Origin: a virus
Length of the DNA stretch: 33,553 bases
Strand: one strand, 5' to 3'
IMG/VR virus record: IMGVR_UViG_3300006999_000006
Span: 1 to 33,553 of that record
The notes below the pieces were generated by a model. That model was not told the DNA's origin, did no database searches, and was given only the letters and a program-made list of their open reading frames with translations. The translations under genes and the position numbers were made by a program. This document shows positions 1-33,553 of the stretch, one piece after another. The number at the start of each line of letters is the position of its first letter. Position 1 is the first letter of the stretch.

Positions 1-285
1 AACACAAAAAAAGACGTAATGGTTGCTCTTGATATAGAGCCAGCACAGACAAAAGCTGATTTGCAAGTATTTGTTGATAATATAAGTAAGTGGATGCTTA
101 GTTATAAGTTGGCGAGTGGCAAAGAAGGGATCACGGACGATACGCATAAAATTAAAGAAATAACAGACGAAGAGACGGGTGAGGTTATTGAGAAGTATCA
201 GCTGGAGTGGAAAGATGATCCTAACTGTAAATTGTTCAGAATCGGTTTCACTGAGCAGGAAGCACTTGACATTATAAATTCGTAA
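1..285 (+). CDS. Unknown protein, C-terminal part (5' end outside window)
   Basis: The frame is open from base 1 through a Met codon at 19 to the stop at 283-285. There is no convincing SD before that Met, so the gene most likely starts upstream of the window. The visible part (94 codons) is soluble, acidic and rich in Lys/Glu, and ends in a Phe-Thr-Glu-Gln-Glu-Ala-Leu-Asp segment. No domain was recognised. It lies just before the lysis-like cluster, so it may end a tail or structural operon; that is inference from position only. Confidence 0.6.
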   Translation, partial: NTKKDVMVALDIEPAQTKADLQVFVDNISKWMLSYKLASGKEGITDDTHKIKEITDEETGEVIEKYQLEWKDDPNCKLFRIGFTEQEALDIINS

Positions 286-327
286 TTATGACAGAAGAAT
301 AAACTATAAAACAAAAGAGAGTCAAAA

Positions 328-615
328 TTGGAATGGTTAGAAACCTTTAGAAATATAATTTATATAGTGGCGTTTTTTCTTAATCTTTTATTCATGGGTG
401 TAGGTTTTTATGTTCACTATAGAGTTACCGAAACCCGTAATGATGAAAGAGAAAAAAGAACAAATGAAATTTTAAACCATCATAATAAGAGACTAGAATC
501 TTTGGAAGCTAATAACATGCAACAAAACGGTCAAACTACTTACATACCAAGGCCGGAATGTGATAGAAAGCATAGGTATTTGGAAGATCTTATCCTTAAA
601 AAATCTACTCCTTAA
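328..615 (+). CDS. Small one-TM protein, holin or spanin-like candidate
   Basis: 95 aa from a TTG start with a GAGAG SD about 10 nt upstream. Residues 9-30 form one hydrophobic segment (Ile/Val/Phe/Leu-rich), followed by a charged, probably coiled-coil stretch (residues 35-62, Arg/Glu/Asn-rich) and a soluble tail. The next gene is a DUF5675 protein and a DUF1353 gene follows shortly, a setting typical of phage lysis cassettes. The layout (short N-terminus, one TM, coiled coil) suits a class III-type holin or a membrane partner of the endolysin. No family motif was recognised, so the role is inferred from topology and neighbours. Confidence 0.6.
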   Translation: MEWLETFRNIIYIVAFFLNLLFMGVGFYVHYRVTETRNDEREKRTNEILNHHNKRLESLEANNMQQNGQTTYIPRPECDRKHRYLEDLILKKSTP

Positions 616-627
616 CTTTTAAAAATT

Positions 628-1038
628 ATGTATATTGAAATAATTAGATTAGAAACAAGTCAATACGGTACTTTAAGTGCATTACGAATAAATGGACAAT
701 TTTTTGGAGTTTCTTTAGAACCTCCTGATAAATTAAACGAAGTAAACGAATCAAGTATTCCTACAGGGCAATATTGGCTAAAAAAATATGACAGTCCTAC
801 TCATGGTTTAGTTTGGAAGATTGAAAATGTACCTAATCGTACTTATATTGAAATACATCCAGGTAATATCGTCGAACATACAGCGGGCTGTATTTTAATT
901 GGAGAAAGCCAAGCTAAACTTAGAGGCCCGGAAGATCACACTAAACTTGTAAATAGCGGAAAAACTTTTGATAAATTTATGGATGCTTTAGACGATGGAA
1001 GCGAATACCATAAATTTTCGGTAAAGGAATTGTTTTAA
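628..1038 (+). CDS. DUF5675 family phage protein, possible cell-wall-active enzyme
   Basis: 136 aa. The sequence matches the DUF5675 plan: an Arg-rich first strand, Gly-Thr-Leu-Ser at 14-17, a Leu-Glu-Pro-Pro motif at 31-34, Ile-Pro-Thr-Gly-Gln-Tyr around 45-50, an Ile-His-Pro-Gly-Asn motif near 76-80 and a Thr-Ala-Gly-Cys-Ile-Leu-Ile-Gly motif near 86-93. DUF5675 genes commonly sit in phage lysis regions. The conserved His and the Gly-Cys pair about a dozen residues later resemble the His/Cys arrangement of YkuD L,D-transpeptidases, which suggests peptidoglycan chemistry; this is inference. The stop codon overlaps the next start by one base, so the genes are co-translated. Confidence 0.75.
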   Translation: MYIEIIRLETSQYGTLSALRINGQFFGVSLEPPDKLNEVNESSIPTGQYWLKKYDSPTHGLVWKIENVPNRTYIEIHPGNIVEHTAGCILIGESQAKLRGPEDHTKLVNSGKTFDKFMDALDDGSEYHKFSVKELF

Positions 1039-1235
1039 TGCAATTAAAAATCAATCAGGAAGTATGTAATAAATGTAATCATTGTTCGGATTTCTTTAGC
1101 GGGTTTCCTCATATTGCTTATACTGAAAATTATACTATACCTGATTGGATTTGTCAAGATAACCTTATTCTAAAATGTGTTTTTGAGATGGTTGAAGTTT
1201 GTGAAACACAAGCCATTTCTATTTTATATGACTGA
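1038..1235 (+). CDS. Small ferredoxin-like Cys-rich protein
   Basis: 65 aa, starting on the last base of the previous stop. It has Cys-x2-Cys-x2-Cys at residues 10-16, isolated Cys near 39 and 47, and a C-terminal Val-Cys-Glu-Thr-Gln-Ala-Ile-Ser at about 54-61 that resembles the Cys-Pro-x-Gly-Ala-Ile end of 4Fe-4S ferredoxins. It therefore looks like a degenerate single-cluster ferredoxin or a small metal-binding protein. The usual proline after the last cysteine and the fourth Cys of the first group are missing, so cluster binding is uncertain. Its place in a lysis-like cluster gives no clear functional hint. Confidence 0.6.
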   Translation: MQLKINQEVCNKCNHCSDFFSGFPHIAYTENYTIPDWICQDNLILKCVFEMVEVCETQAISILYD

Positions 1236-1368
1236 AACAGAAGAAATAATGCAAATAGTTTGTCCCGGTTGCATTTACTGTAGAAAAAGAGGTTATGGTT
1301 GTTCTATTTATGTTCATGCAACAATAGATAGAAATAAGAAAAAATGCTATTATAAAGAGGTGGAATGA
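1228..1368 (+). CDS. Very small Cys-rich protein
   Basis: 46 aa from ATG 1228, which overlaps the upstream stop by 8 nt (ATGACTGA arrangement), typical of translational coupling. A Met codon at 1249 is an alternative start; an in-frame ATG at 1177 would put 17 extra residues deep inside the upstream gene and is less likely. The protein has Cys-Pro-Gly-Cys-x2-Cys near residues 12-18, then single Cys near 25 and 40: a possible Zn knuckle. No family recognised. The stop overlaps the next ATG. Confidence 0.5.
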   Translation: MTETEEIMQIVCPGCIYCRKRGYGCSIYVHATIDRNKKKCYYKEVE

Positions 1369-1946
1369 TGGAAGAATTTATTAAGGAAAATCCGATGCTA
1401 ACCATAACTATGATTGGTGCTTTTTTTGATGGGGTGGCCGGGGTTCTCCCGGACAAATATACTAAATACATCGGTGTATTGAGGCGTGTATTCAATGTAT
1501 TTAAGAGAAACAAAAAAACAGTTGCTAAATGTATTGTCCTTCCCTTGCTTGTAGTGGGGATGGGTTGTTCAAGTATGCAGCCTTCTCCAGTGTGTGAAAA
1601 TGAAAAAAACTCTTTAATTTGTGAGAAAATCCCCCAGCCTAAACATGCTGATATTCTTCTACAGCTTGGTAATCTTAGAGCTATAAAAGAGGATGTTTAC
1701 TCTGGTAAGCAAGCAATAAATTTTCTTGAAAAATGTGAAGGGATAATTTCAGAACAAAAAACATATAAAGATTTAACTCAAAAATTAATTTCTCAAATAG
1801 ATGAAGTGGATGTAGAAATAATTGTATTAAGTAATTATTTAAATAAGTTAAAAGTAGACTTACCAATTTCTGACTTTGATCGTAATTTATTAAAACAACA
1901 TATAGCACATCAGAAAAGAATAATAGAACTTTATATGAATAAGTAA
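1365..1946 (+). CDS. Membrane protein/lipoprotein of the lysis-like cluster, possibly a fusion
   Basis: 193 aa with a GAGGTGG-type SD. Residues 9-28 are hydrophobic and followed by Leu-Pro-Asp-Lys-Tyr-Thr-Lys-Tyr, a turn typical of short phage holin-like proteins. Residues 43-53 are basic, then residues 53-66 form a second hydrophobic stretch ending in Val-Gly-Met-Gly-Cys-Ser-Ser, which looks like a lipobox. The rest (70-193) is soluble, helical and coiled-coil-like. A lipobox about 68 residues in, behind another TM-like segment, is odd. Either the protein is a holin-like part fused to a spanin-like lipoprotein, or an unseen internal start makes a shorter lipoprotein; no in-frame ATG lies just upstream of the signal-like stretch. 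Confidence 0.55.
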   Translation: MMEEFIKENPMLTITMIGAFFDGVAGVLPDKYTKYIGVLRRVFNVFKRNKKTVAKCIVLPLLVVGMGCSSMQPSPVCENEKNSLICEKIPQPKHADILLQLGNLRAIKEDVYSGKQAINFLEKCEGIISEQKTYKDLTQKLISQIDEVDVEIIVLSNYLNKLKVDLPISDFDRNLLKQHIAHQKRIIELYMNK

Positions 1947-1948
1947 TT

Positions 1949-2320
1949 ATGGGACTCTGGAAAAATGGTAAAGTAACCCTTAGCTTCATACCCGATTCTA
2001 AAAGATTAGCTCGCCTTAGAAAAAAATTAGTTTATATTAGTGACAAAGGCGATCTATGGATTGCTGAACCTAATCTAGTATTTGACGGGGCTTCTATTCC
2101 AAAATTATTCTGGTGGTTGATAGGAAGCCCTTTTACTGGTTATTACAGACGATGGGCTGTAATGCACGATGCTTATTACAAAGACCATAGAGATCGGAGT
2201 AGAAAAGAAGTTGATTTACAGTTTAAAGAAGGTATCATGGAAGACGGAGTAGGTAAGATAAAAGCTAACCTTATATATTCAGCAGTTAGAATTGGTGGAA
2301 GAAAGTCTTGGCGAAAATAG
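1949..2320 (+). CDS. DUF1353 family phage protein
   Basis: 123 aa, starting 3 nt after the preceding stop. Diagnostic DUF1353 features are Phe-Asp-Gly-Ala-Ser-Ile-Pro near residues 45-51, a Trp-rich stretch, and Ala-Val-Met-His-Asp-Ala-Tyr-Tyr near 70-77, followed by an acidic helix and a C-terminal basic tail. DUF1353 proteins are found in tailed phages, often next to endolysin or tail genes; their biochemical role is unknown, although the conserved His-Asp hints at a catalytic or metal site. The last 13 nt overlap the first gene of the glycan cassette. Confidence 0.85.
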   Translation: MGLWKNGKVTLSFIPDSKRLARLRKKLVYISDKGDLWIAEPNLVFDGASIPKLFWWLIGSPFTGYYRRWAVMHDAYYKDHRDRSRKEVDLQFKEGIMEDGVGKIKANLIYSAVRIGGRKSWRK

Positions 2321-2922
2321 ATTTAAGTCCTGTTTACGAAGATAAAACCGTATATATTATTGGCGGTGGCCCAAGTATTGAAGAAACTGATTTTACCCCT
2401 TTACATGATAAGCCTTGTATTGGGGTTAATTGTGCTTTTAACTTGGGAACTTGGATTGATATTATTTTTTTTGGTGATTGCCGAACCTACACTTGGCATG
2501 AGGATAAATTTGAACAATGGCCTAATAGAATAATAACTAAGTGTGCTACTTTAAAAAATCATCCAAAAATAGAGTATATTCCTTCATGTGATAGGCATAA
2601 TCTATGCTTAAATCATAACAAAGTTGCGTGGCCGGATGGTAATAATAGAGGAGCTAATTCTGGTTCTGCTTCTATCAATTTAGCTATTCATCTAGGAGCC
2701 ACAAAAATTATCCTTGTAGGATTTGATATGAAAAAGCAAGGAGATAAGCATAACTATCACGATCTTTATCAGGACAAACACACTCCGAGAGATGATGTTT
2801 ATAATAGATTTCAAAGACATTTTCTTAATATAGCTAAAGAAACCAACATTGAAATAATGAACGCCAACCCCAATTCAGCCCTAAAAGCCTTCCCTAAAGA
2901 TAAATTGGAAAATTTAATATGA
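2308..2922 (+). CDS. MptE/DUF115-like Rossmann protein of the glycan cassette
   Basis: 204 aa from a TTG start inside the DUF1353 gene. The N-terminus has a beta-strand and Gly-Gly-Gly-Pro-Ser at 19-23. A central Gly-Ala-Asn-Ser-Gly-Ser-Ala-Ser-Ile-Asn-Leu-Ala motif is followed by Gly-Ala-Thr-Lys-Ile-Ile-Leu-Val-Gly-Phe-Asp-Met. This is the signature of MptE-like (DUF115-type) proteins, a fold shared by 6-hydroxymethylpterin diphosphokinase and by sialyltransferase-like or motility-associated glycan enzymes. Leading a run of sulfotransferase and glycosyltransferase genes, it is best read as a sugar-nucleotide or glycan enzyme; the substrate is unknown. It overlaps the next gene by 4 nt. Confidence 0.7.
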   Translation: MAKIDLSPVYEDKTVYIIGGGPSIEETDFTPLHDKPCIGVNCAFNLGTWIDIIFFGDCRTYTWHEDKFEQWPNRIITKCATLKNHPKIEYIPSCDRHNLCLNHNKVAWPDGNNRGANSGSASINLAIHLGATKIILVGFDMKKQGDKHNYHDLYQDKHTPRDDVYNRFQRHFLNIAKETNIEIMNANPNSALKAFPKDKLENLI

Positions 2923-3596
2923 AAATAGTTCAATGTGGTATGCCTCGTGGTGGTTCTACTTTACTTTATCTTATGTTAAGAAGTACAGTAAATAATTTTG
3001 TAATTTTTGATAAGGAAACACAAGCCTTAAAAATAAGTCCAAAATACAAGTTCATAAGTAAAAGACCTATGGATTTATTTTCGTATAAAGAAATACTTAA
3101 AAAACATAAAGATACTAAATTTATAATAAATGTCCGTGATCCTAGATCGGTATTAACTTCGCTTCATTCACACAGCGAAGGACAATATAAAGTAAATTGG
3201 GACTACTCATTAAAAACAAGTAAAAATGGAATTAACGGCACAACTAAAGGGTTAAAAGATTATTGGGATTTTATGTATAAAGTACCTGATGCTACGTTTG
3301 TTTATTACGAAAATTTAGTTGACAATCCTGATAAAGAGCAAGTAAGGTTACAAGAAGAAATACCTCAGCTAAATTTTAATGGCAACTTCTCTGATTTTTA
3401 TAAACACGAAGTACCTGAAAGATTAGAAGGCTCACTTAACGGCATACGACCCCCTGATCCCTCTACGAAATATAAATGGCAAAATCATCCTGAAAGAATA
3501 AAAGAACAAATAAATAAATTTCCTGAGATATTGGATTTCTTAATTGAACTTGGATATGAAGAAGACGTGGAGTGGTTTGATGAATACAATAAGTAA
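2919..3596 (+). CDS. Sulfotransferase
   Basis: 225 aa, ATG overlapping the upstream stop (ATGA). The PAPS 5'-phosphosulfate loop is Gly-Met-Pro-Arg-Gly-Gly-Ser-Thr-Leu at 7-15. The 3'-phosphate-binding motif is Asn-Val-Arg-Asp-Pro-Arg-Ser-Val-Leu-Thr-Ser-Leu at 71-82. Length and motif spacing fit small sulfotransferases acting on carbohydrates or small molecules. Reaction expected: transfer of sulfate from PAPS to a hydroxyl or amine of a glycan. No signal peptide or TM, so it is cytoplasmic. Acceptor unknown. It is one of three sulfotransferase-like genes in this cassette. Confidence 0.85.
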   Translation: MKIVQCGMPRGGSTLLYLMLRSTVNNFVIFDKETQALKISPKYKFISKRPMDLFSYKEILKKHKDTKFIINVRDPRSVLTSLHSHSEGQYKVNWDYSLKTSKNGINGTTKGLKDYWDFMYKVPDATFVYYENLVDNPDKEQVRLQEEIPQLNFNGNFSDFYKHEVPERLEGSLNGIRPPDPSTKYKWQNHPERIKEQINKFPEILDFLIELGYEEDVEWFDEYNK

Positions 3597-4143
3597 CTAC
3601 ATGCTCGATCAAAACGAGAAATTCCATAGTCAGAGGGAAGACTATGGGTCATTCGGTCATCGTTGGCGGTTAGGTATTTCTACTTTAATTACAAAGTACA
3701 ATGTAAATTCTATTATTGACTTTGGAGCGGGTAAAAAAACATTAGAGAAGTCTATGGGGCATGAAATATCTATTCAAAGTTATGATCCTGCTTTTGATGG
3801 CTTGAACCCTAATCTTACTGAAGCTGATCTACTTGTTTGTACTCATGTCCTTGAACATGTAGAGCCGAAATATTTACAATCAACATTGGATTATCTAAGC
3901 AGTCTGGCAAATAAAGCCTTTCTATTGGTTATGGACAACGGAATATCAGGTAAAATACTTCCTGATGGTACAGAATCTAACCTTATACAAAAGGATATGG
4001 GATGGTGGAAGGATCAAATTAAAGAATCATTTAATGCCGATATAATTAATATAGATAGGAAATTATTTATAAAAAGCGGTCAAATAAAAGAAATTAATTC
4101 ATTAGATAAAGGGACTTTTTTAGGCGTATGCAGGAACCAATAA
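3580..4143 (+). CDS. SAM-dependent class I methyltransferase
   Basis: 187 aa from ATG 3580, which has GGAG 7 nt upstream and overlaps the sulfotransferase by 17 nt; a Met at 3544 would lengthen the overlap and lacks this SD. Motif I is Ile-Ile-Asp-Phe-Gly-Ala-Gly-Lys-Lys-Thr at 45-54 and the motif IV region is Leu-Val-Cys-Thr-His-Val-Leu-Glu-His-Val-Glu-Pro at 85-96. The Cys-Thr-His-Val-Leu-Glu-His block is typical of type 11/type 12-like methyltransferases. In this operon it probably methylates a sugar or a small donor. The substrate cannot be read from sequence. Confidence 0.8.
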   Translation: MNTISNYMLDQNEKFHSQREDYGSFGHRWRLGISTLITKYNVNSIIDFGAGKKTLEKSMGHEISIQSYDPAFDGLNPNLTEADLLVCTHVLEHVEPKYLQSTLDYLSSLANKAFLLVMDNGISGKILPDGTESNLIQKDMGWWKDQIKESFNADIINIDRKLFIKSGQIKEINSLDKGTFLGVCRNQ

Positions 4144-4685
4144 TGATAGTAGGTATCTCTCGTTCAGGAACTTCTCTTATAGCAGGTATATTTTGTTTAC
4201 ATGGTGTGTTTTTTGGCCAATGTAGAGAGGCTGATAATAATAATCCTAAAGGATACTTTGAGAATAAAAAAATAAGCAATATAAAACGACAAACTAAAAG
4301 CCAGCATGTCTTTAAAAGAGAAGAAATACACAATATATTGGTAGAAGAAGGTTATTTAGGTGGATTATGGGGAGTTAAATTTTTACCTGATTCAATAAAT
4401 ATGTGGGATAATTTCAATCCTACCTTTATTTGTTGTAGACGAGAGATAGAACAAAATTATAAAAGCTACTCAAGATTTTTTAATGCCAGCAAGCCTAATT
4501 TTACCTCCTACTACCATAAAATGCACAAAGCAATGGATAAAGTATCAGATTTTGATATAAAAACTAAGGATGTAGTTAATGGCGATTACTCATCTTTAAA
4601 AAAGGCTATAAATTCTATTGGTCTTGTTTTTGATAAAGAACTTACTAATAACTTCATAGAAAAGGATTACTGGCACTTTGATTAA
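4128..4685 (+). CDS. Sulfotransferase-like protein
   Basis: 185 aa, overlapping the methyltransferase by 16 nt. The 5'-PSB loop is Gly-Ile-Ser-Arg-Ser-Gly-Thr-Ser-Leu at 9-17. A Cys-Cys-Arg-Arg at 102-105 followed by a Tyr-Lys-Ser-Tyr helix stands where the 3'-PB Arg...Ser motif is expected, but it is less canonical. It resembles the product of the gene at 6033: both start with Pro-Ile-x-Val-x-Gly-Ile-x-Arg-Ser, then Gly-x-Phe-x-Gly and an Asn-Pro-x-Gly-x-Phe-Glu stretch. The two are probably paralogues by an old duplication inside the cassette. Confidence 0.7.
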   Translation: MQEPIMIVGISRSGTSLIAGIFCLHGVFFGQCREADNNNPKGYFENKKISNIKRQTKSQHVFKREEIHNILVEEGYLGGLWGVKFLPDSINMWDNFNPTFICCRREIEQNYKSYSRFFNASKPNFTSYYHKMHKAMDKVSDFDIKTKDVVNGDYSSLKKAINSIGLVFDKELTNNFIEKDYWHFD

Positions 4686-5409
4686 AATAATCTGTTTTAA
4701 ATGGAAACCAGTCGGTGAAACTTTCCGTTATCGGGAAAATTATAGAGCCGAACATGTTAATATATTTGCTAACATGGTTGATAGGAACATTAATATTCCC
4801 TACGAAATTATATGCTTTACTGATGACCCTAAAGACATAGATAGTCATATAACTACTTTACCTGTTTGGGATGATCTTAAAGAATACCAAATGTGCTATC
4901 GTAGGCTAAAACTTTTTTCTAATGAAATGAAAGATATTATTGGTTCTAAGTTTGTGGCTATGGATATTGACTGTATTATCACAGGAGATATTACTGATAT
5001 AGTAAATTTTAAGGAAGATTTTAAAATATTATCTCCTTCCGGCAGGAAAACTCCTTACGCCGGAGGTATGTTTGGCATGGTTCCTGGTTCTCGATCTTTT
5101 GTTTGGGATGAATTTAAAGAAAAGGATTTAGTATGGCAAGAGCATAAAAATAATACCTATAGGTATGTCCATCAGCCGTCATATAATAAAGGATTTGTTG
5201 TCGGAAGCGACCAAGCCTATATGAGTTATAAAATGTGGCCTAATGAGGCTACTTGGACAGAAAATGATGGTGTTGCTTTAACTTCAGATATAAAAAAAGG
5301 GAAAGTAAGCTACTTAGATAAAAAAATTATCTTTACTAATGGCAAAGACGATCCTTCCCATAAGGATTTTCAAGAAAAATATCCTTCAATAACAAAACAT
5401 TGGTGTTAA
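4678..5409 (+). CDS. GT-A glycosyltransferase-like protein
   Basis: 243 aa from a TTG start overlapping the upstream stop by 8 nt. The N-terminus has a strand Ile-Lys-Ile-Ile-Cys-Phe and a Cys-Phe-Thr-Asp-Asp motif at 46-50. The metal-binding DxD motif is Ala-Met-Asp-Ile-Asp at 94-98, followed by Ile-Thr-Gly-Asp-Ile. This is the layout of GT8-like nucleotide-sugar transferases with a GT-A fold. No TM, so cytoplasmic. The donor and acceptor are unknown. It shares its opening strand and Cys-Phe-Thr-Asp block with the next gene, suggesting a tandem duplication followed by divergence. Confidence 0.7.
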   Translation: MIKIICFKWKPVGETFRYRENYRAEHVNIFANMVDRNINIPYEIICFTDDPKDIDSHITTLPVWDDLKEYQMCYRRLKLFSNEMKDIIGSKFVAMDIDCIITGDITDIVNFKEDFKILSPSGRKTPYAGGMFGMVPGSRSFVWDEFKEKDLVWQEHKNNTYRYVHQPSYNKGFVVGSDQAYMSYKMWPNEATWTENDGVALTSDIKKGKVSYLDKKIIFTNGKDDPSHKDFQEKYPSITKHWC

Positions 5410-5410
5410 A

Positions 5411-6040
5411 ATGAGTGTTAACATAATATGTTTCTGGTGGAATAATTGGTGTGGTGATTACGGGCCTCAGTATGTGCATAATTTGCACAAAGCATTAAAA
5501 AGATATATTACAGTTCCTTTCAATTTTTATTGCTTTACAGATAACCCCGATGCACTTGAAGTGCAGACTATCTATTTTCAGCCAAAATTTAAATGGAACC
5601 TGAATAAGCTCACTCCCTTTGATCCTAAATACAATTTTACTGGCAGAATAATTACTATTGACTTGGACACAGTTTTCTTTGACTATATAGATTTTATTTT
5701 ACAAGATCCTGATATTTTTACTACTAATGAGTCTTTCGGAAATCCCGGCCAATGTGGTGGAGGAATTGTTTCTTGTAGAGTTGACTATGGTAGGAAATTG
5801 TATTATACTATAAAGGATAACCAAAAGAAAATAGAGAAACAAACTAACGGGGCTGAAAGATTATTTTATCATAATTATGTAGACAATCCTAAGTTTTGGC
5901 AGAAAAAATACTCTGGTATTTACAGCTATAAAAAACATTGTCAACATAAAATACCTAATGATATAAAAATCTGCCACTGTCACGGGATTCCCCGTACCCA
6001 TGAAATACCTGAATTAAAGGAATATTGGAATAATGAATGA
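5411..6040 (+). CDS. GT-A glycosyltransferase-like protein, paralogue of the upstream gene
   Basis: 209 aa, starting 1 nt after the previous stop. The opening strand is Asn-Ile-Ile-Cys-Phe-Trp-Trp, then Tyr-Cys-Phe-Thr-Asp-Asn-Pro at 40-46, and the DxD motif Thr-Ile-Asp-Leu-Asp-Thr at 82-87. A Gly-Gly-Gly-Ile-Val motif near 117-121 and a C-terminal His-Cys-His-Gly around 193-196 fit GT-A enzymes in which a late His completes metal binding. Probable role: transfer of a sugar onto a phage- or host-surface glycan. It contains one copy of the TGNACTTNAAGTNCA palindrome (5551-5565). Confidence 0.7.
   Translation: MSVNIICFWWNNWCGDYGPQYVHNLHKALKRYITVPFNFYCFTDNPDALEVQTIYFQPKFKWNLNKLTPFDPKYNFTGRIITIDLDTVFFDYIDFILQDPDIFTTNESFGNPGQCGGGIVSCRVDYGRKLYYTIKDNQKKIEKQTNGAERLFYHNYVDNPKFWQKKYSGIYSYKKHCQHKIPNDIKICHCHGIPRTHEIPELKEYWNNE
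5551..5565. repeat. TGNACTTNAAGTNCA palindrome, copy 1
   Basis: TGCACTTGAAGTGCA, a perfect 15-bp dyad with a central G, inside the second glycosyltransferase gene. No promoter is visible next to it. A near-identical 19-base context (one mismatch) recurs around the copy at 22516. Confidence 0.6.
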
Positions 6041-6668
6041 TCCTATACTAGTTACAGGGATACCTCGGAGCCGTACCAGTCTTACTATGGATATTCTTCA
6101 CAGAAGCGGTATGTTTGTCGGAAATATTTGTGGAGCCACGAAAGCTAACCCTAATGGTCAATTTGAATGTGTTGAAATTGTCAATAGTATTGAGAAGCCT
6201 TACCTAAAAAAGATAGGTGCTGACCCTAAATTACAGCATCCTTTACCTACCTACGAAGATTTAGAACCAGATAATGATCGTAGAGAAAGAGTATTACATA
6301 TAATGAGGAAAAGTGGGCTTAAAAATCAGCCTTGGGGTTTTAAAATATGTAAAGGGATAGGAGATTGGCCTATTTGGAATGAAGCCTTCCCAAACGCTAC
6401 TTGGGTTTTTGTCAGGAGGGGTAGAAATAAGATAATAGAGTCAGTTAAAAAAACTTCTTTTATGAATAATAGAAAGGATTGGGAACCGTGGGTTGATTAC
6501 CATCTTGAAAAAATAGAGGACATGAAAAAAGAAGTTAATTGGTATGAAATTTGGACGGATAAATTCTTAGAAGGAGATTTTTCTGACTTGTGGTTCCTTC
6601 CTGAAATCGGCCTCGAATTAACAGAGAACGCTAAAAATGCGGTGGATATTTCTATCACAAAAAAATAG
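6033..6668 (+). CDS. Sulfotransferase
   Basis: 211 aa, overlapping the glycosyltransferase gene by 8 nt. The 5'-PSB loop is Gly-Ile-Pro-Arg-Ser-Arg-Thr-Ser-Leu at 9-17. The 3'-PB motif is Phe-Val-Arg-Arg-Gly-Arg-Asn-Lys-Ile-Ile-Glu-Ser at 126-137. It belongs to the same group as the protein from 4128 and ends the glycan cassette: a terminator-like hairpin lies 30 nt downstream. It likely sulfates a glycan made or modified by the two glycosyltransferases. The acceptor could be host O-antigen or capsule, or a virion-bound glycan; sequence alone does not decide. Confidence 0.75.
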   Translation: MNDPILVTGIPRSRTSLTMDILHRSGMFVGNICGATKANPNGQFECVEIVNSIEKPYLKKIGADPKLQHPLPTYEDLEPDNDRRERVLHIMRKSGLKNQPWGFKICKGIGDWPIWNEAFPNATWVFVRRGRNKIIESVKKTSFMNNRKDWEPWVDYHLEKIEDMKKEVNWYEIWTDKFLEGDFSDLWFLPEIGLELTENAKNAVDISITKK

Positions 6669-6696
6669 TTGACAATTACACAATATATGTTATTGT
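6669..6696 (+). promoter_or_regulatory. Promoter for the DNA polymerase gene
   Basis: TTGACA at 6669-6674, 16-nt spacer, TATTGT at 6691-6696 with an extended TG (6688-6689). The -10 also forms a dyad with ACAATA at 6680-6685. The expected start point is near 6703, inside the 5' arm of the following hairpin. Confidence 0.65.
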
Positions 6697-6698
6697 AG

Positions 6699-6728
6699 TC
6701 CCAAAGCTAATAAGTTTTGGGATTTTTT
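6699..6728 (+). terminator. Rho-independent terminator of the glycan operon
   Basis: A 7-bp stem pairs 6699-6705 with 6716-6722 around a 10-nt loop, followed by six T (6723-6728). It would stop transcripts arriving from the glycan cassette. RNA starting at the promoter just upstream (about 6703) would lack most of the 5' arm and should escape. Confidence 0.7.
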
Positions 6729-6746
6729 AATTTAAAGGGAGGAGTA

Positions 6747-9359
6747 ATGACTTGTAAAGATTGTTATCTAAAAGGAAATACACAAATAAAATTCAGGGGT
6801 AATCAAGAGGCTGAAATTGTAGTGGTTTCGGAAAGCCCTAATAATTATGAACTTGAAGATCAGAAATTACTGACTGGTAAAGCTCAAAAATTAATCCAAA
6901 AAGAATTTAATAGAGTAGGTATTGATAAAGTTTTCGTTGCCAGTGCATTAAGGTGTAACTACGATAAGAACTTATTTACTGACGGCCAAGTTAGTAATTT
7001 ATTGAATTGTTGCCGACACCACATCGAAACTGTTATTAATACAATAAAACCTAAAATTATTTTATGCTTAGGAGCTATTGCGGGGCGACAAGTTCTTGGC
7101 CGAAAAGTAACCTTAAAGAAAGATAGAAATCAAGTTCATTGGTCAGAGGAATTTCAAGCCTATGTAATTATTACATATCATCCTAATTATGTAATAAGTA
7201 ATCCTTCGGCTGTTGCTTTCCTTTCGGCTGATTTCAACCTATTAAAAAATTTTAGAGATAACAATTATTCTGAAAAAAATTTAATAGAATATAAAGAAGT
7301 AGAATCAATTCGTCCTATATTAGATGGTGATTGTTATAAAGAAGGTACTTATTCCTTAGTAGGTATAGATACAGAAACTACTACTGTCCAATGGTACAGC
7401 CCAAATGATATTACTTTATCTTATCAAGTAAGTAAGGATTTAAATGAAGGTTGGACGGTAATTCTTTATGAAGAATGTGAAAAAGATCAAGGCGATTTTA
7501 ACATTAAAGTGGCAAGAAGAGGAACTAAAAAGAAACCCGAATATGATGAAGTAGGTATTGAGGAAGCTCCTAATTTTGATGAGAAAATAGCTGAACTTAA
7601 AGAACTACTGGAACGTCAAGACATAAAAAAATATTTCTTTAATCAAAAATTTGAACAACATAGATTTATGAACCTTGGTATTACCAAGTGGAATAATTGC
7701 TGTATGGATGTTAGAGTTGCTTGCCATACTTTGGATTCTAACTTATTTAAAAACTGTTCCTTAGATGAAGCAGTTTCGCAGTTTGCCCCTGAAATTGGGA
7801 GTCATAAAGGTGATGTATCTGACGTGGAAAAAGCGGACATGCTTGCTCTGCTTAGAGAAGATAGAGAAAAATTTATTAAGTATGCTTCTCTCGACCCAGT
7901 AGCAACTTTAATAGTTGCATTTAAAGTTCGTGATGAATTAATAAAAGACCGAAAATCTTTAAATTATTTTATAAAATTTGCTCAACCTATTGAAAATGAA
8001 TTTCTATTTGAACTAGAAAGAAACGGGGTTTTGGTAGATAGGGAAGCCATCCCCGGACTTAAAGAAAACCTACAAAAAGAATGCGAGGAAAAAGTAAAAG
8101 AATTTAAAAAACTTTGCCCCAAAAAAGTAGTTCTTAGGCATGAAGATAATTTCAACCTTAACAGAAAAATAATAATTCAAGAAGCTCTTTTTGAGTGGAC
8201 TGATACTAAGTTGAATAAGAATCAAACTGTAGCGGAACATCACGATTATGGATTTTGTTTAGAGCCTGTGATAATGAATGATAGGTCGGGAACTCCGGGT
8301 ACTGATAAGAAATCAGTGATGAATTATATTTTGGATGGTAATTACCCTAAGAAAATAAAAAACCTAATAAACACTTATTTGGAATGGGCTGCAAGAGTGC
8401 GGCTTTTAAATACATTTATTGCTAATATAGAAAGGTATTTAACGGAAGAAGACAGACTTCATTCATCTTTTTCAATAACTACTACAAGCACAGGGCGTAC
8501 TTCGTCTATGCACCCTAATCTTCAAAATCAACCAAAAAGAGGAACACTTGCCAAATTAATTAGAAGATTATTTATACCTGAAGATAATTGTGTTCTTATT
8601 GAGAAAGATTTCAAGGCTTCTGAGGTTAGATTCGTAGCTTTACATACTCAAGATAAAAACCTTATCCGTATTCTTAACGAAGGAGCAGATATACACGCTA
8701 TAACCGCTAAATCTTTAAATAACTTACCAGAAGATTATGAATTTAAGTCCGAGGCTGAAAAGAAGAATATGCGTCAACAAGCCAAAGCATGTGTATTCGG
8801 ATTATTATACCTTGCTCAACCATTTACTTTGAAAAAATATGCCTATGAGAACTATGGTATAAAATATACAGATAAAGAAGCAGAACAATTCTGGAATAAG
8901 TTTTTTGATATTTATCCAGGTATTAAAAACTGGCATAATAAAGATATTGAATTTATGAAAAAACATGGTTATCTACGACACATGTTCGGTAGAAAGCGGT
9001 CTTTGCCTAATATTTTTTCCGAGGATAAAAAGAGGTGTAACCAAGAAATGAGAACAGGTATAAACTTTCCTATCCAGTCTGCCAGTTCAGATTATGCTCT
9101 TTTCGGGGGCTATCAAATAATGAAAGACCCTAATATTAACAAAAGCAAATGTAAAATAGTTCTTTTCCTCCATGATGCCCTATATTTCTCTATTGACAAA
9201 GATTATTTAGATGATGTTTTGCCTAAACTAAAATATCACATGGAAAACGCACCCATAGAAGAAAATTTTGGTATAGTCCCTAACATTCCTTTAGAAACGG
9301 AAACTAATTTAAGTGAAACATCTTTGGCCGAAACCAAGGAGATAGAATACATTGTATAG
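6747..9359 (+). CDS. DNA polymerase family A with N-terminal family-4 uracil-DNA glycosylase domain
   Basis: 870 aa from ATG 6747, preceded by AGGGAGGAG; an in-frame ATG at 6717 lies inside the terminator hairpin and has no SD. Residues 1-170 match the family-4 UDG domain seen in SPO1-type phage polymerases: a Cys-x2-Cys start, Cys in Leu-Arg-Cys-Asn, a later Cys-Cys-Arg-His (four Cys for a 4Fe-4S cluster), Ser-Glu-Ser-Pro at motif A and Thr-Tyr-His-Pro at motif B. A 3'-5' exonuclease follows: Asp208-Thr-Glu210, Asn-Gln-Lys-Phe-Glu from 299 (Glu where Asp is usual), Tyr379-x3-Asp383. Polymerase motif A is Asp621-Phe-Lys-Ala-Ser-Glu, motif B starts at Arg676 (Arg-x3-Lys-x3-Phe-Gly) and motif C is His809-Asp810-Ala (Ala instead of Glu). 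This is the replicative polymerase. Glycosylase activity itself is not proven. Confidence 0.93.
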   Translation: MTCKDCYLKGNTQIKFRGNQEAEIVVVSESPNNYELEDQKLLTGKAQKLIQKEFNRVGIDKVFVASALRCNYDKNLFTDGQVSNLLNCCRHHIETVINTIKPKIILCLGAIAGRQVLGRKVTLKKDRNQVHWSEEFQAYVIITYHPNYVISNPSAVAFLSADFNLLKNFRDNNYSEKNLIEYKEVESIRPILDGDCYKEGTYSLVGIDTETTTVQWYSPNDITLSYQVSKDLNEGWTVILYEECEKDQGDFNIKVARRGTKKKPEYDEVGIEEAPNFDEKIAELKELLERQDIKKYFFNQKFEQHRFMNLGITKWNNCCMDVRVACHTLDSNLFKNCSLDEAVSQFAPEIGSHKGDVSDVEKADMLALLREDREKFIKYASLDPVATLIVAFKVRDELIKDRKSLNYFIKFAQPIENEFLFELERNGVLVDREAIPGLKENLQKECEEKVKEFKKLCPKKVVLRHEDNFNLNRKIIIQEALFEWTDTKLNKNQTVAEHHDYGFCLEPVIMNDRSGTPGTDKKSVMNYILDGNYPKKIKNLINTYLEWAARVRLLNTFIANIERYLTEEDRLHSSFSITTTSTGRTSSMHPNLQNQPKRGTLAKLIRRLFIPEDNCVLIEKDFKASEVRFVALHTQDKNLIRILNEGADIHAITAKSLNNLPEDYEFKSEAEKKNMRQQAKACVFGLLYLAQPFTLKKYAYENYGIKYTDKEAEQFWNKFFDIYPGIKNWHNKDIEFMKKHGYLRHMFGRKRSLPNIFSEDKKRCNQEMRTGINFPIQSASSDYALFGGYQIMKDPNINKSKCKIVLFLHDALYFSIDKDYLDDVLPKLKYHMENAPIEENFGIVPNIPLETETNLSETSLAETKEIEYIV

Positions 9360-9361
9360 CC

Positions 9362-9390
9362 TTGACTTATAGTCCTTAGACTCCTATATT
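9362..9390 (+). promoter_or_regulatory. Promoter for the portal gene
   Basis: TTGACT at 9362-9367, 17-nt spacer, TATATT at 9385-9390, starting 2 nt after the polymerase stop. The expected start is near 9397. The -10 lies inside the 5' arm of the 13-bp inverted repeat that covers the portal SD. Confidence 0.65.
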
Positions 9391-9428
9391 ATTTTAATAT
9401 ACTTTTAAAAACAATAATAATATAGGAG
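9381..9428 (+). promoter_or_regulatory. 13-bp inverted repeat sequestering the portal SD
   Basis: CTCCTATATTATT (9381-9393) is perfectly complementary to AATAATATAGGAG (9416-9428), with a 22-nt loop. The 3' arm contains the AGGAG SD of the portal gene. In read-through RNA the hairpin would hide the SD. RNA started at about 9397 lacks the 5' arm and leaves the SD free. Confidence 0.7.
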
Positions 9429-9434
9429 ATTTTT

Positions 9435-11087
9435 ATGTCGGAAGAAACAAAAGATGATTTAAGAAGTAAAGTACGAACTATCTCTAAGCAGAGAAAAGAG
9501 GATAGTTTTGGAAGTAGGCAGAATGAACCAGAAGAATTTTTAAGTGAAAAAAGACTAAAGGAATTTAGATTACTTGTACCTCCCCTTGCCCCTACTACCT
9601 TATACAGCGTGGTCGAAAATAGTTCTACATTAGCAAGCTGTATTGAAGCCTATATAGACAATATAGATGGTTTTGGGTATGAGTTCTTTTACACTGGAAC
9701 CAAGGATAAAGAAAAAAATGAAGAAGTAATAAAAGAAAAAGAAGAACTTTCAGACTTTTTCAAGCAAGCAAATGAAAGTCAGTCTTTTATTGAATTAAGG
9801 AAAGATCTTCGCAGAGATTATGAAACTACAGGTAATGCTTATATAGAAGTAATTCGTTATCTGGACAATGAAATTGCTACCCTTTATAGAGCGGACTCAA
9901 AGTATATGAGGTTACAGGCAAAGCAGGAAGAACCTGTTGAAGTTAAAGTACCTTTGATTCGTAATGGTAAAGTACGGCAAACCCCGATCAAGAAAAAGTT
10001 CCGTAAATTCGCCATGATTACCAATGGTGGAAAATATGAAATTAGGTGGTTTAAAGAATATGGTGATCCTCGTAATATGTGTGCCATAACCGGGGAGTAC
10101 GAAGAAGATTTAAAGAAAACTAATCGTGAAGTGAAAGAGTTTGCTTCTGAAATCCTTCATTTCAAACAAGGTAACGGTATTTACGGCGTTCCAAGATGGG
10201 CCGGAGTTATCCCTGTTGTAAGGGGTCTTTACGAAGCTGATTTTGTAAACTACGATCTATTTGAGAATCAAGCAGTCCCTCCAATGGCTATTCTGGTATC
10301 AGGAGGTCAGCTTACTAAACAATCTTGGGAAGATGTAGTTGAAATGCTTGAAGGACTTAAAGGTTCTGATAATTTTCATAAAGCCCTTGTTTTGGAAACA
10401 GAAGGAGCAACCGGAGATAGCGTAGATGATAAACCTACCAGGGCTTCTGTTGACTTTAAACCTTTGAACCAAAGAGACGATTTACTTTTCGGTAATTATA
10501 TAGACAGTTCTGAAAAAAGAATAAGGGCTAAATTTAGACTTCCTGCTTTTTACTTAGGTATAACTAATGAAATGTCTCGTGCTACAGCCGACTCATCTAA
10601 AATGATTGCGGAAGAACAGGTATTCAGGCCAGAAAGAGATTCTTTCGATGAGATAATTAATTTCACTTTAATGAGAGAATTAAATGCTGTCCACTGGAAG
10701 TTTAAGACCGTCGGCCCTCGCTTAGTAGAAGGGGAGACAGTTATAGATGCTGTAGGTAAATTTGCAAGGGCGGGAGCATTAAGCACTAATGATGCTATTA
10801 ATCTAATGAATAGAGTGCTGGATTTGGATGTTACTACCTACGACTCAGAGTGGTCGGAAATCCCTGTTGCTACTCTAATTGAGCTTATAAAGAAAAAAAG
10901 TGTAACAAGTATTGAAGGAGTAGGAATAACAGGAGGCGATGTATCTTCTGAAGAAGATAACGATGACGACCAAGAAGAAAAATCTGTAGATTCAAAGCAA
11001 TCAGATATGAATGCTTTAAGCGATTCAGTGGATGAACTTAAAGAGCAACTTGAAGAAATGAGAGTAATTTTAGAAGATAGGTATTAA
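9435..11087 (+). CDS. Phage portal protein (PBSX/HK97-like)
   Basis: 550 aa, AGGAG SD with a 6-nt gap. Portal features: an N-terminal helix-rich arm, Leu-Ala-Ser-Cys-Ile-Glu-Ala-Tyr near 70-77, an Asp-Tyr-Glu-Thr-Thr-Gly-Asn-Ala-Tyr-Ile-Glu motif near 128-138, and Phe-Lys-Gln-Gly-Asn-Gly-Ile-Tyr-Gly-Val-Pro-Arg-Trp near 243-255, which matches the PBSX-type portal family. A long clip/stem region and an acidic, Ser/Asp/Glu-rich C-terminus follow. It forms the dodecameric ring at the capsid vertex for DNA entry. It is the only clear virion structural gene in the window, sitting between polymerase and initiator genes with its own promoter, so it is expressed separately from the replication genes. 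Confidence 0.85.
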   Translation: MSEETKDDLRSKVRTISKQRKEDSFGSRQNEPEEFLSEKRLKEFRLLVPPLAPTTLYSVVENSSTLASCIEAYIDNIDGFGYEFFYTGTKDKEKNEEVIKEKEELSDFFKQANESQSFIELRKDLRRDYETTGNAYIEVIRYLDNEIATLYRADSKYMRLQAKQEEPVEVKVPLIRNGKVRQTPIKKKFRKFAMITNGGKYEIRWFKEYGDPRNMCAITGEYEEDLKKTNREVKEFASEILHFKQGNGIYGVPRWAGVIPVVRGLYEADFVNYDLFENQAVPPMAILVSGGQLTKQSWEDVVEMLEGLKGSDNFHKALVLETEGATGDSVDDKPTRASVDFKPLNQRDDLLFGNYIDSSEKRIRAKFRLPAFYLGITNEMSRATADSSKMIAEEQVFRPERDSFDEIINFTLMRELNAVHWKFKTVGPRLVEGETVIDAVGKFARAGALSTNDAINLMNRVLDLDVTTYDSEWSEIPVATLIELIKKKSVTSIEGVGITGGDVSSEEDNDDDQEEKSVDSKQSDMNALSDSVDELKEQLEEMRVILEDRY

Positions 11088-11092
11088 AGAAT

Positions 11093-11122
11093 AAAAAAAG
11101 CCCCTGCTCAAAAGGCAGGGGC
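11093..11122 (-). terminator. Minus-strand rho-independent terminator 3
   Basis: An 8-bp GC-rich stem (11122-11115 with 11107-11100), 7-nt loop, then seven T on the minus strand (11099-11093). On the + strand the same hairpin is preceded by A and has no T run, so it points left only. Confidence 0.75.
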
Positions 11123-11154
11123 ATCTCCTTCGGCCCTTAAATTGGCCGATGAGT

Positions 11155-11198
11155 AAAAAGACCATCTAAAGTGTGCAGGGATATTAAGCATAGATGGT
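11155..11198 (-). terminator. Minus-strand rho-independent terminator 2
   Basis: ACCATCTA/TAGATGGT 8-bp stem (11198-11191 with 11168-11161), with an inner TGC/GCA pair in the loop, followed on the minus strand by C and five T (11160-11155). Confidence 0.6.
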
Positions 11199-11205
11199 TT
11201 GTGAT

Positions 11206-11252
11206 AAAAAAGCCGTCAACAAGAAAAAGGAAGGGGAAACTCATTGACGGCT
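11206..11252 (-). terminator. Minus-strand rho-independent terminator 1
   Basis: A 9-bp stem AGCCGTCAA/TTGACGGCT (11252-11244 with 11219-11211), 24-nt pyrimidine-rich loop, followed by a run of six T on the minus strand (11211-11206). Confidence 0.65.
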
Positions 11253-11303
11253 AACCTCAATCGAGGTTTCTTAGGAAGGGGTACTTTTATGAACACCAAT
11301 TAA

Positions 11304-11332
11304 AATATAAACACCCCTTCCCTTATTGTCAA
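11304..11332 (-). promoter_or_regulatory. Minus-strand promoter of the candidate small RNA
   Basis: Read on the minus strand: TTGACA (11332-11327), exactly 17-nt spacer, TATATT (11309-11304). This is the only strong minus-strand promoter I found. A GGAAGGGGT block in its spacer (11321-11313) is an inverted repeat of ACCCCTTCC at 11282-11274 in the RNA. Confidence 0.65.
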
Positions 11333-11350
11333 TAGTTATCAAAAAATAAA

Positions 11351-11378
11351 TTGCATAATTATGTTTTTCTGTTATAAT
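11351..11378 (+). promoter_or_regulatory. Promoter for the replication initiator gene
   Basis: TTGCAT (11351-11356), 16-nt spacer, TATAAT (11373-11378) with extended TG. The palindrome CATAATTATG (11354-11363) overlaps the -35 and spacer, and a TGNACTTNAAGTNCA site follows at 11391. Confidence 0.6.
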
Positions 11379-11390
11379 GTATAAAAATAA

Positions 11391-11405
11391 TGAACTTTAA
11401 GTACA
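11391..11405. repeat. TGNACTTNAAGTNCA palindrome, copy 2
   Basis: TGAACTTTAAGTACA, 12 nt downstream of the -10 of the initiator promoter and so in its 5' leader. Likely an operator or leader element. Confidence 0.65.
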
Positions 11406-11421
11406 AAATAGGAGACCACCA

Positions 11422-12540
11422 ATGAATACAGGAAATAAAGTAGTAGACGAAATATCACAAATTAATTTTAAAGGAAATATAATACCTAACACATGGTATA
11501 GCCATATAAAGAAAAGAACATCTAAAGGTGATTTTAAAACAGATCTCTTGGCCGTAACTATACTATCTGAAATTATTTATTGGTATAGAGCCGTAGAGGA
11601 AAGAGATGAGAACACTGGAAAAACAATTAAATATAATAAAAAATTTAACCATGATAAATACCAAAAATGGTATGCTTCTTGGGCTGATATGTTTGGAGTA
11701 TCTAAAAAACAATTAAGAGATTCTATAAATAACCTAATAAAATTAAATCTAATTAGTAGAGAGATAAGAACTATAAAGACAAATCAAGGTGGCATTTTAA
11801 CAGGAGTTACATTCTTTGAACCTATACCTGAAACTATAAAATATATAAATAATGTAGTCTCAGAAAAACACGAGCCTCTTTACAAAAATAAAATACCCCC
11901 TTTACAAAATTGTCAGGGGGGTTTTTCAAAATTGGTAGGGGGGTTTTTCAAAATTGGCAACCCTACGGAGATTCCTTACGAGACTCCTTTTAAGAATCCT
12001 TTCTACTGTACTGTGCATAATTTTTCTACCGAAAAATCTATGACAGATGGTAGTGTACCGTATAGTAGAAAAGATAATTTTATAGGGTCAACACATAATG
12101 AATTAAAAAATTCAAGTTTCGCCACCCTCGAAGCCAAGATTAAAGAAAATATCTTCTCTGATACCTTAATTAGTGATGCCCAAAAAGTAAAAAAATATAC
12201 AAGTGCTGGTACAGACGTATTTTATAGGAGGCGGCATCGGTCGAATGTTAAATTTGAGAAAGGAGAAATCCCAGCCGCCCTTTCTATTATAGAGGAAGGT
12301 CAATTACCGGAAGTAGTTAGAAACTATATTAACCATGAAATGTCTATGTTTGATACTGGCGGTACTAAAAATTTTGGTACGTTGCCCGGTCAATTTCTTA
12401 TAGAGGCAGCTTATCAAAGCCCGTGTTTTGTGCATTATTGTAAAATGTCTGAGGAGCAAAAGAAACATGAACTTAAAGTGCAAGATAACGAGGAGGCGGG
12501 TAGTGATAAATCTTTGTTAGAGTTATGGAGAGAAAGTTAG
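11422..12540 (+). CDS. Winged-helix replication initiator-like protein
   Basis: 372 aa, SD in ATAGGAGACC. The N-terminal domain has the pattern of phage/plasmid initiators: Leu-Leu-Ala-Val-Thr-Ile-Leu-Ser-Glu-Ile-Ile-Tyr-Trp-Tyr at about 43-56, then a Trp-Ala-Asp-Met-Phe-Gly-Val-Ser-Lys-Lys-Gln-Leu-Arg helix-turn-helix at about 91-103 with a wing after it. The middle (about 160-195) is low in structure and encoded by 22-bp repeats. The C-terminal part is less clear. Such proteins bind iterons in or near their own gene and load the replication machinery. Inferred role: initiation of phage DNA replication at the embedded repeats. It begins an operon with its own promoter. Confidence 0.7.
   Translation: MNTGNKVVDEISQINFKGNIIPNTWYSHIKKRTSKGDFKTDLLAVTILSEIIYWYRAVEERDENTGKTIKYNKKFNHDKYQKWYASWADMFGVSKKQLRDSINNLIKLNLISREIRTIKTNQGGILTGVTFFEPIPETIKYINNVVSEKHEPLYKNKIPPLQNCQGGFSKLVGGFFKIGNPTEIPYETPFKNPFYCTVHNFSTEKSMTDGSVPYSRKDNFIGSTHNELKNSSFATLEAKIKENIFSDTLISDAQKVKKYTSAGTDVFYRRRHRSNVKFEKGEIPAALSIIEEGQLPEVVRNYINHEMSMFDTGGTKNFGTLPGQFLIEAAYQSPCFVHYCKMSEEQKKHELKVQDNEEAGSDKSLLELWRES
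11883..11957 (+). repeat. 22-bp iterons inside the initiator gene, candidate replication origin
   Basis: CAAAATTG occurs at 11905, 11927 and 11949, exactly 22 bp apart, with a weaker copy (CAAAAATA) at 11883 in the same phase. The last two full copies sit in an exact 21-base repeat with six G followed by five T (11915-11935 and 11937-11957). A run of five C (11896-11900) faces the G runs. The 22-bp period is not a multiple of three, so this is not a protein repeat; it is what an initiator-binding array looks like. Confidence 0.65.
12468..12482. repeat. TGNACTTNAAGTNCA palindrome, copy 3
   Basis: TGAACTTAAAGTGCA within the 3' end of the initiator gene, about 200 nt upstream of the next promoter. 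No promoter adjoins it. Confidence 0.55.
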
Positions 12541-12672
12541 GTAACATAGGTAGAATTTATATCTTATATAGTAAGTGTCAGCCTAATATCGGCCTCAGTT
12601 TTAATGATGTTATGGTAATTAGGGTGATAGGTTGCTTTCTTTTTTGAAATTAAAAATAAGCCTTATTTTTGT

Positions 12673-12700
12673 TTGACAAACATATTGGATATGTTATAAT
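12673..12700 (+). promoter_or_regulatory. Promoter for the small-gene operon
   Basis: TTGACA (12673-12678), 16-nt spacer, TATAAT (12695-12700) with extended TG. The spacer holds the dyad ACATAT-TGG-ATATGT, and a TGNACTTNAAGTNCA site overlaps the end of the -10. The rest of the gap 12541-12672 shows only an AT-rich hairpin (about 12652-12670) that is too weak to call a terminator. Confidence 0.75.
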
Positions 12701-12714
12701 GAACTTAAAGTACA
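12700..12714. repeat. TGNACTTNAAGTNCA palindrome, copy 4
   Basis: TGAACTTAAAGTACA, starting on the last base of the -10 hexamer, so it spans the expected start point. Position of a classical repressor operator. Confidence 0.7.
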
Positions 12715-12738
12715 GAATAATAAAAAAGGAGGTTATTA

Positions 12739-12936
12739 ATGGCTAATTCTTATAGTATTGCAGATATTGTCACAAAATTCTTGGAGGATAATGGTTATGA
12801 TGGTCTTTATCTACCGGGAGAGTGTGCTTGTAAATTAGACGATTTATTTCCTTGTGGTCAAGTTGATCTTTGGTGTCAAAGAGGTTATCTACAAGAGGGA
12901 GATGATGAATTTGATTTTTATATTGGGTCTAATTAA
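12739..12936 (+). CDS. Small conserved-looking phage protein with Cys cluster
   Basis: 65 aa, AAAGGAGG SD. The opening is helical (Ser-Ile-Ala-Asp-Ile-Val-Thr-Lys-Phe-Leu-Glu), then a Gly-Tyr-Asp-Gly-Leu-Tyr segment. Next is Gly-Glu-Cys-Ala-Cys-Lys-Leu-Asp-Asp-Leu-Phe-Pro-Cys near 27-39, with one more Cys before Gly-Tyr-Leu. Small proteins with this Cys-x-Cys...Leu-Asp-Asp-Leu-x-Pro-Cys plan occur in many phage early regions and probably bind metal; the function is unknown. First gene behind a strong regulated promoter, so likely an early host-takeover or accessory gene. Confidence 0.75.
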   Translation: MANSYSIADIVTKFLEDNGYDGLYLPGECACKLDDLFPCGQVDLWCQRGYLQEGDDEFDFYIGSN

Positions 12937-12949
12937 AAAGGAGGTAATA

Positions 12950-13276
12950 ATGAAAAAATTTAAATTAAAAGCTAATGGAACTTTTTATGCTTATGCTATC
13001 ATGTATGCTTTCTCTGAATTGGCAGAACATTTTATTAAACTAACCGAAATGGAGGAAACTGATTTGTTCGATTCGGGCGGTATAAGTATAATACCCATCG
13101 AGGATGACGAGGATGTAAGATCTAAGTATATTGAAAGGTTAAAAGAGTGTAGGAAAGAAAGGCATATAGAAGCTAACCACATGGAAGCTGATGATGTTCT
13201 GTGTGATTTATTAGTTGATTTAGGTTTTTCAGATGTAGTAGTTGAATACGAAAAAGTAGAAAAATGTTTTGCTTAA
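12950..13276 (+). CDS. Unknown acidic small protein
   Basis: 108 aa from ATG 12950 behind AAAAAGGAGG; an upstream ATG at 12854 in the same frame would run through the previous gene and has no SD. The N-terminus is basic (Lys-Lys-Phe-Lys-Leu-Lys-Ala), followed by an amphipathic helix with several aromatic residues, a very acidic patch (Glu-Asp-Asp-Glu-Asp, about 51-55) and a Lys/Arg-Glu helix. No family recognised. Same operon as the preceding and following small genes. Confidence 0.75.
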   Translation: MKKFKLKANGTFYAYAIMYAFSELAEHFIKLTEMEETDLFDSGGISIIPIEDDEDVRSKYIERLKECRKERHIEANHMEADDVLCDLLVDLGFSDVVVEYEKVEKCFA

Positions 13277-13288
13277 AAGGAAGTTAAA

Positions 13289-13594
13289 ATGAAAACACTA
13301 ACACCATTAAGGACTATAAGACAAGAATGTTTGCATTGTTGTGGGAATAGCTCAGATCAAGTTAGTAATTGTTATTCTAATTTGTGTAAATTTCATCCTT
13401 ATAGAAGGGGAAAAATAAGAAAAGGAGCCGACCGAAGAATATTAAGGCAGATAAGATTACATTGCTTGGATTGTGTAGGAACGGTTCATGAAGTAAGAAA
13501 ATGTAACGGCAATTTATTAGATGGTACAAAGTGTTGGTTACATAGGTATAGATTTGGTAAAAGGCCCAAGTCTCAGACAGAAAAGAAGACCTAA
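13289..13594 (+). CDS. Cys-rich protein with two tandem zinc-binding modules
   Basis: 101 aa, AAGGAAG SD. Two copies of one module are visible: Ile-Arg-x-Glu-Cys-Leu-His-Cys-Cys-Gly then Cys, Cys, His, Tyr-Arg-Arg-Gly-Lys (about residues 9-42), and Ile-Arg-Leu-His-Cys-Leu-Asp-Cys-Val-Gly then Cys, Cys, His, Tyr-Arg-Phe-Gly-Lys (about 55-91). Each has Cys-x2-Cys followed by a second Cys pair and a basic tail, so two structural zinc sites are likely. Similar modules occur in small phage proteins of unknown function. The basic charge suggests nucleic-acid binding. Confidence 0.75.
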   Translation: MKTLTPLRTIRQECLHCCGNSSDQVSNCYSNLCKFHPYRRGKIRKGADRRILRQIRLHCLDCVGTVHEVRKCNGNLLDGTKCWLHRYRFGKRPKSQTEKKT

Positions 13595-13664
13595 AATCAA
13601 CACAAATTAAAATTAGGTACTATCGGACAGGGAGCCAAAAGATAAGTTAAAATTAAGCTATGAG

Positions 13665-13692
13665 TTGACATATTATTAAAATATGTTATAAT
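13665..13692 (+). promoter_or_regulatory. Second small-gene promoter
   Basis: TTGACA (13665-13670), 16-nt spacer, TATAAT (13687-13692) with extended TG. The dyad ACATATT-ATTAA-AATATGT (13668-13686) fills the spacer, and a perfect 15-bp palindrome follows the -10. Confidence 0.78.
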
Positions 13693-13706
13693 GAACTTAA
13701 AGTTCA
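13692..13706. repeat. TGNACTTNAAGTNCA palindrome, copy 5
   Basis: TGAACTTAAAGTTCA, a perfect dyad beginning on the last base of the -10 and ending at the SD AGGAGG of the next gene (13706-13711). It could block both transcription and, as an RNA hairpin, translation. Confidence 0.7.
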
Positions 13707-13716
13707 GGAGGTAAAA

Positions 13717-13884
13717 ATGTTAAAATTATTATGGACAATGGTATAGAGTGTACTTTATGGTCTTGGAGGGTCTTTTTTAGAAGCAAACAAAATTATAGAA
13801 GAACCTGTTTTCTGGTCTTTTCATGGTATTATATGTTGTTTAATTTTAATAATCGGTTTCGTATTAATAGACATAAGAAAGTAA
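13717..13884 (+). pseudogene. Small membrane protein gene interrupted by an amber codon
   Basis: A strong AGGAGG SD precedes ATG 13717, but codon 10 is TAG (13744-13746). The frame then stays open for 45 codons to TAA 13882-13884. The second part looks like real protein: Tyr-Gly-Leu-Gly-Gly, then Phe-Trp-Ser-Phe-His-Gly and one TM of Ile/Leu/Cys/Val residues ending in Asp-Ile-Arg-Lys. No ATG, GTG or TTG lies between the TAG and the open part. A single C-to-T change in CAG would explain the stop; suppression or readthrough is the alternative. Function unknown. Confidence 0.6.
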
Positions 13885-13898
13885 AAAGGAGATAGTTC

Positions 13899-14108
13899 AT
13901 GGATAGATAAAATTATACTTGGTGGGAATGTTTTGATTGTGAAGAAATTGAGCCTTGGGAAAGAGGTAGTGAACCTGCTTATTGCGAGTGTGGGGGTGAA
14001 ATGTTTAGAAAACTTTACAATAACTATAGGAAAGCACCAAAGACAACTTATTGTATGATTTGTGCTAATGTAGGCTCATTTTACTGTGATGATTGTAAAT
14101 ACCAATAA
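13899..14108 (+). pseudogene. Zinc-ribbon protein gene interrupted by an ochre codon
   Basis: AAAGGAG SD, ATG 13899, but codon 4 is TAA (13908-13910). The frame is then open for 65 codons to TAA 14106-14108. The product would have Cys-x2-Cys, Cys-x-Cys-Gly-Gly, Cys-x2-Cys and Cys-x2-Cys pairs (eight Cys), a clear two-site zinc-ribbon layout. No start codon follows until an internal Met. As in the gene just upstream, one C-to-T change (CAA to TAA) would explain the break. It may be a dead gene, a readthrough gene or a sequence error. Confidence 0.6.
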
Positions 14109-14122
14109 AAAGGAGAAATTGT

Positions 14123-14200
14123 ATGCGGGCACAAATGATTGGTAGAAGCTGTCGGGATAAAAAAAGAAAAGTGGAGGAAGTTATGACAAAGGATATATAA
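14123..14200 (+). CDS. Very small basic protein
   Basis: 25 aa, AAAAGGAG SD 7 nt before ATG. Composition is basic (Arg/Lys) with one Cys. It is followed at 14202 by an 11-codon ORF ending at 14237, just before the next gene, which may act as a coupling leader. The good SD supports translation; no function can be assigned. Confidence 0.4.
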   Translation: MRAQMIGRSCRDKKRKVEEVMTKDI

Positions 14201-14238
14201 TATGTTAGACTACTTAGAGATTTTCATTGGGGAATAAA

Positions 14239-14574
14239 ATGAAATATTATATTAGTTATGAAAGAGATAAGCAGAGAAGGCCAGTAGGGACAAGAGTAAT
14301 TCTTTACGATCCTGAGACAAACGATGCTTCGTTTGGTATGGCTGTATGCGGGAAGCATGACCACCCGAACAAGAAAGTAGGAAAGTCTATTGCTTTTGGA
14401 AGGGCTTGGAAAGCACTGAATAGAGTAGGAGATAAACCACTTGTTGATTTAGCGAAGCATAAGAAAAGAGTATTTTTAAGAAAGGCTGAGATTGATGGCC
14501 CTAAACCTCTTTCCTTTTTAACAGAAAAAGAAAAACAATGGTTGCAGAAGAATGAAAGAACAACCACTTCTTAA
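14239..14574 (+). CDS. Unknown basic protein
   Basis: 111 aa from ATG 14239 with GGGGA 6 nt upstream; a TTG at 14227 in frame is weaker. Basic, with a beta-rich start (Tyr-Tyr-Ile-Ser-Tyr-Glu-Arg-Asp), Gly-Met-Ala-Val-Cys-Gly-Lys-His-Asp-His-Pro in the middle and a Lys-rich C-terminus. No family recognised. It overlaps the primase gene by 23 nt, so it is co-translated with the replication genes. Confidence 0.65.
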   Translation: MKYYISYERDKQRRPVGTRVILYDPETNDASFGMAVCGKHDHPNKKVGKSIAFGRAWKALNRVGDKPLVDLAKHKKRVFLRKAEIDGPKPLSFLTEKEKQWLQKNERTTTS

Positions 14575-15577
14575 TATTTTACATAAAGTGGGGATAGTCC
14601 CACAAGAAAAGAATGGAAATTGGATAAAAATAAGTTGCCCTTTGGCTTTCAAGACCCACGCAGGAGGAAGGGATAAAACGCCTTCTTGTGGGGTTTTAAT
14701 AGGAGAAGATATATCCGTAGTTCATTGTTTTACTTGTGGGACTTATAAGTTAAGTGATATAATTCATATTTTAACTTGGACAAAAGGGGTAAAAAAAGAT
14801 GTTCATAGATATTTTTTAGAACATGAATTTTTAGGTTCGGAAGATACTAAAAAGACTGAATATAATGATAAATTTGTGATACAAAGTGAAACACATGAAC
14901 CTGTGCCACAAGAAGTTTTATCCTTATTTGAGCCTATAAAAAATGCTTCCGAATACTTGACATTTAGAGGAATATCCTTACAGTATGCTTATGACTATGG
15001 ATTGTTCTACGGAAGGAAAGTAACTATCACCGAAAATAGAACATGGTCTAATTTCTTAGTATTCCCTGTAAAAGACTTAGATAATCAAATTTATTGGCTC
15101 CATTTCAGATCTATTGAAGGAAAAAGATTCTGGCACGGGAAGCCGGAGCATTTTGGTTATGGTTTTGAATGGGGAAGATCAGATAGTTGGTTTGGAATAC
15201 AGTTTTTAGATATTACTAAACCTATTATTCTTGTAGAAGGTATTATGGATTGTCTCAGATTAAGAACACTAGGTTTAAGTAATGTTATTGCTAGCCACGG
15301 AGGTATTACTCATAAGTCTAAAAAACTGATTCGGCTGGTAAATATGAATCCTAAGATGGTTTATTTAGGATTTGATGCAAATGAAGCCGGACAACAAATG
15401 ATAGAGGAGGCAAAAAAGGTATTTAAGTGTCCAACAAAAGTTTTAGATTGGTCAAAAGTGGGTTGTAACGACCCCGGAGAATTAAATAGCAGAGAAGACT
15501 TAGAAAAAGTCTTAGAAGAGAAAAGGAACTTTAAGTTCCACGATAAATTTCAAAGGAGTTTACATGAGTTGGTATAG
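14552..15577 (+). CDS. DNA primase (DnaG-type, zinc finger plus TOPRIM)
   Basis: 341 aa. The N-terminal CHC2-type zinc site is Cys29, His36, Cys59, Cys62, with Thr-Pro-Ser-Cys-Gly-Val between. The TOPRIM domain has Ile-Ile-Leu-Val-Glu229-Gly and Gly-Phe-Asp275-Ala-Asn-Glu-Ala-Gly; the second motif lacks one of the usual Asp residues (DxDxxG type). There is no fused helicase domain, so it is shorter than T7 gp4 or DnaG and probably works with a separate helicase not seen here. It makes RNA primers for lagging-strand synthesis. It overlaps the SSB gene by 14 nt. Confidence 0.88.
   Translation: MKEQPLLNILHKVGIVPQEKNGNWIKISCPLAFKTHAGGRDKTPSCGVLIGEDISVVHCFTCGTYKLSDIIHILTWTKGVKKDVHRYFLEHEFLGSEDTKKTEYNDKFVIQSETHEPVPQEVLSLFEPIKNASEYLTFRGISLQYAYDYGLFYGRKVTITENRTWSNFLVFPVKDLDNQIYWLHFRSIEGKRFWHGKPEHFGYGFEWGRSDSWFGIQFLDITKPIILVEGIMDCLRLRTLGLSNVIASHGGITHKSKKLIRLVNMNPKMVYLGFDANEAGQQMIEEAKKVFKCPTKVLDWSKVGCNDPGELNSREDLEKVLEEKRNFKFHDKFQRSLHELV
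15525..15539. repeat. Related palindrome upstream of the SSB start
   Basis: GGAACTTTAAGTTCC, a perfect 15-bp dyad that shares the inner GAACTT-N-AAGTTC of the family but has G/C at its ends. It lies 25 nt before the SSB start. A 7-bp stem AAGACTT/AAGTCTT (15495-15513) lies just upstream. Confidence 0.5.
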
Positions 15578-16271
15578 CCAGAATGAAGATTTTTTCCACG
15601 ATGAGAAGCAGAAGCAAGCAGACAAAGCCAAAAATTCTAGTAGTATTAAGAATTGGAGGTTCAGGTTAGACAAAGGGCAGATTGGATATATAGTTTTCCT
15701 TTCAGATCTTGAGTTTTTTATAAAAGAACATCAATATACATCCAAAACTTCCTATTACAATTATGAAACTTGCATCGAAGGTATCTACGGTGAATGTCCT
15801 TTATGTGATAATGATTGTAATTGCTCTCCGGTAGCAATCGCTACGATTATAGACTTTACTGAACGCAAGAAAAAAGACGGTACTCCTGTAGGGCCGCAGA
15901 AAAAACCTATTGTTCTTAAAGCAGGGGGTGCTGAAAGATTTCTTAAAAGACAGAAAAAACTTGAAGGACTTAAAGGCAATAAGTTTGAGGTATCCAGGTC
16001 TATGGATCAGAAAGGAGAGGCCACTGGAACTGATGTTGAGTGGGAAAAGAATGTAGATCTCGAAAAACTGAAAGAGTTCGCACCAGAAGGTTGGGATAAA
16101 GACGAATGGGTTCAGCCGTTGGATTTGGCTGAAATTTTCGCCCCTAAAACTCCAGAAGAACTTAGAAAAGCCATGGGTGTTCCTGATCCTATTGGAAGTG
16201 CCGAAAGTGAACCAGATACTAAAGAAGAAGGTAGTAGCGGTGGTGGTAAATCCTTGGCCGACATGGTTTAG
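15564..16271 (+). CDS. ssDNA-binding protein (gp32-like)
   Basis: 235 aa, AGGAG SD. A Ser/Lys/Asp-rich start leads into an OB-like region (Trp-Arg-Phe-Arg-Leu, Gly-Tyr-Ile-Val-Phe-Leu). A Cys cluster follows (Cys70, 78, 81, 85, 87), comparable with the zinc site of T4 gp32. The C-terminal 35 residues are acidic with a Gly/Ser linker and end in Ala-Asp-Met-Val, like the protein-interaction tails of SSBs. Position between primase and a UvsW-like helicase fits. The call rests on layout and context, not on a single strong motif. Confidence 0.7.
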   Translation: MSWYSQNEDFFHDEKQKQADKAKNSSSIKNWRFRLDKGQIGYIVFLSDLEFFIKEHQYTSKTSYYNYETCIEGIYGECPLCDNDCNCSPVAIATIIDFTERKKKDGTPVGPQKKPIVLKAGGAERFLKRQKKLEGLKGNKFEVSRSMDQKGEATGTDVEWEKNVDLEKLKEFAPEGWDKDEWVQPLDLAEIFAPKTPEELRKAMGVPDPIGSAESEPDTKEEGSSGGGKSLADMV

Positions 16272-16273
16272 TA

Positions 16274-16669
16274 ATGGTCTTCAAAGCAAATAAAAGTAGT
16301 GCTTTCTGGCTTAATATGGATAAATGCCAAAGAGAGGTTGATAGTTGGCCGGAATGGAAGAAAATAAGTTTAGCAAAATATGGAGAAAATATGAACTCAA
16401 GAGGAGTAGCAGAGAAAGCAATACGGGAACTTTACAAAGAAAAAGAAGAATTTGTAAAAAACCTATATAAAGGAAAGCTTCTAGAAATAGAGAAGCAAGA
16501 AAAAGCGGTAGACCATGCAAAGGAAAAACTAAATAATTTAAAGAATGAATATGTTGATATGAGTTGTAAATCAGTAGATGAACTGTATAAGGAATACAAT
16601 AAAGGCGCAGGAGTAGTAATTAATACTACTAATTTTTCTATACTTACTGGCTCTTTCTCTGTTATTTAA
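16274..16669 (+). CDS. Unknown coiled-coil protein
   Basis: 131 aa, starting 3 nt after the SSB stop. Trp-rich N-terminal part (to about residue 45), then a long Lys/Glu heptad-like helix (about 50-100) and a short, Asn/Thr-rich tail. No family recognised. Tightly placed between SSB and helicase, so probably part of the replication operon. The ATG of the helicase gene overlaps its stop. Confidence 0.65.
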   Translation: MVFKANKSSAFWLNMDKCQREVDSWPEWKKISLAKYGENMNSRGVAEKAIRELYKEKEEFVKNLYKGKLLEIEKQEKAVDHAKEKLNNLKNEYVDMSCKSVDELYKEYNKGAGVVINTTNFSILTGSFSVI

Positions 16670-17988
16670 TGACAATTCTATCTAATATGATATGGGTTCC
16701 TAAAACGGAACCCATTAATTTTGAGAAATTAAAGAAAGAACTTACGGTAATTCCTAAGTTCGATAATCTTAATCCGGTCGAAACCTTTATTGACCAAGAA
16801 GATTGGTTTGGCATCCCTCGAAATTATGGTCAAATTAATGACTATGAAGATCAGAGAGTAGTCGGCAATAATCTGAACTTAAAGTTCAAGGGCGAACTTC
16901 GACCAAAACAAAAGCCAATTATTCAGGACTGGCAAAAATTATACGACCAAGGAATAAATGATACTATAATTAATGTAATCACAGGCGTAGGTAAAACTAT
17001 ATTATCTCTGAAAATTGCTTGTTATTTAGGGATTCCTTTTTTGGTTGTGGTTCCACAGGACAGACTTCTTAGGCAGTGGCGAGAAAAAATAGTAGAATTT
17101 ACTGACATAAAAGAAGATGAGATAGGCCATATTCAGCAGAATACTTGTGATTTTAAAGGTAAAAAATGTGCTATTAGTATGGTACAGAGTCTTTATAAAG
17201 ACAAGTATCCTGAAGAAATGAAGTCTTATTTTGGTCTTGTCATAGTAGACGAAGTTCATCAATTAGCGGCTGAATCTTTTTCTAATGTATTGAAGCTATT
17301 TCCGGCCAAGTATAAGCTATCTTTATCTGCTACTTTAGAGAGACAAGACGGCTTACAAAATGTTTATTACTATCATTTAGGCCAGAACATAATAACTTCA
17401 GAAGAAAAAACTCAACCTAACCCAAGAATTTTCACTTACCAATATAATGGTAGTTCGGGTAAATTACCTTTTTGGTTGGATAAGTATGATGCTATAAAAG
17501 TACGTTCTTGTATTCTTTCCAATCTGGCTAAAAATCAAGAAAGAAATGAGTTATTGGCTTATTTTACAGATATTTTAATTAAAAAAGGCTTACAAACTTT
17601 AGTTTTATCTGACCGTATTGACCAGTTAAAAGAAATCAATAATATTCTCCATAATAAATATGGCTATCCTTTAGTTGATTTATATATCAGTAAGACAACA
17701 GAGAAAAATAAAAATTGGCTTGAAAAAAACTCAACACATATTCTTGCCACAACTAAGATGCTTTCTGTAGGAATTGATGTGGATACTTTAAGAGGGCTAG
17801 TTTTCGCTACACCAAGATCGGAAGTAGAACAGTCTATTGGTCGCATAAGAAGAATAAATAAAGAACTACCTGATCCTGTAGTAATAGATACCCAAGATAC
17901 TTATTACCCACAAGCATTGGGATGGGCCAAGAAAAGAATGAAATATTATGAGAGAGAAGAATTTGAAGTGGTAGATATAAATGGGTAA
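16669..17988 (+). CDS. SF2 DNA helicase (UvsW-like)
   Basis: 439 aa. Motif I is Thr-Gly-Val-Gly-Lys-Thr (105-110), motif II Asp-Glu-Val-His (194-197), motif III Ser-Ala-Thr (220-222). A C-terminal Ala-Thr-Lys-Met-Leu-Ser-Val-Gly-Ile-Asp-Val (motif V) and Gln-Ser-Ile-Gly-Arg-Ile-Arg-Arg (motif VI) complete the RecA2 domain. Asp-Glu-Val-His and the compact size fit the XPB/UvsW/RecG-like branch used by T4-type phages for branch migration and replication restart. It would work with the UvsX recombinase encoded 0.7 kb downstream. Carries one TGNACTTNAAGTNCA site (16874). Confidence 0.87.
   Translation: MTILSNMIWVPKTEPINFEKLKKELTVIPKFDNLNPVETFIDQEDWFGIPRNYGQINDYEDQRVVGNNLNLKFKGELRPKQKPIIQDWQKLYDQGINDTIINVITGVGKTILSLKIACYLGIPFLVVVPQDRLLRQWREKIVEFTDIKEDEIGHIQQNTCDFKGKKCAISMVQSLYKDKYPEEMKSYFGLVIVDEVHQLAAESFSNVLKLFPAKYKLSLSATLERQDGLQNVYYYHLGQNIITSEEKTQPNPRIFTYQYNGSSGKLPFWLDKYDAIKVRSCILSNLAKNQERNELLAYFTDILIKKGLQTLVLSDRIDQLKEINNILHNKYGYPLVDLYISKTTEKNKNWLEKNSTHILATTKMLSVGIDVDTLRGLVFATPRSEVEQSIGRIRRINKELPDPVVIDTQDTYYPQALGWAKKRMKYYEREEFEVVDING
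16874..16888. repeat. TGNACTTNAAGTNCA palindrome, copy 6
   Basis: TGAACTTAAAGTTCA, identical to the promoter-linked copy at 13692 but within the helicase gene, about 200 nt after its start codon. A further GAACTT follows 8 nt downstream. Confidence 0.6.
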
Positions 17989-18391
17989 AGTCTACAAACG
18001 TAAACATAATAAAAGAAAAAGGGGCCGAAAGAAGTTAAATAAACACCAAAAAGAATTAAATAGGTGGGAGCAGGGATGGATTTTTGAATTAGATGGTACT
18101 AAGTATTACAGCACCACCCCTGTTTGTGAGAAAATAGGAGTGGCTAGAGCTTATTTTAAGGCATTTAAGTCTAAAGGTATAATTCCTGAACCTATTTATT
18201 ATCGGTATGATATGCCTCCGAAAAAAGGCCAGCCAGTAGGGTACTACTCAGAAAGTCAAGTAAGACTTTTAAAAAAAGCATTTAAACTATCAGGAAAAAA
18301 TAGGTTAAGCAGGGTATCAGAATATCTCCATAAAAATTGGGAAAGAAATGAGCAAAACCAAAAAAACACGCTTCCAAGAGATTACAGCTAA
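17981..18391 (+). CDS. Basic DNA-binding protein, MerR-like HTH
   Basis: 136 aa. The first 27 residues are almost all Lys/Arg/His/Asn. The next part reads Tyr-Tyr-Ser-Thr-Thr-Pro-Val-Cys-Glu-Lys-Ile-Gly-Val-Ala-Arg-Ala-Tyr-Phe-Lys (about 42-60), a short HTH, with a wing-like Lys-Gly-Gln-Pro-Val-Gly-Tyr-Tyr-Ser-Glu-Ser-Gln-Val segment resembling MerR-type domains. It could be a phage regulator or a replication accessory factor. It overlaps the helicase gene by 8 nt and is a candidate binder of one of the dyads found in this window. Confidence 0.6.
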   Translation: MGKVYKRKHNKRKRGRKKLNKHQKELNRWEQGWIFELDGTKYYSTTPVCEKIGVARAYFKAFKSKGIIPEPIYYRYDMPPKKGQPVGYYSESQVRLLKKAFKLSGKNRLSRVSEYLHKNWERNEQNQKNTLPRDYS

Positions 18392-18437
18392 TATCGAATC
18401 TAAAAAGGTAGACAATCGTACAAAAGAGGAGACAATT

Positions 18438-18677
18438 ATGACACAAAAAGAAGAAAGATTGCCGACAGATCCTATTGACCAAGATGCCGCCTATGTAAGT
18501 GTTAAAGCGGGCGGAACTATAAACTTAGGGAACTTCAATAATGGGAGAGTTGATGTTAGTCTTATGTATCCTTGTTACCCCAGCGAAGTAGAAGATGTTT
18601 ATAAGAAAGTAAAAAATTGGACGGATGAGAAGGTTAGTGAGGAGATTGCTGAATTGAGAAAATTGGCTGAGAAATAA
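18438..18677 (+). CDS. Unknown protein (phage replication-region type)
   Basis: 79 aa from ATG 18438 with GAGGAG 6 nt upstream. An ATG at 18348 in the same frame would give 109 aa and overlap the previous gene by 44 nt; its SD is weaker, but it cannot be excluded. Core features are Tyr-Val-Ser-Val-Lys-Ala-Gly-Gly-Thr-Ile-Asn-Leu-Gly-Asn-Phe-Asn-Asn (about 18-34), Arg-Val-Asp-Val-Ser, Tyr-Pro-Cys-Tyr-Pro, and a C-terminal acidic helix. Proteins of this look occur next to phage recombinases; the function is unknown. Confidence 0.65.
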   Translation: MTQKEERLPTDPIDQDAAYVSVKAGGTINLGNFNNGRVDVSLMYPCYPSEVEDVYKKVKNWTDEKVSEEIAELRKLAEK

Positions 18678-18678
18678 T

Positions 18679-19761
18679 ATGGCTAAATTACAGGATCTAA
18701 TAAAAAATAAGAAAAAAAATTATTCTTTTTATACCTCAGCCAATTATGGTAGGGATTTCCCACGGATACCAACAGGAGCTTATGCCGTAGATCGTACTAT
18801 AGGTGGCGGTATTGCTATTGGTGTTACAAATTCTTTTTATGGTCATCCAAGTTCAGGTAAAAGCTCAACCGCCACTAAAACATTGGCTTCTGCTCAGAAC
18901 CTTTGCTGGAATTGTTTTGAATATCTTTGGGATTGTAATTGTGGAGAACAGACTAAGAAACAATCCGTAATGGTAAGTACGGAGAGATTTGACTTAGATT
19001 GGGCCAGAGATCTCGGAGTTAATATTGATGATTTAGTAATAGCAGAGCCCGACTCCGGGGAAGAAGCAGTTGATATTATTTATGAATGTCTTAATACGGA
19101 TGATTGTGGTCTTGTTGTACTAGATTCCTTGTCAAGAGTTATTCCTGAGCAAGAGATAACCGATCCTGCTCTTACTAACCATGTAGGTATAAGGGCCAAA
19201 CTTCATGCCAAGTTGATTAATAAAGTCAAGGCTTCTCTAATTTCTCAAAAGAAAAGAGAGGTAAATAGTTCTTTTCTTGCCACTAATCAGATAAGGGCCA
19301 AGATAGGTTCTTTTATGGGGGGAGAAGATGTTACAGGTGGTTTTGCAGTTCAACATGATTTCCATTTGACTTGCCGCATGTCTCAATTAAAACCCGAATC
19401 TGAGTTCATGGATGCTGAAACAGGCTTTCCTAAATACGGTAAATACAAAATAAATATAACTTCTCCCGGCGTAAAGAAGAAAGTATTTACTCTTTCCGGT
19501 ACGGGTGAGTTTTATATGGCTATGATGGATACAGATTATGTTCCTAAAGGAACCGTGCTTGATTTTAAGACAGTGATGAAGGAGGCACAGGATTGGGGGT
19601 TAATGAGTCAGAATAGTGGATGGTCTTTCATGTACGATGATCTTGACTTTGATAAAAAAGCTGACGTAATTGAATTTTGGAGAAACCACCCTGAGCATTT
19701 TCTTTCAGTAAAGAAGAGAATCATAGACCACATTGTGTCTGTAAAAAAGGAGGAGATGTAA
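18679..19761 (+). CDS. UvsX/RecA-type recombinase with a zinc-ribbon insertion
   Basis: 360 aa. Walker A is Gly-His-Pro-Ser-Ser-Gly-Lys-Ser (55-62), the catalytic Glu equivalent is in Ser-Thr-Glu-Arg-Phe-Asp (100-105), and Walker B is Gly-Leu-Val-Val-Leu-Asp-Ser-Leu-Ser (144-152). An insertion after the Walker A helix carries Cys76-x2-Cys79 and Cys86-x-Cys88, probably a zinc ribbon absent from E. coli RecA. It catalyses strand exchange in recombination-dependent replication, together with the SSB, the UvsW-like helicase and the nucleases. It follows the previous stop by 1 nt. Confidence 0.88.
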   Translation: MAKLQDLIKNKKKNYSFYTSANYGRDFPRIPTGAYAVDRTIGGGIAIGVTNSFYGHPSSGKSSTATKTLASAQNLCWNCFEYLWDCNCGEQTKKQSVMVSTERFDLDWARDLGVNIDDLVIAEPDSGEEAVDIIYECLNTDDCGLVVLDSLSRVIPEQEITDPALTNHVGIRAKLHAKLINKVKASLISQKKREVNSSFLATNQIRAKIGSFMGGEDVTGGFAVQHDFHLTCRMSQLKPESEFMDAETGFPKYGKYKINITSPGVKKKVFTLSGTGEFYMAMMDTDYVPKGTVLDFKTVMKEAQDWGLMSQNSGWSFMYDDLDFDKKADVIEFWRNHPEHFLSVKKRIIDHIVSVKKEEM

Positions 19762-19997
19762 TGGAAGTTCCTGAGAATAGTTATAAGGAAGAGCTAAAGA
19801 GGATAGTTGCTGATATAATTGATGAAAGCGAAGTAAAAAAAGCTAGCTTTTCTCGACACACTAAAGAGTCGCCTTCTAAGTATCCTACTTTAACAAAAAT
19901 AGATCATACTGACCATTTTGATCTAGTTATTACATTTAAATCAAAGGATGATTTGCCTGAACCACTAAAGGCAGTAAAAGATCTCTATGAATCTTAG
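19761..19997 (+). CDS. Unknown small protein between recombinase and nuclease
   Basis: 78 aa, AGGAGG SD inside the end of the recombinase gene; start overlaps the stop by one base. N-terminal acidic helix (Lys-Glu-Glu-Leu-Lys-Arg-Ile-Val-Ala-Asp-Ile-Ile-Asp-Glu) then a Thr-His/Asp-His-Phe-Asp-Leu-Val-Ile strand. No family recognised. Tight linkage suggests an accessory factor for UvsX or for the following nuclease. Confidence 0.6.
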   Translation: MEVPENSYKEELKRIVADIIDESEVKKASFSRHTKESPSKYPTLTKIDHTDHFDLVITFKSKDDLPEPLKAVKDLYES

Positions 19998-20469
19998 ATG
20001 TTATTGCGGACAGCTTTTTAAAATGTCCCACAAAGTCAATAAACAATTATTGTCTGATTTTGAACTATTTTGTAGTCCTGAATGTGTTTTGGATTATGTA
20101 AATAACTTCCAACCAACAGGAAAAAGCGTAAGAAAGTATCCACCGCAAGTAGATAATGTTTTTGAATGTTGGGATTCAGTTACAGAAAAGGGATATAGGT
20201 CATTGTATGAAGTATATTTTGCAAGGTTTCTCTTTATAAATGGTATAGAATTTGAGTATGAACCTTGTGCTTTTAAGTTGGGAACTAAAACTTATACCCC
20301 TGACTTCTATATTCCTTCTAAAGATTTATATGTAGAGTGCAAAGGACGATGGGGTTCGGGGTCTAAAGACAAAATAAGGAAAATTTCAGAAGAAATAAAT
20401 ATTATCCTGTTACCGGGATATTTACAAAAAGAGTTTCAAAAATATTGGAAAAAGGGGGGTAAGAAATGA
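19987..20469 (+). CDS. PD-(D/E)XK endonuclease with N-terminal zinc site
   Basis: 160 aa. The zinc-like part has Cys5-x-Cys7 and Cys29-x3-Cys33. The nuclease core is Arg-Ser-Leu-Tyr-Glu75, then Tyr-Thr-Pro-Asp106-Phe-Tyr-Ile-Pro and Val-Glu117-Cys-Lys119-Gly, the classical order of a PD-(D/E)XK enzyme. Similar small nucleases act as T7 endonuclease I-like resolvases, Vsr-like or TnsA-like nicking enzymes. Between UvsX and a Cas4/RecB-like exonuclease it most likely processes recombination or replication branches. Confidence 0.8.
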   Translation: MNLRCYCGQLFKMSHKVNKQLLSDFELFCSPECVLDYVNNFQPTGKSVRKYPPQVDNVFECWDSVTEKGYRSLYEVYFARFLFINGIEFEYEPCAFKLGTKTYTPDFYIPSKDLYVECKGRWGSGSKDKIRKISEEINIILLPGYLQKEFQKYWKKGGKK

Positions 20470-20756
20470 AAGATGTAGGATTATCTTTTTTATTGTTGCT
20501 GGTGCTGTTTTTAGGGGTTATTGCTCAAGGCCATGTGTTGTCGGTGTTATGGTTATGGTTTATGGTTCCTTTCTCTTTGCCGGTAATCTCTTCTATGCAA
20601 GGGGCAGGTATTATTTTAATTATTGCTATTCTTAGAGGGAATGATAATAAACCAAAAGTAGATATAGAAAAGGCCATAGAAGATTCTATAGGTAGGTTGA
20701 TTTTTGTCCCTTTTGTTGTACTTGGTTTTGGTTGGTTAGTTAAATCTTTTATGTAG
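20466..20756 (+). CDS. Small multi-pass membrane protein
   Basis: 96 aa, start overlaps the nuclease stop. Three hydrophobic segments, about 5-20, 25-57 (long, may be two) and 75-93, with a short charged loop Asn-Asp-Asn-Lys-Pro-Lys-Val-Asp between. No family recognised. A membrane protein inside a nuclease/recombination block is unusual; superinfection exclusion or membrane tethering are only guesses. Confidence 0.65.
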   Translation: MKDVGLSFLLLLVLFLGVIAQGHVLSVLWLWFMVPFSLPVISSMQGAGIILIIAILRGNDNKPKVDIEKAIEDSIGRLIFVPFVVLGFGWLVKSFM

Positions 20757-20767
20757 GAGGTTAAGAA

Positions 20768-21010
20768 ATGAAGAAAGAAATTTTAGGGGTATTTTTAATT
20801 TGGGCTGGGGTGTTTTTGAGTTGTTACGTAGGTATTTGGCTCATGTTTGTAGGCGGAACTGTGGACGTTATTGAGCAAGTAAGGGCCAAAACTTTGGAAG
20901 CTATGGCCGTAGCTATCGGAGTCGCAAAAGTATTGTTTGCTGGTTTTATAAGGCGGCTGACTGCCGTAGTATTCTGTTTCCCAGGATTCCTACTTTTTGA
21001 GAGGTCTTAA
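20768..21010 (+). CDS. Small two-TM membrane protein
   Basis: 80 aa, TAGGAGG SD. TM-like segments at about 6-28 (Leu/Ile/Trp/Val/Phe) and 47-75. The pair with the preceding membrane gene, 11 nt apart, suggests a two-component membrane unit. Its stop overlaps the next ATG (TAATG). No function recognised. Confidence 0.6.
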   Translation: MKKEILGVFLIWAGVFLSCYVGIWLMFVGGTVDVIEQVRAKTLEAMAVAIGVAKVLFAGFIRRLTAVVFCFPGFLLFERS

Positions 21011-21930
21011 TGAAATTTCTAAGAACAGTATCAGAAGAAAAAGAAGCTCCAAAAACAGAAACATCATGCGATAAGATAGAAGATCCAAAGATACTATCTA
21101 ATCAACTTTTAAATACTAAATCAAGTTATAGGAGAAAAAAATATACTCACATAAGGATCTCTGAATTAGGTTCTTTTTGTCCTAGGTGCTATGCAATAGG
21201 GTATTTAACTGATACCGCAACGGAAGATTTCACTAATTTTGCTCTGCACCAACAGTTCGATTTAGGTTCCGCTTTACATTGGTATATGCAGAATCACAGT
21301 AAAGTATTTAAAGATGTTATAGTAGGAAATTGGGTTTGTAAATCGTGTAATAATTTAAGAAAAAATTCTGATGGATCAAATTATTTTGGTTCTAAACCTA
21401 AGAAAAATTGTGAAACTTGTGGGGCATTGCCGGGGGCCACAGAATACAAAGAGTTTTATTTTAGAATAGATGAACCTTATAGAGTAACCGGAAAAATAGA
21501 TGCTGTTTTACATAAGGATGGTGTTTATAGGTTTAGTGATTTTAAATCTTATTTTGAAAAACCTGAAGGCGGTTTTCCTAACGGTAAGGATATGACACAG
21601 ATAGCCGGGTATGCCTTCTTTTATAATTATGTTAAACCGGAACAAAAGTTTCCCGTAAATATAGATACTGATTACATTTATCTACATTATATTAGCAAGA
21701 AATTTTCTTTTAAAGAGAGTATCCTTACTTACCCTATACGTCCCAGCCAAGCAATGATAGGCGAAATTGTAAAAAGAGTTTCTGAATTTACTGAAGCGAC
21801 TAAAACAGGTAAGATACCGCAACCTTTTGATCCTTGTGTAAAGAGTAACTTTAGTAAAGGAAAGGCCAAAAATTGCCCTTTCTCAGAGACATGCCATGAA
21901 TGGTACAAAAATGGTAGAACAGCTTATTAA
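21010..21930 (+). CDS. PD-(D/E)XK exonuclease (Cas4/RecB-like) with Cys clusters
   Basis: 306 aa. His90 in Asp-Leu-Gly-Ser-Ala-Leu-His, Gly-Lys-Ile-Asp164-Ala-Val, Phe-Ser-Asp177-Phe-Lys179, and Gln197-Ile-Ala-Gly-Tyr give the RecB/Cas4 nuclease motifs in order. Cys57 and Cys60 near the start plus a C-terminal Cys...Asn-Cys-Pro-x4-Cys suggest the Fe-S cluster seen in Cas4/AddB-like enzymes. A separate Cys110-x2-Cys113...Cys134-x2-Cys137 insertion looks like a zinc ribbon. No CRISPR array or cas genes are present, so this is a phage recombination nuclease. Confidence 0.82.
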   Translation: MKFLRTVSEEKEAPKTETSCDKIEDPKILSNQLLNTKSSYRRKKYTHIRISELGSFCPRCYAIGYLTDTATEDFTNFALHQQFDLGSALHWYMQNHSKVFKDVIVGNWVCKSCNNLRKNSDGSNYFGSKPKKNCETCGALPGATEYKEFYFRIDEPYRVTGKIDAVLHKDGVYRFSDFKSYFEKPEGGFPNGKDMTQIAGYAFFYNYVKPEQKFPVNIDTDYIYLHYISKKFSFKESILTYPIRPSQAMIGEIVKRVSEFTEATKTGKIPQPFDPCVKSNFSKGKAKNCPFSETCHEWYKNGRTAY

Positions 21931-21943
21931 AGGATAAAAATAG

Positions 21944-23254
21944 TTGATTGAAAAATATATTAACTCAGGGATTCCTATTCTTTATATAATAGACGATGAA
22001 CCGGAAAGAGTAGAGAGATTTCTACCGGAAACTAAACACGAAGTAACAGGAGAGTGGAATGGTGTAAAAGGTTTAACTTTGTGTATGGGAGATGTTTATT
22101 ACGCTTCTCCTACAGGTAATAAAAATCTTGAAGATTGTTTACAGTATATAGGGACATCTACTAAGCCTCATTTTTGTATTTTTCATAATTTTGATTTGTA
22201 TTATTCGCCCGAACAACATTATGAATACTTAAATAAGTTAAACAAAAGTAAGAAGCATACGGTAATCTTGACCGGACGTAAAGATTTAGGTTTTCCAAAT
22301 ATACTAACTACATACTTAGGACAGCCAAGATTAGAGGAATATGAAGAAGAGTTTAAAAAATTTTATAAGCCTAGGACAAAAAAGTTAAAAAATTTTATAG
22401 CTGAGTGTGCTAAAGCAAGTATAGGTATGAAAATATCTGATGCTCTTAATTGTTTAAGGGTTTCGGAAAATGTCGATGATTTCAAGAAAAATAAACATGA
22501 TTTTATTTTTTCGGATGTACTTGAAGTGCAGAATCCCAATGTTTCCTTGAAAGAAATAGGGGGATTGTTTGGGATTAAGAAGTGGTTGGAAGATAGAAAG
22601 TTTTTATTTAAGGAAGAAACAGACTTACAGTCACCAAGAGGAGTTATTTTAGCTGGGCAGTCAGGCACAGGAAAATCCAAGTTATCTAAAGCTATTGCAA
22701 ATGAGTTTGACCTTCCTCTTGTAAAGTTTGATATTACTAAAGTGTATAGTCAGTACGTAGGGATTTCTGAGGCTAAGTTTAGGGATACATTGTCTGTAAT
22801 AGAGCAAATGTCTCCTTGTGTATTAAGACTGGAAGAATTGAACAGGATAATAAATGATAAAGACAGTCCTGTTATTTCAAACATTATTTCCGTGTTTTTA
22901 ACTTGGCTTCAGGAACACGATAAAAAAATATTTACAGTAGCGACCGTAAATAACTTTGATTCTCTACCGGAAGAGTTAGTACGGAAAGGGAGGTTTTCTG
23001 AAGTGTTTAAAATAGATTACCCTGATAAAGAAGAACGTAGAGATATTTTTAAAGTTTACTTATATGGTCTTGACATAATTGAGGAGGTGATTGAAAAAAG
23101 CGAAGGGATGACGGGGGCTGATATTGAAGCATTAATTAATGACTCTTTAATTGAATCCCGTAATTTAGGGGAAATTATTAATGAGAGTGTTTTGTTGCCA
23201 AAAATGAAGGAGTTGGCCGATGCTAAGAGACGTAGTGCAGGACGCATACTTTGA
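21944..23254 (+). CDS. AAA+ ATPase, Ycf46-like
   Basis: 436 aa from a TTG start with AAAGGAT 8 nt upstream. The N-terminal domain (1-195) is alpha/beta and not a recognised motor. The AAA+ part starts with Leu-Lys-Glu-Ile-Gly-Gly-Leu (about 202-208). Walker A is Gly-Gln-Ser-Gly-Thr-Gly-Lys-Ser (238-245), and the pore region includes Tyr-Val-Gly-Ile-Ser-Glu. The Walker B segment is Cys-Val-Leu-Arg-Leu-Glu-Glu-Leu (292-299), with Glu where Asp is expected. Sensor and Arg-finger regions follow (Ala-Thr-Val-Asn-Asn, Arg-Lys-Gly-Arg-Phe). Ycf46-type proteins are poorly understood; here it lies in the recombination block and may remodel replication complexes. Confidence 0.78.
   Translation: MIEKYINSGIPILYIIDDEPERVERFLPETKHEVTGEWNGVKGLTLCMGDVYYASPTGNKNLEDCLQYIGTSTKPHFCIFHNFDLYYSPEQHYEYLNKLNKSKKHTVILTGRKDLGFPNILTTYLGQPRLEEYEEEFKKFYKPRTKKLKNFIAECAKASIGMKISDALNCLRVSENVDDFKKNKHDFIFSDVLEVQNPNVSLKEIGGLFGIKKWLEDRKFLFKEETDLQSPRGVILAGQSGTGKSKLSKAIANEFDLPLVKFDITKVYSQYVGISEAKFRDTLSVIEQMSPCVLRLEELNRIINDKDSPVISNIISVFLTWLQEHDKKIFTVATVNNFDSLPEELVRKGRFSEVFKIDYPDKEERRDIFKVYLYGLDIIEEVIEKSEGMTGADIEALINDSLIESRNLGEIINESVLLPKMKELADAKRRSAGRIL
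22516..22530. repeat. TGNACTTNAAGTNCA palindrome, copy 7
   Basis: TGTACTTGAAGTGCA inside the AAA+ gene. Its 19-base surroundings nearly equal those of the copy at 5551, although the two genes are unrelated. Confidence 0.55.
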
Positions 23255-23528
23255 GTTTTATTTTGATAAATTACTTACGGTAGCTGTTAATTGTCCTTAT
23301 TTGAATAGATATGATTTTGACTCAGTTTACACTGACCAAGATTTATTTATCTCTTTCGGGTGGATAGGTTATCTTTGGGTAGTTACTTTTTATTCCCATA
23401 ACCCTAAAGTAGATGTAAAAAAGGTAGCGAGAAAATACGCAAAGCCAGAATTTGTTTGCCAAGGAGGTTATAGGGTCAAGGTTTTGGATTTGCCTGATGA
23501 TTTAAAAGCATGTATAGGAGGTTGCTAA
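23220..23528 (+). CDS. Unknown protein
   Basis: 102 aa, GGAG 9 nt before an ATG that overlaps the AAA+ gene by 35 nt. Aromatic-rich with a Phe-Gly-Trp-Ile-Gly-Tyr-Leu-Trp-Val-Val-Thr-Phe strand pair (about 49-60) and a C-terminal Cys-Ile-Gly-Gly-Cys. No family recognised; it looks like a small alpha/beta protein. Confidence 0.6.
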   Translation: MLRDVVQDAYFEFYFDKLLTVAVNCPYLNRYDFDSVYTDQDLFISFGWIGYLWVVTFYSHNPKVDVKKVARKYAKPEFVCQGGYRVKVLDLPDDLKACIGGC

Positions 23529-24112
23529 TGCAAGCAGAAGTAATAGATGCAGAAGAAAAATTCTCGGTAAGTAGAACGGAGGAAGTTAGGGAAAAACTAA
23601 GAAATATTTCTTATAAAGTTAGAAACGATTTCTGTGAGTTAGCCGATCTTCTTTACGAAGCATGGGAAGGAGAATATCACAAAGATTATGGTTATGGTAG
23701 TTTTTATGATTATGTAGAGCAAGAACTGGACATAAAAAACCGGACAGCAGGTTTTTATATTCAGACAGCCAAGAAACTTAATAAACTTCAGGTTCCTTGG
23801 GATGAAGTTAGGGAAATAGGGTGGCGTAAGACAGCTACTATAGCTCCTATTTTGACCGAAGAAAATAACCAGAAATGGATAGAAAAAGCAAAAGAAACTC
23901 CCTTGGATCATTTGTCGGAAAAAGTTAAGGCAGAAAGGAACGGGGAACCTGAAAATGAAGATCCTCCTGTTAAGTTGACTATAAAAGTTGACAGTGACAA
24001 CCATACTATTATTCAGGCGGCCATAGAACATGCTAAACAGAAAGAAAGTGTCAAAAGTAATTCCGAGGCCATATCAAAAATTTGCTATGACTGGATTCAG
24101 GATTATATTTAA
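23528..24112 (+). CDS. DUF3102-like helical protein
   Basis: 194 aa from ATG 23528, which overlaps the stop codon (TAATG) and has AGGAGG upstream; an ATG at 23510 lies before that SD. Residues 20-80 form helices with Ala-Asp-Leu-Leu-Tyr-Glu-Ala-Trp, Tyr-Gly-Ser-Phe-Tyr-Asp-Tyr-Val and Arg-Thr-Ala-Gly-Phe-Tyr-Ile-Gln-Thr-Ala-Lys-Lys-Leu. This resembles the DUF3102/KorB-adjacent type domain in which a protein binds DNA or monitors replication; the match is partial. The C-terminal part (135-194) is a second alpha/beta module. Confidence 0.6.
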   Translation: MQAEVIDAEEKFSVSRTEEVREKLRNISYKVRNDFCELADLLYEAWEGEYHKDYGYGSFYDYVEQELDIKNRTAGFYIQTAKKLNKLQVPWDEVREIGWRKTATIAPILTEENNQKWIEKAKETPLDHLSEKVKAERNGEPENEDPPVKLTIKVDSDNHTIIQAAIEHAKQKESVKSNSEAISKICYDWIQDYI

Positions 24113-24121
24113 GGAGAAAAA

Positions 24122-24346
24122 ATGAATAGAAATTTTAGACATAGTAACGCAATAAAACATCTATATAATGAACTTTATGAATTGGATAAAAGTTATAATT
24201 TTATTTACCCAAGGTTGAAGCCTGACTTTGAAGATTATTTGGGGAAGCTCAGGAAAATTGTTGACGACTCTTTAGACATAGCGGAAGTAAAAAGGATTAC
24301 AGGCCACAAGTTTAAGAAAGAAGATACAAAGGGAGAAAATGATTAA
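24122..24346 (+). CDS. Unknown small helical protein
   Basis: 74 aa, AAGGAG SD. Basic N-terminus, helices rich in Leu/Lys/Asp/Tyr, acidic end. Its last 8 nt overlap the reductase start (ATGATTAA), so it is translated with the reductase. No family recognised. Confidence 0.6.
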   Translation: MNRNFRHSNAIKHLYNELYELDKSYNFIYPRLKPDFEDYLGKLRKIVDDSLDIAEVKRITGHKFKKEDTKGEND

Positions 24347-27176
24347 ATTTGAGGATGTTAAACATATTACCAGTAAAGAATATCTAAATGGGGAAGATTA
24401 TGCCGCCGATACTTTTGATGAGAAGTATTGTTATACTAAAGAAGATGGTTCCATAGAAACTCCGGCTGAAGTATTTTGGAGAGTAGTTTCCGGTTTATGC
24501 GACCCTGAGTACCGTGAGAAAACGTTTTCTCTTTTATGGGAAGGCTGGTTTAGGCCGGGAGGCTCTGTACTTCAAGGAGTACATGCTGTTAATAAAATAA
24601 GTCTTGCTAATTGTTGTACCCTACCTTTAGAGGGTGATTCTTTGGAAGATATAGCTAAATGTGAGTATACTGTAATGAAATGTGCGGCATTTAGGCAAGG
24701 CATAGGAATTGATTTTTCTAATCTCAGGCCAAGAGGAACAGCTATTAATAATGCCGCCCAACAGTCTACAGGTGCTATCCCTTGGATGAAGAAGGTAGTT
24801 AGTAATGGGGAAGTAGTGGGTCAGCGTGGCCGTAAGCCAGCTTTATTGATTAGCCTTAAAGACAGACACCCTGATATATTTGAATTTGTTTTATCGAAAA
24901 CAGAAAAAGGGCAAATAGAAGATGCTAATATTTCTGTTCAAATTTCTGATGCTTTTATGGAGGCTGTTAAAAATAATGATAAATGGGAGCTTAGATTTGA
25001 TTTTGATAATGGTTATGAGTCTATAGTTAAGGAAGTAAATGCAACAGACCTTTTTGATATTATTGCTAATACTGCTCATTCTACCGCAGAGCCGGGAGTA
25101 CAATATATTGACCAGCTAAGAAAAGGGTCGATGGTTCACCAGATATACGAATCTACAGCGGATGAGAGATTTAAAATAATCAGCACTAACGCTTGCCAGC
25201 CTGGGTTTGCAGACGTATTAACCCCTGGAGGTATAAGAACATTCGATAATGTCAATGTTGATGATACTATATGGTCTGGACAAAGATGGACAACTATTAT
25301 CAAAAAGTGGTTTACTGGCATAAAGCCTGTATACAAGTACAAAACATTAGCAGGTTCGTTTGTCGGGACGGAGGATCACAGAGTAGTTCAGCACGGTAAA
25401 AAGATAAAAGTAAAAAACGCTTGTGCTATAGATGCTTCTTATATCCCTGAAGATATGAATTTCTCTTTAAAAGATCCTTATCCGTCAAGAACTTATTTTA
25501 TTTTAGATATAGAGTATTTAGGGGAATTTCCTGTATATGATATAACAGTTGATGCTCCTGAACATACTTATTGGACTGATGGTTTGCTAGTCTCGAATTG
25601 TTCAGAAAAGAGCCTACCTGCTTATTCTATATGTAATCTATCTTCTATAAATATGGAGATGTTCGATCCTGAAACTTATGAAGAACAGTTAGACGATATA
25701 GTTCCTTTAATTGTTAGGCTTTCTGATAGTGTAGTTTCTTATGAGCTTGAAAATGACCTTTCTCCACTTCCTGAGCAGAAATGGATATTAGAACAGACAA
25801 GGGAAATAGGGTGCGGGATAACCAATATTCATGGTTGGCTTCTTAAACAAGGTTTATCTTACGATAGTGATGAAGCTATAAAGAAAGTAGAGGATTTTTG
25901 GAAATCCTATGCTTACAGAGTATTTAAGGCTTCCGCTGATTTAGGGAAGGAAAAAGGAAATGCTCCTGCTTATGATTTAGTAGATAAATCTGATTTAATG
26001 GAATCAACTTATTTTAAGAATATTGTTGATGAATTTTACCAGGGTGATTATAACATTGAAAATATGAGGAACATGGCTCATCTTTCTATTGCCCCCTCTG
26101 GTAGTATTTCTTCTACGTTCCCTAAGCCTTGTGTATCTTCTGGAATTGAGCCAATTATAGCTCCTTATTATTGGAGAAAGACCAGAATCAAAGATCGTAG
26201 TAAATATCAATATTATTTTATTATCCCTAACAGGATTAAAGAGTATCTTCTTTCTGTTATAGACAAGGATTCAGAAGGTTACAAAAAACTTAATGATTTT
26301 TCTGGTTCAGTTTTGGATGAAGACGGTTCTATCGGTAAAGAATACATAAGTATCATTAATTCTAACTTACCTAAAGGATTTTTTAAGCCAGCCCATAAAA
26401 TTGATCCGGTTCAAAAAATAAAATTGTTAGGCAAGATTTACCAGTGGATAGATGCTTCAATTTCTGTTACTTATAATTTACCTTCTACAGCCACAGTGGA
26501 AGATGTAAAGGATATTTACCTAAAAACCTATAAAGCAGGAGGCCGAGCAGTATCAGTTTATGTAGATGGTTCGAGAGAAAATATACTTCTCACAGAGTTT
26601 CCTAAAGAAAAACAAGATTCTATCTGCGAAGAAAATAGGCCAGTAAGTATTATTTATAATTGCGCCCCGAAAAGACCGGATGTTTTACCGTGCGATATAC
26701 ACCAAATATCTGTTAAAGGTAATAAGTGGGTTGTGCTGGTCGGCCTTCTTTATGGTAAGCCTTTTGAAATTTTCTGTGGCCCTTCCGAGGATATTTATTT
26801 ACCACAGAAATGTAGAGAAGGGGAAATTATAAAAAAAGGTGGTGGAAAGTATGCCTTAAAAGTAAAGATAAGAAACTCTTACGTTACTTATGATGATATT
26901 GCTAATCTTTTAATGGAGTCTACTGAAAGGTGTATAACAAGAATGTTATCCACTGGATTGAGGCATGGAGTATACCCGCAGTTTATTGTAGATCAGATGA
27001 AGAAAAGTAGTGGGGATATTACTGATTTTGCAACAGCTATTTCTAGGGTACTTTCTAAGTATGTTATTGATTATGTTATGAAAGATAATAATTGTCCAAA
27101 ATGTGGAGAGCCTTCTTTGACTTTTATGGAAGGGTGTATGAAGTGTGTGAATTGTAACTATACGAGGTGCGAATAG
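24339..27176 (+). CDS. nrdJ: Class II (B12-dependent) ribonucleotide reductase with an intein
   Basis: 945 codons including the intein, about 810 aa after splicing. Family signatures: Asn-Cys-Cys-Thr-Leu-Pro (about 89-94), the redox Cys421 placed directly after the intein, Cys432-Asn-Leu-Ser-Ser-Ile-Asn (thiyl-radical cysteine), Ala-Pro-Ser-Gly-Ser-Ile-Ser (from about 585) with Ser-Gly-Ile-Glu-Pro following. The C-terminal tail has Cys-Pro-Lys-Cys and Cys-Met-Lys-Cys-Val-Asn-Cys, as in NrdJ. It reduces ribonucleotides with adenosylcobalamin, needs no small subunit and tolerates anaerobic or aerobic life. No NrdB-like gene is nearby, in line with class II. Followed directly by dUTPase. Confidence 0.92.
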   Translation: MIKFEDVKHITSKEYLNGEDYAADTFDEKYCYTKEDGSIETPAEVFWRVVSGLCDPEYREKTFSLLWEGWFRPGGSVLQGVHAVNKISLANCCTLPLEGDSLEDIAKCEYTVMKCAAFRQGIGIDFSNLRPRGTAINNAAQQSTGAIPWMKKVVSNGEVVGQRGRKPALLISLKDRHPDIFEFVLSKTEKGQIEDANISVQISDAFMEAVKNNDKWELRFDFDNGYESIVKEVNATDLFDIIANTAHSTAEPGVQYIDQLRKGSMVHQIYESTADERFKIISTNACQPGFADVLTPGGIRTFDNVNVDDTIWSGQRWTTIIKKWFTGIKPVYKYKTLAGSFVGTEDHRVVQHGKKIKVKNACAIDASYIPEDMNFSLKDPYPSRTYFILDIEYLGEFPVYDITVDAPEHTYWTDGLLVSNCSEKSLPAYSICNLSSINMEMFDPETYEEQLDDIVPLIVRLSDSVVSYELENDLSPLPEQKWILEQTREIGCGITNIHGWLLKQGLSYDSDEAIKKVEDFWKSYAYRVFKASADLGKEKGNAPAYDLVDKSDLMESTYFKNIVDEFYQGDYNIENMRNMAHLSIAPSGSISSTFPKPCVSSGIEPIIAPYYWRKTRIKDRSKYQYYFIIPNRIKEYLLSVIDKDSEGYKKLNDFSGSVLDEDGSIGKEYISIINSNLPKGFFKPAHKIDPVQKIKLLGKIYQWIDASISVTYNLPSTATVEDVKDIYLKTYKAGGRAVSVYVDGSRENILLTEFPKEKQDSICEENRPVSIIYNCAPKRPDVLPCDIHQISVKGNKWVVLVGLLYGKPFEIFCGPSEDIYLPQKCREGEIIKKGGGKYALKVKIRNSYVTYDDIANLLMESTERCITRMLSTGLRHGVYPQFIVDQMKKSSGDITDFATAISRVLSKYVIDYVMKDNNCPKCGEPSLTFMEGCMKCVNCNYTRCE
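25194..25598 (+). other. Mini-intein in the reductase
   Basis: 135 codons, Cys286 to Asn420, in frame. Block A: Cys-Gln-Pro-Gly-Phe-Ala-Asp-Val-Leu-Thr-Pro-Gly-Gly; block B: Gly-Thr-Glu-Asp-His-Arg-Val-Val; block F: Val-Tyr-Asp-Ile-Thr-Val-Asp with Glu-His-Thr-Tyr after it; end Val-Ser-Asn followed by Cys+1. The penultimate residue is Ser rather than the common His. There is no room for a homing endonuclease, so it is a minimal cis-splicing intein. Insertion is at the conserved active-site Cys of the reductase. Confidence 0.9.
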
Positions 27177-27758
27177 ATGGGATCATTTAGGTGTAGAGTT
27201 TGTGGGAGTCAACTTTATTTTAGAAGGTCAGAGAATTATGAATGTGCTAATTGTTCAGTTTTGTTCAGGAATAAGGAAGAGTTTTCTTTAAACAGAGAAC
27301 TTAAAGTGCAGTATTTAGATAATTACGATTTGGAAAATTGGGGAGAGTTAGAGTTTCAGCATTTTCAAGATTCAGGAGTGGATTTGAGAGCCGCTATTGA
27401 AAAACCAGTCACTTTATATCCTTATAAATTTAGCGATGCTCATTGGGCTAAAATACCTTTTGGGATATGCGTAGAACCTTCTGACTTCGACATGGATATA
27501 AAAGTGTATTGTCGTTCAGGGCTGGCAAGCAAGTTAGGTATATCCTTGAAAAACCATACAGGCGTAGTGGACAATCACTACAGAGGGGAAGTAATGGGAT
27601 TCTTTATTAACTTAAGTGAAAACCAATATACAATTAATCCTGGGGATAGGGTAGCTCAAATGGTTCCTGAACAGAAACTATTTGTAAATACAGTTAAAGC
27701 AGATAATTTGAATGAAACAGAAAGGGGATCGAATGGCTTCGGATCAACAGGAATCTAA
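27177..27758 (+). CDS. dut: dUTPase with N-terminal zinc ribbon
   Basis: 193 aa, ATG right after the reductase stop. Residues 6-26 hold Cys-x2-Cys...Cys-x2-Cys, a zinc ribbon not found in standard trimeric dUTPases. The five dUTPase motifs follow: Asp-Ser-Gly-Val-Asp-Leu-Arg-Ala (65-72), Arg-Ser-Gly-Leu-Ala-Ser-Lys (113-119), Gly-Val-Val-Asp-Asn-His-Tyr-Arg-Gly-Glu (129-138), Gly-Asp-Arg-Val-Ala-Gln-Met-Val (156-163) and Arg-Gly-Ser-Asn-Gly-Phe-Gly-Ser-Thr-Gly (183-192). It cleaves dUTP to dUMP, keeping uracil out of DNA and feeding the thymidylate synthase. The C-terminus overlaps the next gene. Confidence 0.9.
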   Translation: MGSFRCRVCGSQLYFRRSENYECANCSVLFRNKEEFSLNRELKVQYLDNYDLENWGELEFQHFQDSGVDLRAAIEKPVTLYPYKFSDAHWAKIPFGICVEPSDFDMDIKVYCRSGLASKLGISLKNHTGVVDNHYRGEVMGFFINLSENQYTINPGDRVAQMVPEQKLFVNTVKADNLNETERGSNGFGSTGI

Positions 27759-28551
27759 GAAACAATTTAAAGATCAGATAGAGGATATTAAAAAATCGGC
27801 CCCACCACCTAAAGTGTATGTTAAAGATGTAGACCAAAAGAAATATACAGGTCAAGAGGCTAAAAATGATAAGTATAAAATAGAGAATCCAGTTCAGGCA
27901 AGTAAGTACAATAAACAAGTTAAAAATGAAGAAGAACTTGAATCAGATGATCCGGCTCACTTAATGGTAGAGAAGATAAGGGACGGAGTAACCAATCCTG
28001 AAGATTTAATTCCTGACGATAAGTTTGTCATTATTCGTTATCTTAGGGAAACTGAGCGATTGACTCAAGATAAGATCGCAGAAGAACTGAGCCTTAGTAG
28101 AAGGACAGTAATAAATTATTGTAACAAGATAAAGAAACTTAATGCTCAGAAAGTAAGTGATACGACAGCCCACGAATTAGGCGGGGAATTGCTTCAAATG
28201 GGTAAAGAAGCCATGAAAATGGCTATTCAGGACAGGAAAGGTAAGGATTGGGCTTATATAGCTCAAAACCTTGTAACCATGTTACAGTCTTTAGGGCTTA
28301 TATATAAACAGCCTTCGCAGTCTCAAATTCATCAAATGATGGAGAAAGTAGACTCCGCTCAAGGCTACAAAGATGCAAACAAAAAGTTTACGGAACACGA
28401 TAAACAAAATTTGGATGCTGTAATCGAGGAAGTTATCTCTGATTTTACAGAAGATAATATAATAGAAATGGAACAGGAAATTAAGGAGAATAACAATGGC
28501 AATACGGAACACAGCGAGGACTCCCAACTATCAGACAACAACGACCAATGA
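27733..28551 (+). CDS. HTH protein, possible small terminase or regulator
   Basis: 272 aa from ATG 27733 with AGGGG 7 nt upstream; the in-frame ATG at 27712 lacks an SD. Charged, disordered N-terminal 70 residues, then Leu-Thr-Gln-Asp-Lys-Ile-Ala-Glu-Glu-Leu-Ser-Leu-Ser-Arg-Arg-Thr-Val (about 110-126), a classic HTH, a helical middle and an acidic C-terminal tail rich in Asp/Glu/Asn/Ser. Layout fits small terminase subunits or a replication/transcription regulator. The large terminase is not in this window, so the role stays open. Confidence 0.6.
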   Translation: MASDQQESKKQFKDQIEDIKKSAPPPKVYVKDVDQKKYTGQEAKNDKYKIENPVQASKYNKQVKNEEELESDDPAHLMVEKIRDGVTNPEDLIPDDKFVIIRYLRETERLTQDKIAEELSLSRRTVINYCNKIKKLNAQKVSDTTAHELGGELLQMGKEAMKMAIQDRKGKDWAYIAQNLVTMLQSLGLIYKQPSQSQIHQMMEKVDSAQGYKDANKKFTEHDKQNLDAVIEEVISDFTEDNIIEMEQEIKENNNGNTEHSEDSQLSDNNDQ

Positions 28552-28972
28552 TTGGTCGGCCCCTGATTTTAATGAATGTGTAGCAGGATATTGGAAAAAT
28601 CACCCCGATTCTCCAAGACCTGATGATGAAATTAATTCAGTAGATGAAGCTCCTGCGACAGTAAAAAAATGGGTAGCTTCTCTTAGTCTGCTTGGTAATG
28701 GACAAGCAGAAACTTTTGAAGATCTTTTGTTTTTTCCTGTAGTAAATCCTGACAGTATGGCCCTTAATAAAAATGCTTTGGTAGCTGTTGTCAGCGGGAG
28801 AGGATCACAGGCAGATATTTCAGAAGACCAACTAAGTTCCGCCCGAAAGAAAGCATATTCTCTTCTTGTTTCTGAGTTTGATTATTCGGAGGATGACGTG
28901 CCTTCGGAATATAAATCAGTTAAGATTTCAGGAATTTTTGCGGAATATGCTGAGTCTATGAAAGAAACGTAA
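28496..28972 (+). CDS. Unknown phage protein with a prohead-protease-neighbour-like domain
   Basis: 158 aa, AGGAG SD, overlapping the HTH gene by 56 nt. The middle reads Ala-Thr-Val-Lys-Lys-Trp-Val-Ala, Leu-Phe-Phe-Pro-Val-Val-Asn-Pro, then Leu-Asn-Lys-Asn-Ala-Leu-Val-Ala-Val-Val-Ser-Gly-Arg-Gly-Ser-Gln-Ala-Asp-Ile, and Ser-Ala-Arg-Lys-Lys-Ala. I have seen this layout in phage proteins near prohead proteases; the similarity is remembered, not searched. The Thr-rich start is probably disordered. Confidence 0.5.
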   Translation: MAIRNTARTPNYQTTTTNDWSAPDFNECVAGYWKNHPDSPRPDDEINSVDEAPATVKKWVASLSLLGNGQAETFEDLLFFPVVNPDSMALNKNALVAVVSGRGSQADISEDQLSSARKKAYSLLVSEFDYSEDDVPSEYKSVKISGIFAEYAESMKET

Positions 28973-29006
28973 GTAATGATAAGAATCCCTAAACTAAAGA
29001 TTATAT

Positions 29007-29378
29007 ATGGATAATTTTGACATTATTTATAAAAACAAAGTGATCGGTAAAATAAATTCTGCTTTAGTGGAAACGCTGAATATTTCTGATTTAACTTTGG
29101 AAAAGATAAAATTAAAACATGGTGTTAAGAAATTTTTTGTGGACTGGCTAACCGATTTAAATATAAAAGATAATCCTGGTACAGCTAAAACCTTGCAGAA
29201 TGTTATTACAAATATAGAGTTTGAGCTTCAAGATTTGTGGGGATTTTCGAGAGACATTAGATACCATAAATTTTGGGAGCTACCTCAATGTCAATGCCCT
29301 AAGCTAGACAATGAAGATAGGTATCCATTCGGTCATTATTTTATAAATGAATCCTGTCCTCTACACGGTGATGTCTAA
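29007..29378 (+). CDS. Conserved-looking phage protein with C-terminal Cys/His motif
   Basis: 123 aa. C-terminal part: Leu-Trp-Gly-Phe, His-Lys-Phe-Trp-Glu-Leu-Pro-Gln-Cys-Gln-Cys-Pro-Lys-Leu-Asp-Asn-Glu-Asp-Arg-Tyr-Pro, then Ser-Cys-Pro-Leu-His-Gly. Cys-x-Cys plus Cys-x2-His suggests one zinc site. This C-terminal signature is familiar from many phage proteins of unknown function. SD is weak; a 12-codon ORF at 28976-29014 just upstream overlaps the start and could couple translation. Confidence 0.65.
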   Translation: MDNFDIIYKNKVIGKINSALVETLNISDLTLEKIKLKHGVKKFFVDWLTDLNIKDNPGTAKTLQNVITNIEFELQDLWGFSRDIRYHKFWELPQCQCPKLDNEDRYPFGHYFINESCPLHGDV

Positions 29379-29596
29379 TGCCTATCTATTTGTTTAAATG
29401 TAGGTGTGGGGCTGAGTTTGAGAAAATGTGTAAAATGAAAGATACAGTTGCATTTTGTAAATGCGGCCAGAAAGCTAAAAAGATTCCATCCTTGCCTAAC
29501 TTTCATTTAAAAGGTGGTGGTTGGTTTAAGGATGGTTATTCCAAGGATAAAAATGATATTTATTCCAGAAAACACACCTTCTCTAAAAAATTCTAA
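29378..29596 (+). CDS. FmdB-type zinc ribbon protein
   Basis: 72 aa, TAATG overlap with the upstream stop. Opens Met-Pro-Ile-Tyr-Leu-Phe-Lys-Cys-Arg-Cys-Gly-Ala-Glu-Phe-Glu with a second pair Cys-Lys-Cys-Gly, the FmdB/regulatory zinc-ribbon plan. The C-terminal half is Lys/Gly/Ser-rich. These small proteins may bind nucleic acid or regulate transcription; the precise role is unknown. It overlaps the RusA-like gene by 44 nt. Confidence 0.78.
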   Translation: MPIYLFKCRCGAEFEKMCKMKDTVAFCKCGQKAKKIPSLPNFHLKGGGWFKDGYSKDKNDIYSRKHTFSKKF

Positions 29597-29987
29597 GCCT
29601 AATGGAAAATTCCATTCACCTTCCGTAGTTAAGTATTTACGGAAATTAGGGATACAAGGATATTCCCCATCAAAAAAAATAGTCAAAGAGTATAAGCCGG
29701 GATTAAAGACATATCGACCTAATTTATTTAGAGAAGCAGTGGGAGGTTATTTTGAAAACAGAGAATACCCTATAGTGTTAGGGATACACCCGGTTAGGGA
29801 TAGTAGGAGAATGGCAGATTGGCATAATATAGTTCATATAATAATGGATTTGCTTGTAGCTCATCAATTCATCCCCGATGACTCCATGAAATATGTCTTC
29901 CCGGCCCCGATGAAATTAAATGGGTATTATTATACTGTAGATAAAAACAATCCAGGTTGTTACTTAAAAATATTGGAGGAAAGATGA
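29553..29987 (+). CDS. RusA-like Holliday junction resolvase
   Basis: 144 aa from ATG 29553 with AAGGAT just upstream; an ATG at 29514 would only add residues lying inside the preceding gene. N-terminus: Ile-Pro-Glu-Asn-Thr-Pro-Ser-Leu-Lys-Asn-Ser-Lys, as in phage RusA-like proteins. Catalytic region: Asp89-Trp-His-Asn92...Met-Asp99-Leu-Leu...Asp109-Asp110-Ser, matching the Asp-x-Asp-Asn...Asp-Asp order of RusA with one Asp replaced by His. Expected role: resolving branched DNA before packaging. The next ATG overlaps its stop. Confidence 0.75.
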   Translation: MIFIPENTPSLKNSKPNGKFHSPSVVKYLRKLGIQGYSPSKKIVKEYKPGLKTYRPNLFREAVGGYFENREYPIVLGIHPVRDSRRMADWHNIVHIIMDLLVAHQFIPDDSMKYVFPAPMKLNGYYYTVDKNNPGCYLKILEER

Positions 29988-31231
29988 CACCAGAAGAAGC
30001 TAAAGAGTTATACGAGAAGCACGGTTCGTCAAGAAAGGCAAGTAAAGCCGCTAACATGCCAAGAACTTCCTTTAGGAGACTTTTAAAAAAAGCTGAGGGA
30101 TCTAAAGAAAATGTTAAAGTAGAGACAGATTTTAAAGGAGATTCAGGAACAATAACTACTAAGTCTCTTAATATTAAAACAGCCGAAGAAGCCGCTAAGT
30201 ATGCTGAAATTGATTTCGACAAATGGTATATTGATAGAAGTACGGTTTCGACAAGTGAGATGACTGTAGGTTCTAAAAAATCAGGAACCGGGAAGCCGGA
30301 AACTTATACTAATTATCATATTAAGATTTGGGTAAAGCGTAAATCAGAAAAACATCTATCTTTTGAAAATCTAATAGAAAGACTAAATACACAATCCATA
30401 GAAACCCCCCATAGACCAACTCCTAAAGGAGAGATTATGATGGTTCCATCCTTAGTAGACCATCATTTTGGTATGCTGGCTTGGGGTAAGGAGACAGGGG
30501 AAGGTGACTATGATTTAAAAATAGCCGAGTCACTTTATCTGGATGCAGTAAATGAAGGCATAGACACTTTAAAAGAGTATGAAATAGCCAAGATACTTTT
30601 TCCGGTAGGCTCTGATTTATTTCATATTAACTCACCAGATAACTCAACTCCTAAGAACAATAATCTTCTTGATGTAGATAGTAGGTTAATAAAGGTATTT
30701 GAGACAGGAAAATGGGCTGTAATAAAAGCTATAGAAAGGTGCAAACAAGTAGCTCCCGTAAAAATAATGTGGATTCCTGGCAATCATGACCCCGAAACCT
30801 CTTATTTTCTCTGTCAAGTTATAGAGGCTTTCTTTAATAATGACGACGATGTAGAAGTAGATGTTGGCCCTGCTAGTCGTAAATTTGAAAAATGGGGTAT
30901 TACTTTATTAGGAATGACACATGGTAGCGAGGAATCTGTGAAAGATTTACCGAGAATAATGGCTGATAGTTGCCCTGAGTGGTGGGCGTGTTGTCGTCAT
31001 AAAGAATGGTTAATCGGGCATACCCACAAAAAGAAAGAAATGAGTTTTATAGGTGTTGACACAATAGGGTCAACTATGGTAAGATTACTACCATCACTTT
31101 CAAAGATAGATGAATGGCATTATTCTAAAGGTTATGTAGGTGGGGAAAAAGCAATGGAAGTTTTGGCTTATGATACGAAAGGATTAAAAGGTTATTTTCC
31201 GATTTACCAAAGAAATCTTCTTGACAAATAA
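29984..31231 (+). CDS. Calcineurin-like metallophosphoesterase with N-terminal HTH
   Basis: 415 aa from ATG 29984 with GGAGG-type SD; overlaps the upstream stop (ATGA). The N-terminus (about 3-36) is an HTH of the Ala-Lys-Glu-Leu-Tyr-Glu-Lys-His-Gly-Ser-Ser-Arg-Lys-Ala-Ser type. The phosphoesterase core has Asp159-His-His161, Gly-Ser-Asp211, Gly-Asn-His-Asp (266-269), Thr-His (312-313) and Gly-His-Thr-His (345-348), all metal ligands present. Such HTH-fused phosphoesterases are found in phages near replication genes; they may act as nucleases (SbcD/Mre11-like) but the substrate is not known. A promoter for the tRNA overlaps its stop codon. Confidence 0.82.
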   Translation: MTPEEAKELYEKHGSSRKASKAANMPRTSFRRLLKKAEGSKENVKVETDFKGDSGTITTKSLNIKTAEEAAKYAEIDFDKWYIDRSTVSTSEMTVGSKKSGTGKPETYTNYHIKIWVKRKSEKHLSFENLIERLNTQSIETPHRPTPKGEIMMVPSLVDHHFGMLAWGKETGEGDYDLKIAESLYLDAVNEGIDTLKEYEIAKILFPVGSDLFHINSPDNSTPKNNNLLDVDSRLIKVFETGKWAVIKAIERCKQVAPVKIMWIPGNHDPETSYFLCQVIEAFFNNDDDVEVDVGPASRKFEKWGITLLGMTHGSEESVKDLPRIMADSCPEWWACCRHKEWLIGHTHKKKEMSFIGVDTIGSTMVRLLPSLSKIDEWHYSKGYVGGEKAMEVLAYDTKGLKGYFPIYQRNLLDK

Positions 31232-31248
31232 ATATAATATGATACAAT
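31221..31248 (+). promoter_or_regulatory. Promoter for the tRNA gene
   Basis: TTGACA (31221-31226), 16-nt spacer, TACAAT (31243-31248) with TG before it. It overlaps the phosphoesterase stop codon; the expected start is about 8 nt before the tRNA. Confidence 0.65.
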
Positions 31249-31262
31249 AGGGGATAAATATT

Positions 31263-31340
31263 CGGGGCATAGCCCAGTCTGGACAGAGTGGCGGCCTTGG
31301 AAGCCGAGAGTCGTAGGTTTAAATCCTACTGCCCCGACCA
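31263..31340 (+). tRNA. tRNA-Pro (UGG), unusual A37
   Basis: 78 nt with encoded CCA (31338-31340). The acceptor stem pairs 31263-31269 with 31330-31336 (perfect 7 bp), with C1-G72 and A73 as in bacterial tRNA-Pro. T stem GTAGG/CCTAC with loop TTTAAAT (T56 instead of C). D arm: conserved T8, A14, G18, G19 and A21 present; one C-A mismatch in the D stem. Anticodon loop CTTGGAA gives TGG at 31298-31300, with A at position 37 where tRNA-Pro normally has G. The G27-A43 pair of the anticodon stem is a mismatch. Variable loop 5 nt, so not a Ser tRNA. Confidence 0.8.
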
Positions 31341-31361
31341 ACTATAAAAAAGGAGGGTGTT

Positions 31362-31766
31362 ATGGAATTACAAGATTTAGTTGGCTCACATGTTCTTGAT
31401 GCAGTGGATTTCTCTACTGAGCAAGTAAAAGAATGGGACGGTGAACTTGAAGATTGTAATGCGGTACGTTTTAGGCTTGACGGGAAGTGTTATGTAGCAA
31501 TCGAAGATCCAGATGATGGGTATCGTAGTTCTATGAGGGAATTGATAGTAATTGAAAATACAGAAATGAAAAATATCTTTACTCCGTTGAAGGTAGTTGG
31601 TAAGTATAGAACATGTGGGCATTACGGGGAAAATGATGATATTTTAGAATTAGTTGATGCGGTAACAGATAAAGTTGTGCTTGAAGTAGGTACAGAAGAT
31701 ATAAATAGTTATTATTCTGCGTTCATTTCATCATTTCACCCGGAAGCAATGGCACATAATAGCTAA
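31362..31766 (+). CDS. Unknown phage protein
   Basis: 134 aa, AGGAGGG SD. Beta-rich, acidic; Leu-Val-Gly-Ser-His-Val-Leu-Asp-Ala-Val-Asp-Phe (about 6-17), Arg-Phe-Arg-Leu-Asp-Gly-Lys-Cys-Tyr-Val-Ala-Ile-Glu-Asp-Pro-Asp-Asp-Gly-Tyr-Arg-Ser (about 36-56). This Asp-Gly-Lys-x-Tyr...Glu-Asp-Pro-x-Asp-Gly-Tyr-Arg pattern looks conserved among phage proteins, but I know no function. Likely co-transcribed with the tRNA. Confidence 0.7.
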   Translation: MELQDLVGSHVLDAVDFSTEQVKEWDGELEDCNAVRFRLDGKCYVAIEDPDDGYRSSMRELIVIENTEMKNIFTPLKVVGKYRTCGHYGENDDILELVDAVTDKVVLEVGTEDINSYYSAFISSFHPEAMAHNS

Positions 31767-31797
31767 ACATATTTTTGGTATAAATAATCAAAAAGGA

Positions 31798-32037
31798 GTG
31801 TGGTCTAATGATAAGACGTTCGGTTTTGATCCGAAAGAAAAAGGTTTGATTCCTTTCGCTCCCGCCATTTTAAGAGGACCAATTAAGCCGCATCGTCCCG
31901 GACGGTCTTGTGAGGTAAGTACCCACAGCACCACTGTCCCCAAGCATAAGACGGTCAAGGACTGTTCTTGTGGGGCTGAGCTGGAGCAACAGCGTAAACA
32001 GGAAATTGCAGATAAGGAGGCATTATTTGCAGTGTAA
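31798..32037 (+). CDS. Unknown small protein, start uncertain
   Basis: 79 codons from GTG 31798. The SD-like AAAAAGGAG (31790-31798) runs into this codon, so GTG is poorly placed. The well-spaced ATG at 31808 is in a different frame and stops after 13 codons (TGA 31847). The product is Pro/Arg-rich with a C-terminal Asp-Cys-Ser-Cys-Gly-Ala-Glu-Leu-Glu helix. Protein-like composition (Phe-Gly-Phe-Asp-Pro-Lys-Glu-Lys-Gly-Leu-Ile-Pro-Phe) supports the frame. Either a non-standard start, a frameshift, or a broken start. Confidence 0.4.
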   Translation: MWSNDKTFGFDPKEKGLIPFAPAILRGPIKPHRPGRSCEVSTHSTTVPKHKTVKDCSCGAELEQQRKQEIADKEALFAV

Positions 32038-32686
32038 GACAATATCTGAGTTTTGGTTTCAATCTTTATACAATATTGACCAAGGGTACAAGCAAGAAAT
32101 AGAAAGGGGTAGCTTTGAAGGGGGTTATAGACTTCAGTATCCCTTTCTTTGTGTTGAAATAGAGTATCCTATGGAAAACATAGTTCCACAAGTTCCGGCA
32201 GGGGTTTCTCAGCCGACAACCTGGGATTATATACAAGAATATTTTAATGATTATATTTTAGGAGGTAAGGAACCGGAAGAAAATGAGCAGTACACCTATG
32301 GCGAGAGAATAGCTCCTCAATTAGATACTGTACTTAAAGTTCTAAGTGAGACACCAAACACTAATCAGGCTACAATAAGCATATCTCAACCGACCGATAT
32401 AAATTTAAGTGAGCCTCCTTGTTTGAGGAGTATAGACTTTAAGGTGATAGGTAATAAGTTATGCCTTTATTCAGTATGGCGTAGCCATGATTTATTTTTT
32501 GGCCTTCCGACTAATTTAGGGGGGCTTGCTTTACTTCAACAAATGGTAGCTGAATACATAGGTAAGGAAATTGGCCGGATGTATTATTATTCTTCCGGTT
32601 CTCATATTTACAGTTATCAGATAGAAACAGTAGAAGCTGTTATAAAAAAGGAGATCAAAAATGGAACAAAAACCATTTCCGAATAA
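32027..32686 (+). CDS. Thymidylate synthase (ThyA-type, short form)
   Basis: 219 aa from TTG 32027 with AGGAGG 6 nt upstream; an ATG at 31970 lies in the previous gene. Catalytic Cys in Pro-Pro-Cys-Leu-Arg-Ser-Ile, then Trp-Arg-Ser-His-Asp-Leu-Phe-Phe-Gly-Leu-Pro-Thr-Asn-Leu, and Ser-Gly-Ser-His-Ile-Tyr-Ser-Tyr near the end. The Asn in Leu-Pro-Thr-Asn is the residue that selects dUMP in thymidylate synthase; dCMP hydroxymethylases have Asp. Shorter than E. coli ThyA (264 aa), closer to the archaeal-size forms. It makes dTMP from dUMP produced by the phage dUTPase. Confidence 0.82.
   Translation: MQCKTISEFWFQSLYNIDQGYKQEIERGSFEGGYRLQYPFLCVEIEYPMENIVPQVPAGVSQPTTWDYIQEYFNDYILGGKEPEENEQYTYGERIAPQLDTVLKVLSETPNTNQATISISQPTDINLSEPPCLRSIDFKVIGNKLCLYSVWRSHDLFFGLPTNLGGLALLQQMVAEYIGKEIGRMYYYSSGSHIYSYQIETVEAVIKKEIKNGTKTISE
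32329..32343. repeat. Degenerate TGNACTTNAAGTNCA palindrome
   Basis: TGTACTTAAAGTTCT in the thymidylate synthase gene: one end base differs from the consensus. A second near-copy, AGAACTTAAAGTGCA, is at 27296-27310 in the dUTPase gene. Confidence 0.4.
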
Positions 32687-32987
32687 GAAGTACCAGATTA
32701 TTTATGCTGACCCGCCGTGGAGTTATAAAAAAAGTCCTTCTTGGTTTTGGGGCATGGGTCGTTGGACAAGGTCGAATGCAGAGCTGTGCTTGATTGCAAC
32801 TAAAGGAAAACCAAAAAGAATAAATGCTGGTGTTCATTCAGTGATTGACACACCAATTGAGGCACATAGTAAAAAACCAGATGAAGCAAGAAGAAGAATT
32901 ATTGAGTTAGTCGGTGATTTGCCACGAATAGAGTTGTTTGCCAGACAAAAGACAAAAGGCTGGGATGTTTGGGGCAGTGAAGTATGA
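32661..32987 (+). pseudogene. MT-A70 adenine methyltransferase with large internal deletion
   Basis: 108 codons, overlapping the thymidylate synthase gene by 26 nt. The start Tyr-Gln-Ile-Ile-Tyr-Ala-Asp-Pro-Pro-Trp-Ser-Tyr is the MT-A70 catalytic motif. It is followed at once by Ser-Trp-Phe-Trp-Gly-Met-Gly...Thr-Arg-Ser-Asn-Ala-Glu-Leu-Cys-Leu-Ile-Ala-Thr-Lys-Gly and the normal C-terminus (His-Ser-Lys-Lys-Pro-Asp-Glu, Glu-Leu-Phe-Ala-Arg, Gly-Trp-Asp-Val-Trp-Gly). Full-length members carry roughly 90-100 residues between these parts. Both ends are intact and in frame, so this is an in-frame deletion at about codon 24, likely inactive for methylation. Confidence 0.75.
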
Positions 32988-33553
32988 AAATCTATAAAAT
33001 CACAGAAGCAAGTGAATATCTTGGGGTGTCAATAAACACCCTCAAGACGCTTGCAAACAATGGCAAGATAAACTCTTTTAAGACTGCTGGTAAGCACAGG
33101 CGTTTCAGGCAAGATGATTTAGACGCTTATATGGGAGTCGAGAAAGAGAAACAAGAAAACATGAGATATAAAGTGTGTTAGCCAGACGCTCAACAGCCAA
33201 GCAGAAAGAAAATCTTGAACGGCAAAAAGATAGGTTGAGAAAATACGATGAAAACAAAGGCTACAAGTTTATTCTAATTGATGAGATTGCCAGCGGAATA
33301 AATGAAAAGAGAAAAGGATTACACAAACTAATCAAGCTGTGTTTTGAAGATAAGGTTGAACGAATCTTGATTGAATATAAAGACAGGCTTGCAAGATTTG
33401 GTTACGAGTATCTTGATGCTATTTTCAAGAATTTGGAAATTACGGTTGAAGTCGTTGAGACAAAAGAAAAGAAATACGAAGAAGAATTGGCAGAGGATAT
33501 TATGAAAATTCTTACCTGTTATTCTGCCCGCTTTTACGGAAGAAGAGGCGGAA
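32984..33553 (+). pseudogene. tnpA: IS607-family serine recombinase (TnpA), frameshifted, runs off the window
   Basis: First frame 32984-33181 (65 aa): MerR-type HTH, Lys-Ile-Thr-Glu-Ala-Ser-Glu-Tyr-Leu-Gly-Val-Ser at about 5-16 and Gly-Lys-His-Arg-Arg-Phe-Arg near 36-42, ending in a TAG. Second frame, opening at GTG 33175 and still open at 33553: Ala-Arg-Arg-Ser-Thr with the nucleophilic Ser, Glu-Ile-Ala-Ser-Gly-Ile-Asn-Glu-Lys-Arg-Lys-Gly-Leu, Glu-Tyr-Lys-Asp-Arg-Leu-Ala-Arg-Phe-Gly, and Tyr-Ser-Ala-Arg-Phe-Tyr-Gly-Arg-Arg-Gly. One missing base near 33178-33181 (TAT reduced to TA) separates the two parts. The C-terminus and any TnpB lie beyond the window. Confidence 0.85.
32984..33553 (+). 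mobile_element. IS607-like element, left part
   Basis: Only tnpA is visible; the right end is outside. IS607 elements have no terminal inverted repeats, so the left boundary cannot be placed. The tnpA ATG overlaps the MT-A70 stop by 4 nt, which leaves no normal left-end leader. Codon use from 32984 on (more AAG, CTT, ATC, GGC) differs from the phage genes. Confidence 0.65.

Follow-up and report, generated by a model that had tools for sequence, protein, structure and literature searches.

A predicted minus-strand small RNA gene with tandem terminators between the portal and replication initiation genes of an unclassified phage

The OOP RNA of phage lambda brings about RNase III-dependent decay of its target and is under LexA control. 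Some trans-acting small RNAs block Shine-Dalgarno sequences through C/U-rich loops, and the phi29-type packaging RNA is a structured phage RNA similar in size to the RNA described here. To our knowledge, annotation is largely lacking for the small RNAs that virulent or uncultivated phages encode. OOP is transcribed leftward from pO, adjoining gene O, and ends at an intrinsic terminator; it overlaps the 3′ coding end of cII by 52 bases, and the cII transcript is cleaved 12 nt outside the coding sequence (PMC5869508). OOP is not a replication primer (PMC12197685). Other phage antisense RNAs, such as aQ and Sar, limit the expression of the opposite gene and pair directly with regulatory or antirepressor genes (PMC12197685).

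We analyzed the 33,553-base virus record IMGVR_UViG_3300006999_000006 over its whole length (the window). It comes from an AT-rich unclassified phage with its main genes on the plus strand, and is probably a fragment of that phage. A sequence-only reading had pointed to a gene-free stretch of 334 nt carrying a minus-strand small RNA. The stretch was found at 11088-11421, between the end of the portal ORF (11087) and the start of the initiator ORF (11422). This gap is the probable boundary between an operon that ends with the portal gene and a replication operon that opens with the initiator gene (Table 1). The joint layout of polymerase and N-terminal uracil-DNA-glycosylase seen upstream is also common to the aligned relatives.

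Table 1. Features of the window and counterpart elements in relatives (window coordinates)
Feature	Position	Strand	Remarks
Glycosyltransferases and tail assembly chaperone		+	
Family A DNA polymerase	6717-9359	+	N-terminal uracil-DNA-glycosylase domain
Portal protein gene	9435..11087	+	phrog_12, E 2.5e-42; PF04860
Terminator 3, strongest	11093..11122	-	GCCCCUGC-CUUUUGA-GCAGGGGC, then T7; stem 11122-11100+TTTTTTT
Predicted small RNA, longest form	11093..11297	-	205 nt; promoter, T-tract hairpins, fold z -5.9
Hairpin	11130..11149	-	UCGGCC-AAUUUAAG-GGCCGA; from fold
Terminator 2, weakest	11155..11198	-	8-bp stem (3 G-C), 22-nt loop, CTTTTT; stem 11198-11161+CTTTTT
Hairpin A / terminator 1	11205..11252	-	13-bp stem, 16-nt pyrimidine loop, then T6; stem 11252-11211+TTTTTT
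Loop motif UUCCUUUUU	11224..11232	-	complement of AAAAAGGAA (ribosome-binding-site-like)
Hairpin	11253..11269	-	AACCUC-GAUU-GAGGUU; from fold
Predicted RNA start	11297	-	set 7 nt after the -10 element
-10 element TATATT	11309-11304	-	17-nt spacer
-35 element TTGACA	11332-11327	-	
Probable initiator-gene promoter	11351-11378	+	TTGCAT-16-TATAAT; region 11351..11405; read from sequence
Palindrome TGAACTTTAAGTACA	11391-11405		downstream of the initiator-gene promoter
Replication initiation protein gene	11422..12540	+	divergent from the small RNA; phrog_270, E 9.6e-9
Primase, helicase, UvsX-like recombinase, ribonucleotide reductase, dUTPase, thymidylate synthase, two tRNAs			after the initiator gene
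TGNACTTNAAGTNCA palindrome sites	667, 5551, 6848, 11033, 11391, 12468, 12700, 13692, 16874, 22516, 27296, 32329		
L003 element		-	12/12 promoter; predicted RNA 82 nt; fold z -5.1
L049/L050 element		-	11/12 promoter; predicted RNA 124 nt; fold z -4.2
L015 element		-	11/12 promoter; predicted RNA 72 nt; fold z -4.2

The promoter that the sequence-only reading had called near-consensus, with a 17-nt spacer, was recovered on the minus strand, and TTGACA-17-TATATT matches the consensus at 11 of 12 positions. The three stems, each said to end in five to seven T, were likewise present. The RNA forms of about 92, 143 and 205 nt proposed earlier are predicted here as 93, 143 and 205 nt, from ends at 11205, 11155 and 11093. 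Six hairpins had been counted; five appear in the minimum-energy fold, and the sixth is only short and lies at the 5′ end of the RNA. The predicted 3′ end of the longest form (11093) falls 5 nt short of the portal stop (11087), with zero coding overlap. No minus-strand gene was found downstream of the terminators, where the largest minus-strand ORF (78 aa) lies inside the portal gene. Thus, the terminators do not belong to an attenuator or a riboswitch.

This arrangement is not random. When the 33.5 kb were scanned, five promoters with a match of at least 11/12 were found, only two of them on the minus strand, and the small RNA promoter was the sole one followed by terminators (three). Among 200 dinucleotide-shuffled windows, none contained a promoter of at least 11/12 followed by two or more terminators, and five contained one followed by a single terminator. 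The 205-nt RNA folds at -71 kcal/mol against -45.6 ± 4.3 kcal/mol for shuffled sequences (z -5.9), and 0 of 200 shuffles folded as well. The plus strand of the gap folds equally well (z -6.0). Since the palindromic stretch folds well on both strands, the strand assignment rests on the promoter and the T-tracts. The scan for terminator-like sites on the plus strand of the gap, between the portal and initiator genes, predicted none.

Two further observations concern signals in the window. The second minus-strand promoter (12/12) lies at 1157-1129 and has no terminator within 270 nt. In addition, the 15-bp palindrome TGNACTTNAAGTNCA occurs at 12 dispersed sites when one mismatch is allowed, where 0.11 would be expected. 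The sites at 12700 and 13692 adjoin the -10 elements of two 12/12 promoters, that at 11391 lies just after the initiator-gene promoter, and the others are mostly intragenic. These palindromes look like a phage-wide operator or stoperator system. The palindrome was not found in L003, one of the relatives described below.

Counterparts were sought beside the portal genes of related phages. The portal search gave 46 loci, and in four of these the match covered most of the protein at 42-52% identity; L049 and L050 were added by profile search and L058 by a search of bacterial genome contigs. Three independent lineages carry a counterpart, and their portals are about 45-52% identical to that of the window (L003, 52%; L049/L050, 49%; L015, 49%). 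Its place and strand are conserved in all three: a minus-strand promoter, TTGACA-17-TATAAT, TATTAT or TATAAG, lies directly 3′ of the portal gene, and a DNA polymerase gene lies upstream of the portal. L049 and L050 are identical to each other across the element. In L015, the gene after the element encodes a DnaD-like replication protein. In L003, the element is followed by a 93-aa ORF and a nucleotidyltransferase gene, with a weakly supported regulator- or replication-like ORF beyond. In L003 and L049, a gene other than the initiator gene comes next.

Among 48 portal loci scanned, a minus-strand promoter of at least 11/12 within 450 nt after the portal occurred only in L003, L049 and L015, and most of the other loci have no gap after the portal. 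Because the other scanned loci lack such a promoter, the element is not a general by-product of portal 3′ ends. The sequence-only reading had named loss from close relatives as evidence against the RNA. The nearest relative found has a portal identity of 52%, and the element is kept in three of the five nearest lineages. It is missing in L004 and L058 (portal identity about 50%), which have no gap, the portal abutting or overlapping the next gene; the element is therefore dispensable or located elsewhere in these phages. Searches for close relatives with the initiator protein or with the DNA polymerase as a single-sequence query returned none. In the annotated phage collection, the DNA search gave no match to the window, and the portal or polymerase protein search gave distant matches only, at most about 35%.

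Place, strand, promoter and terminator are kept across the lineages, whereas sequence and length (72 to 205 nt) are not. Multiple alignment of the RNAs gave no convincing similarity over their whole length, and we make no claim of covariation because the sequences are too diverged to align. Rfam searches at gathering and permissive thresholds matched nothing for the small RNA in the window or the relatives, and the only matches in the window were the two tRNAs. The sequence-only reading had likewise named no family with this plan.

Two structures in the relatives are recorded here separately. A TTGACA-type plus-strand promoter, a long branched hairpin and a T-rich tract follow the portal in a sister lineage (L005:7990-8155 and L059:1220-1400, both plus strand; z -5.7). 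This structure is kept between the two close relatives and has no Rfam match. It was rejected as a counterpart, being on the opposite strand and coming from two near-identical phages (portal 93%). L049 also contains a 472-aa ORF (11200-12618) with RuvC-like FRIGIDPGTDHVGIS and HNH matches, suggestive of a phage-borne IscB-type nuclease.

The plan of three tandem terminators holds in the window but does not extend to the relatives, as L003, L049/L050 and L015 have one intrinsic terminator each. A 21-nt repeat (11110-11130 and 11225-11245, 81% identity) is common to terminator 3 and hairpin A. On account of this repeat, the longer forms may have grown out of an ancestral unit of about 90 nt that was duplicated locally. 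To judge from the sequences, that unit may correspond to the size found in the relatives, with the triple form a local elaboration. As for the minus-strand RNA as a whole, the gene is well supported by its promoter, its terminators and the counterparts that three relatives carry in the same position and orientation, and its expression is a prediction. We consider it very likely that the window contains a real minus-strand RNA gene.

As for its function, we favor, tentatively, a role in cis, in which the RNA would quite possibly act as an antisense or convergent transcript against the portal read-through mRNA. This layout is the closest to that of lambda OOP, and the RNA is complementary to read-through transcripts; for these reasons, cis-antisense or convergent control is preferred. 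The host RNA polymerase would start at about 11297 and stop at one of the three intrinsic terminators. The product would be complementary to the 3′ untranslated or read-through part of the portal transcript, and pairing or polymerase collision would mark this transcript for cleavage or halt its run into the initiator gene, in the way that OOP acts on cII mRNA a short distance downstream of the coding sequence. Since no plus-strand terminator was found in the gap, transcription is expected to read through and to yield mRNA with the complementary sequence. Because the RNA is encoded on the opposite strand with its 3′ end 5 nt past the portal stop, every read-through portal transcript holds its perfect complement. 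Free drift of sequence with promoter, terminator and place kept also suits a cis-antisense RNA, for which complementarity is automatic. Against this reading, coding overlap is absent, unlike in OOP (52 bases). In L049, there is overlap between a plus-strand intrinsic terminator (AAAGCTGTCAAGTGTTTTTGACAGCTTTTTTT, 7745-7790) and the -35 box of the RNA's minus-strand promoter. Read-through is already stopped in L049 by this terminator, which lies after the RNA gene, so that preventing read-through cannot be the sole role there.

The loop motif UUCCUUUUU, present in three of the four RNAs, also counts against action in cis and suggests action in trans. It occurs in the large hairpin A loop, in the hairpin of L003 and in one L049 loop, and a second L049 loop carries AUCCUUUUUU. 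Its complement AAAAAGGAA resembles many start regions of these phages. A trans-acting translational repressor is possible but rather unlikely. Its loops would expose UUCCUUUUU(C) for pairing with the purine-rich sites (AAAAAGGAG/A) at which ribosomes bind phage or host mRNAs, and would thereby block ribosomes. We compared 12-mers at starts with those at internal ATGs, the starts being chosen without regard to Shine-Dalgarno fit. The 12-mers that most prefer phage start regions are those of the large loop of the window RNA (CCUUCCUUUUUC) and of the L003 and L049 loops. Of the duplexes predicted in the window, the most stable (-20.1 kcal/mol) forms with the start region of a 96-aa ORF at 20466. 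Any non-poly-U 9-mer common to three RNAs arose in 33 of 2000 shuffle sets, a figure to be read with the motif having been chosen after looking. However, any C/U-rich loop matches start regions, and shuffled RNAs equaled or exceeded the preference in 2/150 cases for the window (0.013), 19/300 for L049 (0.06), 55/300 for L003 (0.18) and 193/300 for L015 (0.64). The preference is thus suggestive in one or two RNAs and absent in L015, and serves as a lead only. A pattern scan for the loop motif returned 49 contigs; the L003 contig is the sole known relative among them, and the rest are expected to be mostly chance. A broader version, which we regard as improbable, is a lineage-wide RNA whose sequence has been rebuilt repeatedly while its place was kept; its loops would be a general anti-ribosome-binding-site reagent tuning the translation of many phage or host mRNAs, and the tandem terminators would set the number of hairpins per molecule.

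Equally improbable is replication-linked transcription, in which the divergent promoter beside the initiator gene would act in origin opening or in the priming of DNA synthesis, leaving the RNA as a by-product. The minus-strand promoter does point away from the initiator gene, the gap has GGAAGGGG-type repeats, and in lambda pO, next to ori, retains a part in the control of replication (PMC12197685). However, no iteron array or GC-skew switch was found at the gap, where the skew is positive throughout, and the element is not adjacent to the initiator gene in L003 and L049. Moreover, primer RNAs need no tandem intrinsic terminators, and OOP is reported to be non-priming (PMC12197685).

Slightly less probable again, the promoter-like site and the terminators would merely insulate the neighboring operons and yield little or no stable RNA. 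The RNAs cannot be aligned between lineages and the element is missing in L004 and L058, as insulation would allow. However, the T-tracts serve minus-strand transcription only, for which there is no other source, and three other lineages likewise combine promoter and terminator. It is highly improbable that the RNA encodes a small hydrophobic peptide of the kind known from type I toxin modules (MSFPFLFLVDGFFITNHLCLISLHTLDGLFTHRPI, 35 aa in the window). ATG AGT TT. is found again in L003 together with an FLFL stretch (MSLFLFLIFSRQGFF), but no frame with a stop codon is common to the relatives, the L003 frame reaches the terminator without meeting a stop codon, the L015 RNA lacks any frame of at least 8 codons, and the window frame spans two terminators, its FLFL run following from the pyrimidine loop.

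Cis-antisense or convergent control is therefore the reading that we carry into the comparison with known systems. As in the lambdoid pO-oop-tO arrangement, a short RNA runs opposite to the flanking operons, diverges from an initiator gene and ends at an intrinsic terminator, where the upstream gene also has its 3′ end. Unlike in OOP, the upstream gene is that of the portal and not cII, coding overlap is zero, and there are up to three tandem terminators. The window RNA fails membership of the OOP group on overlap and target gene, and we claim no sequence similarity to OOP. With aQ, Sar and other phage antisense RNAs (PMC12197685), it shares being phage-encoded and opposite to a phage gene, but it is located beyond the point where a structural gene stops. 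Like small RNAs that block Shine-Dalgarno sequences, it is predicted to have large single-stranded pyrimidine loops complementary to start regions; compared with them, it shows a weak statistical preference only. It resembles the phi29-type packaging RNA in size and adjoins the portal gene, but it has no Rfam match at the gathering threshold, and its lengths (72 to 205 nt) and sequences vary between relatives. A phage small RNA in antisense orientation is a known kind; what is new here is a member with an unusual tandem-terminator form. Recognition of a non-coding gene by place, strand, promoter and terminator offers a route where covariation and Rfam searches fail. The window RNA is probably a real regulatory phage RNA comparable to lambda OOP RNA, and its locus is a specific candidate, outside the lambdoid phages, for a control point of the OOP type lying between structural and replication genes.
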